Shown here piece after piece: positions 1-55,323 of a stretch of DNA of 55,323 bases. The position numbers were made by a program, and so were the translations under genes. The stretch comes from Nitrosotalea sp. (GTDB lineage: Archaea > Thermoproteota > Nitrososphaeria > Nitrososphaerales > Nitrosopumilaceae). How positions within the stretch are numbered: the stretch's first letter is position 1; every line of letters starts with the position of its first letter. The notes beneath the pieces are model-generated. The model was not told the origin of the DNA, did no database searches, and saw only the letters and a program-made list of their open reading frames with translations. Location: contig JARCRW010000024.1 of assembly GCA_029850515.1 (NCBI GenBank), forward strand, positions 1 to 55,323. Direction: 5' to 3'.

Positions 1-287
1 GACTTTATGGAATTTTTTAATTCGTTAGATAAAACAAGTGACAGATACAAAGAGATCAATGAGGCACTGGATCTACTCAAGAAAAACTAGCCAAAGGGGA
101 TAAAATTCCGAGAAACCTGTGGCCTAAAAAATACTCCAAAGAATACAAAATTCACACATTGTTTCGTTTCAAGCTAAGATCAGGATGGAGGCTTGTGTAT
201 ACAGTATATGGTACAAAACAGGAGAAAGTCTGTACTATTTTGGAAGCGTTTGACCACAAAGAATACGAAAAGAGATTTGGCTACTAG
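1..287 (+). pseudogene. RelE/ParE-type toxin remnant, frameshifted and 5'-cut by the window edge
   Basis: Two reading frames together encode one RelE/ParE-like mRNA-interferase fold. The upstream frame (from base 1, ending in TAG at 88-90) gives EFFNSLDKTSDRYKEINEAL; the downstream frame, open from base 63 to the TAG at 285-287, gives RNLWPKKY, then RFKLRSGWRLVYTVYG and finally CTILEAFDHKEYEKRFGY, the typical C-terminal half of the family. One missing base between about 63 and 87 (in or near an A-rich run) would explain the break. The 5' end lies outside the window. No start codon is available in the downstream frame. It may be a genuine pseudogene or an assembly error; a partner antitoxin would lie upstream, out of view. 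Confidence 0.7.
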
Positions 288-288
288 A

Positions 289-594
289 TTATCTTAATAC
301 GGTGGACTCTCTACGAAGCTTCTTTAGTTTTAGATTGTCTGCAAATATCCAAAGAATGGCACCTCTCTTATCATACATTATCTTGTTTGACTTTTCCAGG
401 TAGTCCAAGATTGTAGTAAATGTCTTGTACTGAACCTGCTTTGGAAGGGATCTCCATAATCTGTTTTTAGAGCTAAACTCCTTTTTGTCAGAAATCATTC
501 CTTCTACCATCTCGATAGTATCAAGACGTGGCATGTGTGATATGGTTCTGGAACTTTGTTTTCCAGATTTCTTCTGCAAGGTGACTTTGCTCAT
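289..594 (-). CDS. small winged-helix-like hypothetical protein
   Basis: A 101-residue basic protein starting at ATG 594 and ending one base after the toxin remnant, convergent with it. The N-terminal 30 residues are rich in Lys/Ser; residues about 45-90 (SLPKQVQYKTFTTILDYLEK, then a basic turn and AILWIF) look like a winged-helix: helix, helix, beta wing. This arrangement is common in archaeal DNA-binding proteins. No function is recognised. The neighbour suggests it could regulate or accompany the toxin locus, but that is inference only. Confidence 0.6.
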   Translation of the reverse strand: MSKVTLQKKSGKQSSRTISHMPRLDTIEMVEGMISDKKEFSSKNRLWRSLPKQVQYKTFTTILDYLEKSNKIMYDKRGAILWIFADNLKLKKLRRESTVLR

Positions 595-659
595 TTCCTA
601 CCTACAGATAGGACGTAATTGTATATATACATACATGCATAATACAAATTTATACCAAT

Positions 660-752
660 ATGAATCGAGATGAATCCAAATTTATAGAAGAGTTCATGAA
701 AGAAAATGAACCAATATTAGAGGATCTTGGTAAAGAGATCAAAGATTTTTAG
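660..752 (+). CDS. possible 30-residue acidic microprotein
   Basis: An ATG-initiated frame encoding 30 residues, strongly acidic and helical in character (begins MNRDESKFIEEFMKEN). A TATA-like run (tgtatatata, 620-629) lies about 35 nt upstream. The composition resembles short antitoxin fragments, and a toxin remnant lies nearby, but the frame is short enough to be chance. Confidence 0.3.
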   Translation: MNRDESKFIEEFMKENEPILEDLGKEIKDF

Positions 753-1011
753 TTATAATCAAAAGATAGACCAAAAATTAAAATTATAATAATATTTGTC
801 CTACATGCATAACATTTGATTATCATGCGATTCTGAGATAACCATTTTAATAGTAAACAAAAAGGTTCTTAGCTTCAAGTAAATGTTCTAAATCTGATTG
901 TGCTTAATAAAAAAATGAAAATTTCTGTTCATGACTATTGAATCACCTCTGAAAGTTAACAGGTCATCTGCCCAAAAGATTGAATTTACGGATACATGGT
1001 AAAAGCTGTAG

Positions 1012-1614
1012 ATGTCAAATAACCCGTCCGATAGATTTCCAGATTGGAACAACCTTTACAAACAAGATGTAAAGAAAATGCCATGGTACAACGAAAGGCT
1101 TGATGCAGATTTAGAAAACCAATTAAATCTACGGAATATTACCAAGGGAAGATTTCTTGATCTGGGTACCGGTCCGGGAACACAGGCAATCCAGCTTGCA
1201 AAAATTGGATTTGAAGTCACAGGAACAGATTTGTCAGAAAACGCCATACTGAAGGCAAGAGAACTTGATAACTCGATCAAATTCATTGCAGATGACATAC
1301 TGCATTCTAAACTAAAAAGTACTTTTGATTATATCTTAGATAGAGGCTGTTTTCACGTATTGCCACCTGATAAAAGGAGTAGATATACAAAAAAGATCCA
1401 CGAAATACTTGATGATTCTGGCTTGTTCTTTCTCAAGTGTTTTAGCATAAAAGAAAAGAACCTCACTTATGGTCCTTACAGATTTTCTGAAGATGAAATA
1501 AGATATATCTTTAGCAAATATTTTGTAATTGAAAGTATAACTGATGTTGTGTACCAGGGTACGCTTGATCCGCTCCCAAAAGCGTTGTTTTCAGTAATGA
1601 GAAAGAAGATTTAA
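1012..1614 (+). CDS. class I SAM-dependent methyltransferase
   Basis: A 200-residue protein of the Rossmann-fold methyltransferase superfamily (Methyltransf_25/TehB-like size). Motif I is visible as FLDLGTGPGTQAIQLAKIGF (about residues 48-67), followed by the acidic strand-2 end VTGTDLS that would contact the SAM ribose, and a motif-IV-like region DYILDRGCFHVLPP. The C-terminal half has the expected beta-strand pattern but gives no hint of substrate. Start is ATG 1012. It stands alone, with gaps of about 260 and 350 nt on either side. Substrate (small molecule, protein or RNA) cannot be assigned. Confidence 0.85.
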   Translation: MSNNPSDRFPDWNNLYKQDVKKMPWYNERLDADLENQLNLRNITKGRFLDLGTGPGTQAIQLAKIGFEVTGTDLSENAILKARELDNSIKFIADDILHSKLKSTFDYILDRGCFHVLPPDKRSRYTKKIHEILDDSGLFFLKCFSIKEKNLTYGPYRFSEDEIRYIFSKYFVIESITDVVYQGTLDPLPKALFSVMRKKI

Positions 1615-1728
1615 TCGTCTAAAACTAACTCCATCAAAAAACTACAATGATTTGAAATTGAAATTATTCAAATAGATTAAAACATAGAATATATTTTCTA
1701 TACAAGTGGGTCCAAAATAACGACCAAG

Positions 1729-1857
1729 ATGGTTACCGAGTCCCCCGAGCCAGCACTGAAATTTATTGTAGAAAATCCCTGGAAAGTAAAAAAGAGATAC
1801 AACCAATTTTTTTTAAATCATAGATATCCAACAAATCTCAAGTGTGAGAACAATTGA
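1729..1857 (+). CDS. possible 42-residue microprotein in a gene-poor stretch
   Basis: Within the 353-nt gap between the methyltransferase and the DUF504 gene the only notable frame starts at ATG 1729 and encodes 42 residues beginning MVTESPEPALKFIVENPWKV. The first half looks protein-like (charged, Pro/Trp containing), the second half less so. It may be a decayed or very small gene; the rest of the gap holds nothing I recognise. Confidence 0.25.
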   Translation: MVTESPEPALKFIVENPWKVKKRYNQFFLNHRYPTNLKCENN

Positions 1858-1967
1858 TACCTCAAAAAACTAGTCATAAAATCATGATACGCAGTATATA
1901 AAAAACACGAGGTTAACATCCATCATAATAACTGCCATCTAAAATAGTTCAATCCCGTAAAACAAGT

Positions 1968-2192
1968 GTGGTAAGAAAAGGCATAGTTGCCGAGATTTTC
2001 AGCAAGGCCATGTACAGTGACAAGCCTCAATCACATATTGTTGGATATATTGATCGTGGTAAAACAAAAGAGACAACACTTGAAGAATTTTTAAAACTGT
2101 CTGAAAACTTTGAACTAATCCCTGCAACAAGAATTGCATATATCAAAAAAGAAAACAACATTCTGTATTCAAAAATATACAAGATCTCATAA
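1968..2192 (+). CDS. DUF504 / MJ1316-family protein (UPF0248)
   Basis: A 74-residue protein whose whole length matches the small archaeal DUF504 family: N-terminal VRKGIVAEIFSKAMYSDK, a central VGYIDRGKTKE, then PATRIAYIKKENNILYSK. The family (MJ1316 RNA cyclic group end recognition domain) is thought to bind RNA ends and is sometimes fused to nucleic-acid enzymes; a role in RNA repair or recognition is known only by prediction. Start is GTG 1968 inside aagtgtggta, chosen because the family begins with hydrophobic-R-K-G. It is followed 52 nt later by the VTT membrane protein. Confidence 0.7.
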   Translation: MVRKGIVAEIFSKAMYSDKPQSHIVGYIDRGKTKETTLEEFLKLSENFELIPATRIAYIKKENNILYSKIYKIS

Positions 2193-2244
2193 TCATTTTA
2201 AAAAATCAGGTAGTGCTATTAGTGGGTAGATTTTGTTCTAATTT

Positions 2245-2733
2245 GTGCTAATTGATTTTTTAAAGCCCATACTTGAGAATCCGTTTTTTGTAAAATATGG
2301 ATTAACGGGCCTTTTTCTCAACGCAGTATTTGCCTCAGTAGTACCATTCCCAATCGTAGTCACATCAACTGCTTTGCTTTTGGATGGTCAGAGTGAAGTA
2401 ATGGTGTTTATTGTAATGTCAACTGGCTCCGTAATAGGTGGAATCTTGACATATTACATTGGATATGATGGTGGTAAGGTCTACAAGATTTTGAAAAGGA
2501 CCCATAGAGAAGAGCACCAACAAAAAAGCTTTGTATGGCTAAGCAAGTACGGATGGAGTATAATCTTAGCTCTGAGTTTGGTTCCAATACTGACAGAAAT
2601 TGTGACAGTGATTGCGGGAGTAAAAAAATACAGCTTCAAAAAATTTTTCATATCCATGAGTATTGCAAGAGTAGCTAGTGCGTTTGCCATGGTTTATTTT
2701 GGCAACATGTTTCTGCAATACATCAAGGCATAA
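2245..2733 (+). CDS. VTT/DedA-family (SNARE-associated) membrane protein
   Basis: A 162-residue integral membrane protein of the VTT/DedA/YqaA group, members of which act as phospholipid scramblases or flippases and in membrane homeostasis. Visible features: a first hydrophobic segment with the re-entrant Pro-rich turn FASVVPFPIVV, a second segment with GSVIGGILTYYIGYDGG (the family's G-x3-G-x3-Y-x-G pattern), a cytoplasmic basic loop, and a C-terminal pair of hydrophobic segments around SLVPILTEIVTVIAGVKK. Start is GTG 2245. It reads into the DRG GTPase 61 nt downstream, so the two may be co-transcribed. Confidence 0.8.
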   Translation: MLIDFLKPILENPFFVKYGLTGLFLNAVFASVVPFPIVVTSTALLLDGQSEVMVFIVMSTGSVIGGILTYYIGYDGGKVYKILKRTHREEHQQKSFVWLSKYGWSIILALSLVPILTEIVTVIAGVKKYSFKKFFISMSIARVASAFAMVYFGNMFLQYIKA

Positions 2734-2794
2734 AAAATCACGTGTAAACACCAGTAGTAAGATTTTATTCAGCAGAATAGTATCAATTCTGAAG

Positions 2795-3895
2795 ATGGGA
2801 ATTCCAGAAAAAATCCAAGCCATCAAGGATGAGATGTCAAAGACGCAGATAAACAAGGCAACGGAACATCATGTAGGTCTTCTCAAGGCAAAGCTTGCCA
2901 AGCTTAAAAGAGAGCAAGAGGATGTAAAATCAAGATCAAGTGGAAGCTCAGCAGGCTTTGATGTTAAAAGGACAGGTGATGCGACAGTTGTATTCATCGG
3001 ATTACCAAGCGTTGGAAAATCTACACTGCTCAATAGATTGACTGGTGCAAAATCAGCGGTTGGTGCATTCCAGTTTACAACAACAACAGTAGTTCCTGGA
3101 ATGATGGAACATAGAGGTGCCAAGATTCAGATTTTAGATTTGCCTGGAATCATCAAGGGTGCATCAACTGGCAAGGGCCTTGGAAAAAGAGTTTTAGCAG
3201 TTGCAAAAAGTGCGGATCTTGTATTGATAATTCTGGACGTGTTTCAACCATATCATGAAGATGTCATAAGGACAGAGCTTGGAAATATCGGGATTAGACT
3301 TGACCAAAAGCCCCCAGATATCGTAATTGAAAAGACCGGAGATGGTGGAATCTCAGTCAGTCAGCAGGTTCCACTTACAAAGATGTCAATTAGCTTGCTG
3401 AAGGACATACTTCGACTGTACGGCATGAATAATGGTAGAGTCTTGATTCGAGAGGACGTTGATGCTGACCAGATAACAGACTTTATTTCAGGCAACAAGT
3501 TTTACGTCCAATCCCTCACAATAATGAACAAGATTGATCTTGTAAACCAGGGTTTCGTAAATGAATTACAGGAAAAATCAAAGTCAAAATTTGTTCCAAT
3601 CTCTGCAGACTCGGACATCAACATAACTGCACTTAAGGACACAATATTTGAAAAACTAGACTTTATTCGAATTTATATGAGACCGAAAGGCGGCGAGACC
3701 GATTACAAGGAACCGTTGATAACAAGAAACAATTCCACAGTACTGGATATATGCAACAAGCTTCATCGTGACCTCAAAAAAGATTTCAGATACGCACTTG
3801 TGTGGGGCAAGAGTGTAAAGTTTGGTGGGCAGCGAGTTGGCATAAATCATGTTCTACAAGATGAAGATGTACTCACAATAATCAAAGCAAAATAG
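2795..3895 (+). CDS. DRG-family (Obg/HflX superfamily) GTPase with TGS domain
   Basis: A 366-residue translational GTPase of the archaeal/eukaryotic DRG family, which binds RNA or ribosomes. An N-terminal helical region with KAKLAKLKREQED precedes the G domain: Walker A GLPSVGKST, switch I FTTTTVVPG, G3 DLPGII, G4 as NKID (in MNKIDLV) and a G5-like PISAD. The C-terminus has a TGS-type fold (VWGKSVKFGGQRVGINHVL). The frame is open further upstream to 2678 but overlaps the preceding membrane gene; ATG 2795 (MGIPEKIQAIKDEM) matches the family's N-terminus and gives the usual length. Confidence 0.93.
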   Translation: MGIPEKIQAIKDEMSKTQINKATEHHVGLLKAKLAKLKREQEDVKSRSSGSSAGFDVKRTGDATVVFIGLPSVGKSTLLNRLTGAKSAVGAFQFTTTTVVPGMMEHRGAKIQILDLPGIIKGASTGKGLGKRVLAVAKSADLVLIILDVFQPYHEDVIRTELGNIGIRLDQKPPDIVIEKTGDGGISVSQQVPLTKMSISLLKDILRLYGMNNGRVLIREDVDADQITDFISGNKFYVQSLTIMNKIDLVNQGFVNELQEKSKSKFVPISADSDINITALKDTIFEKLDFIRIYMRPKGGETDYKEPLITRNNSTVLDICNKLHRDLKKDFRYALVWGKSVKFGGQRVGINHVLQDEDVLTIIKAK

Positions 3896-3931
3896 CAAAA
3901 ACTCTTTTGTGCCAAAAACATTTTTAGCATC

Positions 3932-4105
3932 ATGGAAGAAAACGAATACAGATGGTGTAAGAAATGTTTTTCAAAAACAAAACAAGAAATTATTTTCATG
4001 CCGAACATGGCAACATACAAGAGAAGAAGACAGTACAGATGCACAGAGTGCGGACAGACATCATGGTTACAGGGAAGAAGACCATCTGCAGAATCAGTTT
4101 ACTAA
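3932..4105 (+). CDS. zinc-ribbon microprotein, 57 residues
   Basis: ATG 3932 to TAA 4103-4105 encodes a 57-residue protein with two CxxC knuckles: RWCKKCFSKTK near residue 9 and YRCTECGQTSWLQGRR near residue 37, separated by a basic stretch (TYKRRRQ). This is a classic small zinc ribbon and suggests nucleic-acid or protein binding. It follows the DRG gene by 36 nt in the same direction and precedes the basic repetitive protein, so the three may share a transcript. A 243-nt overlapping frame in another phase is a shadow. Zinc-ligand spacing is seen; function is not known. Confidence 0.75.
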   Translation: MEENEYRWCKKCFSKTKQEIIFMPNMATYKRRRQYRCTECGQTSWLQGRRPSAESVY

Positions 4106-4220
4106 ATTTTTGATCAAAAAATTAGTTTTTTATGAAAAAAATTGTGTCTAATTACTCATCATTTAGTGTAACTTTCTTAAGCGCTACAATAGAAAAACTA
4201 GTAAATTCAACAATTGTGCA

Positions 4221-4379
4221 ATGGCAAAACGATCAACACGAGCTGTTAAAAAAAGATCAGCTCCAAAGAGAAGATCAGCTGCAAAGCGATCCGCTCCAAA
4301 GAGAAGATCTGCTCCTAAGCGAAGTGCTCCAAAGAGAAGATCAGCTGCAAAGAGAACAGCATCAAAAAGACGAAGATAA
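4221..4379 (+). CDS. Lys/Arg/Ala-rich repetitive protein, histone H1-tail-like
   Basis: A 52-residue protein starting at ATG 4221 and composed almost only of Lys, Arg, Ser, Ala and Pro, built from repeated units such as KRRSAPKR and KRRSAAKR (about four copies of a 9-11 residue unit). There are no acidic residues. The composition is that of eukaryotic linker-histone tails and bacterial H1-like proteins, which bind and compact DNA or RNA by charge. TATA-like DNA (ttaagcgctac) lies about 50 nt upstream. Role as a chromatin or RNA-binding protein is inferred from composition only. It is shorter than most H1-like proteins. Confidence 0.7.
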   Translation: MAKRSTRAVKKRSAPKRRSAAKRSAPKRRSAPKRSAPKRRSAAKRTASKRRR

Positions 4380-4426
4380 AATTTTAAACAGATTATCGCT
4401 TCTAGTAGGCGATAATTTGTAATATT

Positions 4427-4711
4427 TTAGCTAAACATTTGACTTGGTGGAGATGGCGATTTGCTTTTTACTGCATCAGGTTCTACGAAAAATTTTCTTT
4501 CATTAGGAATTATTGATAGCTTCAGTGATGCATTGACTGCATAGTGTGGCGTGCCATCAGGATTTTTGTAGTTTGTTGCAATCCCAACTCTGTCAAGATC
4601 AACTTTTACCTTGACCATCGTTCCATCTTCAAGCTTGAAAATAACATGTTCTTCTCCCACTCGTTGATGATCTAACATCTTGAATTCTATTTTTTCTTTT
4701 GATGTGCTCAT
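4427..4711 (-). CDS. conserved hypothetical protein, 94 residues
   Basis: Starts at ATG 4711 and encodes a soluble, beta-rich 94-residue protein (EHVIFKLEDGTMVKVKVDLD in the middle) ending in a Ser/Pro-rich tail (KSKSPSPPSQMFS). No family is recognised. It lies 33 nt downstream of the collagen-like gene on the same strand, so the two are probably one transcription unit, and it ends 47 nt from the convergent basic repetitive gene. Confidence 0.7.
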   Translation of the reverse strand: MSTSKEKIEFKMLDHQRVGEEHVIFKLEDGTMVKVKVDLDRVGIATNYKNPDGTPHYAVNASLKLSIIPNERKFFVEPDAVKSKSPSPPSQMFS

Positions 4712-4744
4712 ATCATTTGAAAACAGATCTGAGTTATTTGAATA

Positions 4745-6376
4745 TTAGTAAAGAAAGCTCATTAGTTTTATTTGCTGTTCTGTCGTCAACACATTTTTCG
4801 AAGATAGAATCTCAAGCAATTGAGTTATCAGAGCACGCTCTTGCTCTGAGAATCCAGTTGGACCCTTGTCACCTGGCTGTCCTGGAGGACCTCTTGGACC
4901 CTGTTCTCCTGGAATTCCTTGTTGTCCCTGCGTACCTTGTGGGCCCTTGTCACCAATAGGACCTTGCTGACCTGTCAAACCCTTGTCTCCTTGTGGACCC
5001 TGTACACCCTGTGTACCCTTGTCACCCGGCGGTCCCTGTGGACCTTGTGGACCTGGAGGACCTGGAACTCCTTGAATCCCTGGTGGACCCTTGTCACCTG
5101 GAACACCCTGTGGACCAGTCGTGCCTTTTTCACCTTGTGGACCTTGGATTCCTTGTGGACCTGGAGGACCTGGAGGACCAGACGTGCCACGTGGGCCTTG
5201 ATCACCAGTTGCACCTGGCAACCCTCGTGGTCCCTTGTCACCTTGTGGACCTGGGATTCCAGTAAGACCTTTTTCTCCAGCAGGACCTTGTGGTCCCTGT
5301 GGACCTTTTTCTCCAGCAGGACCTTGAGGACCAGTTAGACCCTTATCACCTTGTGGACCTTGAGGACCGGACAATCCTTTATCACCTGGTACACCCACTG
5401 GGCCTTTTGGACCCTGTTCACCAGGTGGACCAATAATTCCCTTATCACCAGTAGGACCGGGTGGACCAGTAGGACCTTTTTCTCCAAGTGGGCCAATCTC
5501 TCCGGTGAGTCCCTTGTCACCCTTGTCGCCTTTGTCACCTTTGTCACCACGTTCTCCTTTTTCTCCCTCATCACCACGGGGACCCTTATCACCTTGTGGA
5601 CCCTTGTCACCAGTAATTCCTTTATCACCAATTGGACCCTTGTCGCCCCTGTCACCTTTGTCACCTGGTGTACCTTGCGGGCCTTTATCACCATGTGGAC
5701 CCGGTGGTCCCGGAGGACCCTTGTCACCAGTAATTCCTTTATCACCAATTGGACCCTTGTCTCCCCTGTCACCTTTGTCACCTGACGATCCAGAAGGGCC
5801 CTTGTCACCTTTTTCTCCAGCAGGACCTGGTGGGCCTTTATCACCTTGTATGCCCATAGGACCTGGAGGACCGGACACACCTGGTTGACCCATCGGGCCT
5901 GGTTGACCCATTGGACCGGCAGGACCCATAGGACCAGATGGACCGCGGTAACCTCTTTCGCTTGTAAAATGTTCCATGGTTTGTTTTGGTCTTGTATCAG
6001 AATCTGATTTTGTATATCGAGTGATTACTTCTGGCTCCGAGGTTGGTTCGACATAGTCAGAGCCTGTTCGTGGAACATCAACTGGAAAACTGGTGTAAGC
6101 TGATGAAAACTGGTCGATTACAACAACCCAGACTAGCCCTCTCTGAAATACAGATGGAGGTAACGGGTTTTTTACAGAGCCTAAAACTTGGGAAAATTTT
6201 TTGTCTTTAACCCTAAGATGAAAGTTATCTTTCCACAAAGCATGAAAACTTCGCTTCTTGATATCATCAGCAGACGGGGAAGCATCACAGAGTGCAATCT
6301 GTACCTCAAAGACACCAGACGGGATCTTAAAAGGAGATTCGCCTGTGACCTCTATAGTGTTATCTTTTGATGACAT
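4745..6376 (-). CDS. collagen-like protein with about 122 Gly-X-Y triplets
   Basis: A 543-residue protein from ATG 6376. Residues 1-141 form a non-collagenous N-terminal domain without a recognisable signal peptide or family; residues about 142-508 are Gly at every third position without a visible interruption, very rich in GDKG, GPQG and GPPG triplets; residues 509-543 are a C-terminal helical segment ([14 protein letters not shown]) with heptad-like leucines that could nucleate trimers. Collagen triple helices are known in bacteria and viruses as stalks or surface fibres. Charged K-G-D/E-type triplets stabilise helices lacking hydroxyproline. The absence of a signal peptide leaves the location uncertain. 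Large opposite-strand open frames here are artefacts of the repeat. Confidence 0.92.
5598..5784. repeat. 70-bp direct repeat pair inside the collagen gene
   Basis: Bases 5598-5667 and 5715-5784 are identical except for one position (G at 5645, T at 5762), offset by 117 bp, exactly 13 Gly-X-Y triplets. They encode the duplicated peptide run containing [19 protein letters not shown]. The near identity contrasts with the more diverged repeats elsewhere in the gene and points to a recent in-frame duplication or gene conversion. Confidence 0.85.
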
Positions 6377-6533
6377 ATTCTACGTCTAATCCCTAAGTAT
6401 TTTTGTATTTTCAATATGATATAAAGCCCATTTGTGAATTTTTAGACACTTGGAAATCTGTTTTCTACCTTTCGTTGCTGCCTAATTTTCAAACTAATCT
6501 ATTTATCTACGGCTAATCCACATTTTGTTGACC

Positions 6534-7664
6534 GTGAAGAAACTATTTGGAGATAAAAAGGAAGAGCCTGTAACCAAGATAACAAAGTCAGAGGAATCTA
6601 CCAATACCAAACTGACAGATTCCAACTATAACAGAAACAAACTCTACAAAAAGGGAATTTCCCTGATGGCAGACGAGAGAATGGAGGATGCCGCAAGGGC
6701 CTTCGAGGATGCGTTACGAATCGACCCAACCCATATGGAATCTCTTCTGAAACTAGGATACACCCGTTTTCACATGAATGACCTGTCAAGCGCCATGGAG
6801 GCTTACAACAAAGTCCATGAAATCGACGTGACAAATGCGGAGGCGTGGAACTTGAAAGGCCTAATTTACTATAGACAGAAAAATTACGATAAAGCATTAG
6901 ACAGTGTAGAAAAGGCAATTGATTCCGATTCCAAGGATGGAATGTCGTGGTACAACAAGGCATGCTATCATTCTCTGTTAAATCACATACCAGAAGCAAT
7001 TGAGGCGCTAAAGCGTGCAATTGAGATAGATGTAAAAAATGCCAAAAAAGCAGTAAAGGACAAGGACTTTGAAAACATCAGGGCAGATGATGGATATAGA
7101 AGAATTGTGGAAGTTGTTGTACTGGAATCTGTAAGACAAGGATATCGCAAGGTCGGTCAGATTGTCTGGACCACAATGGTGGGTAAGCTGGAAGTAGAGG
7201 ATGCCGCAAGAAAACTAATTGAAAAGGGATTGCTCATAAAGACAGAGAAAAGTCTTGGACTTCAAAAAGTGGAAGAATATGAAATTGTGCCAGAACTTGC
7301 TGAAAAGATTGGTGTTGAGAGAAAGACTTTCTTTGGAACTACAAAAAAATCCCAACCAATTGTCATACAAAACCTCAAGGAGATAAACGAGGCAGTGCAT
7401 GCTGCCAAGACATCAATTGAGAAAGGCGATGTCAGTGAAATTATTTCAAAACTTGACGTGTTCATAGAACCATCAAAGAAAGGCAGTCAGATGATCGAAT
7501 ACTTTTTTGAGGAGCACCGAGACATCAGACTGTACAAGGTAAGGCTCACTGACAAGGGATCCGAATATCTCCAAGTAAACAAGCAGAAGATAATTGATTT
7601 GTTTGATAACATAGAAACAATGATAACCAAAAAACTTCGTACCGAAGCTGCCGGACAGTCCTGA
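6534..7664 (+). CDS. TPR-repeat protein with C-terminal winged-helix-like region
   Basis: About 376 residues. After a short charged N-terminus there are three to four tetratricopeptide repeats (for example AARAFEDALRIDPTHMESLL, AMEAYNKVHEIDVTNAEAWN, ALDSVEKAIDSDSKDGMSWY) covering roughly residues 45-165, a protein-interaction scaffold. The C-terminal half is alpha/beta and charged, with a winged-helix-like stretch around AARKLIEKGLLIKTEKSLGL. The frame is open from TTG 6525; I prefer GTG 6534 because it gives the sensible start MKKLFGDKKEE and sits about 28 nt after a TATA-like box (atttatct, 6501-6508), fitting a leaderless transcript. Partners are unknown. Confidence 0.85.
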   Translation: MKKLFGDKKEEPVTKITKSEESTNTKLTDSNYNRNKLYKKGISLMADERMEDAARAFEDALRIDPTHMESLLKLGYTRFHMNDLSSAMEAYNKVHEIDVTNAEAWNLKGLIYYRQKNYDKALDSVEKAIDSDSKDGMSWYNKACYHSLLNHIPEAIEALKRAIEIDVKNAKKAVKDKDFENIRADDGYRRIVEVVVLESVRQGYRKVGQIVWTTMVGKLEVEDAARKLIEKGLLIKTEKSLGLQKVEEYEIVPELAEKIGVERKTFFGTTKKSQPIVIQNLKEINEAVHAAKTSIEKGDVSEIISKLDVFIEPSKKGSQMIEYFFEEHRDIRLYKVRLTDKGSEYLQVNKQKIIDLFDNIETMITKKLRTEAAGQS

Positions 7665-7665
7665 T

Positions 7666-8475
7666 TTATTCTGCAGACAGGTCCCAATAGTTTGCATCCT
7701 TTTGCTGTTCTATCGGTTTTTCAAGAGACTTCCACTCTTTGAATGAGCGGACATAGAGTTTTACATTTTGCATTCCAAGTGACTTTAGTGCATAATATCC
7801 AAGTCCTGAGAGTGTACCCACACTTCCACAATATGTAATTATTTCAGAGTCTGGGAGGATGTTCCTATTTTGAATCATCCTTCTTAGATCCTCTTTTGGT
7901 CGCAGTATATTTTGCCCTGATGCGAGCATTCTGTAGGGAATATTGATTGCACCTGGGATATGTTGTTCCAGATAATTTAGCCGTTCCCTATTATCTACCA
8001 AGATTGCACCCCTTTCTTTGGCAGGAACGAGATAATCAGAGGTTGCAAGAATTTGTGGCTGTAACTTTAGCGAGTGGTTTGTTTTTACTAGAGTTGGTGT
8101 TTGTGAGTTCACCTCAAGACCTAGCTTTTTCCACGTACCATATGTAATATCAAGAAGCGAGACATCCTCATGGCCAATATATTCAAGTGTCCATGCAATT
8201 CGCGATGCAAGTGCACCAAATGTATCATCATATACAACAACAGGAGTCTCATCTCCAATTCCAAACGATTGTACATATTGAAGAACTTTTTCTGGACTGT
8301 CATCTGCAAGAAGATTTGCAAGGGGAAGATTTATCGCATCTGGGATATGACCTTGTTTGTAATCTTCTTCTTTTCTGATGTCAAGAACTTTGACACTCTT
8401 GTCTCGAATTTCAGAACGTAGTTTGTCGGCTTCAACTGTAACGCGAGTGGTTTTTTCTTTGCTCAAGCCGCACAT
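7666..8475 (-). CDS. two-domain rhodanese (thiosulfate/3-mercaptopyruvate sulfurtransferase)
   Basis: A 269-residue tandem rhodanese. The N-terminal domain (about 15-125) carries the CH2A-type motif DIRKEEDYKQGHIPDAINLP but has Asp-Asp (VVVYDDTFGA) where a cysteine would sit, so it is structural. The C-terminal domain (about 150-255) has DNRERLNYLEQHIPGAINIP and the active-site loop YCGSVGTLSG with Cys216, which would carry the persulfide. The CGSVGT loop is close to that of thiosulfate:cyanide transferases. ATG 8475 overlaps the upstream reductase gene by 13 bp; an alternative TTG at 8466 overlaps its stop codon (TTGA). Tight coupling to the siroheme reductase suggests a joint role in sulfur or nitrogen assimilation. 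Confidence 0.9.
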   Translation of the reverse strand: MCGLSKEKTTRVTVEADKLRSEIRDKSVKVLDIRKEEDYKQGHIPDAINLPLANLLADDSPEKVLQYVQSFGIGDETPVVVYDDTFGALASRIAWTLEYIGHEDVSLLDITYGTWKKLGLEVNSQTPTLVKTNHSLKLQPQILATSDYLVPAKERGAILVDNRERLNYLEQHIPGAINIPYRMLASGQNILRPKEDLRRMIQNRNILPDSEIITYCGSVGTLSGLGYYALKSLGMQNVKLYVRSFKEWKSLEKPIEQQKDANYWDLSAE

Positions 8476-10268
8476 TCGCCCCTTCCTGTCTTGGTGTGAT
8501 AGCTTCCATCATTTCCATAATCTGCATAAAAATCTGAATCTTTGTCTTTCAAGGGGGCTGCTACAACAGGCTTGAGTAACTCTTTGATATCATCAATTGA
8601 TTTTATTTTTGGGCCGCCGTTCCCTTGTATTATTCTACGCATCCACAAGTCAAGTGTCTCACCTTGTTTTTTGTCAGACTTGAATATCTCCACTATTTTT
8701 AGAATTGTTGGAATTACTCTTTTTGCTGGAACCTTGGTACACATGTGACCAAGTGTAGTATCCTCATCAGACCTACCACCAAGCGACATGGTATACAATG
8801 GATACATATCTTTTCCAAGCCTTCCACCTCCACCATAGAATCCAATTGTTGCGATTTCATGCTGACCACAAGAATTAGGACAGCCACTTATTTTTATTGT
8901 AGAATTTCGTAGATCATCGTCTTCGTCAATTTTTAGCTCGATAAATTTTCTTTGTACTTCTTTTGCCAATCTGTGCGAGTTTGTCAGCGCCAAGTTACAT
9001 GATGTTGTTCCAGAACAGCCAACAACAGATGCCATTGTGAGTGCACCAGGATTTGCAAGGCCAACTTCTAAGAGTTTAGAGTAAACTCTTGGGAGGTCCT
9101 CGTCTCTGACCCATCGAAATACCATGTCTTGTGTAAAACCGTTTCGTATCTGCCCGTCTGCAGTAAACTCTCGGGCCATCTCTGCAATAGCACGGAGTTG
9201 AGTCGATGTAACATCACCTGACTCTAGTGTAAGAAATACGCAACTAAACCCAGATTGTTTTTGTTTAAACGCGTTTGATTTTACCCATCTGGAATATCCC
9301 TGTGGAACCGATGGCATCTCAGAATCGATAGATATTTTTCTCATCGGCTCCTGAGTCTTGTCAATTTCAAGTTTCACCAGAACAGACAAGAGCATCTTTA
9401 TCATTGCCCTCTCTTTTAGCACCAAGTTTTGGAATTTTTCCCATCCCATTTCATTTACAAGATAACGCATTCTTGCTCGTGCCATGTTGTCCCTGTTTCC
9501 TAGCCTGTCAAAAATTCTAATCACTGCAACAACGGTATACAACAATTGATCCTCTGATGTAAACTGCTCCAGTTGGTGGCCAACAAAGGATTGTGCACCA
9601 AGTCCTCCTCCAAGAAATATTTTAAATCCGCGCTGTGACTTGCCGTTTACTTCGCCTTGTTGTGGAATCAATCCAATATCCACCATTCTTGCCATGCCGT
9701 GTTTTTCACAACACGTAAAATTGATCTTGAATTTTCTTGGAAGTGACTGGCACAGTGGATTGCGCAAAAGGAACTTGGTTGCTGCAACTGCATAAGGAGT
9801 TGGGTCAAAGATTTCGTCTGGGCAGACACCTGCAAGAGGACTGCACATTATGCTTCGAACTGAATTTCCACATGCTTCTCTTGTTGTCATTCCTGCCTCT
9901 GCAAGCCCTCTTAGAACCTCGGAGACATCCTCAAGTGCAACCCAGTGGAGTTGGAAATTTTGTCTGGTAGAGACATGTGCACTACCTATTGAGAACTGTT
10001 CACTCAGGTCTGCAATCTTTTCTAGCTGTTCAGAGTAAACTTCACCTGCTGGAAGTTTTAGTCTAATCATGCTATAATCATCACTCATTCTGCTACCATA
10101 AGCTCCATGTTGTAGCCTGAACCTTCGAAAATCGTCACGGTCTAGTTTTCCTTGTCGATATAGTTTTACTAGTTCTGAAAATCTTTCTGCCTCTTCTAAT
10201 CTTCCCCAGTTTATCTTGTGCTTTGGTGCACTAGTGGGTTTTGACTGGCTAACGCTGGTATTACTCAA
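8463..10268 (-). CDS. ferredoxin-dependent siroheme nitrite/sulfite reductase
   Basis: A 601-residue protein with the duplicated architecture of assimilatory nitrite/sulfite reductases: two ferredoxin-like half domains and two siroheme/4Fe-4S domains. The cluster-siroheme ligands are visible as GCSGTTSCN (Cys418, Cys424) and SGCPNSCGQH (Cys463, Cys467). The upstream half contains VSTRQNFQLHWV and ACGNSVRSIMCSPLAGVC, conserved substrate- and siroheme-side motifs. It performs six-electron reduction of nitrite to ammonia or sulfite to sulfide; sequence alone does not settle which. The start is TTG 10268, placed about 27 nt from a TATA box at 10296-10308, so the mRNA is probably leaderless. The rhodanese gene follows with overlap. 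Confidence 0.9.
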   Translation of the reverse strand: MSNTSVSQSKPTSAPKHKINWGRLEEAERFSELVKLYRQGKLDRDDFRRFRLQHGAYGSRMSDDYSMIRLKLPAGEVYSEQLEKIADLSEQFSIGSAHVSTRQNFQLHWVALEDVSEVLRGLAEAGMTTREACGNSVRSIMCSPLAGVCPDEIFDPTPYAVAATKFLLRNPLCQSLPRKFKINFTCCEKHGMARMVDIGLIPQQGEVNGKSQRGFKIFLGGGLGAQSFVGHQLEQFTSEDQLLYTVVAVIRIFDRLGNRDNMARARMRYLVNEMGWEKFQNLVLKERAMIKMLLSVLVKLEIDKTQEPMRKISIDSEMPSVPQGYSRWVKSNAFKQKQSGFSCVFLTLESGDVTSTQLRAIAEMAREFTADGQIRNGFTQDMVFRWVRDEDLPRVYSKLLEVGLANPGALTMASVVGCSGTTSCNLALTNSHRLAKEVQRKFIELKIDEDDDLRNSTIKISGCPNSCGQHEIATIGFYGGGGRLGKDMYPLYTMSLGGRSDEDTTLGHMCTKVPAKRVIPTILKIVEIFKSDKKQGETLDLWMRRIIQGNGGPKIKSIDDIKELLKPVVAAPLKDKDSDFYADYGNDGSYHTKTGRGECAA

Positions 10269-10295
10269 TTATTGATAGCTTGTCTTCAGAAAGCA

Positions 10296-10308
10296 TATAA
10301 ATTTTATA
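10296..10308. promoter_or_regulatory. shared divergent TATA element
   Basis: The near-palindrome TATAAATTTTATA reads as a TATA box in both directions. It lies about 27 nt from the TTG start of the reductase on the minus strand and about 35 nt from ATG 10341 on the plus strand, so one element could place the polymerase for both divergent transcripts. Confidence 0.55.
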
Positions 10309-10340
10309 TTATGGGAATTTTCGCTAGATTTAGAACAATC

Positions 10341-10439
10341 ATGGCAAAAGTTGCACATTTTGTATGCAACCTGTGCAATGAAAATATGTCTATGAAGAAC
10401 CAGAAAAGAGTTAAATGGTCACCGGCAAGAAAAAAATAA
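10341..10439 (+). CDS. CxxC microprotein upstream of inositol-phosphate synthase
   Basis: ATG 10341 to TAA 10437-10439 encodes 32 residues: MAKVAHFVCNLCNENMSMKN followed by a basic tail. An in-frame ATG at 10311 would add ten residues (42 in total), but that start overlaps the end of the TATA element. The single CNLC knuckle could bind metal as a dimer. The next gene starts one base after this stop codon, so translation is likely coupled. Function unknown; the coupling and sensible composition support a real gene. Confidence 0.5.
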   Translation: MAKVAHFVCNLCNENMSMKNQKRVKWSPARKK

Positions 10440-10440
10440 C

Positions 10441-11457
10441 GTGGCAGATAAGATCAGTATTGCTCTAGTTGGAACAGGCAATGTATCAAGCACACTAGTA
10501 AGAGGTTTAGAGTTTTACAAAAATTCAACCGAAGGTCTGTGGCATCCAAAAGTGGGAGGAATATCATTAAACGATTTCACAATTGTTGCAGCGTATGACA
10601 TAGATGCATCAAAGGTTGGAAAAAACATTTCAAGTTTGGTAAAAACCAAGTCAGACTTTGGAGACATTACAGTTCAGCCAGGCATTACCGAAGATGTAAC
10701 GCCTCCGCACATTTCAAAAAATGGTCAGATAAGATCAGCAAGTTATGATGAATTTGTCAACGCTCTTAAAAAAGTAAAACCCGATTTTCTTGTAAATGTC
10801 ATGTCATCTGGAATGGAAAAAAGCAGTGGAAAATATGCCAGGGCTGCACTTGATGCAGGATGTTCTTTTTTCAATGCAACTGCTGCCAAGACTTGCACCG
10901 ACCAGACAAGAAAAGAGTTCGAATCAAAAGGACTCGTCATACTTGGTGACGATCTCATGAGCCAGTTCGGCGGCACTGCATTTCACAGAGGCATGATAGA
11001 TTTCATGGCAAGCAGAGGAATTTACTTGAAAAAAGCATACCAGCTTGATGTTGGTGGCAACCAGGATACACAGAATACTATGGCAGAGGAGACAAGAGAA
11101 AGAAAGAGGTTGATCAAGACAGAGTCAATTGCAATCGAGTCACCGGTTCCTTTCATGTCCACTGCTGGAACTACCGAATATGCAGAGCAGCTTGGAGATT
11201 CCAGGGTAAGTTACTATTGGATGGAGGCAAAAGGATTTCTTGGCTCGCCAGTTGAGCTTGACCTCTCACTTCGAACAAACGACAGCACAAACGGCTGCAA
11301 TGTCATAGTCGATTCCATAAGAGCTGCAAAGAAGATAATATCAAACAAGGACTTTGTAAAGATCGACATTATTTCCGCATATGCATTCAAGAATCCTCCA
11401 AAGAAGATGCACATAAGAGAATGCATCAAGGCTTTCGAGGATGCGTTTACAAACTGA
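10441..11457 (+). CDS. ino1: myo-inositol-1-phosphate synthase
   Basis: A 338-residue NAD-dependent enzyme converting glucose 6-phosphate to 1L-myo-inositol 1-phosphate, the head-group precursor for archaeal inositol phospholipids. The Rossmann dinucleotide motif is ALVGTGNVSSTLVRGLEFY at the N-terminus; LGDDLMSQFGGTAFHRGM, DVGGNQDT and SYYWMEAKGF are the conserved active-site segments of the family, and the length matches archaeal/actinobacterial forms. Start is GTG 10441, one base after the stop of the CxxC microprotein. Confidence 0.92.
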   Translation: MADKISIALVGTGNVSSTLVRGLEFYKNSTEGLWHPKVGGISLNDFTIVAAYDIDASKVGKNISSLVKTKSDFGDITVQPGITEDVTPPHISKNGQIRSASYDEFVNALKKVKPDFLVNVMSSGMEKSSGKYARAALDAGCSFFNATAAKTCTDQTRKEFESKGLVILGDDLMSQFGGTAFHRGMIDFMASRGIYLKKAYQLDVGGNQDTQNTMAEETRERKRLIKTESIAIESPVPFMSTAGTTEYAEQLGDSRVSYYWMEAKGFLGSPVELDLSLRTNDSTNGCNVIVDSIRAAKKIISNKDFVKIDIISAYAFKNPPKKMHIRECIKAFEDAFTN

Positions 11458-11508
11458 GCAAACTATTTAGCTAGTAAAAATACACATTAAGTTTTCATTT
11501 CCTACTCT

Positions 11509-11586
11509 TTATTTTAAAAAAATAAATATCATTCCAGCTGTTATAGCACCAAAAAACCATGGCGAATTGAGACGAAACGCCTTCAA
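11509..11586 (-). CDS. possible 25-residue single-helix membrane microprotein
   Basis: From TTG 11586 a frame encodes 25 residues including the hydrophobic run SPWFFGAITAGMIFIFLK, which would form one membrane helix. It could be a real small membrane protein or the leftover 3' end of a lost gene beside the toxin-antitoxin locus. The start overlaps the operator repeats, which weakens the case. Confidence 0.25.
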   Translation of the reverse strand: MKAFRLNSPWFFGAITAGMIFIFLK

Positions 11587-11649
11587 TAGTTAAACATAGT
11601 TACAATAGTTACACATAGTTTTAATTATTCTACTATGCTATAACATAGT
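11585..11649. promoter_or_regulatory. repeat/palindrome operator of the toxin-antitoxin operon
   Basis: Two 19-bp direct repeats, AATAGTTAAACATAGTTAC (11585-11603) and AATAGTTACACATAGTTTT (11604-11622), are followed by the inverted repeat ACTATG-ctataa-CATAGT (11632-11649). All share the core CATAGTT/ATAGTTA. They end 9 nt before the antitoxin ATG. Antitoxins of this class repress their own promoter, so these are the likely binding sites. Confidence 0.7.
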
Positions 11650-11658
11650 TAAGATAGC

Positions 11659-11808
11659 ATGCAACGAGCCACAAAGAAACCCAAACAAGAAGTGGACGAT
11701 CTCACGCCAGAAGAGATAGCAGACATCAAAGAATATGAATCTGATAAAGCCAAAGGCAAGATAAAACGAAGCACTTTAGAAGAACTGCTCAAAGAACTAC
11801 ACGAATAA
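11659..11808 (+). CDS. RelB-like antitoxin, 49 residues
   Basis: ATG 11659 to TAA 11806-11808 encodes a 49-residue charged protein (MQRATKKPKQEVDDLTPEEI then a helix-rich region and STLEELLKELHE). Length, acidic/basic alternation and position 67 nt before a RelE-type toxin identify it as the cognate antitoxin; the C-terminal amphipathic helix would wrap the toxin. It is too short for a full ribbon-helix-helix plus wrap, so DNA binding may use its basic N-terminus. The opposite-strand frame at this place is a shadow. Confidence 0.7.
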   Translation: MQRATKKPKQEVDDLTPEEIADIKEYESDKAKGKIKRSTLEELLKELHE

Positions 11809-11875
11809 GTTGTGCGAGTATTACCGATATCATCACAGCGTCTCATAAATAAGACTAGAATAAAGAATTACATAA

Positions 11876-12139
11876 ATGCGGATACTTGCGCCAAACAAGA
11901 AGTTTATCAAGCAATACAAGTCACTGAGTTCTGATTTGCAAAAAAGGGTAGACTCGGCACTCGCTGAATTAGTCATGTCTGAAAACCCTACAAAATTAGG
12001 CGATTACAAACAGAGTCTAAAAGTATGTGCCTACAACCTTGATAAGAGTAATAGAATCATCTACTCGGTTGATTTTACAAACAATACAATAGAACTACGT
12101 AGAGTTGGCAGTCATAAACAGGCATATGGCAAGGATTAA
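11876..12139 (+). CDS. RelE/ParE-superfamily toxin
   Basis: An 87-residue basic protein with the RelE fold signature: N-terminal helices (NKKFIKQYKSLSSDLQKRVD), then beta strands with LKVCAYNLDKSNRIIYSVDF and the C-terminal IELRRVGSHKQAYGKD, where Arg, His and Tyr could supply catalytic residues of an mRNA interferase. The gene follows its antitoxin by 67 nt under a shared operator. Start is ATG 11876. Unlike the first toxin in the window this one is intact. Confidence 0.8.
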   Translation: MRILAPNKKFIKQYKSLSSDLQKRVDSALAELVMSENPTKLGDYKQSLKVCAYNLDKSNRIIYSVDFTNNTIELRRVGSHKQAYGKD

Positions 12140-12328
12140 GCGAGTCTTCAGCTCACGATCTTGTGATGTGAATCAATAGTAGATGTTAAAGATTCCTACT
12201 AGTTCTGATTTTAGAGTTTTCAAATAATAAACTTCTTTGTATTACATCTATATTTCAAAACATTACTTGAACTACTCTTGTAAAAGAAGCAAACTATTAA
12301 TGTGCAAAATGGAGAAGATTTTTTCATG

Positions 12329-13144
12329 CAGAAAGCAACTCTTAGTGATGAAGCACCAAAGATTTTTTCAGATTTAAGAGAGGTAGAGATTACACGAGCA
12401 ATAGCAAACGAGTTTCATTCAGTATTAATTGACAGATCGGATAGCGATGTAATAATCATAGGCGCAGGCCCTGCTGGGCTTACTGCAAGTAGAGAATTAT
12501 CACTAATGGGATTCAAGGTACTAGTAATTGAACAGAACAACTATCTAGGTGGAGGCTATTGGCTTGGAGGTTACATGATGAATCCGGTAACAGTTAGAGC
12601 CCCAGCACAAAAAATATGGGATGAGCTTGGAATTCCATATAAACAGGTTTCAGAGGGCCTCTTTTTAACACCTGGACCACATGCTGTATCCAAGTTGATT
12701 GCGGCAGCATGCGATGCAGGAGTAAAGTTTTTGCAGTTAACCAAGTTTGATGATCTAGTTTTGAAGAATGGTCGCGTTTCAGGAATTGTGGTAAACTGGA
12801 TGCCAGTATCCGCACTTCCAAGAAATATAACATGTGTAGACCCAATTGCACTAGAATCCAAAATGGTAATTGATGCATCAGGCCATGATTCTGTTGCAGT
12901 AAAAAGACTAGTAGACAGAAAGTTGGTAGAATGGAAAGGGATGGATCCAATGTGGATAGATGATGGCGAGAATAGAGTTGTCTACAAGACAGGCGAGGTA
13001 TATCCAGGACTGGTCATTTCTGGCATGTCGGTAACTGAAACATATGGACTTGCAAGAATGGGTCCAACGTATGGTTCCATGTTATTGTCAGGTAAAAAGG
13101 CTGCAGAAGTAACTGCTGCCAAGCTAAAAGAACTAAGAAGATAA
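12329..13144 (+). CDS. thi4: Thi4-type thiazole synthase
   Basis: About 271 residues. The FAD/NAD-type Rossmann motif VIIIGAGPAGLTASRE is followed by the Thi4 signature GGGYWLGGYMMNP and the C-terminal GMSVTETYGLARMGPTYGSM. The enzyme makes adenosine-diphospho-5-(beta-ethyl)-4-methylthiazole-2-carboxylate for thiamine from NAD and glycine. The key position reads ITCVDP (Cys169 from this start): a Cys before V/M-D-P is the residue that donates its sulfur in yeast-type suicidal Thi4, whereas methanococcal, sulfide-using forms have His. I chose ATG 12329 (MQKATLSDEAPK); GTG 12302 would add nine residues. Confidence 0.9.
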   Translation, partial: QKATLSDEAPKIFSDLREVEITRAIANEFHSVLIDRSDSDVIIIGAGPAGLTASRELSLMGFKVLVIEQNNYLGGGYWLGGYMMNPVTVRAPAQKIWDELGIPYKQVSEGLFLTPGPHAVSKLIAAACDAGVKFLQLTKFDDLVLKNGRVSGIVVNWMPVSALPRNITCVDPIALESKMVIDASGHDSVAVKRLVDRKLVEWKGMDPMWIDDGENRVVYKTGEVYPGLVISGMSVTETYGLARMGPTYGSMLLSGKKAAEVTAAKLKELRR

Positions 13145-13169
13145 ATCAATTCACTTTCAAAAGTACTTG

Positions 13170-13949
13170 ATGAAGATATCTAAAATTTTTCTCTATGATG
13201 AGCCGGCAGTTCCTGAAATCAAGGTAGATGACCTGGCCAGATTTTTGGAGGAGACGTTATGTGTGACGGTAGAGATAAGAAAAAATTTCTTTATGCACTT
13301 CAATTCAGATAAAAATACAGCGCATAATCTGGCATCATCTAGAGTTTTTAATCCATATGTTCCATTTGAAAAGCACATTCCAACAAAAGAAGAGATTAAT
13401 TTCGAAGAGTCCTTTGGGAATAATTCTAGCTCAAACATAGTACTGTATGATGGTTTTGAGTTGCAAAGAATTATCCAGGGCATGATTCCAAACGAAGAAT
13501 TGTCAAGTGAAACATTTCACTTGGTTTTTACCACAAGACTGGGATGCACGTATGACTATGATGATTACAGATATCATGGAAGGGTAGTGATTTGTTCAAA
13601 TCCATCCATCATCTCAACTACAGGAATAATAGAGGCGCCTGCCAAGCCCCGTGAGTATTACATTAGCATGCATCACACCATATCACAAGGCCTCAATCTA
13701 GATGCATTAAAGGAGCAGTTTCGAGGCAGGTTTCTTGAATATCATGACAAGAATCTTAGTCAAGTTGTAAGAGGATACTCCCTTCAGGCAGTTTTCTATC
13801 ATGTTACTGCAGAGCCATTCTGTGATTCACGGGAATGTGTTTTGTACAATGCGCACTGGCAGGAAGATCTAATTCATGCTCAGATACAATCAGGAAAATT
13901 GTGTAGACGTCACAAGAAAATTCTCGAGTCGATCAAAAAGCCTGAATAA
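13170..13949 (+). CDS. DUF6775-like putative metallopeptidase family protein
   Basis: A 259-residue soluble protein. Recognisable conserved stretches are LGCTYDYDDYRYHGRVVICS, GIIEAPAKPREYY and a Cys-rich C-terminal part with FCDSRECVLYNAHWQEDL and LCRRHKKIL. I believe this is the archaeal family catalogued as DUF6775, described as a putative metallopeptidase, but I see no clear HExxH motif; the Cys/His-rich C-terminus could bind a metal structurally. ATG 13170 is used. It lies 25 nt after thi4 and 30 nt before trxB on the same strand. Confidence 0.6.
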   Translation: MKISKIFLYDEPAVPEIKVDDLARFLEETLCVTVEIRKNFFMHFNSDKNTAHNLASSRVFNPYVPFEKHIPTKEEINFEESFGNNSSSNIVLYDGFELQRIIQGMIPNEELSSETFHLVFTTRLGCTYDYDDYRYHGRVVICSNPSIISTTGIIEAPAKPREYYISMHHTISQGLNLDALKEQFRGRFLEYHDKNLSQVVRGYSLQAVFYHVTAEPFCDSRECVLYNAHWQEDLIHAQIQSGKLCRRHKKILESIKKPE

Positions 13950-13979
13950 TTTAAATATGAACTTGAACGAGTTTGATTT

Positions 13980-14942
13980 GTGCAAGCAGAAATAAGATCA
14001 GATGATAAAAAACCAGAAACTAGAAAAAAGTTTGATGTGATAATCATTGGCGCAGGCCCTGCAGGATATACTGCTGCAATTTATACATCACGTGCAAAAC
14101 GTGAAACACTCATAATTTCAGGCATCCTCCCGGGTGGCCAGCTAATGCTTACAACAGAGGTTGAGAATTTTCCCGGTTTTGCAAACGGAATCATGGGACC
14201 CGAATTAATGACAACAATGCGACAGCAGGCAGAACGAATGGGAACTACAATCATTGACGACGAAGTGGTAAATGTTGATTTCAGACACAAGCCGTTTAAG
14301 ATATTAACATATTCTGAAGAATATGAGGCAGATTCAGTAATCATTGCAACAGGTGCAACTCCAAGAAAGATTGGTGCAAAAGGAGAACAGGAGTTTAGTG
14401 CACGTGGTGTTTCATACTGTGCAACATGTGATGGACCATTTTTTAAAAATCAAGAAATTGTAGTTGCGGGCGGAGGAGATTCTGCCATGGAAGAGGCCAT
14501 ATTTCTCACCAAGTTTGCAAACAAGGTTCATGTCATACATAGAAAAGACAAGCTTCGTGCAAGCAAGGTTATGCAAGACAGGGCTTTTGAAAACCAAAAA
14601 ATCCAATTCCATTGGAACACGGTAATTGAAGAGATTAAAGGCAATCAGAAGGTGAACCAGATAACAGTCAAGAATACAGCAACAAACAAGATGGATACGC
14701 TAGAAGTGGGCGGAATATTTGTTGCTATAGGACACGAACCAAATACAAAATTATTCCAAGGTCAGATTGACTTTGATGCCAACGGATACATTGTACTAAA
14801 AAATCATACACAAACAAATGTGGAAGGAGTATTTGCGGCAGGAGATGTGCACGACCACAGATACAGACAGGCAATCACAGCAGCTGCTTTTGGCTGCATG
14901 GCTGCAATTGATGTAGACAAGTACCTCTCAGAGCATAAATAG
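13980..14942 (+). CDS. trxB: thioredoxin reductase
   Basis: A 320-residue low-molecular-weight thioredoxin-disulfide reductase. FAD-binding GXGXXG is VIIIGAGPAGYTAAIYTSR near residue 20; the redox centre is CATC (Cys147, Cys150) in SYCATCDGPFF; the NAD(P) domain has VVAGGGDSAMEEA with HRKDKLRASK (basic residues typical of NADPH use); the C-terminal FAD motif is GVFAAGDVHDHRYRQAITAA. It keeps thioredoxin-like carriers reduced and may feed neighbouring sulfur enzymes. Start is GTG 13980, about 25 nt after a TATA-like aatttaaatat. Confidence 0.95.
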   Translation: MQAEIRSDDKKPETRKKFDVIIIGAGPAGYTAAIYTSRAKRETLIISGILPGGQLMLTTEVENFPGFANGIMGPELMTTMRQQAERMGTTIIDDEVVNVDFRHKPFKILTYSEEYEADSVIIATGATPRKIGAKGEQEFSARGVSYCATCDGPFFKNQEIVVAGGGDSAMEEAIFLTKFANKVHVIHRKDKLRASKVMQDRAFENQKIQFHWNTVIEEIKGNQKVNQITVKNTATNKMDTLEVGGIFVAIGHEPNTKLFQGQIDFDANGYIVLKNHTQTNVEGVFAAGDVHDHRYRQAITAAAFGCMAAIDVDKYLSEHK

Positions 14943-15935
14943 TTATTCTCTAACTTTTGAGATGTATTTTGAATTTTCCAATGCAGAGTTGTATTCACTT
15001 TCTGTAAGTATTTTTTGCTGAGTATAGAGGCTCTTGAATTTTCTTCCATCGTCTGCAAATATTCCAATTACATATCCATTTGAAATATCATATTTTTTCA
15101 TGGCAGCGTACACAGTGGCAGATGATGGACTGACAAGCATCTTTTCTTTTTGCGATATCTCCTTGACAGAAGCAAACGCCTCTTCATTCGTGATTGTTAT
15201 CCAGTCATCGACCACTTGTTCACGCTTGATAAACAAGTCAGGTTTGGAAGACTCTTCAAAGTTTCTCAGGCCCTGAATCAGGTGATTCGGTTGTGGCTGA
15301 ACTGCAATTATCTTGATGTTTGGATTCTTTTCTTTTAGATATGCACCAATACCGGTAATGGTTCCACCTGTTCCCACCCCAGTGAAAAAGTGGGTTATCT
15401 TTCCTTGTGTTTGCTCCCAGATTTCAGGACCTGTTCCTTTGTAGTGACCCATAAAATTTGCCTCGTTTGCATATTGATTTGGAGAATAGTACTTGTCAGG
15501 CCGTGCAGATACAATGGACCTTGCAAGGGCAATACTTTGATCAGTGCCTGCACCTACCTTTGGGCACAGGTCGTCTGTTGTTTGATATAACGTGGCACCA
15601 AGTGATTCGATTATTTTTTTAGTTTCATCACTTGCCTTTTCAGGAATTACAATTTCAACTTTGTATCCAAGAATCTTTGCAATTCCTGCAAGTGCAATTC
15701 CTGTGTTACCCGAAGTTGGTTCTATGATTATAGTGTGACCTCTTTTGATAAGGCCTCCTTCTTCAGCCATTTTGATCATCCAGTATGCAGCCCTGTCTTT
15801 TACAGAGCCAAACGGATTGTAAAATTCCAGTTTAGCATAGAATTCAGTATTGTTTTTTGAAAGTGATTCTAATTTTACAATTGGCGTACCGCCAATTTTT
15901 ATTGTCATACCAGCATCTTCTAGTGTTTCAGCCAA
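14943..15935 (-). CDS. PLP-dependent cysteine synthase
   Basis: A 330-residue fold-type II PLP enzyme of the cysteine synthase/cystathionine beta-synthase family. The PLP lysine is Lys46 in GSVKDRAA; the substrate loop is TSGNTGIALAG (about 74-84); the phosphate-binding loop is GVGTGGTITGIG. The C-terminal SPSSATVYAAMKK corresponds to the pyridine-N-binding serine region. It would condense O-acetylserine, O-phosphoserine or cystathionine-type substrates with sulfide; the exact acceptor cannot be read. ATG 15935 lies 6 nt after the TusA-like gene, which implies one operon, and the phosphatase at 18 kb could act on the same serine branch. Confidence 0.9.
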   Translation of the reverse strand: MAETLEDAGMTIKIGGTPIVKLESLSKNNTEFYAKLEFYNPFGSVKDRAAYWMIKMAEEGGLIKRGHTIIIEPTSGNTGIALAGIAKILGYKVEIVIPEKASDETKKIIESLGATLYQTTDDLCPKVGAGTDQSIALARSIVSARPDKYYSPNQYANEANFMGHYKGTGPEIWEQTQGKITHFFTGVGTGGTITGIGAYLKEKNPNIKIIAVQPQPNHLIQGLRNFEESSKPDLFIKREQVVDDWITITNEEAFASVKEISQKEKMLVSPSSATVYAAMKKYDISNGYVIGIFADDGRKFKSLYTQQKILTESEYNSALENSKYISKVRE

Positions 15936-15941
15936 GTTAGA

Positions 15942-16190
15942 TTATTTCACCTTCTTGATTGTAAATTCTAGATCCTTGTCTGTTTTTTTAATACCAATTA
16001 ATTGGTGACCAGTTCTATTTACCCATCTTGTGATGTCTTCTTCAGAAGCAGGATCGTCTGCAGTTATTTTTAGAATGTTTCCTACAGCCATTCTTTCCAT
16101 TTCGATCTTTGTTCTAAAGACAGGTTCTGGACAGAACATGCCTCGTACATCAATTGTCTTGGTTGGAGTTAATTCTGAAATGTCAGTCAC
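15942..16190 (-). CDS. TusA/SirA-like sulfur-carrier protein
   Basis: An 82-residue TusA-family protein: IDVRGMFCPEPVFRTKIEME with the conserved CPxP (Cys20), then the ferredoxin-like fold ILKITADDPASEEDITRWVN. TusA proteins carry persulfide sulfur between donors such as rhodaneses and acceptors in thiouridine, molybdopterin or sulfur oxidation pathways. It directly precedes the cysteine synthase gene (6-nt gap), suggesting a link between persulfide handling and cysteine formation. Start is GTG 16190. Confidence 0.9.
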   Translation of the reverse strand: MTDISELTPTKTIDVRGMFCPEPVFRTKIEMERMAVGNILKITADDPASEEDITRWVNRTGHQLIGIKKTDKDLEFTIKKVK

Positions 16191-16251
16191 CTGTAAGCAA
16201 AAAAGTGCTCACGTAATATTAAAATCTATTCATGAGTGCGTAAAAATTACA

Positions 16252-17172
16252 TCATCTAAGAATCATCGGCAGTATTGCCCGCAGGTTTCTTTCATACAAA
16301 ACAGTATGATCATGGTCTTTGAAGTTTATCTTGTTTGAAAGTTTTGTAATTAGACGCACTGCAACTTTGTAGGCAGTTGTCCATACTATACTATTAGGAT
16401 TTGACTCAAAGGCATTAATCAAAAATCTGCACACCCCCGTCAGATGAGGATGGTGTTCTTCAAAGTACATAAGAATGTCCTCTTTAGAGTTTTCAATCTT
16501 GTACAATGCATGCTCTATCATTTCCCGGCTTGTGATGTAACCGGTATCACCTATTGTGACCTTGCCATGACGTAGTGCATACAAGATATCATCAAGATTA
16601 TTCTCTGAATCAATCACGTTTGTGCATCTACCAAGTGTGGATGCAACATGTGAATCACTTCCTACTACTTCTACGAGGTTTGATGCTTTAGCAAAATGGT
16701 ATGCTCTAAGATTAGAGTACCGGTCCACATTGTTACTGTTAAAGACCTCAATCAGATCACATAGAGCAGCTCTTTCCCTTAAACCATTACTGAGCCCAAA
16801 TGGATGCGGAGCACAAGAGACTGCGCCTTGAGATTGTATGTCATCCAGTATTTCCTCAAGACTGCTTCCAGCCTTTACTGTTTGATTTAGACCAAATGCA
16901 AGGACGTGTATTCCCTGATCAGTCGTTATTTCTTCCCCCGGATATACTCGAATCTTTTTGTATTTCTCGTGATTCTGTTGATATTCCAAAAGGGAGCCAT
17001 ATCCGTTCAAGGTATTGTGGTTTGTAATGAAAAATGCATCAAGATCTGTGTCATGTGCTTTATCTAGCTGTTGCATAACTGTCACACCGCAATCATACGG
17101 AGTCTCTTTTGGCCCAAGTTGAAAGTTTGAAAATTCGTTATGACAATGCAATTCAATTTTTAATCCGGCCAA
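16252..17172 (-). CDS. PHP-domain phosphoesterase-like protein
   Basis: A 306-residue protein with an N-terminal PHP metal-dependent hydrolase domain: KIELHCHNEFSN (first metal His pair), FFITNHNTLNGY, VYPGEEITT, CAPHPFG and VGSDSHVASTLG are the successive PHP metal-ligand motifs. The C-terminal third (about 220-306) is helical and not recognised. Substrate could be a phosphodiester or nucleotide; nothing in the sequence settles it. Start is ATG 17172, separated from CofE by 54 nt. Confidence 0.85.
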   Translation of the reverse strand: MAGLKIELHCHNEFSNFQLGPKETPYDCGVTVMQQLDKAHDTDLDAFFITNHNTLNGYGSLLEYQQNHEKYKKIRVYPGEEITTDQGIHVLAFGLNQTVKAGSSLEEILDDIQSQGAVSCAPHPFGLSNGLRERAALCDLIEVFNSNNVDRYSNLRAYHFAKASNLVEVVGSDSHVASTLGRCTNVIDSENNLDDILYALRHGKVTIGDTGYITSREMIEHALYKIENSKEDILMYFEEHHPHLTGVCRFLINAFESNPNSIVWTTAYKVAVRLITKLSNKINFKDHDHTVLYERNLRAILPMILR

Positions 17173-17226
17173 TGTTTATCGAATCCACCCATCAATGCAT
17201 ATAATCTTTGTTTCTAGAATTTTTGC

Positions 17227-17967
17227 TTATCGGAACAGATCAAGAGATTTGACGCGCAGTAGATCTTGGAGGTGCCCACTTTTTTTGTTAAACGGATAGT
17301 TGCGCACAATTGCAATTGGTGTGTAAAATGTCTTTCCCCTAACCAGTTCTGTGGCAGAGCAGATTTCATCTGCAACAGCAATTGCCGTAACCCTAAGAAT
17401 TCTCTGGAAGTTGTCTTGCTTTCCTTCATAGTTAACTATAGGAGATATTCCAGATACCCCTATTGCAACATCGGTCTGACCTTCTCGAAACGGCCTCCCA
17501 AATGTATCAGATATTAGCACCGCAACATTTTTTCCAGTCTTTGTCTTGATGCGTCTTTTAAGCCGCTGGGCAGAGTTGTCGGCATTTTTTGGAAGAAGTG
17601 TAGCAAATCCTTTTTCCATGTTGCTTTCATCAATTCCCGCATTTGCACAAACAAGGCCATGTCGTGTTTGTGATATTATTATACCATTTTTCATGCGAAT
17701 AATTCTTTTTGTTTCATCAAGAATTAGTTGTACAATTCGCGGATCTTTTTTGTACGCACTTGCAATCCCTGTTGCAAGAAGGGTTGGCCTGACTTTGGTC
17801 AAGTCAATTTTTTGTCCCTCTTGTTTTGAGATTATTTTTTGTGTAAATACTAGAATGTCATCTTCCTTCAATTCCCTACCGGCCTTTGTTTTGAGCAGAA
17901 TCTCAACTAGGTCATCCCTAGGTTTAATGTCACATGGCATCTTGACAGGGATTATTTGCAGTGACAT
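17227..17967 (-). CDS. cofE: coenzyme F420-0:L-glutamate ligase
   Basis: A 246-residue CofE. Characteristic segments: DDILVFTQKIISKQEG (GTP/metal site), ISQTRHGLVCANAGIDESN, AVLISDTFGRPFREGQTDVA and AVADEICSATELV. It adds glutamates by gamma linkage to F420-0 using GTP; ammonia-oxidising archaea make F420. Start is ATG 17967. It is the middle gene of a minus-strand run (phosphatase, cofE, PHP) with gaps of 39 and 54 nt. Confidence 0.93.
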   Translation of the reverse strand: MSLQIIPVKMPCDIKPRDDLVEILLKTKAGRELKEDDILVFTQKIISKQEGQKIDLTKVRPTLLATGIASAYKKDPRIVQLILDETKRIIRMKNGIIISQTRHGLVCANAGIDESNMEKGFATLLPKNADNSAQRLKRRIKTKTGKNVAVLISDTFGRPFREGQTDVAIGVSGISPIVNYEGKQDNFQRILRVTAIAVADEICSATELVRGKTFYTPIAIVRNYPFNKKSGHLQDLLRVKSLDLFR

Positions 17968-18006
17968 ACATCAAACCGGTTTTTACTGCTTAAAATGATA
18001 TCTGGT

Positions 18007-18657
18007 CTAGGCAAATGCTTGTAGTGATATTTTCAGACCATAGTGTTTGTTTATTATCCCTATAATCTTTGAGAGATCTTTTTCTTCAAGTGTGACAGTT
18101 GCAAGCTCCTTTACCATATCCTGGGCTCGAAATGCAATACCAAGACCGCAGATGTTAAACAGTTTAACATCATTTGCGCCATCTACGACCACCACAACAT
18201 TCTCTTTTTTTTCTTTCCATTCATTTATTTTTATAATTGCAGATTTTGACTTGTCAGAGTCGACATCAATTGTTACACCGTCAAGCTTTCCATCCTTGAA
18301 TAGTAGATCATTTGAAAAAACATAGTCAAGGTCTAATTCCTCTTTTAATCTGTCAGTCATAAGTGTAAAGCCTCCTGATACTGCCATGATTTTCCAGCCT
18401 GCTGCCTTCAATGCCCGGCAGGCCTCTTTGGCACCAATCATTATTTTAAGTGAGTCAGATACTTCTTTGCAGGTCTCATAGTCAATGCCACGGAGAAGAT
18501 CAATTCGTTTCCTTAATCCCTCTTCCCAGTTTATCTTACCTTCGATTCCTTGTCTTGTTATTGCCCAGATTTCATCTTGCTTGTTAATTTTTTCGGCAAG
18601 TATTGGAAGAAATTCTGCATCAAGTAGTACGCCTTCAACATCAAAGATTGCTAACAT
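18007..18657 (-). CDS. HAD-family phosphatase, SerB/ThrH-like
   Basis: A 216-residue HAD enzyme with the serine phosphatase layout: motif I MLAIFDVEGVLLD, motif II VSGGF (Ser/Thr after hydrophobic strand), Lys of motif III in DKSKSAI and motif IV VVVVDGANDVKLF. It would dephosphorylate phosphoserine or a similar metabolite. Oddly, motif I is D-x-E (Asp6, Glu8) in place of D-x-D; the same D-x-E-G-V occurs in the ThrH phosphoserine/homoserine phosphotransferase group, so activity may differ from SerB. Start is ATG 18657. Confidence 0.8.
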   Translation of the reverse strand: MLAIFDVEGVLLDAEFLPILAEKINKQDEIWAITRQGIEGKINWEEGLRKRIDLLRGIDYETCKEVSDSLKIMIGAKEACRALKAAGWKIMAVSGGFTLMTDRLKEELDLDYVFSNDLLFKDGKLDGVTIDVDSDKSKSAIIKINEWKEKKENVVVVVDGANDVKLFNICGLGIAFRAQDMVKELATVTLEEKDLSKIIGIINKHYGLKISLQAFA

Positions 18658-18758
18658 CAGTTTCTTCTTTCAACCATAAATCAGATTATATTAATCTTAA
18701 GCGATTATCAGATCTTTTTACCACTAGTAATATATTCAAGGTTGTCAAGCCGAAGAAT

Positions 18759-19043
18759 ATGGCAGAGCTTCCGCACAAATACGAAGTACCAGTAAAAGTT
18801 GTTGCAAAAGCTATCAAGCTGTCAGACGGAACAAAAGAAGAACTCAAGGCATCTGGAATGATGGATGACAAGGGAAAACTTAAGCTAAAGGGAGTTAGTC
18901 CAAAGATGCTCAAGCGCATGAAAGAAGAATCGGTAGATTGTCCTGTTTTGAAAAATGAACTTCCATTTATACAATGTTTTGTATGCTCCAATTTCCAGAG
19001 TAGAGTATCAGGAAAAGTGCTCTGCAAAGGCGATCCACTCTAA
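18759..19043 (+). CDS. conserved hypothetical protein with four-Cys C-terminus
   Basis: A 94-residue protein from ATG 18759 (MAELPHKYEVPVKVVAKAIK). The frame is open further upstream but that part overlaps the divergent phosphatase. The first 60 residues are charged and helical; the C-terminus holds four cysteines (VDCPVL, IQCFVCSNF, VLCKGD) in a C-x11-C-x2-C-x11-C pattern suited to a zinc or Fe-S site. It precedes proS by 43 nt in the same direction. Family not recognised. Confidence 0.7.
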   Translation: MAELPHKYEVPVKVVAKAIKLSDGTKEELKASGMMDDKGKLKLKGVSPKMLKRMKEESVDCPVLKNELPFIQCFVCSNFQSRVSGKVLCKGDPL

Positions 19044-19086
19044 AAACCAGAAAAGCTCATTAGTGTAACTAAAAGAAAGACTGGAA

Positions 19087-20529
19087 TTGAGCAAAGAGAT
19101 AGGAATTACAGTAAAGAAGAATGAAAATTTTAGTGAGTGGTACACACAGGTAGTACTGAAAGCGCATCTTGCAGATTATGCCCCAGTAAAAGGCCTCATT
19201 GTCCTTAGACCCTATGGATATTCGATATGGGAGTCTTTGAAATCTTCACTTGATCAAAAGTTAAAAGCAACAGGCCATGAAAATGGTTTTCTCCCAGTTC
19301 TAATACCAGAGTCATTACTAAGCAAAGAGTCTGATCACTTTGCAGGATTTACACCAGAGGTGTTCTGGGTCACACATTCTGGGGAGACAGAAATTGGTGA
19401 CAGACTTGCACTGAGGCCAACCTCAGAGGCCCTTGCATATTCAATGTATTCAAAATGGGTAAAGAGTTGGAGAGACCTACCGCTCAAAATTAATTTCTGG
19501 AATACAGCATTGAGAGCAGAGATAAAGGCAACCAAGCCATTTTTGAGGACATCAGAATTTCTATGGCAAGAGGGTCACACAGTACATGCTACAAAAGAAG
19601 AGGCAGAGCAAGAAGTTATGTCAATACTTGAAATGTACAAAAAAACAGTTGAAGAAGAACTTGCAATTCCTGTAATCACTGGTAAAAAAAGTGAAAAGGA
19701 GAAATTTGTCGGTGCAGTATATACCACAACAATGGAGTCAATCATGCCAGACGGCAAAGCACTTCAGATGGGAACATCACACTTTTTGGGACAAAACTTT
19801 TCCAAGCCATTTGATGTAAAATTCCTGGACAAGCAAAATGTAGAGACATTTGCATGGCAGACATCATGGGGAGTGTCATGGCGTCTAATAGGGGCACTAA
19901 TTATGATCCATGGTGATGACAAGGGACTTGTTCTACCACCTCGCGTTGCACCAATACAAGTAGTCATAGTACCAATTTACTACTCGCCACAAGACATGGA
20001 GCTTGTTCTCAGCAAGGTTTCAGAAATAAAACAGGCCCTAACAAAGCACAATCTTCGCGTACACATGGATGTAAGAGATGAAGTTACTCCAGGGTACAAA
20101 TTCCATGATTGGGAGATGAAGGGAGTGCCATTACGAGTCGAGATAGGCCCAAAAGATATCGCAAAAGGCAAGATGGTTCTTGTTCGCAGAGACAGTCTCA
20201 AGAAAAGTGATCTGACATTTGAAGATGCAGAAAACGGAATTCTCAGTATGCTAGACGAGATCCAGCAGAACCTCTTTGAAAATGCCAAGAGTCTTTTAAG
20301 AGAAAAAACAAGGGAGATAACAGACTTTGATGAATTCAAGTCAGAGATGGAAAAGGGTGCATTCATTTATTCACCATGGTGTGGACAGACAAAATGCGAA
20401 GAGACCATAAAAGAGTCAACAGGTGCAGATATCAGAGTAATTCCATTTGATGCAAAGATGCAAGATTCCAAGTGTATCATATGCAAGAATCAGACCACCA
20501 TACATGCAATTTTTGCAAGAAGTTATTAG
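19087..20529 (+). CDS. proS: prolyl-tRNA synthetase, archaeal/eukaryotic type
   Basis: A 480-residue class II aminoacyl-tRNA synthetase of the short, archaeal-type ProRS without the bacterial editing insert. Motif 1-like GLIVLRPYGYSIWES, motif 2 FWNTALRAEIKATKPFLRTS-region (Arg contact to ATP), motif 3 SWGVSWRLIGALIMIHGDD, and the anticodon-binding domain from about 290 are visible. The C-terminal zinc-type extension ends KCIICKNQTTIHAIFARSY, with a final Tyr as in archaeal forms. Start TTG 19087 (MSKEIGITV). Confidence 0.95.
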   Translation: MSKEIGITVKKNENFSEWYTQVVLKAHLADYAPVKGLIVLRPYGYSIWESLKSSLDQKLKATGHENGFLPVLIPESLLSKESDHFAGFTPEVFWVTHSGETEIGDRLALRPTSEALAYSMYSKWVKSWRDLPLKINFWNTALRAEIKATKPFLRTSEFLWQEGHTVHATKEEAEQEVMSILEMYKKTVEEELAIPVITGKKSEKEKFVGAVYTTTMESIMPDGKALQMGTSHFLGQNFSKPFDVKFLDKQNVETFAWQTSWGVSWRLIGALIMIHGDDKGLVLPPRVAPIQVVIVPIYYSPQDMELVLSKVSEIKQALTKHNLRVHMDVRDEVTPGYKFHDWEMKGVPLRVEIGPKDIAKGKMVLVRRDSLKKSDLTFEDAENGILSMLDEIQQNLFENAKSLLREKTREITDFDEFKSEMEKGAFIYSPWCGQTKCEETIKESTGADIRVIPFDAKMQDSKCIICKNQTTIHAIFARSY

Positions 20530-20591
20530 CAATGAGCCTAGCGCACCGTGACAGTCAGGCATTATATTATACCAAGAAGGTAGTGTAACCA

Positions 20592-20906
20592 ATGTCAGGA
20601 TCAAACCCTTATCGTGACAGAATATACATAATCAAGGATATCATTCTCACACTAGTTCAATATGGAGAACTCAACCAGACAGCCCTCGTGAGCTTTTGCG
20701 GCCTGAATTTAAAAAAACACAAGTCAATACTTGAAGAACTTGAATCAAACAGTCTGATTCAAAGCGAGGAAAGACATCTTGGAAAGCGCATCATAACCAT
20801 GTACAAGCCATCGCCACAAGGAATAGAATTTTGCAAAACAATCTTGGATCCTTATGAGACACTATTTCCAAGAAAGAAGAAAGACCAGTCAAAAAACGTG
20901 AGCTAG
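20592..20906 (+). CDS. winged-helix transcription regulator-like protein
   Basis: A 104-residue protein resembling small archaeal winged-helix regulators: DIILTLVQYGELNQTALVSF (helices 1-2), NLKKHKSILEELESNSLI (recognition helix) and RIITMYKPSPQGIEF (wing and last helix). A dimer of this size would bind a palindrome. It follows proS by 62 nt and overlaps the convergent membrane gene by 4 nt. Target unknown. ATG 20592 gives the expected N-terminus. Confidence 0.75.
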   Translation: MSGSNPYRDRIYIIKDIILTLVQYGELNQTALVSFCGLNLKKHKSILEELESNSLIQSEERHLGKRIITMYKPSPQGIEFCKTILDPYETLFPRKKKDQSKNVS

Positions 20907-21286
20907 TCGGGGTCCAAGCCGTATTGTGATGCAATCTTTTTGTCGATCTCGTCTTTTTGTTGGAGATATTCATGATATTTTTTATTCCATGATTTTAGTG
21001 TTTGATATTGCCTGATCCCAGTTATCATCCAGCCCACAGATATTGCAATTATCAATCCAAGCAGTATGCTCAGTGCCACTCCAAAGTCATATTCATTATC
21101 AAGGACAATGACAAAGTTTTTGTGAGTTAGCAGGAATATAGAAAGTCCGATTGCAAAAGGTGCCAATATGAAACCAGAGAGCGACACCCCAAGAAGAATT
21201 TGTCTCAGTTCAAGAATTTTGCTTATGAAACTATCCATTAAATCAAGCAGATCAAAGCGAGAGCGTTGTGTCTTATCGTCACTCAT
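20903..21286 (-). CDS. two-helix membrane protein, hypothetical
   Basis: A 127-residue protein from ATG 21286 with two membrane helices (about 33-53 and 67-89: VSLSGFILAPFAIGLSIFLL and ALSILLGLIIAISVGWMITG) and a charged C-terminal cytoplasmic helix (KKYHEYLQQKDEIDKKIA). No family is recognised. It overlaps the convergent HTH gene by four bases at the 3' end. Confidence 0.65.
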   Translation of the reverse strand: MSDDKTQRSRFDLLDLMDSFISKILELRQILLGVSLSGFILAPFAIGLSIFLLTHKNFVIVLDNEYDFGVALSILLGLIIAISVGWMITGIRQYQTLKSWNKKYHEYLQQKDEIDKKIASQYGLDPD

Positions 21287-21350
21287 ATCAATTTGGCCTT
21301 TTCCTGTTTAATGTTGATAGAGTTTCTAAAAAGTATTTTGGCAGTCAATT

Positions 21351-21842
21351 TCATGGATCCACGGTTATTGTGCCATTCATTTCTGGGTGTATTTTAGAAT
21401 AATATTTAAAACTGCCAACCTTGTCTGCAACGAAGTTTATGGTCTGAGCCTCAAAATACTTCAAATGTCTTGTGTGGACATTAAATGCATCAATGTTCAG
21501 ATCCTGGTCTGAGCCAGTATCCTTGTCTTCATTTATCACATGCAATGCAACCAGTGTTCCTTGTGGAATATGAATCGCAGGATCAAAGTTTGTGCCAGAG
21601 AATGTTTTCTTTCCAGTTTTAGTAGACTGTTCATCATATGCATATCCTTGACTATTATGAATTGCAAGTATGTAGATATTGGAAGCTGTTGCAAATACTG
21701 GATGATCTACATTTACAGGAATTGAAGAGTTCCAGATATAATATACACCGCCAGCAACAGCTAGCGCGATAACTGCAACAGTCATTATCAAACCCTTAGA
21801 AATCGGACTAGACTTAGCCTTGTTCTTTTGTTTTTTTCCCAC
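21351..21842 (-). CDS. membrane-anchored cupredoxin-fold protein without the Cys ligand
   Basis: A 163-residue protein: basic N-terminus, one membrane helix (about 17-37, GLIMTVAVIALAVAGGVYYI), then an extracytoplasmic cupredoxin-like domain. Potential ligands are His123/His126 (NVHTRHLK) and the loop YYSKIHPEMNG with His152 and Met155. Blue copper proteins have Cys three residues before the His; here it is Ser149. It may bind copper in a non-blue site, another metal, or none. Multiple cupredoxins are typical of ammonia-oxidising archaea, which use copper proteins for electron transport. Start ATG 21842. Confidence 0.75.
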   Translation of the reverse strand: MGKKQKNKAKSSPISKGLIMTVAVIALAVAGGVYYIWNSSIPVNVDHPVFATASNIYILAIHNSQGYAYDEQSTKTGKKTFSGTNFDPAIHIPQGTLVALHVINEDKDTGSDQDLNIDAFNVHTRHLKYFEAQTINFVADKVGSFKYYSKIHPEMNGTITVDP

Positions 21843-22000
21843 TATAAAACCAGTGAATGGTGTGTATATTTATGTAATGATTACCAAAGTTTAGCAAAAT
21901 ATATTACTGAAAAATTAGCTGATTAACTCGATAATTAGATGGAACATTTGATAGTAAAATATAATATTTTGATATACAGAATTGGGACAGAGGTTTCGGC

Positions 22001-23200
22001 ATGAAAAGACTTGAGATCATACTTGTTGGTGTAATCATCGTTTTGGCTGCTACAGTTGTGTTGCAATTTAGCAATGGAAAAATGTTAAACGAGGTTTCGC
22101 AGGGTGCAATCCAAGGACCTCCAGGACCTCAAGGTCCGCCTGGCCCACAAGGACCTCCAGGACCTGGATCAAGCCCTGCAGCACAGGGTGCCGTCCTTAC
22201 ACAGATTTACAAGAACACGGAAAACTCGGTAGTACAGATAACAAGCAAGGTTTCAACAGTAGACAACAATTTCATACTAAATGGCCAGCCACTTGAAAGC
22301 CAGTCTACAAGACTTGGATCAGGTTTCGTATACGATACCGATGGAAGAATAATCACAAACAATCATGTTGTAGAAGGATCAAAGACGGTGAATGTTTCAT
22401 TTATTGACGGAAATACATATACTGCCAAAGTAGTGGGAACTGATCCTGGAAATGATATTGCAGTAATACAAATAATAGACAACTTTTCGGATGAGCATCT
22501 TGTTCCCCTAACCCTTGGAAACTCATCAAATCTTGATGTCGGACAGCAAGTCATTGCAATAGGCAATCCATTTGGACTAAGTGATACAATGACAACGGGG
22601 ATAATTAGCCAGATTGGAAGACTGCTTCCAGAGAGCAACTCTGTAGGATTTTCAATACCCGATGTCATACAAGTTGATGCAGCAATAAATCCAGGAAATT
22701 CAGGTGGTCCACTGCTAGATCTCAATGGCCAAGTAGTGGGCATGAATACTGCAATCAGCACCAACACTGGAGATTTTGCAGGAGTTGGATTTGCAGTACC
22801 TGCAGATGCAATAAACAGAATAGCCCCAGTTTTGATTAAAAATGGGACATATGATCACCCATACCTTGGCATATCGGGAAGAAGTCTAGACTCCGATGTA
22901 GCCCTCGCAAATGGACTAGCAAGAAATTTCAAGGGAGTCATAATTGAGAGTGTTGTCAAGGGAGGACCTGCAGACAAGGCAGGAATAACTCCAGCCACAC
23001 CAGATCAGAACAACATTCTTCACGGCGGAGACATCATAACAGCAATAGACGGACACCCAATCAAGACAATCTATGATGTTATTTCATATCTAGACGAAAA
23101 GAAAAATGTAGGAGATAAGGTAGTTTTGACAGTATACAGGCAAGGCAAGTCTGTGGATTTGACTGCCACACTTGGCGCAAGACCAAATCCGTCGTCCTAG
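22001..23200 (+). CDS. membrane-anchored HtrA/Deg serine protease with collagen-like stalk
   Basis: A 399-residue protein: N-terminal membrane anchor (about 5-23), a collagen-like linker of six Gly-X-Y triplets (39-56, GPPGPQ repeats), a trypsin-like domain with catalytic His122 (TNNHVV), Asp152 (GNDIAV) and Ser234 (NPGNSGGPL), and one C-terminal PDZ domain (about 290-390). HtrA proteases degrade or hold misfolded proteins outside the membrane and assemble as trimers. A Gly-Pro-Pro stalk would suit a trimer, since collagen helices are also three-stranded. ATG 22001 is used. The 3' end overlaps the convergent glycosylase gene by four bases. Confidence 0.93.
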   Translation: MKRLEIILVGVIIVLAATVVLQFSNGKMLNEVSQGAIQGPPGPQGPPGPQGPPGPGSSPAAQGAVLTQIYKNTENSVVQITSKVSTVDNNFILNGQPLESQSTRLGSGFVYDTDGRIITNNHVVEGSKTVNVSFIDGNTYTAKVVGTDPGNDIAVIQIIDNFSDEHLVPLTLGNSSNLDVGQQVIAIGNPFGLSDTMTTGIISQIGRLLPESNSVGFSIPDVIQVDAAINPGNSGGPLLDLNGQVVGMNTAISTNTGDFAGVGFAVPADAINRIAPVLIKNGTYDHPYLGISGRSLDSDVALANGLARNFKGVIIESVVKGGPADKAGITPATPDQNNILHGGDIITAIDGHPIKTIYDVISYLDEKKNVGDKVVLTVYRQGKSVDLTATLGARPNPSS

Positions 23201-23778
23201 TTTTCTTCAAAGACATTTTTTGTTGTCTTAAAGTTCCACAGCTTGTCGATTGCTTTTTTTATCCCAATCCTTGGTCCTGCCAGAATCTCAGACTTTTTTA
23301 TTTCAAATCCATCAGTGATATACAGGCTGGATTTTTTTGTTAGGTCTTCGCCGTATTCTTTTTTTGTAATCATCAATGCTTGCGTGAGCTTGGCAGGACC
23401 ATTTGTGAGGTTAGATATATCACAAGTATTACGTTGCACCGACATGAAATCAATTCCTTGTAGTGGCACAAGGGATCTGAGTAATACAGCACCTGCATCA
23501 CAATCTTGACTTTTGGCCACTGCATTTACACAATAATGCATTCCATACGTAAAGTAGACATATGCCCTTCCCACAGGCCCAAACATTGCCTGGTTTCGCC
23601 CAGTCATTCCACCATATGTATGACTTGCTGGATCATCTTTGTATCGATATGCTTCGGTTTCTACGATTACTCCAGATATGGTATTTCCATTAATTTTTCT
23701 AACCAGTATCTTTCCAATCAAGGCTTGGGCAACATCCACGGTATCTTGATCATAAAATGAGCGGGCAAGTATCTTCAT
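23197..23778 (-). CDS. 3-methyladenine DNA glycosylase, AAG/MPG type
   Basis: A 193-residue protein of the mammalian-type alkyladenine glycosylase family. Diagnostic stretches: ARSFYDQDTVDVAQALIGK, VIVETEAYRYKDDPASHTYG (catalytic Glu in VETEAY), GRAYVYFTYGMHYCVNAV and LTNGPAKLTQALMI. It excises alkylated bases in base-excision repair. ATG 23778 overlaps the stop region of the upstream uracil-DNA glycosylase gene by 4 nt, so the two repair genes form an operon. Confidence 0.93.
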   Translation of the reverse strand: MKILARSFYDQDTVDVAQALIGKILVRKINGNTISGVIVETEAYRYKDDPASHTYGGMTGRNQAMFGPVGRAYVYFTYGMHYCVNAVAKSQDCDAGAVLLRSLVPLQGIDFMSVQRNTCDISNLTNGPAKLTQALMITKKEYGEDLTKKSSLYITDGFEIKKSEILAGPRIGIKKAIDKLWNFKTTKNVFEEN

Positions 23779-24356
23779 TGCGAAATTTCTATGTCCAAAC
23801 CCTTTCTCAATTTATCCAAGGATTTTGCAAGCAAGACAAAGTCATCCTTGAGTACCTGCCTCAGACCAGGATTGTATATCACAGCAGCAGGATGGACAGT
23901 GACAAAATAAAGTTGGTCGTTGCTTTTTACAATCTTGCCACGATTTTTTGTAATTGCGCTGCCATCAAGTAATGAGTTGTATGCGGTATTTCCAAGTATA
24001 CAAACTATCTTGGGTTTTATGATTTCAAGTTCTTCTGACAAGTATGGTTTGCACGCAGTTCGCTCTTCTGTCAGAGGCTGCCTATTATCTGGCGGTCTGC
24101 ATTTTACTACATTTGTTATATAGACTTGATCTCTTGTAAATCCCGCATATTCAAGCGCTTCAGAAAGAATTTGTCCAGCAGTGCCCACAAATGGCTTTCC
24201 TTTGAGGTCCTCATTTTTACCAGGAGCCTCTCCTACAAAGATGACGTCCGAATTTTTATTACCATCACCGGGCACCGCATTTATCCTTGATTTTGAAAGA
24301 CTACAATTAACACAAGAAATTACCCTGTTTTTTACATCATCTAGTTTATCAGACAT
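23775..24356 (-). CDS. family 4 uracil-DNA glycosylase
   Basis: A 193-residue UDG of the thermophile-type family 4, which removes uracil from DNA and carries a 4Fe-4S cluster. Cluster ligands are Cys15, Cys18 (SCVNCSLSKSR), Cys86 (VVKCRPPDNR) and Cys102. Motif A is GEAPGKNEDLKGKPFVG and motif B is the VHPAAVIYNP stretch. Start ATG 24356. It sits between tldD (1-nt gap) and the AAG gene (4-nt overlap), pointing to a single minus-strand transcript. Confidence 0.94.
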   Translation of the reverse strand: MSDKLDDVKNRVISCVNCSLSKSRINAVPGDGNKNSDVIFVGEAPGKNEDLKGKPFVGTAGQILSEALEYAGFTRDQVYITNVVKCRPPDNRQPLTEERTACKPYLSEELEIIKPKIVCILGNTAYNSLLDGSAITKNRGKIVKSNDQLYFVTVHPAAVIYNPGLRQVLKDDFVLLAKSLDKLRKGLDIEISQ

Positions 24357-24357
24357 T

Positions 24358-25776
24358 TTATGTTATCACACTTTTTACAATTGACTTGCCACGTATATGT
24401 GGACCTCCATTTCCCATCCTCATGATTTGCATTGGATCACCTTTTCCGCAGTTTCCAATGGGTCTTACCTGAAAATCTTTTCCTCTTGCATCAATTGACT
24501 CGAAGAATTCTGGCGAGTTGCCCATTACAATGACATCTCGTAGCAGATCACCCAGTTCTCCGTTTTCAATTTTTTGTGCATATTGGCACGAGATGCTCCA
24601 GTTGTAGCGCATCATATCTATTGATGGTATTTTCATGTTACAGATTAAAAATCCATTTTTCACATCCTTTATCATTTCTGCAGGATCCCAATTTCCAGGC
24701 GAGATGCACGTGCATGCCATTCTCACAAGAGGCATAAACGAGTATCCAGTTGACCTCATTGATGAGTTTGGCTTGGTGTCAAACAATGATGCAGTCTCGC
24801 GGCTTTGCATATGACTGCATAGTACTCCATCTTCTATCAACACTTTTCTTGTTGCAGGTACACCTTCATCATCATACTTGTACCACCCAAGACTAGATGG
24901 GATTGTCGGATCATCAATTACATTTAGCTCAGATGAGCCAATTTTTGTTCCAAGTTTTCCTGCCCACCATGCACCTCCTGCCCAAGCCATTTCTTTTCCA
25001 AGCACTCGGTCAGCCTCTGATGGGTGTCCAAGAATCTCATGTGAGAGCAGTGCAACAAAATCAGGATTCATCACCACAGTAGATTTTTCTTCTTTTACTG
25101 TCTTTGCGTCAAGTAGCGCCTCAGCTTTTTCAGATAGTGACTGTGATACAGCAAGTATGTCATTTTTGCCGGTAATCATCTCGAGTCCACCCCTTCCACC
25201 CTCAGTGGTACTTACAGATTCTGTCAATCCCGAATAGTGTGCTGTCGCAGATATGTTTGCCATTACATCATCAAAATCTTGAGTGATTTTCGATCCTTCA
25301 CTGTTTGCAAAGTACTTGTGAAACTTGTCATGATGTATTGATACAGATGATTTTATTATTCGTTTTTTGCCATGAATTATCTTGTCAGACTCTAAACCAA
25401 TCTTCATCATCTCGTCAACATTTGGATCTACTAGTACCTGGAATCTCACATCATCAGTAAAAGAGTGAACTTCGGCAAGCCTCACTTTATATTTTTTATA
25501 TTCAGAATAATATTTGGTTGCATTGATGGTATCAACAATGTTCTGTTTTACTCCATCAAATGATTTGGGTTCAGAGACAGAGTAAAATCCCCACGCCCCG
25601 TTCACTAGAACCCGAATTCCAAGACCAGAATCACGTGATGAAACAAAGTTTTCAACCTCACCATTTTCGATGACAAACCCTTCTGTCTTGACAGACTCGG
25701 CCCTTACATCGCAATATTGGGAACCAGCGTCAAGCGCAATCAGGATTGCCTTTTCAGCATAATCTTCAAGCGACAT
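24358..25776 (-). CDS. tldD: TldD/PmbA-family metalloprotease
   Basis: A 472-residue TldD-like protein. The zinc motif HExxxH is visible as HEILGH (His246, Glu247, His251) in LLSHEILGHPSEADRV; the N-terminal DAGSQYCDVRAES and C-terminal PIGNCGKGDPMQIMRMGNGG regions are typical of the family. In bacteria TldD acts with TldE on peptides, including leader peptides and unfolded chains; no second subunit gene is present in this window. ATG 25776. First gene of the tldD-udg-aag run. Confidence 0.92.
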   Translation of the reverse strand: MSLEDYAEKAILIALDAGSQYCDVRAESVKTEGFVIENGEVENFVSSRDSGLGIRVLVNGAWGFYSVSEPKSFDGVKQNIVDTINATKYYSEYKKYKVRLAEVHSFTDDVRFQVLVDPNVDEMMKIGLESDKIIHGKKRIIKSSVSIHHDKFHKYFANSEGSKITQDFDDVMANISATAHYSGLTESVSTTEGGRGGLEMITGKNDILAVSQSLSEKAEALLDAKTVKEEKSTVVMNPDFVALLSHEILGHPSEADRVLGKEMAWAGGAWWAGKLGTKIGSSELNVIDDPTIPSSLGWYKYDDEGVPATRKVLIEDGVLCSHMQSRETASLFDTKPNSSMRSTGYSFMPLVRMACTCISPGNWDPAEMIKDVKNGFLICNMKIPSIDMMRYNWSISCQYAQKIENGELGDLLRDVIVMGNSPEFFESIDARGKDFQVRPIGNCGKGDPMQIMRMGNGGPHIRGKSIVKSVIT

Positions 25777-25798
25777 AAATTCACTAGTATGACTAAGC

Positions 25799-27673
25799 CT
25801 ATATTGGCGTTCTAGTTGCCTCTACCTTTGGAATTGTAAATGAGAATGTGGTCCCTTTGTATGGCGTACTTTGCATCCAGATGGTCCCACCATGCGCCTC
25901 TACAATTCCCTTGCAGATGGACAAGCCAAGTCCACTTCCGCCCTTTTCCCTTGTGCTTGTTGTATCAGCCTGATAGAACTTTTTGAAGATCTTGTCATTT
26001 GCATCAGGGGGTATGCCTTTGCCATTATCTTTGACTGAAATCACTACCTCATTTTCTTTTTCTTCGAGTTGTATCTCCACCGTGCCTGTCTTTGGCGAAG
26101 TTGCCTTGAGACTATTTTTTATCAAGTTGGTAAGTACTTGCTTTATCCTATCATCGTCATAATAGGCATAGACATCTTTTTTCGGAGCATAGGTAAGCGA
26201 TATCTCATCAGTAGTTGCTTGGGGTTGCATTCCAAGTATTGTCTTTTCTACACTTTCCTTGAGATTGTTTCTTTCTTTTTTGATTCTAAGCTGTCCTAGC
26301 TCTAGCTTCTGCGCATCAAGCAAATCAGAGATTAGCTGCAATAGCGTAGTTGCACTTGAGCTTATGATTTTCAGCCTCTCTTTCTGAGTTGCATTCAGCG
26401 GCCCAAGGTGTTCTCCAAGCAGTATATCCGAATATCCTTGGATTGGCACAAGTGGAGTTTTTAGTTCATGTGTAACCATCGCAAGGAACTCATCTTTTGC
26501 AATCTCTATTTTCTTTGCCTCTTCTTCTTTTTTCTGGATTGTAAAAGACATGGAGTTGAATGTTTCTGCAAGTTCACCGATTTCATCTTTTGAAGAATAG
26601 GCAATCTTGTCCCCGTAAACTCCTTCCTTAATACGGCTGATTGCCTTTATCAAAGTGGCAAGAGGTGCCAATGATTTTCTAATTGACAATATAACGGTGA
26701 CAAATATCACAATATCTGCAATGATGAACAATTGAACTATCAACACTTTGTCGTGTAATTGAGAATCAACCATGCCGTTCCATTGATCTACAAAATCAGA
26801 TGTTGTGCTAAGCAATACATTTCTTTGAGAATTCAATTGTGACAGCGCAGTCCCAAAGTTTTTTGACAACAAGGTATTTGATTCAATGTAAATCAGTTTT
26901 GCGTTGACTGATTCCCAGAGAGGATCAAGTTGTCGTATAGAACCAGAATTTTCCCTCGGGATTTCTTGCAATGTTTCAGACGTTATACCATAGCTTGCAT
27001 ATATGGGATCATCTAGTGGTAAACCTTCCAATTTTTTGAGATCCGCATCAAAGAGTACACGGTCTTCTTTGAGTGATGCGGTAACATTTCCCCCTTCACC
27101 TATGGAATACAATAATGTTTTTTCTCCAATATCTTTTGCAGTGTTTATCATCTCAAGTGCGATTATTTTCTGCCTGTTGTAATTTCTGTCCAATGGTGAA
27201 AGGTCATTTTCAACGCCATTTGTTAGCGAAGCCAGATCACCATTTTTACCGAGTACATATGCCAAGTCATCTCTTACCTTTGGATCAAAGATGCTTTCTT
27301 GTTTTATCTTCTCAGCATCTTCTTTGTATGGCCCCCATGCATCGCCAACTTTTTGATATGCTGGAATCAAGTCTTGTGGAACTGCCACCACATTGAGACC
27401 ACCAATGTTTCCTCCCACCCCAAGCCGTGCATATGTGGTATCAAAATTAGCCAGTTGTTGCTCTAATGTTACCCTATCTCCCTCATTACCACTTGCAATT
27501 GAATTTGCAGTACTGCCAATTCTTTCAACTATGACCTTTAGATCACTTGCATAGCTGATAGAATGCAGTATGTCCTGATTTTGCTGTGACGTAAATATCA
27601 GAAGATAGAAATTGACGGCAGAAACACCAATTATTACAGCTAGTAAAAGATACGTCTTTTGAGTAAGCTTCAC
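25799..27673 (-). CDS. membrane sensor histidine kinase with HAMP domain
   Basis: About 624 residues. First helix TYLLLAVIIGVSAVNFYLLI (about 6-26), a large helical extracytoplasmic sensor (about 27-310), second helix with IIADIVIFVTVILSI, HAMP (SLAPLATLIKAISRIKEGVY), dimerisation/phosphoacceptor helix AMVTHELKTPLVPIQGYSDI (His402) and the ATPase domain with NLIKNSLKA (N box), DNGKGIP (G1) and GGSGLGLSICKG. The longest open frame starts at 27895 but overlaps the divergent Hpt gene; GTG 27673 directly before the first helix is more plausible. It lies back to back with an Hpt and a receiver gene. Confidence 0.88.
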   Translation of the reverse strand: MKLTQKTYLLLAVIIGVSAVNFYLLIFTSQQNQDILHSISYASDLKVIVERIGSTANSIASGNEGDRVTLEQQLANFDTTYARLGVGGNIGGLNVVAVPQDLIPAYQKVGDAWGPYKEDAEKIKQESIFDPKVRDDLAYVLGKNGDLASLTNGVENDLSPLDRNYNRQKIIALEMINTAKDIGEKTLLYSIGEGGNVTASLKEDRVLFDADLKKLEGLPLDDPIYASYGITSETLQEIPRENSGSIRQLDPLWESVNAKLIYIESNTLLSKNFGTALSQLNSQRNVLLSTTSDFVDQWNGMVDSQLHDKVLIVQLFIIADIVIFVTVILSIRKSLAPLATLIKAISRIKEGVYGDKIAYSSKDEIGELAETFNSMSFTIQKKEEEAKKIEIAKDEFLAMVTHELKTPLVPIQGYSDILLGEHLGPLNATQKERLKIISSSATTLLQLISDLLDAQKLELGQLRIKKERNNLKESVEKTILGMQPQATTDEISLTYAPKKDVYAYYDDDRIKQVLTNLIKNSLKATSPKTGTVEIQLEEKENEVVISVKDNGKGIPPDANDKIFKKFYQADTTSTREKGGSGLGLSICKGIVEAHGGTIWMQSTPYKGTTFSFTIPKVEATRTPI

Positions 27674-27737
27674 AAGAGAAAAAATGACAAAGGCGCGTAT
27701 AAAAGTTAGTATAAAAGATATGTAGTAAGTAGTTAAA

Positions 27738-28106
27738 ATGTCTGACGAATTTCTCAGAGTGGCAAGACAAGAGATACAGTTAGAGATAGACAATTTGAAC
27801 AAGATCTTTCTCTCCTGTGCAAACGACGAGCAATTCCATGAAAGATCCGTGGAAATTGCAAAACATATGCACAAGATAAAGGGTCTAGCACCCATGATGG
27901 GTCAAGAAAAAATTGGAGAGATTGCAAAAATGAGTGACATAATCACAAAACATGTCTCAAGTCACGGCGTACTGAAGGGATCTCATGACATAATCCTAGA
28001 TGCAGTAAAGAGAATGTCCAGCCTTTGTAACGGACAGACAAATATCCAGCCAGATGATTTTAGAAAGCATGTAATGGACACATATCCAGACATTTTTGAA
28101 TTTTAA
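27738..28106 (+). CDS. stand-alone Hpt (histidine phosphotransfer) domain protein
   Basis: A 122-residue all-helical protein. The segment AKHMHKIKGLAPMMGQEKIG has the HxxKG pattern of CheA P1/Hpt domains, with His45 as the likely phosphate carrier and the following hydrophobic-Met-Gly turn typical of CheA. No kinase or receiver domain is attached. It is divergent from the membrane kinase (64-nt gap to its chosen start) and 43 nt before a receiver gene. The assignment as phosphorelay carrier is from motif and context. ATG 27738. Confidence 0.72.
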   Translation: MSDEFLRVARQEIQLEIDNLNKIFLSCANDEQFHERSVEIAKHMHKIKGLAPMMGQEKIGEIAKMSDIITKHVSSHGVLKGSHDIILDAVKRMSSLCNGQTNIQPDDFRKHVMDTYPDIFEF

Positions 28107-28149
28107 ATGATACTTGTAATTATATAGCGCAGCCTCGAAGATCTATAAC

Positions 28150-28521
28150 ATGGTCAATGTCATGGTGGTAGATGATTCGGATGCCATCAGGATGGTCTTA
28201 AAAGACATACTAGTCATTGGCCAACACAAATTGGTTGCAGAACTTGCAAGTGGCATAGGGGCTTTGGAAGAATATACGAAGACAAAACCGGACATTGTCC
28301 TGCTGGACATGGCAATGCCAAAAAAAGATGGCCTTACAGCTCTCAAAGAAATTATTGCGTATGATCCAAAAGCAAAGGTCATCATGATTTCAGCAAGTGA
28401 CAATCAAGAGACTGTCAAAGAGTGTACCAAGGCAGGGGCTAGCACATACGTTTTAAAGCCATTTAATTTTCAAGAAGTGTTAAAAATAATCAATAGTGTT
28501 ACGAAATCACAATCCAGATGA
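28150..28521 (+). CDS. CheY-like single-domain response regulator
   Basis: A 123-residue receiver domain: acidic pocket Asp8-Asp9 (VMVVDDSDAIRM), phosphoacceptor Asp53 (IVLLDMAMPKKDG), switch Ser81 (IMISASDN) and Lys103 (YVLKPFNF). No output domain. It probably takes phosphate from the neighbouring kinase or Hpt protein and acts through protein contacts. Start ATG 28150. Its last 15 bases overlap the convergent receiver-zinc-ribbon gene. Confidence 0.93.
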   Translation: MVNVMVVDDSDAIRMVLKDILVIGQHKLVAELASGIGALEEYTKTKPDIVLLDMAMPKKDGLTALKEIIAYDPKAKVIMISASDNQETVKECTKAGASTYVLKPFNFQEVLKIINSVTKSQSR

Positions 28522-29421
28522 CTTGTATCCAGCACTTGTGACCCATTTTGCCTTTTCCAGCGGAAACCTATTGTTGCATTTTATGCACAAAAAATCCTGT
28601 GATGGATTTGAAAACTTGTCCCCACAGTCATCACATATGTAATAGTTATCCATTGTTTTGTAATCAACTCCCAGAATTTTTATTTCCTTGTGACATTTTG
28701 GACATTTGTTTTCCTTGTAGGAGTTCTCAACTGAGACATTTCCACACTTGAAATGTTCGATTAATTTACCTTGGACAAAGTTGGTTCCATTGCAGACAGG
28801 ACAGGAAAAATTGGGAAGAATACGCATTGAATCACATTGAATACAAGAGACTTCCTTCATGTCAGAAACTTTTGTTATCTTTTTTTCATTTTCAAGTTGT
28901 GATAGATGTTTGTTAAGCAAGTCACCATGTATTTCAGAATATTCGGCCAGTCTTGCAAAACTTATCCTGGCGGATGATTTCATATGAAATATCACCCTTT
29001 CAATATCATCCGAGGGTTTTTCTTCTAGAATGTCTTTTTCTTTTTCTAGTGTTTCAAATACATTTTTTAGATTATCATATCTTATTGGCTTTTCAATATA
29101 CAAATAGGCACCCCCCCTTAGTGCATCTTTTATTTGCTCATCAGACTTGGAATCAGCGGTTTCAAGAATTATCTTTGCATCAGGACGAATACCAAATATG
29201 CCTGTCATGATTTCATTTGCATTCATATCTGGAAGGTGAAAATCCAAAAGAACAATCGGCCGCCTGCCAGCATTTTCAAGATCAGAGAACAACTGTATGC
29301 CCGCCTTTCCAGTATTACATGTCTTGACATTTTCATATCCCATTTTTTTTAGAAAATCCTGTAACAGAATGGTTGTTGCCATGCTATCCTCAATTATAAG
29401 AACATCATTTTTGTCGCCCAT
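28507..29421 (-). CDS. response regulator with helical linker and multi-zinc-ribbon output (TackOD1-like)
   Basis: A 304-residue protein. Residues 5-125 are a receiver domain (Glu11-Asp12, phosphoacceptor Asp60 in IVLLDFHLPDMN, Lys in LYIEKPIRY). Residues about 135-185 form a winged-helix-like region (ARISFARLAEYSEIHGDLLN). The C-terminal 120 residues carry repeated CxxC knuckles: SCIQC, SCPVC, HFKCG, KCPKC, ICDDC, LCIKC. This arrangement matches the thaumarchaeal output domain TackOD1, proposed to be metal-binding. It may sense metal/redox state or bind DNA/RNA. ATG 29421; divergent from the PINA-type gene. Confidence 0.82.
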   Translation of the reverse strand: MGDKNDVLIIEDSMATTILLQDFLKKMGYENVKTCNTGKAGIQLFSDLENAGRRPIVLLDFHLPDMNANEIMTGIFGIRPDAKIILETADSKSDEQIKDALRGGAYLYIEKPIRYDNLKNVFETLEKEKDILEEKPSDDIERVIFHMKSSARISFARLAEYSEIHGDLLNKHLSQLENEKKITKVSDMKEVSCIQCDSMRILPNFSCPVCNGTNFVQGKLIEHFKCGNVSVENSYKENKCPKCHKEIKILGVDYKTMDNYYICDDCGDKFSNPSQDFLCIKCNNRFPLEKAKWVTSAGYKSSGL

Positions 29422-29474
29422 AAGATGTAATTTTGTATCAGACTGTCATTTTTAAATACAGTTATGATTAAAAG

Positions 29475-31304
29475 GTGCAGAAACTGAGTATACCTGTGGA
29501 AAAATTCGTAGTAGACACTAGTATCATAATAGATGGAGAGATTACCAAATTAATCGAAGCCGGTACCATGACAAATTGTGAGATAATAATACCTGTTGCT
29601 GTTTTAGATGAATTACAATCACAGGCATCTCAGCACAAAGATCATGGTTTTGTCGGATTAGAGCAGATCAAAAAAATTCGTGAGTTGTCAGAGAAAAACA
29701 ACATCATCCTCAAATTTGAGGGTGAGCGCCCCAGCATGGATGATATCAGACTTGCAAGACATGGTAGAATTGATGCAATAATAAAAGACATTGCAAAAAA
29801 AAATGGGGCTACATTTTATACCGCAGATTATGTACAGGCCTTGGTAGCACAGGCAGAGGGAGTAAAGACAAGCTATTCCAAACCTCAGATCAAGATTTCA
29901 GACCTAGAGTTTGAGAAATACTTTGACAGTCAGACAATGAGTATACATCTCAAGGACGGAACGTTTCCACTTGCAAAGCGTGGCAAGCCCGGATCATTTT
30001 CTCTAGCACCCGTAGGAGAAACACTACTGACAAAAGAATACTTGGAAGGAATCACTAGTGAAATTTTGGAAGCGTCAAGGGCAACACAGCTTGGCATAAT
30101 TGAAATATCAAAATCAGGTGCTCTTGTAATACAATACAAAGATTTCAGGGTGGTTGTAACACATTCACCGTTTTCAAATAGTTATGAAATTACAATAACG
30201 CATCCAATAGTAAAGATGTCACTAGATCAGTATACTGTTTCTGAAAAACTGATGCAACGTCTTTCTGAAAAGGCTGAGGGAATACTAATATCAGGATCAC
30301 CTGGCTCTGGCAAGAGTACACTTGCATCAAGCCTTGCAAACTATTACTCTACAAAAGGCAAGATTGTAAAGACATTTGAGTCTCCAAGAGACTTGCAGGT
30401 AAATAACCAGATAACCCAATACACACATCTTGAAGGCAGTTTTGAAAATGCTGCAGACATTCTTCTTCTTGTAAGACCAGATTACACAATATTTGACGAG
30501 GTCAGGAGATACCAAGACTTTAGAGTATTTTCAGACCTTAGACTGGCAGGCGTTGGCATGATAGGAGTAGTGCATGCACATGCACCACTTGATGCGATTC
30601 AAAGATTCATTGGTAAGGTTGAACTTGGAATGATTCCGCACATACTGGATACAGTAGTTTTTGTAAAGGCTGGCCAGATCTCAAAAGTGTATGAGTTGGA
30701 GTTCAAGGTAAAGGTGCCAACTGGAATGACAGAGCAAGACCTGGCAAGACCAGTAATCGAGATTAGAAACTTTGAGGACCACAACTTGGAATATGAAATT
30801 TACACGTATGGTGATGAAAATATCGTAATCCCGATATCTAAAGAAAATAAGAGCGGTGGCATTGAAAAACTAGCAGAGGCAAAGATCAAGGATACCATAC
30901 GAAGGTTTGATTCTAACGCAGAGATTGAGATTTTATCAAACAACAGCATACGGGTACGGGTGGATAAGGAATCCATGTCAGCAATTATTGGCAGAGGAGG
31001 GGCAACAATAAATGATCTTGAAAAGACATTGGGGGTTCACATAGATGTAGAACCAAAAGAGAGAGGATCTTCAAGAGGTGGAGAATGGTTCGAAATGTCA
31101 GAATCAGGAAACAATTTTGTTTTAGAAATGGATATTTCAAAGTCCGGCATGGATGCAGATGTTTATGTAAATGACAAAAACATTACATCCACAAGAGTTG
31201 GAAAAAACGGTAGAATAATAATTCCAAAAAAATCCACTGCCGGCAGGAGATTGATTGGGGCAGTAATGTCAAAAGAAGACATCCGGATAACTGTTCACGA
31301 TTAG
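29475..31304 (+). CDS. PINA-type PIN domain-ATPase-KH protein
   Basis: A 609-residue protein with an N-terminal PIN nuclease-like domain (FVVDTSIIIDGEI with Asp14, then DELQSQ and TADYVQ), a middle PilT/VirB11-like ATPase (Walker A GSPGSGKST at about 274-282, Walker B-like YTIFDEVRRY) and a C-terminal KH domain (SAIIGRGGATINDLEK) near residues 490-525. Crenarchaeal PINA proteins form hexamers that move Holliday junctions with the Hjc resolvase; the thaumarchaeal homologue may do the same. Start is GTG 29475. Confidence 0.9.
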   Translation: MQKLSIPVEKFVVDTSIIIDGEITKLIEAGTMTNCEIIIPVAVLDELQSQASQHKDHGFVGLEQIKKIRELSEKNNIILKFEGERPSMDDIRLARHGRIDAIIKDIAKKNGATFYTADYVQALVAQAEGVKTSYSKPQIKISDLEFEKYFDSQTMSIHLKDGTFPLAKRGKPGSFSLAPVGETLLTKEYLEGITSEILEASRATQLGIIEISKSGALVIQYKDFRVVVTHSPFSNSYEITITHPIVKMSLDQYTVSEKLMQRLSEKAEGILISGSPGSGKSTLASSLANYYSTKGKIVKTFESPRDLQVNNQITQYTHLEGSFENAADILLLVRPDYTIFDEVRRYQDFRVFSDLRLAGVGMIGVVHAHAPLDAIQRFIGKVELGMIPHILDTVVFVKAGQISKVYELEFKVKVPTGMTEQDLARPVIEIRNFEDHNLEYEIYTYGDENIVIPISKENKSGGIEKLAEAKIKDTIRRFDSNAEIEILSNNSIRVRVDKESMSAIIGRGGATINDLEKTLGVHIDVEPKERGSSRGGEWFEMSESGNNFVLEMDISKSGMDADVYVNDKNITSTRVGKNGRIIIPKKSTAGRRLIGAVMSKEDIRITVHD

Positions 31305-31760
31305 CTACTGGAAATTTTCTAAAATTTTTGGATTTGATTTTAGAAATGTGACAAACTTGCGTAGTTGTTTTATTGTTTGTGGGTTTAGGTGATGTTCTAT
31401 TCCTTCGACATCCTGATTTGCAATATCATGGCTAATTCCAAGCATCATAAAGAACTCTAGTAACGTGCCATGTTTTTGACGCACTGCATCTGCCAACGCA
31501 GAACCTTTCTGAGTCAGGTTGATTCCCCGATATTTTTCATATTCCAGATATCCTCCTTCTGCAAGCTTTTGAAGCATCTTTGTGACAGATGGAGCACTTA
31601 CTGTAAGATATCTTGAGATGTCAAGTGTATTTGCATATCCTTTGAGTTCCACAAGCTCAGATATCACCTCTAGGTAGTCCTCCATTCTAGAATAGTCAGT
31701 TTTTGTCGATTTGTGTGCCTCTTTTATGGATTCTAGCCTCTCAGCGCGTTTTTCCTTCAT
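31305..31760 (-). CDS. DtxR/MntR-family metal-dependent repressor
   Basis: About 151 residues. N-terminal winged helix: SRMEDYLEVISELVELKGYA, VSAPSVTKMLQKLAEGGYLE (recognition helix) and YEKYRGINLTQKG; then the metal-binding dimerisation domain with RQKHGTLLEFFMMLG and DVEGIEHHL. Closest in look to MntR, without a third SH3-like domain. It would repress metal transporters when Mn or Fe is bound; the NRAMP-like gene at 43 kb is a candidate target. The frame is open to 31787, but ATG 31760 lies about 25 nt from a TATA-like ttatatga and is preferred. Ends next to the PINA gene, convergent. Confidence 0.9.
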   Translation of the reverse strand: MKEKRAERLESIKEAHKSTKTDYSRMEDYLEVISELVELKGYANTLDISRYLTVSAPSVTKMLQKLAEGGYLEYEKYRGINLTQKGSALADAVRQKHGTLLEFFMMLGISHDIANQDVEGIEHHLNPQTIKQLRKFVTFLKSNPKILENFQ

Positions 31761-31877
31761 GTTTTTGTTAGTTATACACGAAATCATATAACCTAATCTC
31801 TTGATCAGAAATGTTCACTCAGTTGTGATTGATCTTTTGCATGGAGTTTTAACTATATTTTTAAAAAGAAGGGATGC

Positions 31878-32222
31878 ATGGATGAGGGAGTCAGGCAGGG
31901 TATTGATAAAATAAAAAAAGTAAGCGATTCCCTTCACAGAAGGGCCAGAATTTACTCGGAGCTCGGAAAGATAGACGACAAGGGTACTGCACGTGCTCTT
32001 GGTTCACTGCAGAGAGCACCATCACCAGGAAAAAAGATCACAAAGATTGGATTCATCTTTCTTTTTTCGCCAGACCCGTTCACTACACCCATTGGCATTC
32101 CAATGATAATTGCCGGAAAATACCTAGAAAAAATGTATAATGGTGCAACCATCAAAGACATTGGTCAGGAGACAAAGAGTTTTTTCAGTGACTATTCCAA
32201 TATAAAAGACAAGATGCGTTAA
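31878..32222 (+). CDS. hypothetical protein, 114 residues, with hydrophobic central hairpin
   Basis: Starts at ATG 31878. N-terminal helix rich in Lys/Arg (VRQGIDKIKKVSDSLHRRAR), then a basic turn (SPGKKITKIGF) and a central hydrophobic Pro-containing region (FIFLFSPDPFTTPIGIPMII) which may dip into a membrane, and a C-terminal helix. Family not recognised. Divergent from the MntR-type gene with a 117-nt gap. Confidence 0.65.
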   Translation: MDEGVRQGIDKIKKVSDSLHRRARIYSELGKIDDKGTARALGSLQRAPSPGKKITKIGFIFLFSPDPFTTPIGIPMIIAGKYLEKMYNGATIKDIGQETKSFFSDYSNIKDKMR

Positions 32223-32279
32223 CACTCTTCGTTATTTTTTTGCATTAGTTTTTAACTGGATATTGACTCTAGTGTTTTT

Positions 32280-32774
32280 GTGGCAACAAGGGCCCAAGTT
32301 CTAATCCCGATTGCAATTGCAGCAGTAATAGTAGGAATAGTTGGAGTCATTACAATTCCTGCAGACTCCAAGCTTGAAGAGGTCAAGTTTCCAAGGGGTA
32401 CAATCAAGCTTGATGACAAGATTTTAGATGTGCAAATTGCAGAAACTGATGCACAGAAGATAAGAGGCCTTATGTTTCAAAACAAGCTACCAGATGACCA
32501 GGGGATGATCTTTGTATTCAGCCAGGCACAGGTTGTACCAATATGGATGCTAAACATGCAGTTTCCTCTCGACATAATTTGGTTTGATGCAAATGGAAAT
32601 GTAATCCACATTGCAAAAAATGTTGCACCATGCAAGTCTGCACTTGAGACTGCCACATGCACTGTTCAGAATGCGGATGGCAAAATGGCAAAATATGTTT
32701 TAGAGGTGACAGGCGGATTTACTGACAAGTTCCACATTACCGAGAATTCCAAGATGCAGATAATTTCAATCTAG
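32280..32774 (+). CDS. DUF192-family secreted/anchored protein
   Basis: A 164-residue protein with an N-terminal membrane segment (VLIPIAIAAVIVGIVGVITI) followed by a DUF192 domain: IAETDAQKIRGLMFQNKLP, MIFVFSQAQVVPIWMLNMQF and DIIWFDANGNVIHIAKNVAP are hallmarks of this small beta-fold family. The function of DUF192 is not established; some members are found with extracytoplasmic proteins. GTG 32280. The 3' end overlaps the convergent acetyl-CoA synthetase gene by four bases. Confidence 0.88.
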   Translation: MATRAQVLIPIAIAAVIVGIVGVITIPADSKLEEVKFPRGTIKLDDKILDVQIAETDAQKIRGLMFQNKLPDDQGMIFVFSQAQVVPIWMLNMQFPLDIIWFDANGNVIHIAKNVAPCKSALETATCTVQNADGKMAKYVLEVTGGFTDKFHITENSKMQIISI

Positions 32775-34678
32775 GATCTTCCAAGTGTGCGTCCCAAGTC
32801 TGCAAGCGCAGATTTTATTTCATCAACAGATGCCTCATCCTCCAGCGTACTAATATCACCAATTTTTTCATCATGGGCAATTGCTTTGAGCAATCTTCTC
32901 ATTATCTTGCCGCTTCTAGTCTTTGGAAGTTTTTTGACAAAAAACAGTTGGTCAGGTGATGCAATAGGGCCTATTGTCTTTCGTATATGTGTCACAAGAT
33001 CCTCTTTTAGCTGTTGCGTTGGAGTGATACCATTTTTTAGAACTATAAACGCAATGATTGACTCTCCCTTGACCTCGTTCGGTATTCCACACACTGCTGC
33101 TTCTGCAACTGCCTTGTGAGATACAAAACCGCTTTCAATCTCGGCAGTACCAAGTCTGTGACCTGCCACTTTGAGTACATCATCTGCTCGTCCAAGCATC
33201 CAGATGTATCCATCCTTGTCCTGCATTGCATAGTCTCCTGCATAGTACATGTGTTTGTATTTTGACCAATAAACTGTCTTGTACTTTTCATCATCGCCCC
33301 ACAATGTAAGAAGCATTCCAGGCCATGGATTTTCTACTACTAGATATCCCTTGGAATCAGGAGGCACTCGTTTTCCATCATCATCAACAACAGATATGTG
33401 AATTCCTGGTACAGGTCTTGTTGCAGAGCCTGGCTTGAGTCGGATCGTTTCAATCCCAGGAAGTGGTGAGATCATTGCAGCTCCTGTTTCTGTCTGCCAC
33501 CATGTATCAACAATAGGACATTTTTCCTTGCCAATTGTTTTAAAATACCATCTCCAGACCTGCGGGTTAATTGGCTCACCGACTGTTCCAAGCAGTCTCA
33601 AGCTTGTCAAGTTGTTAGAGTTTGGAAGTTTGTCGCCAGACTTCATGAGCATCCTAAGTGTGGTGGGAGTAGTATACAGGATTGTGACACCATACCGTGA
33701 AATAATTTCCCATATTCTTGCAGGAGTTGTATAATCAAGCGCTCCCTCGTACATCACTTGTGTCGCACCATGCATCATCGGTCCATAAACTACATAGCTG
33801 TGACCGGTAACCCATCCAATATCAGCTGTGCAAAAATAAACATCGGAATCACGAATGTCAAAAATCCACTTGAATGTTGCAAAGACATGGGTAAGATATC
33901 CGCCAGTACCATGTAGAACGCCTTTTGGCTTTCCCGTGGTTCCTGAAGTATATAGGATGTAAAGTGGGTGATTGCTGTCAAGCATCTCTGCATCGCATGA
34001 CGGTTCCATGGAATCAACAAACTCGTTCCATTTCTTGTCCTTTGCATTGTATGTGATTTGGTTTCCAGTATGTTCTAGAACGATTACGCTATGTACAAAA
34101 TCAAGACCTTCAATGGCAGCATCTACAATATTTTTTAATTTTATTATGATACCACGTCTTCTTCCACCATCTGCAGTGATTATCACGCTTGACTTAGAAT
34201 CTATAACCCTGTCCCGAATCGACTGTGCACTAAATCCTGAAAATATTACGGTGTGAATGGCACCTATTCTTGCACATGCTAAAAGTGAAATTATCAGCTC
34301 AGGCACCATTGGGAGATAGATTGTTACCCTATCACCTTTTTTGACTCCAAGTTTTTTCAAGGCATTTGCAAGTTTTGCCACTTTGAAAAGCAGGTCTTGA
34401 TATGTAAGCACCCTATGTGAACCATCTTCGCCTTCCCAGAGTATTGCCTTTTTGTACGGGTTTTTCCTTACTGCTACATCCAGTGCATTATATGATGCAT
34501 TGGTCTTACCCCCAACAAACCATCGTGCAAATGGAGGATTCCACTCCAGCGCAGTGTGCCATCGTTCAGACCAGAAAAGATTCTCAGCTTGCGACTCCCA
34601 GAACTTGACACCGTCTTGATTTGCCAAAGCCCTTGTCGTGACATCATCATTTCCAAGGCCAATATCGTATGAATCCAA
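32771..34678 (-). CDS. acs: acetyl-CoA synthetase (AMP-forming)
   Basis: A 635-residue ANL-superfamily enzyme with full Acs architecture: N-terminal SERWHTALEWNPPFARWFVG, AMP-binding YTSGTTGKPKGVLHG, WWQTETGAAMISPLPG, hinge GRADDVLKVAGHRLGTAEIE and the catalytic-Lys segment LPKTRSGKIMRRLLKA (the site often acetylated). It makes acetyl-CoA from acetate, ATP and CoA; a related acyl substrate such as propionate or 3-hydroxypropionate cannot be excluded. The start is TTG 34678; no better in-frame ATG lies upstream. Confidence 0.93.
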   Translation of the reverse strand: MDSYDIGLGNDDVTTRALANQDGVKFWESQAENLFWSERWHTALEWNPPFARWFVGGKTNASYNALDVAVRKNPYKKAILWEGEDGSHRVLTYQDLLFKVAKLANALKKLGVKKGDRVTIYLPMVPELIISLLACARIGAIHTVIFSGFSAQSIRDRVIDSKSSVIITADGGRRRGIIIKLKNIVDAAIEGLDFVHSVIVLEHTGNQITYNAKDKKWNEFVDSMEPSCDAEMLDSNHPLYILYTSGTTGKPKGVLHGTGGYLTHVFATFKWIFDIRDSDVYFCTADIGWVTGHSYVVYGPMMHGATQVMYEGALDYTTPARIWEIISRYGVTILYTTPTTLRMLMKSGDKLPNSNNLTSLRLLGTVGEPINPQVWRWYFKTIGKEKCPIVDTWWQTETGAAMISPLPGIETIRLKPGSATRPVPGIHISVVDDDGKRVPPDSKGYLVVENPWPGMLLTLWGDDEKYKTVYWSKYKHMYYAGDYAMQDKDGYIWMLGRADDVLKVAGHRLGTAEIESGFVSHKAVAEAAVCGIPNEVKGESIIAFIVLKNGITPTQQLKEDLVTHIRKTIGPIASPDQLFFVKKLPKTRSGKIMRRLLKAIAHDEKIGDISTLEDEASVDEIKSALADLGRTLGRS

Positions 34679-34759
34679 TACAAGATTTTAGTGCACATGT
34701 CAAAAAAAAGGTTCGCTCAAATGGATTGGGAGCGAATCCTTCAATCCCAGCAGACTATA

Positions 34760-35581
34760 TTAAGACGATGATATTCGCTTAAGCCAATCTGAATCTTCAG
34801 GGACTTCATCACCATCGGCTCCAATGGCTACAGGCTTTGCTGTCGGTACAGTGGGAATACTAGGACCAACCCCAATGTCAGTAGATATAGGAGTCTTTGG
34901 CTGTGAAGGAGAAGGACTTTCTACCTTTCCAAGATATGAAATGGCTGCTGAATGAACGTCCTGCTTTGGACTTTCTACACGCTCTCCACTCTCAACTGAA
35001 AGATCGTTGATGCGACGTTGGATGTTTGTTATCTCTGCTTTTTCATGTTCGATGTGCTCTATGATTTCAACCGTGTGAGTCTTGACCAAATCAAACTTGG
35101 CATCAGATATCTCGTTGCTCTTGTTTTGCAACTTGGCGTCAAATCGTAGCATCCGAATTGACTTGAGTTGGCCATCAAGTTCTCCGAGTCTTTTCTCAAG
35201 TTTTTCTCTGATCTGCCTCTCGGTCTCATCGAGAGTTAACAATTTCATCTTATATTTTTCATGGATCAGTTCAGCATCCTCTTTCATGTCATCGTTTTCA
35301 GATACGATATCCATCAGGGCACGTATACGACGCATGGTAAGCCCCTTTTCTCGCAACAGTCTCTGGGCATCTAATCTCCATCTAGGGATAAAGATTACAT
35401 ATTGTCCCTGAATGACCAGTTGTTCGAATGCTATCTGCTTGAGTCCTTCAGAACCGCAATCAACACCGACGGTTTGTACACTTCCATCAATGTCGGTTAT
35501 AGTTCCTATTACTTTGCCGATATAGGTACCATACATGTCCTTTACTTGCTTGCCGATAAATTCGATCTCTTCCTTGCTCAT
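34760..35581 (-). CDS. cdvA: cell-division protein CdvA
   Basis: A 273-residue protein with CdvA layout: N-terminal PRC-barrel-like beta domain (EFIGKQVKDMYGTYIGKVIG, residues about 7-75), a long coiled coil (about 85-205, with RQIREKLEKRLGELDGQLKS), a Pro/Ser-rich linker (about 215-255) and a short C-terminal motif EDSDWLKRI that would contact ESCRT-III-like CdvB. CdvA positions the archaeal ESCRT machinery at mid-cell. CdvB and CdvC are not in the window, consistent with scattered cdv genes in this phylum. ATG 35581. Confidence 0.85.
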   Translation of the reverse strand: MSKEEIEFIGKQVKDMYGTYIGKVIGTITDIDGSVQTVGVDCGSEGLKQIAFEQLVIQGQYVIFIPRWRLDAQRLLREKGLTMRRIRALMDIVSENDDMKEDAELIHEKYKMKLLTLDETERQIREKLEKRLGELDGQLKSIRMLRFDAKLQNKSNEISDAKFDLVKTHTVEIIEHIEHEKAEITNIQRRINDLSVESGERVESPKQDVHSAAISYLGKVESPSPSQPKTPISTDIGVGPSIPTVPTAKPVAIGADGDEVPEDSDWLKRISSS

Positions 35582-35701
35582 TGGGTAGGTGTTTTAAATT
35601 TCATATAATCAGCAAAGTGTTAACAAGCTTTTCAGTTTTGGTAAGATCATTTTAGCTAATGATCATGTAAAAATGCAAAAAATACGTAATTTTATAATCA
35701 T

Positions 35702-36007
35702 ATGTCTAGTAATGGTCCAATAATGATTACAAAGGAAGAGTTAGACCAGATACTACACTTTGTCTCCAAGCGCTGGGTAGACATGAGCAGGGATGAAAAA
35801 AACAAGGCGTTTGAAAATATGCCGACAGACTTTTGGATGAATTCCATGGGCGGCACTGCAGGCCCAGGAAAGTGGGTGACAACTTTGATGTATACAGAAG
35901 ATCCACAAGAAGCCGAGTCCTTCAAGGAAGTCTTGCTCCGATGGCAGGCAAAACACAACGCACCAAAGTTGGGACCATCAGATCTGATCCAAATTGGAAA
36001 GAAGTAG
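35702..36007 (+). CDS. hypothetical protein, 101 residues
   Basis: ATG 35702. A soluble acidic/amphipathic protein with conserved-looking segments LDQILHFVSKRWVDMSRDEK and FWMNSMGGTAGPGKWVTTLM; no family recognised. It precedes the ThyX-like gene by 28 nt in the same direction, so co-transcription is likely, and it is divergent from cdvA over a 120-nt promoter region containing the TATA-like tttcatataatc. Confidence 0.7.
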   Translation: MSSNGPIMITKEELDQILHFVSKRWVDMSRDEKNKAFENMPTDFWMNSMGGTAGPGKWVTTLMYTEDPQEAESFKEVLLRWQAKHNAPKLGPSDLIQIGKK

Positions 36008-36035
36008 TTATTATCTACAGTTGGTTTGAACGATA

Positions 36036-37667
36036 ATGTTGTCATCGGAGTTTTCAAGTTTTGAAAAAGAAATTCTTTTGAAACATTTTTCAAATGTTGA
36101 CGATTCAGTATTTGCAATAATCAGTCCCAGACAAGTTGACAGGGGAGCTCTGATGTCAAGATATAGTAGAACGGACAAGAGCATGCGCAAAATTTTCTTG
36201 GACGAGTTTGCAGAAAACGAAAACCGTGGTGAGGAATTTTACAATAAAGTTTTACTAGAATATGGAGATGACTCTGTTGCAGAGCTTGGCGAAGCCCAGA
36301 TTGCAATTGAGGGACTGTCAAATATAGCGGTAAAAAAAATCGAAGACCGCAGAATTGGTTTGTCATATCTTGAAAAATCTTCAAGATACGTAGCATGGGA
36401 TAAAAAAGTAAATGGTGAGTTCAAGTTTCACCGAGAACACGACATAATGAATTCCATATTTGCTGACAAGTATCTTGAAGCATGCAATCTAGATTTTGAG
36501 ATATACTCAAAAAATATCCAGCCAGCGATAAAATACATGATCGAAAGAGAGCCGATAGAGAAACAAAAATTCAGAAACTCCAGTGGAGTAGATGTATCAT
36601 ATTCCAAACTTACAAGTGATGACGAGACAAAGTCTGCAACTAGAATTTACAATGCGACAATTAGAGCCAAGGCACTAGATATTCTCAGGGGAATACTCCC
36701 TGCGTCAACCCTGACAAACGTCGGCATAACTGGAAACGGAAGGGCATTTGAGTACCTGCTTACCATACTATACTCATCAGGACTAGAGGAAGAGAGGATC
36801 CTAGCATGTAAAATTCAGAGAGAGTTGAATACTACAATTAGATCATTTGTAAGAAGAGCAGACGACAATCATGGTAAGATACTTCAGAAATATCTACGTG
36901 ACATCAAGGTCAAGTCATCTACACTTGGAAAAAAATATCTCAAGATAACTAAAACTGCAAATCATGTGGTAGATTTGGTTGACTGGGAACACGAGAAAAA
37001 GGCAGAGGAGAAAATAATTTCTGCGATACTTTACGAACAGTCAGAAGGGGCACCATATAGAGAGATATTGAAACAGGTTAAAAAAATAAAAACACCTGAG
37101 AGGAAAAAAATAATCAAGATATTTTCTAGTTTAAGAAACAATAGGAGACATAGACCAGCACGTGCATTTGAAATGACAGAATACACATTTGATTTTCTTA
37201 CAAATTTTGGAATGTTCCGAGACTTTCACAGACATCGAGTGCTCACACTAGAGCGACAATTGCTTGCAACAAATCACGGATATTTCATGCCAGGTGAGAT
37301 AGAACAACTTGGAATAAAAAAAGACTTTGATGATTGTATGTACAAGTCAAAGGAGGTTTACGATTCCATAAAGTCAAAGATGCCAGAGCAGGCGCAATAT
37401 GTTGTAAACTTTGCATATAACTACCCGTATTTTATGAAACTAAATCTGCGCGAAGCAGTACACCTGATCGAGTTGCGAACTGTTCCACAGGGGCACCAAG
37501 ATTATAGAAAAGTCGCCCAGGAAATGTTCAGGGCAATTAAAAAAGTGCATCCAAACCTGTCCAATATAATCAAGTTTGCAGATATGAAGTCATACAGTCT
37601 TGAGAGACTAGAGGCAGAAAAAAGAATAGAAGAGAAAAGAAAAAACGTGGATAAAAAAATATCATGA
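36036..37667 (+). CDS. tandem ThyX-like (flavin-dependent thymidylate synthase-related) protein
   Basis: A 543-residue protein built of two ThyX-like halves. The first (about 50-250) has [20 protein letters not shown] and [19 protein letters not shown], aligning with the ThyX region around its RHR motif and the Arg-Tyr after it, but with DRR instead of RHR. The second (about 360-520) has [19 protein letters not shown] and [14 protein letters not shown], where RHR is kept, and [13 protein letters not shown], the ThyX C-terminal substrate region. ThyX makes dTMP with FAD and methylene-tetrahydrofolate as a tetramer; a fused double domain with one degenerate copy could be active or repurposed. 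ATG 36036. Confidence 0.75.
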
Positions 37668-37994
37668 TACCGTCAATTGAAATTTTTTCTCCTGGCCTAC
37701 AATGATTACACCATTCAATATTATCCATGTCAAGTGTAACTGCCTTGGTAAGATACACTCACCAGTCGGTCACATATTGCCTTGACAGTGGAAGTGCTAA
37801 CCTTGATCTAGTGCCATATCCGATTAAATGATTTTCATACACCTTGGATAAAGTAATTCACGAATAGATATATCGATATCACCTAGCGTGATTGGCATGT
37901 CTTTAGGTATGTCACAACACACACCCAAATTCTTCACCATGAAATTATGGCATACACAATGGCAAACGTGACTTGTACAAGATGTGACTAGAGA
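37668..37994. other. gene-poor stretch between the ThyX-like and DoxX genes
   Basis: No gene of normal size is visible in this 327-nt stretch. On the minus strand one frame (about 37690-37830) reads like decayed protein sequence, with the runs YGTRSRLALPLSRQYVTDW, a TGA, then TLDMDNIEWCNHCRPGEK. That could be a fragment of a lost gene, but evidence is weak. No tRNA-like fold was seen. Confidence 0.3.
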
Positions 37995-38411
37995 TCATTG
38001 TGCAAATCTTGGAATTTTTTTCACTAGATGAGACAATGATATTCTTCCAGGACCCAACACTAGTATGGTTATCAGAATTACAAATGCAAGTAATTCTAGT
38101 TCCAGTCCATTTTTTCCAGAAAATGACTGGAGTTTTTTCAAGTATACCATTACGGCGAGCATCTCTATTGCAAGAAGACTACCTGCAATTCGGGTCAATA
38201 CTCCTACGATAAGCAACACACCTCCAATCAACTCCAACAATCCAATCAATAATGCCATTTCTGAAGGAATGCCAATACTTGAGAAGAATCCTGCAGCACT
38301 GCTATCAAATTTGCCAATACTGTGAACGATAAACATGGCGCCCACCCCAATTCTCAATCCAAAGTGGCTGAGATCATGCAACCTGTGTGTTCTGAGAGCA
38401 GCATCTGCCAT
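37995..38411 (-). CDS. DoxX-family membrane protein
   Basis: A 138-residue protein with four membrane helices and the DoxX signature: LRIGVGAMFIVHSIGKF, IGLLELIGGVLLIVGVLTRI and the C-terminal AFVILITILVLGPGRISL. DoxX proteins associate with quinone/thiosulfate oxidation or redox stress systems in different organisms. Start is ATG 38411, directly abutted by an 18-bp palindrome, so expression is probably controlled by a redox-type regulator. Confidence 0.85.
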   Translation of the reverse strand: MADAALRTHRLHDLSHFGLRIGVGAMFIVHSIGKFDSSAAGFFSSIGIPSEMALLIGLLELIGGVLLIVGVLTRIAGSLLAIEMLAVMVYLKKLQSFSGKNGLELELLAFVILITILVLGPGRISLSHLVKKIPRFAQ

Positions 38412-38429
38412 ATACTAACTACCTAGTAT
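38412..38429. promoter_or_regulatory. palindromic operator before the DoxX gene
   Basis: The inverted repeat ATACTA-N6-TAGTAT lies immediately before the DoxX ATG. Its form resembles ACTA/TAGT operators bound by MarR/HxlR-type redox regulators, which often sit beside DoxX genes. No regulator gene of this family lies next to it here. Confidence 0.5.
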
Positions 38430-38758
38430 GTCAATGCATATTATTTGTTTATACCATTTGTCAAGACATCTACTTGAAAACTCGGCGGTCTTTTCCAAAT
38501 CATAGATTTACACACACATCTGTTTTAGAAAATTAAAATTGCGATAGTGGCATTCATTGTTTTCAATAATTTATTGCCATGTCTTACCTGCATATATTAT
38601 CTGTCATACAGATTTTTTTCTTTCAAGATACATGTGCATCAACCAGGGTCATCATTGATACAACGCTGCGCTTGATTTGACACACCAGACCAAAAGATGA
38701 TTGAAATCAATCCATGATGTAGACTATAGTGATCTCTTTTTTTCATTACAAGACAAAC
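38430..38758. other. intergenic stretch without recognised genes
   Basis: About 330 nt of AT-rich DNA between DoxX and the CcdC-like gene. I see the presumed DoxX promoter at its left edge and nothing else: no open frame above about 30 codons with convincing composition, no tRNA-like structure and no strong repeat. Confidence 0.4.
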
Positions 38759-39286
38759 TCATTGCTGAAAATTTTTCAATTTAGATATCAACCGGAGATT
38801 TCGTCCAGCGAGTGCACCTACACCTAACATCATTATCAAATCTACAACCAGTGTTATTTCAACAGCAAATGAGCTCAAGTGTTTTTGAATACCATACGTA
38901 GCGATGAGATAGTCAGGACCCAGGAAGACATATCCCAAGACAAATCTTGATACCAGTCCCACTAGCCAAATTACATATGGAATATTTCCACCCTTTGCGT
39001 GAATTTTGCCATCATCTTCCTTCCAGACCATTATAGTCTTGTCAACATGCCTGTGTGAGAGGTATGTTGCACCTATCAAGACACCCACATATGCAAAGAC
39101 ATACCAAATGGATACACCCACCTGAAACGAGCTAAATACTGTCAGTATGCTGATAGCAAAATAAGATACCGTTGAAAAAATTATTCTATTTTTGCTAACA
39201 GGCCCTCCTGAAAGTATCTTTCTAAACCTGAAGACCAGTACTATAACAATCATTATAACAAATATCAGAATCTGCGATGTAGGCAT
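38759..39286 (-). CDS. CcdC-like (DUF1453) membrane protein
   Basis: A 175-residue protein from ATG 39286 with about five membrane helices (ILIFVIMIVIVLVFRFRKIL, ISILTVFSSF, VFAYVGVLIGATYLSHRHVD and two near the C-terminus). The order of helices and the loop with YLSHRHVDKTIMVWKEDDGK resemble the CcdC/DUF1453 family, whose function is poorly defined (linked in some bacteria to cytochrome c maturation). Assignment is by look only. Confidence 0.6.
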   Translation of the reverse strand: MPTSQILIFVIMIVIVLVFRFRKILSGGPVSKNRIIFSTVSYFAISILTVFSSFQVGVSIWYVFAYVGVLIGATYLSHRHVDKTIMVWKEDDGKIHAKGGNIPYVIWLVGLVSRFVLGYVFLGPDYLIATYGIQKHLSSFAVEITLVVDLIMMLGVGALAGRNLRLISKLKNFQQ

Positions 39287-39374
39287 TAGCAAATCACCGA
39301 AATTGGGACCATCTATCTCACAAGTTTTTTATTTTGATAGTTTAATCATTTCTTTCTGCCAGCATACAATTGAT

Positions 39375-41384
39375 CTAGTCAAGAGGTAACAACATGTGGA
39401 TCTCAGATCCCTTGCCCTGTCCTTCAGACTCTGCCCATATTTTTCCACCATGTGCCTCGATTATTCCCTTGCATACAACAAGACCTAGTCCAGAGCCACC
39501 ATGCTCCCTTGTTACAGATGTATCTATTTGATAAAACTTGACAAAGATTTGGTCTAGCTTGTTTTTAGATATTCCAATTCCATTATCTTTGACAGTTATT
39601 TTTGCATTTTTTCCGTCTGCATATAACTTTATAAAAATTGTTCCGTTTTCTTTTGGACAGAAATCAATTGCATTACTTAACAGGTTGTTTATGACCTGTT
39701 CAAGTCTCATCGAATCACAGAAGCAAAAAAGATCAGGTTGTAATTGCGTTAACACGTTAATGCCATATTTTTCCATTGTAGGTTTCATGTTTTCAATTAT
39801 TCCATGCACGATATCGGCGAGATTGTGTCTCTCTTTTGATACTCTCAGCTGACCAATCTCAATCTTTTGCACATCCAAAAGATCAGTCATTAGTTTTGAT
39901 AGAGTACGTGCATTTAGTTTTATAATTTCAAGTCTTTGCCTTTGAGCATCAGTTATCTGGCCAAATGCATCTGTAAGTAAAATGTCAACATATCCTTGTA
40001 TTGGCACAAGTGGGGTTTTCAATTCATGTGTTATCATGGTCAAAAATTCTTCTTTTGATTTATCGGTTATGCGCAGCTGTTCATATTGCGCCCGTATGCG
40101 TGCCTCGTTTTCCTCTATCTTTTTTCTTGCATTGTAAAGTTCCGTTATATCTTTGATTATCGTATTGCTTCTCATTTGGTTATCACCTTCATAGAATGTG
40201 GTTGCACTCAACAGTGCCGGAAAGATTGTCCCATTTTTCCGTTTCATCCATACCTCTTTGTTTGTGATGCCCTGACCAGACTTCCACGCGCTAAAGATTT
40301 GCCGCACATTGTCGATGTTTTCCTCTGCAGTATGATCAAAAATTGACATTCCAATGATTTCTTGTTTTTCATATCCTAGATTGAGTGCATAAGCATCATT
40401 GCAGTCAGTAATGTTACCATCATTGTCTATGGTACGCATTAGATCAGGCGATGTATCATAGAGGCTTCGAAATCTTGTTTCAGCTGCTTCAAGTAAAAAA
40501 TTTATTTTTTTTAGATCATTGTACTGTTCGTTTATCTTTTTTTGATCCTGCGCTATTCTAGTTCGTGCTGCATAAATATCAGATATATCCCTAAATGCTA
40601 CGGTCCTTCCAATGAGCTGGCCCTTTTCATCATATAGGTTGTTTCCAGAGAACAGAGTGGGAAATGAACTCCCATCTTTTCTTTTGAGCCAGATTTCGAT
40701 ATTGGATATCATTCCAGACATCCTCCATTCCGTTATTCCTTTTTCTAGATCACCGTAGCTTCTATCAGCAGTATGTTTGAGTATGGAACTTCCTATAATC
40801 TCGTTTTTTTCATATCCCAGATTTTTTGCATATGATTTGTTACAGTTGAGAATTACTCCATTAAGATCAATTGTACGCAAAAGATCAGGAGAGTGTTCAT
40901 AAAGATTCTGATATTTATTTTCTACCACCATTATGGCGTCATATGCTTTTTTGAGTTCATTGTACTTTTTTTCCACTTCTTTTTCTGCACGTTTTGTTTT
41001 TTCCACATAGTCATGTATCAGTGATACATCCTGTATGGTAATGAGGTAAATGTTTGCAGTTTCAATGCCATCCCATATTTTTGCCCCATTGCACAAACCA
41101 AAAAATGTGGTATTGTTCTTTTTGACCAGCTGGATTTCAATCAGTGGGCCTATCCCTTTTTCCCTCATCTCATTGAACCCATCAAATACCGTTTTTTTGT
41201 ATTCTGGCATAACAAAATCAAAACAGGGTTTTCCAACAACCTCGCTTTTTGAATACCCAAAGTGTTCCAACATGCGCTTGTTGGCATCAATGATTATTCC
41301 ATTTTCATCTAGCGTACACACAAGATCTGGTGTCATTTCATAGAATGTCCTATATTTGCGATCTAAGATATGTGGTGGAATCAT
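39375..41384 (-). CDS. soluble histidine kinase with three PAS domains
   Basis: A 669-residue kinase without membrane helices. Three PAS domains are seen at about 10-125 (FYEMTPDLVCTLDENGIIID), 155-275 (LYEHSPDLLRTIDLNGVILN) and 310-425 (LYDTSPDLMRTIDNDGNITD), separated by coiled coils. The phosphoacceptor helix has MITHELKTPLVPIQGYVDIL (His453), and the ATPase domain has NNLLSNAIDFC, DNGIGI and GGSGLGLVVCKG. The kinase core is close in motif to the HAMP kinase at 26 kb. It probably senses a cytoplasmic redox or small-molecule signal. No receiver gene adjoins it. ATG 41384. Confidence 0.92.
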   Translation of the reverse strand: MIPPHILDRKYRTFYEMTPDLVCTLDENGIIIDANKRMLEHFGYSKSEVVGKPCFDFVMPEYKKTVFDGFNEMREKGIGPLIEIQLVKKNNTTFFGLCNGAKIWDGIETANIYLITIQDVSLIHDYVEKTKRAEKEVEKKYNELKKAYDAIMVVENKYQNLYEHSPDLLRTIDLNGVILNCNKSYAKNLGYEKNEIIGSSILKHTADRSYGDLEKGITEWRMSGMISNIEIWLKRKDGSSFPTLFSGNNLYDEKGQLIGRTVAFRDISDIYAARTRIAQDQKKINEQYNDLKKINFLLEAAETRFRSLYDTSPDLMRTIDNDGNITDCNDAYALNLGYEKQEIIGMSIFDHTAEENIDNVRQIFSAWKSGQGITNKEVWMKRKNGTIFPALLSATTFYEGDNQMRSNTIIKDITELYNARKKIEENEARIRAQYEQLRITDKSKEEFLTMITHELKTPLVPIQGYVDILLTDAFGQITDAQRQRLEIIKLNARTLSKLMTDLLDVQKIEIGQLRVSKERHNLADIVHGIIENMKPTMEKYGINVLTQLQPDLFCFCDSMRLEQVINNLLSNAIDFCPKENGTIFIKLYADGKNAKITVKDNGIGISKNKLDQIFVKFYQIDTSVTREHGGSGLGLVVCKGIIEAHGGKIWAESEGQGKGSEIHMLLPLD

Positions 41385-41598
41385 CTTTCCTGTATAGATA
41401 ATGATGCGTTTTTGGTTAATAAAATATTGGTAAGCAGCATAATAGACACCCTAACAGTTTTAGATTCCATACAGGTACGGTACATTCATTCCTTTTAGAT
41501 TTTACTTGGATCAGCGTCTACATATACGACGCGATTTTGCATGTAAAGAATGGTGTTTTTTAAAAAATGTCGATTCTTGCCGCTTCAGGCACAGTGTT

Positions 41599-41790
41599 TT
41601 ATTTTTCGTTTTTCCTGTATTTCTTGCCTGTATTTTTGTCAAAATATATGAATTTACAATTATGATTAGGACAGTGAAGTATGCCAGAGCCCATATCAAA
41701 CTCTATTAGTATGGCATCACAATCAGGGCAATTCGGTGTCAATGGATATAGTCCGGGACTTGTGTTTAAAAGACTAGCTAATTTTCTCAC
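41599..41790 (-). CDS. small zinc-finger protein, 63 residues
   Basis: ATG 41790 starts a 63-residue basic protein with two Cys pairs: NCPDCDAILIEFD and LHCPNHNCKFIYFDKNTGKK (Cys21, 24, 40, 45), a small zinc-ribbon arrangement. The C-terminus is Lys-rich. Function not known; nucleic-acid binding is plausible. The stretches 41385-41598 and 41791-42021 on either side show no further convincing gene. Confidence 0.6.
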   Translation of the reverse strand: MRKLASLLNTSPGLYPLTPNCPDCDAILIEFDMGSGILHCPNHNCKFIYFDKNTGKKYRKNEK

Positions 41791-42021
41791 TAGATGTCAA
41801 AAACAGGTCATCATTGGTACTACACTAATTTCAGAATGAACGAACACATTCTTTTCAATGTATACGTCATATGTAATATTGCAGATTCTCTACTGGCGGT
41901 AAATGTTCTCAGGGTTAAAACCCCCCAGAACAACCGCTTGAATCTGTTATTTTTTGCACCATGTCAAGTAGAATTTTTTCCAAGAAAGACTCTTTATTTG
42001 TCCATTTGATAATGTGATACA

Positions 42022-42759
42022 TTGGACATTTTCCAGTGCCATGAAATACTTGGTCTCAAACAAGGTGCGTCAATACCAGAGATAAAACAGGCATACAGAG
42101 AGATGGCATTACTATATCATCCCGACAAGAATTCCACTGAAGGAAGTGAGGTAAGATTTAGTCAGATTTCAGAAGCGTATCAAACTCTGCGAATGCAAAA
42201 TAAAAAACATGACAAAATTATACAAAAATTTGATGACATCTACCCGGAGGATGCAGTATCATCATACAATCAGGCCCAGACACTTGTTGCAAAACACCAG
42301 TACGAGGAGGCAATCACATTCTATGACAAAGCATTGGAACGATTACCCCGGTACGCAAATGCCTGGCTCAAAAAAGGTGATGCATTAGACCAATTGAAAA
42401 GACATGCGGATGCGCTTTATTGTTACGGCAAGGTTTTGCAGATTAATCCTGAATCAGTAGATGCATGGAATCTCCAAGGGATATGCCTGTCAGATCTCAA
42501 AAAATATGAAGAAGCACTAGAGTCTTTTGACGAGGCAACTGTACTTGACCCTACACATGGACCTGCGTGGAACTTTAAGGGAGTCTGCTTTTTCATGTTA
42601 GGAAGACCTGAGATGGCACTTGATTGTTTTGAGAGGGCAACAAAATTTCATCCTGAATTTGTAGTTGCGTGGCATAACAAGGGAAGTGTGTTGATGAAGA
42701 TGGGGCGAAAAAAAGAGGCTGAAAAATGCTACGAAAAAGAAAAAAAGATAAAACAGTAG
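42022..42759 (+). CDS. DnaJ-domain protein with TPR repeats
   Basis: A 245-residue protein. Residues 5-60 form a J-domain (HEILGLKQGASIPEIKQAYR, with the HPD tripeptide in LLYHPDKNSTEG) that would stimulate an Hsp70/DnaK ATPase. From about residue 85 to the end there are four to five TPR repeats (AITFYDKALERLPRYANAWL, ALYCYGKVLQINPESVDAWN, ALESFDEATVLDPTHGPAWN). J-TPR fusions act as client or partner-specific co-chaperones. Start TTG 42022 gives the J-domain its full first helix. Confidence 0.88.
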   Translation: MDIFQCHEILGLKQGASIPEIKQAYREMALLYHPDKNSTEGSEVRFSQISEAYQTLRMQNKKHDKIIQKFDDIYPEDAVSSYNQAQTLVAKHQYEEAITFYDKALERLPRYANAWLKKGDALDQLKRHADALYCYGKVLQINPESVDAWNLQGICLSDLKKYEEALESFDEATVLDPTHGPAWNFKGVCFFMLGRPEMALDCFERATKFHPEFVVAWHNKGSVLMKMGRKKEAEKCYEKEKKIKQ

Positions 42760-42863
42760 ACTGGTAAATCTGATTTCACCGATGTGTTCATGCAGAGATA
42801 TGAATAGATGTTTGAAGATCGTGTAAATGAAAAAAAATTTTTAGAAGTTTATTTTCTGTTTTG

Positions 42864-43241
42864 TCATACTAGAATATCATTGATGAATTTAGATATTTTT
42901 GTCGCAAATGCAATTGGACTGACTTTCTTTGTGCTTGTAACAATGATGACATTTTTACGGTATGGGAAACTAAACATCATAAAATCATCATGACCTGAGT
43001 GATGATATCTTATTGGTCCGTAAAGATCATCAAACTTTGCGCCCAATGAAATATCAAACATACATTCCATATAATGAACATTATTCCACTTGTCAAAGCT
43101 TGGCTGTGTGAATCCACGATGGGTTTCATTGTGAACCATCCTTCCATCGCTGTCCATTATTGCGACAGAACGTACATTTCTATCCACACTCATCATAGAC
43201 TTGCAAATTTGGTCAAATTTCACAGTCTTTGTAATGTTCAT
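42864..43241 (-). CDS. thaumarchaeal hypothetical, roadblock/DUF6659-like
   Basis: A 125-residue protein from ATG 43241. The N-terminal segment FDQICKSMMSVDRNVRSVAI followed by MDSDGRMVHNETH and, near the end, MMFSFPYRKNVIIVTS and KISKFINDILV has the alpha-beta rhythm of roadblock/longin-like sensory proteins, and I believe it is the family listed as DUF6659, expanded in this phylum. Function unknown. It precedes the NRAMP-like gene's 3' end by 53 nt, same strand (downstream of it). Confidence 0.55.
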   Translation of the reverse strand: MNITKTVKFDQICKSMMSVDRNVRSVAIMDSDGRMVHNETHRGFTQPSFDKWNNVHYMECMFDISLGAKFDDLYGPIRYHHSGHDDFMMFSFPYRKNVIIVTSTKKVSPIAFATKISKFINDILV

Positions 43242-43294
43242 GTTCGATCCTATCAGAAGGAATACTAAAAACTACCGATCATTTAAAGGGGAAT

Positions 43295-44575
43295 TTATCT
43301 TGCCCATAACAAAAATAGCATTATGACAGCCAGTCCCATGACTAGGACAGTAACCCAGCCGACAATGTTTGATATCTTGCCATTTGTTCTGCCCTGCAGA
43401 ATTGTCTTATCATTTCCAATTTTCATGATTGTTATGAGAAGAGGAATTGCAATAATTCCATTAATCACTGCTGCATATATGAGGGCCATGATTGGATCAA
43501 TGCCAAGAAAATTTATCCATAGCCCTACTATAGTAGATGCAGCGATTATCAGGTAAAACCCTTTTGCCTGTTTGAATTTTTTATTCAGACCTTGCCTCCA
43601 TCCAAGTTCTTCAGATAATGCATATGCCGACGAGCCGGCAAGCACAGGTATTGCCAACAATCCCGTGCCAATTATCCCAAGTGCAAATATTGTCTTTGCC
43701 CATTCTCCTGAATTTGGAAATGTTTTCACGAGTGGTTCTAGTGCCTTTGCAGCTTCATCTGCAGTAGATATGTTAGTTATTCCATGAGCATAGAGTGTTC
43801 CAGCTGCGGTTGTTATGATAAACCACATGATTGCTTGTGAAAATATCATTCCGATTGTAACATCTTTCCTCATTGCGTTTATCTCTCTTTTTCTAATTCT
43901 TGGCTTGCCTTCTCCCATTTCTTCTATCTTGTTTTTTACAACATCTTCTTCAGCTTCTTCAGAGGACTGCCAAAAAAATAAGTACGGTGAAATAGTAGTA
44001 CCAAAAATTGCAACAAACAACATTGCAAAAGTTGGAGTAAATTCAATGTGCGGTATTATACTTGCAGTCAACATTGCCACTAAATTTCCTCCAACAATAA
44101 ATGCCGTAATCACATATGCAAATAAGCTTAGAGTCAAATACTTGAGTATGATCACATATTTCTTGTATGGAATGAAAACTTCTGTGCAAACAATTAGTAC
44201 CGTAAATAAAATAGTGGCAACAACTATTGGAGACTGCGGTAAAACAAGTTTAACAGAGGCGGCCATCGCTCCAATGTCTGCGCCTATGTTGATAGTATTT
44301 GCAATTAAGAGCAGACCAATAATCGGGTAGCCTATTTTTTTTGAATATTGTTTTCGCAGGACTCCTGCAAGTCCATTTCCTGTAACAAGGCCTATACGCG
44401 CACATATCTCTTGAATTACTATCATCATTGGCAGCTGAAGTAGTGCAAGCCATAGAGTCCCAAAGCCAAATTGTGCGCCCGCCTGAGAATAGGTTGCTAT
44501 CCCAGATGGGTCATCATCAGATGCTCCGGTTATCAATCCAGGACCTAGAAATTTGAAAAATGATTTGATTTTCAT
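43295..44575 (-). CDS. NRAMP-family metal transporter with non-canonical metal site
   Basis: A 426-residue, eleven-helix transporter of the NRAMP superfamily (Mn/Fe symporters). Family landmarks: GPGLITGASDDDPSGIATYS in helix 1, INIGADIGAMAAS in helix 3, and FGTTISPYLFFWQ in helix 6. In classical NRAMPs helix 1 carries DPGN and helix 6 has a Met (A-T-I-M-P-H) that selects transition metals; here these read DPSG (22-25) and T-T-I-S-P-Y (Ser196). Loss of the Met is seen in NRAMP-related Mg2+ transporters and other divergent groups, so substrate may be Mg, Mn or another ion. ATG 44575. Confidence 0.88.
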   Translation of the reverse strand: MKIKSFFKFLGPGLITGASDDDPSGIATYSQAGAQFGFGTLWLALLQLPMMIVIQEICARIGLVTGNGLAGVLRKQYSKKIGYPIIGLLLIANTINIGADIGAMAASVKLVLPQSPIVVATILFTVLIVCTEVFIPYKKYVIILKYLTLSLFAYVITAFIVGGNLVAMLTASIIPHIEFTPTFAMLFVAIFGTTISPYLFFWQSSEEAEEDVVKNKIEEMGEGKPRIRKREINAMRKDVTIGMIFSQAIMWFIITTAAGTLYAHGITNISTADEAAKALEPLVKTFPNSGEWAKTIFALGIIGTGLLAIPVLAGSSAYALSEELGWRQGLNKKFKQAKGFYLIIAASTIVGLWINFLGIDPIMALIYAAVINGIIAIPLLITIMKIGNDKTILQGRTNGKISNIVGWVTVLVMGLAVIMLFLLWAR

Positions 44576-44661
44576 AAATGATTATTCATACCTGGCGTGT
44601 CCTATATTTGCAGTTATGCAGGTCTAATCTATGTCAAATATTTTGTCAAGGAATCGTGCTG

Positions 44662-45111
44662 CTATCTAATATATTGCTGTGAGCCTGGTATGACTTGCTC
44701 TTTTTTTAGATTACGTAAAAGGATGGCAGATATTGCAATTATGCCAATCTGTATCGTTTTGGTAGATAGATCAATCATTCCTATATCTGTCTGTATTCCA
44801 ACTATTGGAAGACTGATGTTTCTTGATGCAATGTATAGAATTATCAGAAAAATAGAAATAAGAATTGAGATTACATATGGAGCTCTACTGTGTAACCTGT
44901 TCTTTAGCATCCATATTCCAAGTGGAATGTAAACAATTCCCACGGTGGCAAAAAACATTGTTTGTATCTGAGATGCAGTATCAACGCCTTCAAGAGATTG
45001 AGTATAGGATGTTACAAAGTAGATTATTCCACACAGTGTCACAAGTACAGATACGATCATGATGGATTTTTTGGTAGTGGGATTCACAAGACTATCATAT
45101 ACTTTCGACAT
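44662..45111 (-). CDS. four-helix membrane protein, hypothetical
   Basis: A 149-residue protein from ATG 45111 with four membrane helices (IMIVSVLVTLCGIIYFVTSY, FFATVGIVYIPLGIWML, VISILISIFLIILYIASR and IGIIAISAILLRNLKK). No family recognised. It lies 86 nt upstream of the NRAMP-like gene on the same strand and could be expressed with it. Confidence 0.7.
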   Translation of the reverse strand: MSKVYDSLVNPTTKKSIMIVSVLVTLCGIIYFVTSYTQSLEGVDTASQIQTMFFATVGIVYIPLGIWMLKNRLHSRAPYVISILISIFLIILYIASRNISLPIVGIQTDIGMIDLSTKTIQIGIIAISAILLRNLKKEQVIPGSQQYIR

Positions 45112-45149
45112 TTAATGTCTACCTACCATTCTCATCAGTAGGAACGGAA

Positions 45150-45284
45150 ATGAATGATGATGGTAGAGATAGGATAGTGTTGTGTAGTATGAATGAGATA
45201 TCTACACAACAGATCTGGACCAAACTTGAAATCCCAGTTTCAACAACTAATCGAAAGATAAAACCCTCGAATTTCTTAAAATAA
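45150..45284 (+). pseudogene. truncated winged-helix regulator remnant
   Basis: In the 407-nt stretch between the membrane gene and the ABC ATPase, ATG 45150 opens a 44-residue frame containing MNEISTQQIWTKLEIPVSTT then NRKIKPSNFLK. This aligns well with helices 2-3 of the intact HTH protein at 53.95 kb (IDLSKECGVPISTAYRRV), but the wing and C-terminal half are missing and replaced by a stop. It is probably the decayed end of a paralogue. The remaining bases 45285-45518 hold nothing I recognise. Confidence 0.45.
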
Positions 45285-45518
45285 TAAAAAAACAAAAGTG
45301 ATGAAAACGTGGGAGTTAGACATGGCTGCCATACCTGCATATCATTTGAGATCAAAAATGACCAGATCTGTGTGAGATAGAATGCACTAACATGAACAAC
45401 AATGGCACAACGCCGTGAAAAATTTTCAGAGATGATAAGACCTAGTCACACATGTGATTGATACACATATGTGATACTGAATTTCCAGTTTTTTGACATG
45501 GAATGAGATAATTTGTTC

Positions 45519-46268
45519 CTAATTTATGATCTCTTTGTCTATTCGACCATCTTTTATTATGACGGTCCTGTCAGTGGATTCGGCAAGTTCTGGATTATGT
45601 GTAACTAATATGATAGTTCGTTTAAACTTGTTCGATAATTCCTTTAGCATGTCAAAGATATCTTGACCTGTTTTTGTATCCAAGTTTCCAGTTGGTTCAT
45701 CTGCAAGAATTATAGCAGGATTATTAATCAAGCATCTGGCAATTGCAACCCTTTGCTGTTGTCCGCCACTCAGGTTAGATGGTTTTTGTTTTGCCTTGTC
45801 TGCTATTCCCAACTCTTCCAAAATTTTCATTGCACGAAAATTTGCCTCAGCGGTTGGCATTCCAGCTATGATTGCAGGAAGTTTTACGTTAATCTCAACT
45901 GTAGACCTATTAACTAAATTATATGATTGAAATATGTAACCAATTAGCCGATTTCTCATGGTTGCAATTTCAGTATCTCCAAGTGAAAATATATCAAATC
46001 CATTTATGATGACCCTTCCCGATGTTGGTCTATCTAGTGCTCCTATGATGTTAAGAAGGGTGGATTTTCCACTTCCAGAGGGACCCATAATAGATACAAA
46101 TTCCCCTTTTTTTACCGTGAAATTTATGTCTCTTAATGCCACTATCCTACCTGCCGCAGAATCAAATATTTTTGTGACATGTTCAGTTTTTAGTGCTACA
46201 TCATCAGTAATTTGTGGAGATTTTACAGGTAACTCTACAGCATCATCAACACGTACATTGTCTGACAT
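45519..46268 (-). CDS. ABC transporter ATP-binding protein, LolD/MacB type
   Basis: A 249-residue ATPase of the FtsE/LolD/MacB clade: Walker A GPSGSGKSTLLN, Q-loop FQSYNLV, signature LSGGQQQRVAIARCL, Walker B IILADEPTGNLD and H-loop VTHNPE. The N-terminal extension of about 25 residues is acidic. The frame is open to 46367, but ATG 46268 lies about 26 nt after a TATA-like taaattaat and is preferred. The clade normally pairs with FtsX/MacB-type permeases, none of which is present; the divergent neighbour is a damaged ABC-2 permease of a different type. Confidence 0.92.
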   Translation of the reverse strand: MSDNVRVDDAVELPVKSPQITDDVALKTEHVTKIFDSAAGRIVALRDINFTVKKGEFVSIMGPSGSGKSTLLNIIGALDRPTSGRVIINGFDIFSLGDTEIATMRNRLIGYIFQSYNLVNRSTVEINVKLPAIIAGMPTAEANFRAMKILEELGIADKAKQKPSNLSGGQQQRVAIARCLINNPAIILADEPTGNLDTKTGQDIFDMLKELSNKFKRTIILVTHNPELAESTDRTVIIKDGRIDKEIIN

Positions 46269-46363
46269 ATGTTTTAGCAGGTCCATGTGATAAATTAATC
46301 GTGTTAACTGTATTTTAGTTACTAGTGTAATATCACTTTTGAATATCATGTTTGATAATCTGA

Positions 46364-47140
46364 CCATCGACTTTTACTCCGCTACTTTGGTTATTTGTAG
46401 TAGGCAACGGGTTTGGTGCATCTACTTCTCTGACAACACTGCCTGCCATGGAATATCAAAAATTTCTCTTTCCAGGAATATTATGCATGTCAGTCATATT
46501 TTCTGCAATATTTTTTGACTCGTACATAATCTGGGACAGGAAATTTGATTTTCTAAAGAGTGTCATGGTTGCGCCAGTATCAAGAGGAACCATTTTTGCA
46601 GGAAAAGCCATGGGTGGCATGACAAATTCCTTGATCCAGACTACCATACTTTTGACAGTAGGACTTGTAATAGGAATACATTTTACTCCACTCGGAATTG
46701 TTGAGACAGTTATAGTTATCTTGCTTTTGTCATTTGCACTTACTTCACTTGGTCTTGCCATAGGAAGTTACATGACAAGCTTGGAGGAGTTTCAAATGAT
46801 TGTAAGATTTGTAGCATTTCCACTTTTCTTTCTCAATGGTGCGCTATTTCCGCTTGACAAGCTTCCCACATGGCTTTCAGTTTTAACTGCAATTGATCCT
46901 GCCACATATAGTGTAGACGCATTAAGAAACATAATTTTAGGAATAGGAAGTAAATCCCTGAGTATGGATATGACCATACTTATTTTATACACTATATGTC
47001 TGGAGCTAGTCGAAACAGTTTCATTTAGAAGAATAAAGCCGTCTGATCATTTCCAGGCAACAGGCAAAATTTTTAAAAATAAAGTTATTATCCGATACGA
47101 CATCAATCTGTGTGCAGATGTTTTCCAAGTCTGCAGATAG
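46364..47140 (+). pseudogene. 5'-truncated ABC-2 type permease
   Basis: From ATG 46448 a 230-residue protein shows the ABC-2 permease core: KFLFPGILCMSVIFSAIFFD, SVMVAPVSRGTIFAGKAMGG, then five or so membrane helices including FPLFFLNGALFPLDKLPTWL. Reading the same frame upstream to the TGA at 46361-46363 gives TPLLWLFVVGNGFGAST, clearly the family's first helix, but without any start codon and lacking the usual 25-30 N-terminal residues. The 3' part (after about residue 205) also runs into the antisense metallothionein-like gene. It therefore looks like a gene damaged at its 5' end; expression from ATG 46448 of a shortened protein cannot be excluded. Confidence 0.7.
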
Positions 47141-47222
47141 AGCAGATGTATTTTCCGTCCTTATCCGGTGCAAAAAGTTGAGAAGTACAGTCACATTCTG
47201 TACATTGGCATTTTACAGTCAT
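47103..47222 (-). CDS. metallothionein-like microprotein, 39 residues
   Basis: ATG 47222 to TGA (47103-47105) encodes 39 residues with six cysteines and two histidines: MTVKCQCTECDCTSQLFAPD, then KDGKYICSICRLGKHLH. The order K-C-x-C-x2-C-x-C, a short beta turn with D-G-K-Y, then C-x2-C and G-K-H-x-H is that of bacterial SmtA/BmtA metallothioneins, which bind Zn, Cd or Cu in a zinc-finger-like fold, here without the second Cys-rich tail. It lies 8 nt after the charged microprotein and overlaps the 3' end of the opposing permease frame. Copper or zinc buffering is inferred. Confidence 0.7.
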   Translation of the reverse strand: MTVKCQCTECDCTSQLFAPDKDGKYICSICRLGKHLHTD

Positions 47223-47230
47223 CTACATCA

Positions 47231-47374
47231 CTAGTCCATCAATCCTTCATCTTCTTCATCTACTTCATATTGGCTTTTGAGTTCGAGTTGATGAGATTCC
47301 TCCTTCATTTCTTCGTGCTCAACCGCTTTTTTCTCTTTTTCATCTTCTTCTTTTTTAGACATTTTTTTAACCAT
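47231..47374 (-). CDS. highly charged microprotein upstream of the metallothionein-like gene
   Basis: ATG 47374 to TAG (47231-47233) encodes 47 residues, mostly Lys and Glu (MVKKMSKKEEDEKEKKAVEH then an acidic tail ending DEEDEGLMD). ATG 47362 is an alternative start. A TATA-like taatattt lies about 28 nt upstream of 47374, suggesting a leaderless mRNA that continues into the metallothionein-like gene. It is probably intrinsically disordered; no function assigned. Low-complexity codons make an opposite-strand hydrophobic frame here that is a shadow. Confidence 0.5.
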   Translation of the reverse strand: MVKKMSKKEEDEKEKKAVEHEEMKEESHQLELKSQYEVDEEDEGLMD

Positions 47375-47548
47375 GATGTTAAAGTATGTACTTGAAATAT
47401 TAGACAATCGTAGATTACCAAAATTGAAAATTACATCATTTTTTTAAGAATTACTTCCATATTGAAACAATTCGATATCATTTCATGGTCCATAGTTTTG
47501 CATGCCCAAAAACAATGTTAGAGTAAAACTCTTCCAATTATCTATATC

Positions 47549-47977
47549 TCAAAATACCATTTGTGCAAAAGCACTACAAATCGGTCTCATCTCAAGATTA
47601 GAATCCATGATACATTTTCTAATCAGATCAGTTGCTGTAACAATTCCCAAGAGTTTACCCCATTATACTACAGGCACCTTGTGAATTTTTTTCTCACTCA
47701 TGAGTTCTGTCAATTTCGTGACTGTCGCATCAGGACTGATTGTTATCAAAGGCATTGACATTATCTCTCGTATAGATGTAGACGAATACTTGCCAAGAGT
47801 AGAAATCTTTGTTACAAAGTCTCTTTCTGTTAACATACCTATTGGTACGTTTTTCTCTATTATGACCAAACAGCTAACTCCAGAATCTGTCATTAGAGTA
47901 GCGGCATCTTTAGCCTTTAATGAAGAGTCCATTGAAACGATTTGTTTTTTCATAATATCTTTAACAAAGACATTCAT
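47549..47977 (-). pseudogene. two-CBS-domain protein interrupted by an in-frame TAA
   Basis: ATG 47977 opens a CBS-pair protein (VKDIMKKQIVSMDSSLKAKD, GMLTERDFVTK, SIREIMSMPLITISPDAT, LMSEKKIHKVPVV). At the point where the intact paralogue at 49.28 kb continues HKVPVVENGKLVGIVTATDL, this frame has TAA (47663-47665) and then resumes without shift: WGKLLGIVTATDLIRK and on to TGA at 47549. So a Glu codon (GAA) has most likely become TAA. The 104-residue product would lack the last strands and helix of CBS2. A TATA-like box about 25 nt upstream of the ATG remains. Confidence 0.8.
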
Positions 47978-48128
47978 GTACTCTATAATACATCGATACT
48001 TAAAAACTCGAAATCAGAGGTTCAGATTGGGTAATCACGTTTTTATTAAATTTCAACACATGTATCATCAAAATTATCTATAGGTATCAGTCATACCAAT
48101 ATTGAGAAGATCTGAGCATTAATTCAAA

Positions 48129-48563
48129 CTACTTGACTACCAATACAGGTACTTTGGATTTATGAACGACATCATTTGCCACACTTCCAAGGAAAGTACT
48201 TTTCATTGGTCCACGCCCTCTGGAAGCAATCACGATCAGATCAAACTTTTTGTAAGTTGCATATTCAGTAATCTGCCATGACTCGGTTCCAAATATTATT
48301 TTTTCATGGAACACTATTCCATTTTGTGCACAAAGTTTCTTCGCATCAGCCATGAATTGCTTGGCTTCTTTCAGAGTTTGATTCTTCAAAGATGTAAGTA
48401 ATGGGCCAAGGTTGACGGTGTAAAAAGGTGTGACACATAATCCGGTGATTGTCGCTCCGCATTGCCTTGCCAGATAGATTGCTTCTCTTAGCCCCTTAAA
48501 CGACCTTTCAGAGCCATCAAGTGCAACTAGAATCTTGTTAATTTTTTGTTTCATTGAAATCAT
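48129..48563 (-). CDS. universal stress protein (UspA family)
   Basis: A 144-residue single-domain USP: KINKILVALDGSERSFKGLR at the N-terminus and the C-terminal LIVIASRGRGPMKSTFLGSV with VVHKSKVPVLVV. The ATP-binding G-x2-G-x9-G-S motif is nearly intact but its first Gly is Ala, so nucleotide binding is uncertain. ATG 48563 (or in-frame ATG 48554) lies about 20-25 nt after a TATA-like ttaatatgt. A TTATCA-AAAT-TGATTT element lies just upstream of that box. Confidence 0.9.
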   Translation of the reverse strand: MISMKQKINKILVALDGSERSFKGLREAIYLARQCGATITGLCVTPFYTVNLGPLLTSLKNQTLKEAKQFMADAKKLCAQNGIVFHEKIIFGTESWQITEYATYKKFDLIVIASRGRGPMKSTFLGSVANDVVHKSKVPVLVVK

Positions 48564-48596
48564 TACATATGTTGGTACATATTAACAAATACCCAA

Positions 48597-48612
48597 TTAT
48601 CAAAATTGATTT
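48597..48612. promoter_or_regulatory. TTATCA-N4-TGATTT element upstream of the USP gene
   Basis: TTATCAAAATTGATTT lies about 9 bp upstream of the TATA-like box of the minus-strand USP gene. It matches the 16-bp palindrome found at 50416-50435 and 53297-53312 except for the last two bases. Confidence 0.45.
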
Positions 48613-48800
48613 CAAATTACCAATACGATAGTACTAGTAATCAAGAATTGTGATATAGGCATAAAAGCACGATGGAAGCAATCCCTACTGGTTTTTCACT
48701 CCACTCCCTACCTGTGACACGGCTCTTCATAAAGACACTTTCAATACAAAAGGAGTTGGCAAGTTTGGCTATGATTAAATCAAATAAATTCAATGACTAG

Positions 48801-48824
48801 ATTAGGAGTATGCAGCCTCCTAAT
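48801..48824. terminator. hairpin after the gene at 48844
   Basis: ATTAGGAG (48801-48808) and CTCCTAAT (48817-48824) form a perfect 8-bp stem with an 8-nt loop, 20 nt past the stop codon of the minus-strand gene. Likely an RNA hairpin marking the 3' end; archaeal termination mainly needs T-rich tracts, so its role is inferred. Confidence 0.4.
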
Positions 48825-48843
48825 TCTCCAGAAGTGTATTGTA

Positions 48844-49182
48844 CTAGTATGATGCTATTGAAGCAGAGCCTGTTACTGTTTCAACCTCAGGGTCGTTTGA
48901 TATTGCCTCTATTGTCTTTAGGCTCATGTTTCCCTGTGCAAGAAGACTAGATTTTCCCTCTTTTGCCATGCAGTATCCATATCTTGACCTTAATTGGTCC
49001 AATTTTTTTTCACTGTCCGTTCCTGCCTTGTAATGAACATGCAAGTTTACAGCAGGTGCTACATCATGGAATTTTCTTTCATATTCCATCACCCGCATGG
49101 CAAGCCCTGGGTCTATTTTCTGCAATTTTGATGAAATGTTTTCTAGTACGTAATCGTACATTGATTCAATTTCTTGTGACAT
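48844..49182 (-). CDS. hypothetical protein, 112 residues, stress-island member
   Basis: ATG 49182. A soluble protein with an amphipathic N-terminal helix (MYDYVLENISSKLQKIDPGL), a beta strand (APAVNLHVHYKAG) and a Gly/Ser-rich hydrophobic end (DPEVETVTGSASIASY). No family recognised. It is divergent from the CBS gene at 49.28 kb and shares a 100-nt promoter region with it; a TATA-like aatttaagg is about 25 nt from its start. Confidence 0.65.
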   Translation of the reverse strand: MSQEIESMYDYVLENISSKLQKIDPGLAMRVMEYERKFHDVAPAVNLHVHYKAGTDSEKKLDQLRSRYGYCMAKEGKSSLLAQGNMSLKTIEAISNDPEVETVTGSASIASY

Positions 49183-49232
49183 GCCGCTAATATGTTGTAA
49201 AATGAATTTAAGGAGAATCTATGATTCCCACC

Positions 49233-49245
49233 TCTGATAATCAGA
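49233..49245. promoter_or_regulatory. TCTGATAATCAGA palindrome between divergent genes
   Basis: A perfect palindrome (TCTGAT-A-ATCAGA) lying about 8 bp upstream of the TATA-like tttaaa box of the CBS gene and about 22 bp upstream of the box for the divergent gene. It shares the TGATAA half-site with the longer palindromes in this region. Confidence 0.45.
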
Positions 49246-49281
49246 TTTAGATCTTTTAAATCCACGAATACCATGCGTTGC

Positions 49282-49719
49282 ATGGTAGAAAGTTTTGTTA
49301 GAAATGTGATGAAATTCAATGTAGTTTCAATCAACTCATCATCAACTGTTTCGGATGCAGCAAAGACTATGAAAGATGCAAACATTGGGTGTGTTATTAT
49401 AACTGAAAACAATACGGCAGTTGGAATACTAACAGAAAGGGATCTTGTTCGCAAAATTATCGCTCTTCAAAAACCACTATCCACTTCTGTCAAAGACATA
49501 ATGTCAACACCACTGGTTATGATAGATCCTGAAGAAAGCCTATGGGAACTTGCAGAGATTATGAAACAAAAACAAATCCACAAGGTGCCCGTGGTAGAGA
49601 ATGGCAAGCTAGTTGGAATTGTAACAGCAACGGATTTGACAAGAGTGTGTAGTCTTGGCTCTGATTCAGAGATGAGTAGAATTTGTACTGAAATAATAGC
49701 AAGAATGCAAAAAATTTAA
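49282..49719 (+). CDS. two-CBS-domain protein (intact)
   Basis: A 145-residue CBS pair (Bateman module) without catalytic domain: VRNVMKFNVVSINSSSTVSD, GILTERDLVRK (CBS1), VKDIMSTPLVMIDPEESLWE and HKVPVVENGKLVGIVTATDL (CBS2). Such modules bind adenine nucleotides and report energy state. The frame is open to ATG 49273; ATG 49282 is preferred since it lies about 26 nt from the TATA-like ttttaaa (49253-49260). It is the intact paralogue of the broken copy at 47.5 kb. Confidence 0.92.
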   Translation: MVESFVRNVMKFNVVSINSSSTVSDAAKTMKDANIGCVIITENNTAVGILTERDLVRKIIALQKPLSTSVKDIMSTPLVMIDPEESLWELAEIMKQKQIHKVPVVENGKLVGIVTATDLTRVCSLGSDSEMSRICTEIIARMQKI

Positions 49720-49850
49720 CCTACGTATAATTGTAGAATAAAAAACTAGTCCCGCGTCAAATTTTTTCTCAAAGCCCAAAGTCTTTTCCCACCTTTTTAG
49801 GTAGTGTCAGAAATAGAAGATGTATCTACTATTGTTGTCATCAATTGCAA

Positions 49851-50330
49851 TTATTTTACACCTAATAGAGATACTGTTTCTGAATCGCTATCAATCATGA
49901 TTGCAGTACCAGAATCTTCTGCAGGGTTTAACGAATATACTGCATGCGGTCTGAACATTATTAGCTCTGGTTGTTCCGCATGAGCCATTCTTTCAAATAT
50001 TTTTGCGCTAGTCTTACCTGTTGCGGAACGGCATATGATATCAGTAATTCTCGATTTCTCTTGTTTATTTGTCACAAAGCTAACCTTGCCTTTCATCTGA
50101 TATCCCTTTAGATCTTCCTTGTCAAATACTGCAACACTTACCCATGGAACATTTTTGAAATTATAGTGAGATTTATGTTTGAAAAAATCAAGCCAATAGA
50201 TCACATCTTCTAAAAAGTAAAACGAAGTTCTGGGAGACAGGTTACACATGCCATTCAAATCAATAGATCCCACTACGACAAATTTTTGTCCAGACATCAT
50301 ACTTTGAACTTCTTTTGGAATTATAACCAT
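49851..50330 (-). CDS. pyridoxamine 5'-phosphate oxidase-like FMN-binding protein
   Basis: A 159-residue split-barrel flavoprotein: FVVVGSIDLNGMCNLSPRTS (FMN-site strand), VIYWLDFFKHKSHYNFKNVP and VSVAVFDKEDLKGYQMKGKV are typical of the PNPOx-like family that includes F420/FMN-dependent reductases. The substrate cannot be read. ATG 50330 lies about 25 nt from a TATA-like tttaattaaa, and a TTATC/GATAA palindrome (50372-50389) lies upstream of that box, shared with the divergent cupredoxin gene. Confidence 0.8.
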   Translation of the reverse strand: MVIIPKEVQSMMSGQKFVVVGSIDLNGMCNLSPRTSFYFLEDVIYWLDFFKHKSHYNFKNVPWVSVAVFDKEDLKGYQMKGKVSFVTNKQEKSRITDIICRSATGKTSAKIFERMAHAEQPELIMFRPHAVYSLNPAEDSGTAIMIDSDSETVSLLGVK

Positions 50331-50371
50331 GTGCTCATATCCTATAATCTTTTAATTAAAGACAAAACATG

Positions 50372-50435
50372 ATTATCTCAGCTGATAATTATAGGTTATC
50401 ATGATGCACACAAATGATTATCAGTGTTGATAATC
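50372..50435. promoter_or_regulatory. two palindromic operator elements between divergent genes
   Basis: ATTATC-tcagct-GATAAT (50372-50389) lies upstream of the TATA box of the minus-strand flavoprotein gene; GATTATCA-gtgt-TGATAATC (50416-50435) lies upstream of the TATA-like aattaaaataaaa of the plus-strand cupredoxin gene. Between them is a further TTATCATGAT. The arrangement gives each divergent promoter its own site just upstream of TATA, as expected for an activator. Confidence 0.65.
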
Positions 50436-50472
50436 ATAATTGAATTAAAATAAAATTGTGTTTATCTGTCCC

Positions 50473-51231
50473 ATGATGAAACATTCCATGTTACTTTTAA
50501 TTTTGGTTTCTACGGTATTGTTTGGTACGGCATATGCAGATTCATCCTCAACTACAATGAAAGGGTCTGGAATTGCATTACTAAACTCTGGCTCACCACA
50601 AATGTACGAGTCAAGTGTTAGAATCCTACTCTCAAATCACGCTACAATTGACAGTGGTCTTATAACAATAAGCACTGACCAGATTACAGCAGTTGAAAGG
50701 ATGACAGTAAGCCAATGGAAGTTTGCATATGGTACTGACGGCTCATTTCATGCATCTGGACCTGTAATTTCAGGAGATAATACATCATACTACATGGTTT
50801 TAGACGGTGATAGATTACTTGCATCAGTGGCAGGATCCTTGTGGAAGATAAGTGCAGAATTGAAAAACAGTGATCAAAATTATATTTTAGAATATCTAGT
50901 AAGTAGCAAGAGCCATCCAATGGATAATGTGACATCATATCTAACTGCCAATGTAACCATACCAAATGGTAATTCAGTACAGGCTAGCACCGGTTTCTTC
51001 ATACCGCTTAACTTGGAAGTTTTACAGGGCACAACTGTAACATGGAAAAACCAAGACAATATTGATCACACAGTTCAAAGCATAAACAGTCAGGGGACTA
51101 TCATTCCAACATTTAACAGCCCCATTCTAAAGACAGGTGATACGTTTACTCACAAGTTTGACAAGCCTGGAGTGTACCATTATTTCTGTTCCATACACCC
51201 ATGGCGAATTGGAGTAGTAACAGTATCTTAG
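50473..51231 (+). CDS. secreted plastocyanin-like cupredoxin protein
   Basis: About 252 residues with an N-terminal signal peptide (MLLLILVSTVLFGTAYA, cleavage near AYA-DS), a beta-rich middle region of unknown type (about 30-150) and a C-terminal cupredoxin domain (about 160-252). Copper ligands: His199 (NIDHTVQS), Cys239 and His242 in HYFCSIHPWR. The axial Met expected three residues after the second His (H-P-x-M) is Arg245, so the site would be weakly ligated or three-coordinate. The frame extends to GTG 50458; ATG 50473 is preferred. Its role may be electron transfer or copper handling outside the membrane. Confidence 0.85.
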   Translation: MMKHSMLLLILVSTVLFGTAYADSSSTTMKGSGIALLNSGSPQMYESSVRILLSNHATIDSGLITISTDQITAVERMTVSQWKFAYGTDGSFHASGPVISGDNTSYYMVLDGDRLLASVAGSLWKISAELKNSDQNYILEYLVSSKSHPMDNVTSYLTANVTIPNGNSVQASTGFFIPLNLEVLQGTTVTWKNQDNIDHTVQSINSQGTIIPTFNSPILKTGDTFTHKFDKPGVYHYFCSIHPWRIGVVTVS

Positions 51232-51246
51232 ATACACTGATGCAAT

Positions 51247-51825
51247 CTAGTATACGTGTTCGTTAAAGTCCAAACCAAGGGCTATACTTGCTATAGTAGT
51301 ATTGGGGGTCGTCTTACATTGCATTGCAAGTCCTGGTAAAAACTGGTGAAATATTTGCTTTAATAGTTGTTCAGTGAAAAGTGACCATTTAATCCCAAGA
51401 TTGTGTTGTATTATGAAATGATGTGTACCTCCCTCTGTTCTATGATCTGATATCATACCAGAAGCACGCATATAGTCTTCAAGCGCTTCTATTGCCCGCT
51501 TCAAGTCATAATTTCCTTTCATGAACATGACCCAGTCTTTTATCATCGGAATCATGATGTCAATGATCTTGTTTATTTCATCGCCCTTCATTTCATCTCC
51601 AAGTATCTTGAGAATTTCCTTTGGCACTGGAATTATGCCTATTTTATCCGCAAATCTGTCCCACCGAACATATTTTTCCAAGATTTGTTTTACCAGAACA
51701 TTTTGTGAGACTTCCTTTTGCATTGCCTCGGTCTCCAATTCGTTTACAATATACTCGGGGAGTCTATAACTTATGCTCCTTGTCTGTTCATGTTTTGCAG
51801 GATGCGGCTGTCTTTTAACAGTCAT
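51247..51825 (-). CDS. hypothetical protein with ribbon-helix-helix-like N-terminus
   Basis: A 192-residue protein from ATG 51825. After a basic tail, TRSISYRLPEYIVNELETEA followed by SQNVLVKQILEKYVRWD has the strand-helix-helix look of ribbon-helix-helix DNA-binding domains. The rest (about 70-192) is helical (KIIDIMIPMIKDWVMFMKGN) with a basic/His stretch GGTHHFIIQHNLGIKWSLF; no family recognised. It may be a regulator of the stress island. Convergent with the cupredoxin gene, 15-nt gap. Confidence 0.7.
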   Translation of the reverse strand: MTVKRQPHPAKHEQTRSISYRLPEYIVNELETEAMQKEVSQNVLVKQILEKYVRWDRFADKIGIIPVPKEILKILGDEMKGDEINKIIDIMIPMIKDWVMFMKGNYDLKRAIEALEDYMRASGMISDHRTEGGTHHFIIQHNLGIKWSLFTEQLLKQIFHQFLPGLAMQCKTTPNTTIASIALGLDFNEHVY

Positions 51826-51864
51826 CCCTCTTTTACTGGATATGATTTAATAAAAATATGTTGT

Positions 51865-51960
51865 TTACTTGCCGTGTACCTTATCAGGATTATGTCGAGT
51901 CAGGTACACAACAAGTGATCTGTTACCAGAGGGAATAGACATTACAATTTTACATTCCAT
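51865..51960 (-). CDS. possible 31-residue microprotein
   Basis: ATG 51960 opens a 31-residue frame, MECKIVMSIPSGNRSLVVYL followed by TRHNPDKVHGK. The amino-acid pattern (strand, Ser-Gly-Asn turn, strand, basic end) looks protein-like, and a longer frame upstream to 52083 looks less so. It could be a real microprotein in the gap before the Hsp20 gene or chance. Confidence 0.25.
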   Translation of the reverse strand: MECKIVMSIPSGNRSLVVYLTRHNPDKVHGK

Positions 51961-52079
51961 TATGAACAAAAAACTAGGAACTACAAGTAAATTACATTCA
52001 ATCACCTTTTGATGGATACTGGGTGAAAGATAGGATATAGTGTGGAACCATGATGCTTCAAAATAAAAAAATAGTAAAG

Positions 52080-52598
52080 TCACTTTGATTGTACTTTAGT
52101 CTCTTTCTTGATGCTTGATTTCTTGGGTAACTCTACTGTCAAAGTTCCGTTATTCATTTTTGCTGTTATATCGGATTCAGCAATCCTTTCTGGAACAGTC
52201 AAAATTCTTCTATACCGTAGAAAAGATCTTTCATTTTTGACATAATTTTTTGATTTTTCCTCGCTTACATCTTTGTGCTCTGCTGAAATTTCCACATGTC
52301 TGCCAGTTACGTTTACCTTTACATCCTCATCTTGTATTCCTGGCAAGTCTGCAGTGAGAACATACATGTCTCCACGGTCTACAAGATCGCAGCTTATGTC
52401 TTTCGGAAACTGTCGCATGTAATTTGGAAACATCTCATACATGTGTTCGAAATTTTCTGAAATCTTGTCCCATGCTGAATCCATCTCCATAAACCCGGTT
52501 TTAAACCACGGTAGATCATTCCACTGCGTAAAAAGAGGTTCAAGCCACGGATTAGGGGTTGTTACAGGAAGACGTTTCTCATTACTGATTTTTACCAT
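52080..52598 (-). CDS. small heat-shock protein, Hsp20/alpha-crystallin family
   Basis: A 172-residue sHsp. The N-terminal region (about 1-65) is Trp/Phe/Met-rich and substrate-binding; the alpha-crystallin domain follows: DRGDMYVLTADLPGIQDEDV, VTGRHVEISAEHK, SFLRYRRILTVPERI and MNNGTLTVELPKKS (A-x-x-x-n-G-x-L motif). The C-terminus lacks a clear I-x-I. It holds unfolding proteins. Start ATG 52598, about 25 nt from a TATA-like cttaaaaac. Confidence 0.93.
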   Translation of the reverse strand: MVKISNEKRLPVTTPNPWLEPLFTQWNDLPWFKTGFMEMDSAWDKISENFEHMYEMFPNYMRQFPKDISCDLVDRGDMYVLTADLPGIQDEDVKVNVTGRHVEISAEHKDVSEEKSKNYVKNERSFLRYRRILTVPERIAESDITAKMNNGTLTVELPKKSSIKKETKVQSK

Positions 52599-52805
52599 AT
52601 TTTACACATCACATAATTGCTTAAAAACGATCTTACGATTACCAGTGCCTATATTTGCTTTCAGATTATTTTATTAGCAATATAGACTTGTGAGACCATC
52701 TTACGTTGGTTGGCAGTATCAGGACATTCGTGCATAATCAACTAATAAAATAGCACATCTACATATCATTCGCTATGGAAACGCTTGTTTTTTATTAAAA
52801 AATTA

Positions 52806-53255
52806 TTATCTGTCCCAGTATTCGTATTCTTCAAACAAATTTTCGTATAGATCTTTTTTGTAATTATCTGAATCAGCAGTTATTGCACTAAAATGTTTTA
52901 GAAAATCAGTTATAGATATTATTCCCAATGGCTGGTTGTCATTTACCACCAGTACATGTCTAATCTTTCCTTCCAACATTGTCTGTGCAACATCATCGAC
53001 AGATGCAGATGCAGAAATAGTAACAACAGGTGAAGACATCATTTCGGTTGATTTCACGTCAGATGGTTTTTTGTTTTGTGCTGAAATTTGCGATAAAAAG
53101 CTTCTCTCAGTTATTATTCCATATGGTTTCTCATTTTGAGTTACAATGACACAACTTACATTGTTTTTGTGCATTACCTTTGCGATATCTGTTGGAGATG
53201 TAGTTGATTCCATAGTGATTATTTTTTTTGACATGATTGCTCGTGCAGTCAGCAT
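52806..53255 (-). CDS. two-CBS-domain protein with acidic/aromatic tail
   Basis: About 149 residues from ATG 53255 (MLTARAIMSKKIITMESTTS); the frame is open to 53315, but this ATG lies about 25 nt from a TATA-like ttttatatc. CBS1 ends in GIITERSFLSQ, CBS2 in LGIISITDFLKHFSA. The last 20 residues (LYENLFEEYEYWDR) are acidic and aromatic, unlike the other CBS proteins here. Divergent from a USP gene; the two share an operator palindrome. Confidence 0.9.
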   Translation of the reverse strand: MLTARAIMSKKIITMESTTSPTDIAKVMHKNNVSCVIVTQNEKPYGIITERSFLSQISAQNKKPSDVKSTEMMSSPVVTISASASVDDVAQTMLEGKIRHVLVVNDNQPLGIISITDFLKHFSAITADSDNYKKDLYENLFEEYEYWDR

Positions 53256-53296
53256 GGAGTGAAATTGCCCAATTTGATATAAAACTACTGGTGAAA

Positions 53297-53312
53297 TTAT
53301 CACTGTTGATAA
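53297..53312. promoter_or_regulatory. TTATCA-ctgt-TGATAA operator between CBS and USP genes
   Basis: A perfect 6+6 palindrome with a 4-nt spacer, differing by one spacer base from the site at 50418-50433. It sits just upstream of the TATA-like boxes of both divergent genes (about 53276-53284 for the CBS gene on the minus strand, about 53316-53325 for the USP gene on the plus strand). Confidence 0.65.
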
Positions 53313-53379
53313 CAAGATAAAATCATATTTGATAATGCACCAATTCGTTAATATCGGCGAGGCATTTTATAACTTGCAA

Positions 53380-53826
53380 ATGTCAATAAGAAATATCCTA
53401 ATTCCATATGATGGGTCACCCTTGTCAAAGAAAGCTCTTGCATTGGCAAAAGACATTGCAAGAAACTTTACAGCAGATCTGACACTCCTAATGGTTATCC
53501 CGGCGTATTATCCAATAAATGACTCTGTGTTTTCAGGAGCAGCCGTAACAAATTACCAAGAAATAGTCAAAACCCTCAAGCAACAGGGGGAAAAGGAGTT
53601 GGGAAAAGTTGTGGAGAAATGTAGAGAGGAAGGTACCAAGACTGCATACAAAATTGTACATGATGATGTTTCAAATGCAATCCTAAAGGAGGCAAAAAAA
53701 CTAAAGGCGGACATGATAGTCATGGGAAGTAGAAGACTCACAGGCATATCAGTGGTAAAACGCCTTGGAAGCACTGCAAGACATGTTTCAGAGCACGCAC
53801 AATGCCCTGTAACCATAGTACATTGA
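53380..53826 (+). CDS. universal stress protein (UspA family)
   Basis: A 148-residue USP from ATG 53380: SIRNILIPYDGSPLSKKALA at the N-terminus, ADMIVMGSRRLTGISVVKRL and GSTARHVSEHAQCPVTIV at the C-terminus. The ATP loop reads G-S-R-R instead of G-x2-G, so nucleotide binding may be altered. The frame is open to TTG 53329, which would add 17 atypical residues. It is paired with the divergent CBS gene; CBS and USP proteins are frequent partners in stress and energy sensing. Confidence 0.9.
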   Translation: MSIRNILIPYDGSPLSKKALALAKDIARNFTADLTLLMVIPAYYPINDSVFSGAAVTNYQEIVKTLKQQGEKELGKVVEKCREEGTKTAYKIVHDDVSNAILKEAKKLKADMIVMGSRRLTGISVVKRLGSTARHVSEHAQCPVTIVH

Positions 53827-53951
53827 GAAAGTAATTATCTTTACAATAGGACTTTTCATCTGCAATCTAGATGGTTCTGCACATATAGAAAGTCTGCATT
53901 GCACGGCAATGCAGTCCTACTCGTTATATCAGAAAAAGAGATCAAGTCATC

Positions 53952-54284
53952 ATGCAAGTATTAATCCAAGGTAAATCGGTCCAAGAACAAACAACGAAAG
54001 ATGTTCTGCTAGAAGTCATGGCAGACAAGTATTCTCGTCTAATACTAGAATCAACAATTGAAATGCCAAAATCAGTTATTGATCTCAGCAAGGAATGTGG
54101 TGTACCAATCAGTACCGCATACAGGAGAGTACAGAGATTACATGGCCTCAAACTTCTTGGCATATCAGGCTCAATTAATGAAGATGGAAAAAAGTACTTT
54201 TTGTACAAATCCAAGATCAAGTCCATTATGACTTGTTTTAACAATGGCATGCTTGATGTAGAGATTATTCCCAATTTTGTATAA
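53952..54284 (+). CDS. winged-helix transcription regulator, ArsR-like
   Basis: A 110-residue protein with a central HTH: KYSRLILESTIEMPKSVIDL, SKECGVPISTAYRRVQRLHG (recognition helix) and a wing ISGSINEDGKKYFLYKSK. No metal-binding cysteine motif is evident (single Cys before the recognition helix, another near the end). It could control the stress island. ATG 53952. The gene ends inside a strong hairpin. A truncated relative lies at 45.15 kb. Confidence 0.82.
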   Translation: MQVLIQGKSVQEQTTKDVLLEVMADKYSRLILESTIEMPKSVIDLSKECGVPISTAYRRVQRLHGLKLLGISGSINEDGKKYFLYKSKIKSIMTCFNNGMLDVEIIPNFV

Positions 54285-54293
54285 ATTGGGAAT
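54267..54293. terminator. hairpin overlapping the stop codon of the HTH gene
   Basis: ATTCCCAATTT (54267-54277) pairs perfectly with AAATTGGGAAT (54283-54293) over 11 bp with a 5-nt loop; the stop codon TAA (54282-54284) lies at the loop. The flanking GAGAT (54261-54265) and ATCTC (54292-54296) can extend the stem with a bulge, and a T-rich run follows near 54301. Probably a terminator or mRNA-stability element. Confidence 0.6.
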
Positions 54294-54368
54294 CTCCGAA
54301 ATTTTTCTTACAATCATAACTGAGAATCATGCAGGTGTCTTAAATTCGTGTGTGAGGTTAAACATACA

Positions 54369-55238
54369 ATGATAAAATCTGTCAATTATACTACTCCGGT
54401 CATAACATTAGGTTCTGAGAATAGTATTCATGAAACATTATCGCTGATGAAAAAAAACGATATAAAACGAATTGTTGTTATAAATGACGCTAACATTCCC
54501 GTTGGCATAGTAACTGAGCGTAATATTGGCAAGTTTTTAGAAAATGACAGAACAACAAGAACTTTGGATAAAATACCCCTCAACGAGATAATGAGTAGGC
54601 ACATCATAACAATCATGAACGACCAAGAGGAACTTTTAGTACAATGTGCAATACGAATGGATGCATTCCAGATAAGCTCCATTGTCGTTGTAGATGATGA
54701 TGGAAAACTGATAGGAATTGTTACAAAATCTGATCTTGTAAAAAATTTCTCAGTATTATTCAGAGGCATCTATAAAGTCAAAAATTACATGAATACCAAG
54801 ATGATAACATGTCGCAAATCTGATTCTTTACCATTTGCACTTAATGCATTAAATAAAAATAAGATCTCAAGACTTGTTGTAACTGATAACGATGGCAAGC
54901 CAGTTGGAGTAATCAGTTATGATACATTTTTGAAAAATAGCGAGTATTTCAAATTTGGAACAAGAACTGAAACCACGCTAGAATATCTGCCACTGAGAAC
55001 TTCTGCCAAAGAATTACAAGTCGGTGACTTGATTGGTGATGAGCTTCTCACAATCGAATCTGAAGAGGATCTTGCCAAAGCAGCCAAATTAATGGCCCAG
55101 TACAAGATAAGTGGTGTTCCAGTGGTAGATCATAGAGGAAACCTAGAGGGAGTGATTAGTGCGACCGATATTATTCGTGCATATCATGAAGTAAAAGTTC
55201 ATGCAATAATGCAAAAACAGGATCCGCATTTTACATGA
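54369..55238 (+). CDS. four-CBS-domain protein
   Basis: A 289-residue protein made of four CBS motifs (two Bateman modules): ITLGSENSIHETLSLMKKND with GIVTERNIGKF; MSRHIITIMNDQE with GIVTKSDLVKNFS; MNTKMITCRKSDSLPFALNA with GVISYDTFLK; and IGDELLTIESEEDLAKAAKL with GVISATDIIRAYHE. No catalytic domain. It would bind several nucleotides and act through partners. The frame is open to GTG 54348; ATG 54369 lies about 27 nt after a TATA-like cttaaatt. The remaining 85 bases of the window hold no further gene. Confidence 0.92.
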   Translation: MIKSVNYTTPVITLGSENSIHETLSLMKKNDIKRIVVINDANIPVGIVTERNIGKFLENDRTTRTLDKIPLNEIMSRHIITIMNDQEELLVQCAIRMDAFQISSIVVVDDDGKLIGIVTKSDLVKNFSVLFRGIYKVKNYMNTKMITCRKSDSLPFALNALNKNKISRLVVTDNDGKPVGVISYDTFLKNSEYFKFGTRTETTLEYLPLRTSAKELQVGDLIGDELLTIESEEDLAKAAKLMAQYKISGVPVVDHRGNLEGVISATDIIRAYHEVKVHAIMQKQDPHFT

Positions 55239-55323
55239 AACTAAAAGTAATAATATACAGGTAAGTCTTTCTTCATCAATTTCAATATCTCGACCAACCC
55301 CCAAGGTACAAGATGCAAGAAAA

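Follow-up and report, generated by a model that had tools for sequence, protein, structure and literature searches.

A palindrome at a fixed distance before the TATA box predicts a lineage-specific stress regulon in Nitrosotalea and its sister genus

Does the palindrome that recurs ahead of stress genes in an ammonia-oxidising archaeon mark a regulon, and which protein would read it? The question arises from the window, the whole stretch of 55,323 nucleotides of Nitrosotalea sp. that we analysed, in which an earlier note had described TTATCA-N4-TGATAA as a motif common to stress genes. The copies that it named were found again (two exact, one with 1 mismatch and one with 2 mismatches). At 49233-49245, described as a compact variant, the motif is present but is really one half of a complete site, 49225-49240. 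The predicted sites of the window are given below, without strand unless one is named, each with the ATG and strand of its gene and the spacing in bp.

46343..46358: one-mismatch copy ATATCATGTTTGATAA, between an ABC ATPase gene (minus strand) and an ABC permease-like ORF (plus strand)
48597..48612: predicted operator with 2 mismatches, TTATCAAAATTGATTT; universal stress protein (USP) gene, ATG 48554 (minus), spacing 42
49225..49240: predicted operator TTCCCACCTCTGATAA, common to two divergent genes; 112-aa protein, ATG 49182 (minus), spacing 42, and two-CBS protein, ATG 49282 (plus), spacing 41
50373..50388: predicted operator with 1 mismatch, TTATCTCAGCTGATAA; PNPOx-like flavoprotein, ATG 50330 (minus), spacing 42
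50418..50433: exact predicted operator; secreted cupredoxin, ATGATG 50473/50476 (plus), spacing 39/42
52639..52654: weak predicted operator, minus strand, ATATAGGCACTGGTAA; Hsp20 gene, ATG 52598 (minus), spacing 40
53297..53312: exact predicted operator; two-CBS gene, ATG 53255 (minus), spacing 41
53320..53335: second predicted operator, AAATCATATTTGATAA, with 2 mismatches; USP gene, ATG 53380 (plus), spacing 44
54311..54326: degenerate predicted operator, CAATCATAACTGAGAA, with 3 mismatches; four-CBS gene, ATG 54369 (plus), spacing 42

The sites at 53320-53335 (USP gene 53380), 54311-54326 (four-CBS gene) and 52639-52654 (Hsp20, weak) were absent from the earlier note. The exact operator at 50418..50433 sits within a 24-bp palindrome (50414-50437), and the arrangement of the PNPOx-like operator at 50373..50388 recurs in L064, L075, L084 and L088. 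Left half-sites are often degenerate, and part of the targets may therefore be weak or spurious. The right half of the 54311..54326 operator is kept in orthologous promoters, and that of the Hsp20 operator reads TGATAATC in a close relative. The copy at 46343..46358 has a non-canonical spacing in the window; before the ABC ATPase orthologues in G151 and G155 the spacing is 41-42.

The palindrome is strongly enriched. In the Nitrosotalea genome (1.70 Mb) we counted 10 exact copies and 28 with one mismatch, as compared to 1 and about 5 when the pattern was reversed as a control, giving whole-genome totals at ≤1 mismatch of 38 and 6, respectively; two of the 10 exact copies, which have identical flanks, lie close to contig ends (C47 and C80) and may represent one site. 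Equal frequency in coding DNA, the result that the earlier note had said would speak against the motif, was not observed. Only 9 of the 38 copies fall within ORFs of ≥90 aa and roughly three quarters are intergenic, in contrast to other genera of the class, where 30 of the 40 examined exact copies are coding, several of them in one conserved protein. We further permuted the half-site in 207 kb of DNA picked independently of the motif, namely the window and the loci retrieved for the HTH gene 53952. At ≤1 mismatch TTATCA gave 30 copies and each of the 59 other permutations at most 5; in the same DNA a gap of 4 gave 30 copies, gaps of 0-3 and 5-9 at most 4, and a gap of 10 eleven, although these counts are not independent, because the loci and genomes are akin to each other. 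Among gaps 0-10, many exact copies were found at gap 4 only. In the window itself, 17 matches with ≤2 mismatches were found against 7.25 expected, a number attained in none of 100 shuffles. When a weight matrix was trained on other species, with own-species loci excluded, it ranked the regulon promoters of the window at the top. The full consensus from 61 aligned promoters is ATTATCA-N4-TGATAATC, and the flanking sequence varies from copy to copy. Enrichment, geometry and conservation together predict that TTATCA-N4-TGATAA is a real operator.

The geometry is the strongest and decisive evidence for the operator. We measured the distance from site to start in 712 kb of DNA, almost all of it belonging to Nitrosotalea and the sister genus g5, with starts set by a fixed first-ATG rule. 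It was 40-44 bp in 62 of 146 cases, where a uniform distribution predicts about 6; fifteen control palindromes pooled gave 4 of 25. In the window, with spacings taken from start codons conserved among orthologues, nine stress genes have the palindrome edge 39-44 bp from the ATG, although the canonical spacing was not found at every copy. In the 61 aligned promoters a TATA box (TTTAAAT or similar) starts 12 bp past the palindrome edge, and the ATG lies about 24 bp beyond it. The palindrome-to-TATA distance is thus fixed at about 12 bp, not the 8-22 bp proposed earlier. The combined pattern of palindrome and TATA box gave about 37 matches across 14 genomes versus 1 control match. Because the TATA box is so close to the ATG, the mRNAs are probably leaderless or nearly so. 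In archaea, described activators are dimers that bind a few bp upstream of the BRE, where their position is tightly constrained, and recruit TBP or TFB (PMC2995911, PMC5512572). The palindrome likewise lies immediately upstream of the BRE/TATA at a constrained distance, which bears out the resemblance to such activators that the earlier note had suggested.

The phylogenetic distribution is narrow. A Nitrosotalea genome has 4.4 exact copies on average, and a genome from elsewhere in the family (g5 and G074 excluded) about 0.95. Two genomes of g5 have 7 exact copies each, mostly ahead of the same gene families. The canonical promoter arrangement was not found among the 40 examined exact copies of other genera, and the TTATCA regulon is absent from Nitrosopumilus. 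G074 and G081, which have many copies outside the lineage, were rejected as carriers; their copies are mostly coding or misplaced. Promoter enrichment was accompanied by conservation at orthologous genes, the two marks expected of a regulon, and the operator is accordingly predicted to belong to a lineage-specific regulon of Nitrosotalea and its sister genus only. The following genes of the window are putative members.

48844..49182, minus strand: 112-aa regulon protein, among the most constant targets
49282..49719, plus strand: two-CBS-domain protein
49851..50330, minus strand: PNPOx-like flavoprotein
50473..51231, plus strand: secreted cupredoxin-domain protein
52806..53255, minus strand: two-CBS-domain protein
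53380..53826, plus strand: universal stress protein

The same target families recur in relatives, with CBS-domain proteins as the largest group. USPs and the 112-aa family, for which no relatives are known, are among them. Further recurrent targets are secreted cupredoxins, PNPOx-like flavoproteins, ABC ATPases, PAC2, chaperonin, Hsp20, MFS transporters and P-type ATPases, a PhaC-like hydrolase and alcohol dehydrogenase. The association with CBS, USP, flavoprotein and cupredoxin genes noted before was upheld, and Hsp20 was added to it. For the 112-aa protein no match was found in Pfam or NCBIfam and no convincing fold match, and the label "HPF-like" was dropped for this family. The mix of genes suggests a stress regulon, with stress as its likely signal.

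We propose that a dimeric, probably winged-helix regulator would bind the palindrome, whose two half-sites are separated by one turn of DNA. The palindrome occupies the stretch some 43-58 bp ahead of the start codon, ends 12 bp short of the TATA box and sits just upstream of the expected BRE, from where the bound regulator would most likely activate by aiding TBP/TFB binding; the placement is that of published activators, and activation is therefore our best guess. CBS proteins, USPs, the PNPOx-like flavoprotein, the cupredoxin, Hsp20, the chaperonin, transporters and the 112-aa protein would then respond jointly. Dimer binding, activation, leaderless mRNAs and the stress signal are the parts of this explanation that we infer; the sequences themselves show the motif with its enrichment, fixed geometry, conservation and targets. 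As a whole, a lineage-specific stress regulon with a BRE-proximal and most likely activating dimer appears to us quite probable.

Which protein would be the dimer? The earlier note had put forward two HTH genes of the window, and neither is supported.

53952..54284, plus strand: winged-helix HTH protein, model closest to the heat-shock regulator Phr (2p4w)
53895..53913, no strand: different palindrome TGCATTGCACGGCAATGCA, in the promoter of HTH gene 53952
51247..51825, minus strand: ribbon-helix-helix (CopG-like) protein, the second candidate

The 53952 protein could itself read TTATCA; it would then be an autoregulator in some Nitrosopumilus and would have gained the stress regulon in Nitrosotalea. 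It is encoded amid the target genes, and the best structural match of its model, which has an ArsR-type winged-helix fold, is Phr of Pyrococcus (E 4e-4), whose site includes TGGTAA (PMC6316755). A close orthologue is present in all 15 other sampled Nitrosotalea genomes and missing from four site-poor ones (G124, G133, G156 and G157, with 1-2 exact TTATCA copies each). In several Nitrosopumilus (L116, L119, L120, G044, G048, G059 and G116) a TTATCA-type palindrome lies between the TATA box and the ATG of the 53952 orthologue, on the gene's own start. Against this, the gene has its own palindrome, TGCAYTGC-N3-GCARTGCA, which precedes its orthologues family-wide, essentially one per genome; a distinct palindrome in its own promoter is the usual sign of an operator of its own. 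TGCATTGCACGGCAATGCA has a single exact copy in the Nitrosotalea genome, and the TGCA palindrome at 53895..53913 appears to stand outside the TTATCA regulon. This conserved palindrome suggests that the 53952 protein putatively reads the TGCA site, although the neighbouring ribbon-helix-helix protein could be its reader instead. Moreover, 53952 orthologues occur throughout the family and are common in Nitrosopumilus, while the regulon is confined to Nitrosotalea and g5 and so does not accompany the gene wherever it occurs; the putative recognition helix is identical in genera that do not have the regulon. G117 has a 92% identical copy yet one exact site, and G134 (g5) has sites but no close orthologue, in an assembly that may be incomplete. 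These results weaken the candidate, and we consider its role possible but doubtful. Somewhat more tentative still is the evolutionary reading that a Phr-like near-autoregulator, which in relatives would control little beyond its own gene, became a global activator in Nitrosotalea by gaining BRE-proximal operators, fixed in position, ahead of about fifteen or more genes of the USP, CBS, chaperone, redox and metal groups.

The 51247 protein is unlikely to be the TTATCA factor. It is not present in every genome that has the regulon: in G094 sites stand before regulon genes, and the best match to 51247 has 32% identity, so that the gene is missing. The island-linked HTH family C (L194/L211/L065), present in g5, was set aside because G105, with 9 exact sites, does not have it. 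In four genomes, no site with ≤2 mismatches was found at the promoters examined of Lrp (PF01037) and ArsR-like (PF12840) genes, and none of the sites at canonical distance lies ahead of a recognisable regulator gene.

The main rival to activation is a repressor operator, at which a dimer beside the BRE would hinder TFB/TBP in unstressed cells until stress released it. The site is near enough to the BRE/TATA for a bulky protein to interfere, the TTATCA-type palindrome on the start of the 53952 orthologue in some Nitrosopumilus is in a repressor position, and Phr, the nearest structural match of the linked 53952 protein, is a repressor (PMC9133787). However, a single rigid distance fits activation better (PMC2995911), and the palindrome stops 12 bp before the TATA box, overlapping neither it nor the start. 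We therefore regard repression as unlikely.

It is much less probable that the palindrome belongs to the core promoter, as a lineage-specific element that an alternative TFB/TBP pair would recognise with no separate regulator. In favour of this, many archaea have several TFBs, and the TATA distance is rigid. But the BRE is short and asymmetric, whereas a 16-bp site with two-fold symmetry, upstream of the usual place of the BRE, is the hallmark of a dimeric regulator. Chance occurrence in AT-rich DNA, or a dispersed repeat, which the copies in other lineages (about one exact match in each genome, mostly coding) would suit, is contradicted by the permutation, gap, spacing and intergenic tests and by the flanks varying among copies, and we practically dismiss it.

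Regulation in ammonia-oxidising archaea is hardly known, and the proposed activating regulon offers a defined 16-bp operator, an exact geometry and a target list. It makes a prediction that can be tested in acidophilic nitrifiers, whose way of coping with stress matters for nitrification in acid soils, and it gives a common regulatory context to genes with no assigned function, such as the 112-aa family and many CBS and USP paralogues. The literature searched, which covers few subscription journals, contained no description of the motif or of the Nitrosotalea regulon and yielded no transcriptome from the lineage, and the earlier statement that no regulator has been described for this site agrees with our search. 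Nor did it describe BRE-adjacent activator sites of this type in ammonia-oxidising archaea. The predicted stress gene network of this acid-soil archaeon and its close relatives thus appears to be new as far as that literature goes.

Known systems resemble it in part. Fur/PerR boxes contain TGATAAT half-sites. These letters are shared, but the orientation is opposite and the gap is 1 instead of 4, so the palindrome is not a Fur box. The DosR regulon of Mycobacterium tuberculosis includes CBS and Hsp20 proteins and flavoproteins. It also contains six USPs (PMC2914252), and is alike in gene content alone, with site and regulator type unrelated. The Phr regulon of Pyrococcus furiosus is likewise an archaeal stress regulon that includes Hsp20; however, Phr is a repressor whose site covers the transcription start (PMC9133787, PMC6316755), whereas the Nitrosotalea palindrome lies upstream of the TATA box. 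The sites of Ptr2, Ss-LrpB, LysM and EarA (Lrp-type and other activators) are BRE-adjacent and constrained in position as here, but differ from the Nitrosotalea operator in site sequence and targets. Nearest in kind among the precedents is the UV hexanucleotide A(N)TTTC of Sulfolobus acidocaldarius, found at -39 to -44 in many promoters and tested with reporters (PMC5817253). It is non-palindromic and serves other genes, but, as predicted for the Nitrosotalea site, it is a stress element fixed upstream of the BRE, and it was recognised in promoter sequences ahead of its factor (PMC5817253).

A second palindrome, TGCAYTGC-N3-GCARTGCA, lies ahead of the winged-helix HTH gene, the weakened candidate regulator, with which the ribbon-helix-helix gene is considered below:

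53895-53913, TGCAYTGC-N3-GCARTGCA palindrome
53952-54284 (+), winged-helix HTH gene
51247-51825 (-), ribbon-helix-helix (CopG-like) gene

This palindrome precedes the orthologues of the winged-helix gene family-wide (loci L094-L107 and L244-L281 from relatives), and its copy number is essentially one per genome. The GC-rich family member G088 keeps it at the same place in degenerate form. TGCAYTGC-N3-GCARTGCA is probably a dedicated autoregulatory operator.

In some Nitrosopumilus (L116, L119, L120, L267-L270), the start of the winged-helix orthologue is overlapped by a palindrome of the TTATCA-N4-TGATAA type, which lies after TATA and before the ATG, as a repressor site would. Across the family, the ribbon-helix-helix and winged-helix genes are recurrent close neighbours (contigs G074:C42, G112:C1, G117:C129 and G155:C3), and their paralogues likewise adjoin each other (G000:C37).

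A variant site, TATCA-N4-TGATATTTCTGCATATGG-TTTTAA, was found nearly invariant ahead of a small membrane protein gene (G000:C94:353-385; counterparts in G040, G068, G078, G157 and G015), even in one genome otherwise poor in sites. The 112-aa protein (48844-49182, minus strand) ranks among the most constant regulon members. Its family had no match in Pfam or NCBIfam; its structure model is confident (pLDDT 89), and fold comparison of the model gave no convincing match.

An MntR-type regulator of the DtxR family (31305-31787) shares the window with an NRAMP Mn transporter (43295-44575). The NRAMP start is overlapped by a TTATCA palindrome with two mismatches (44569-44584). The window also encodes a 543-aa protein (4745-6376) whose Gly-X-Y repeat is long and collagen-like (GDKGPPGP...), an unusual feature in an archaeon.
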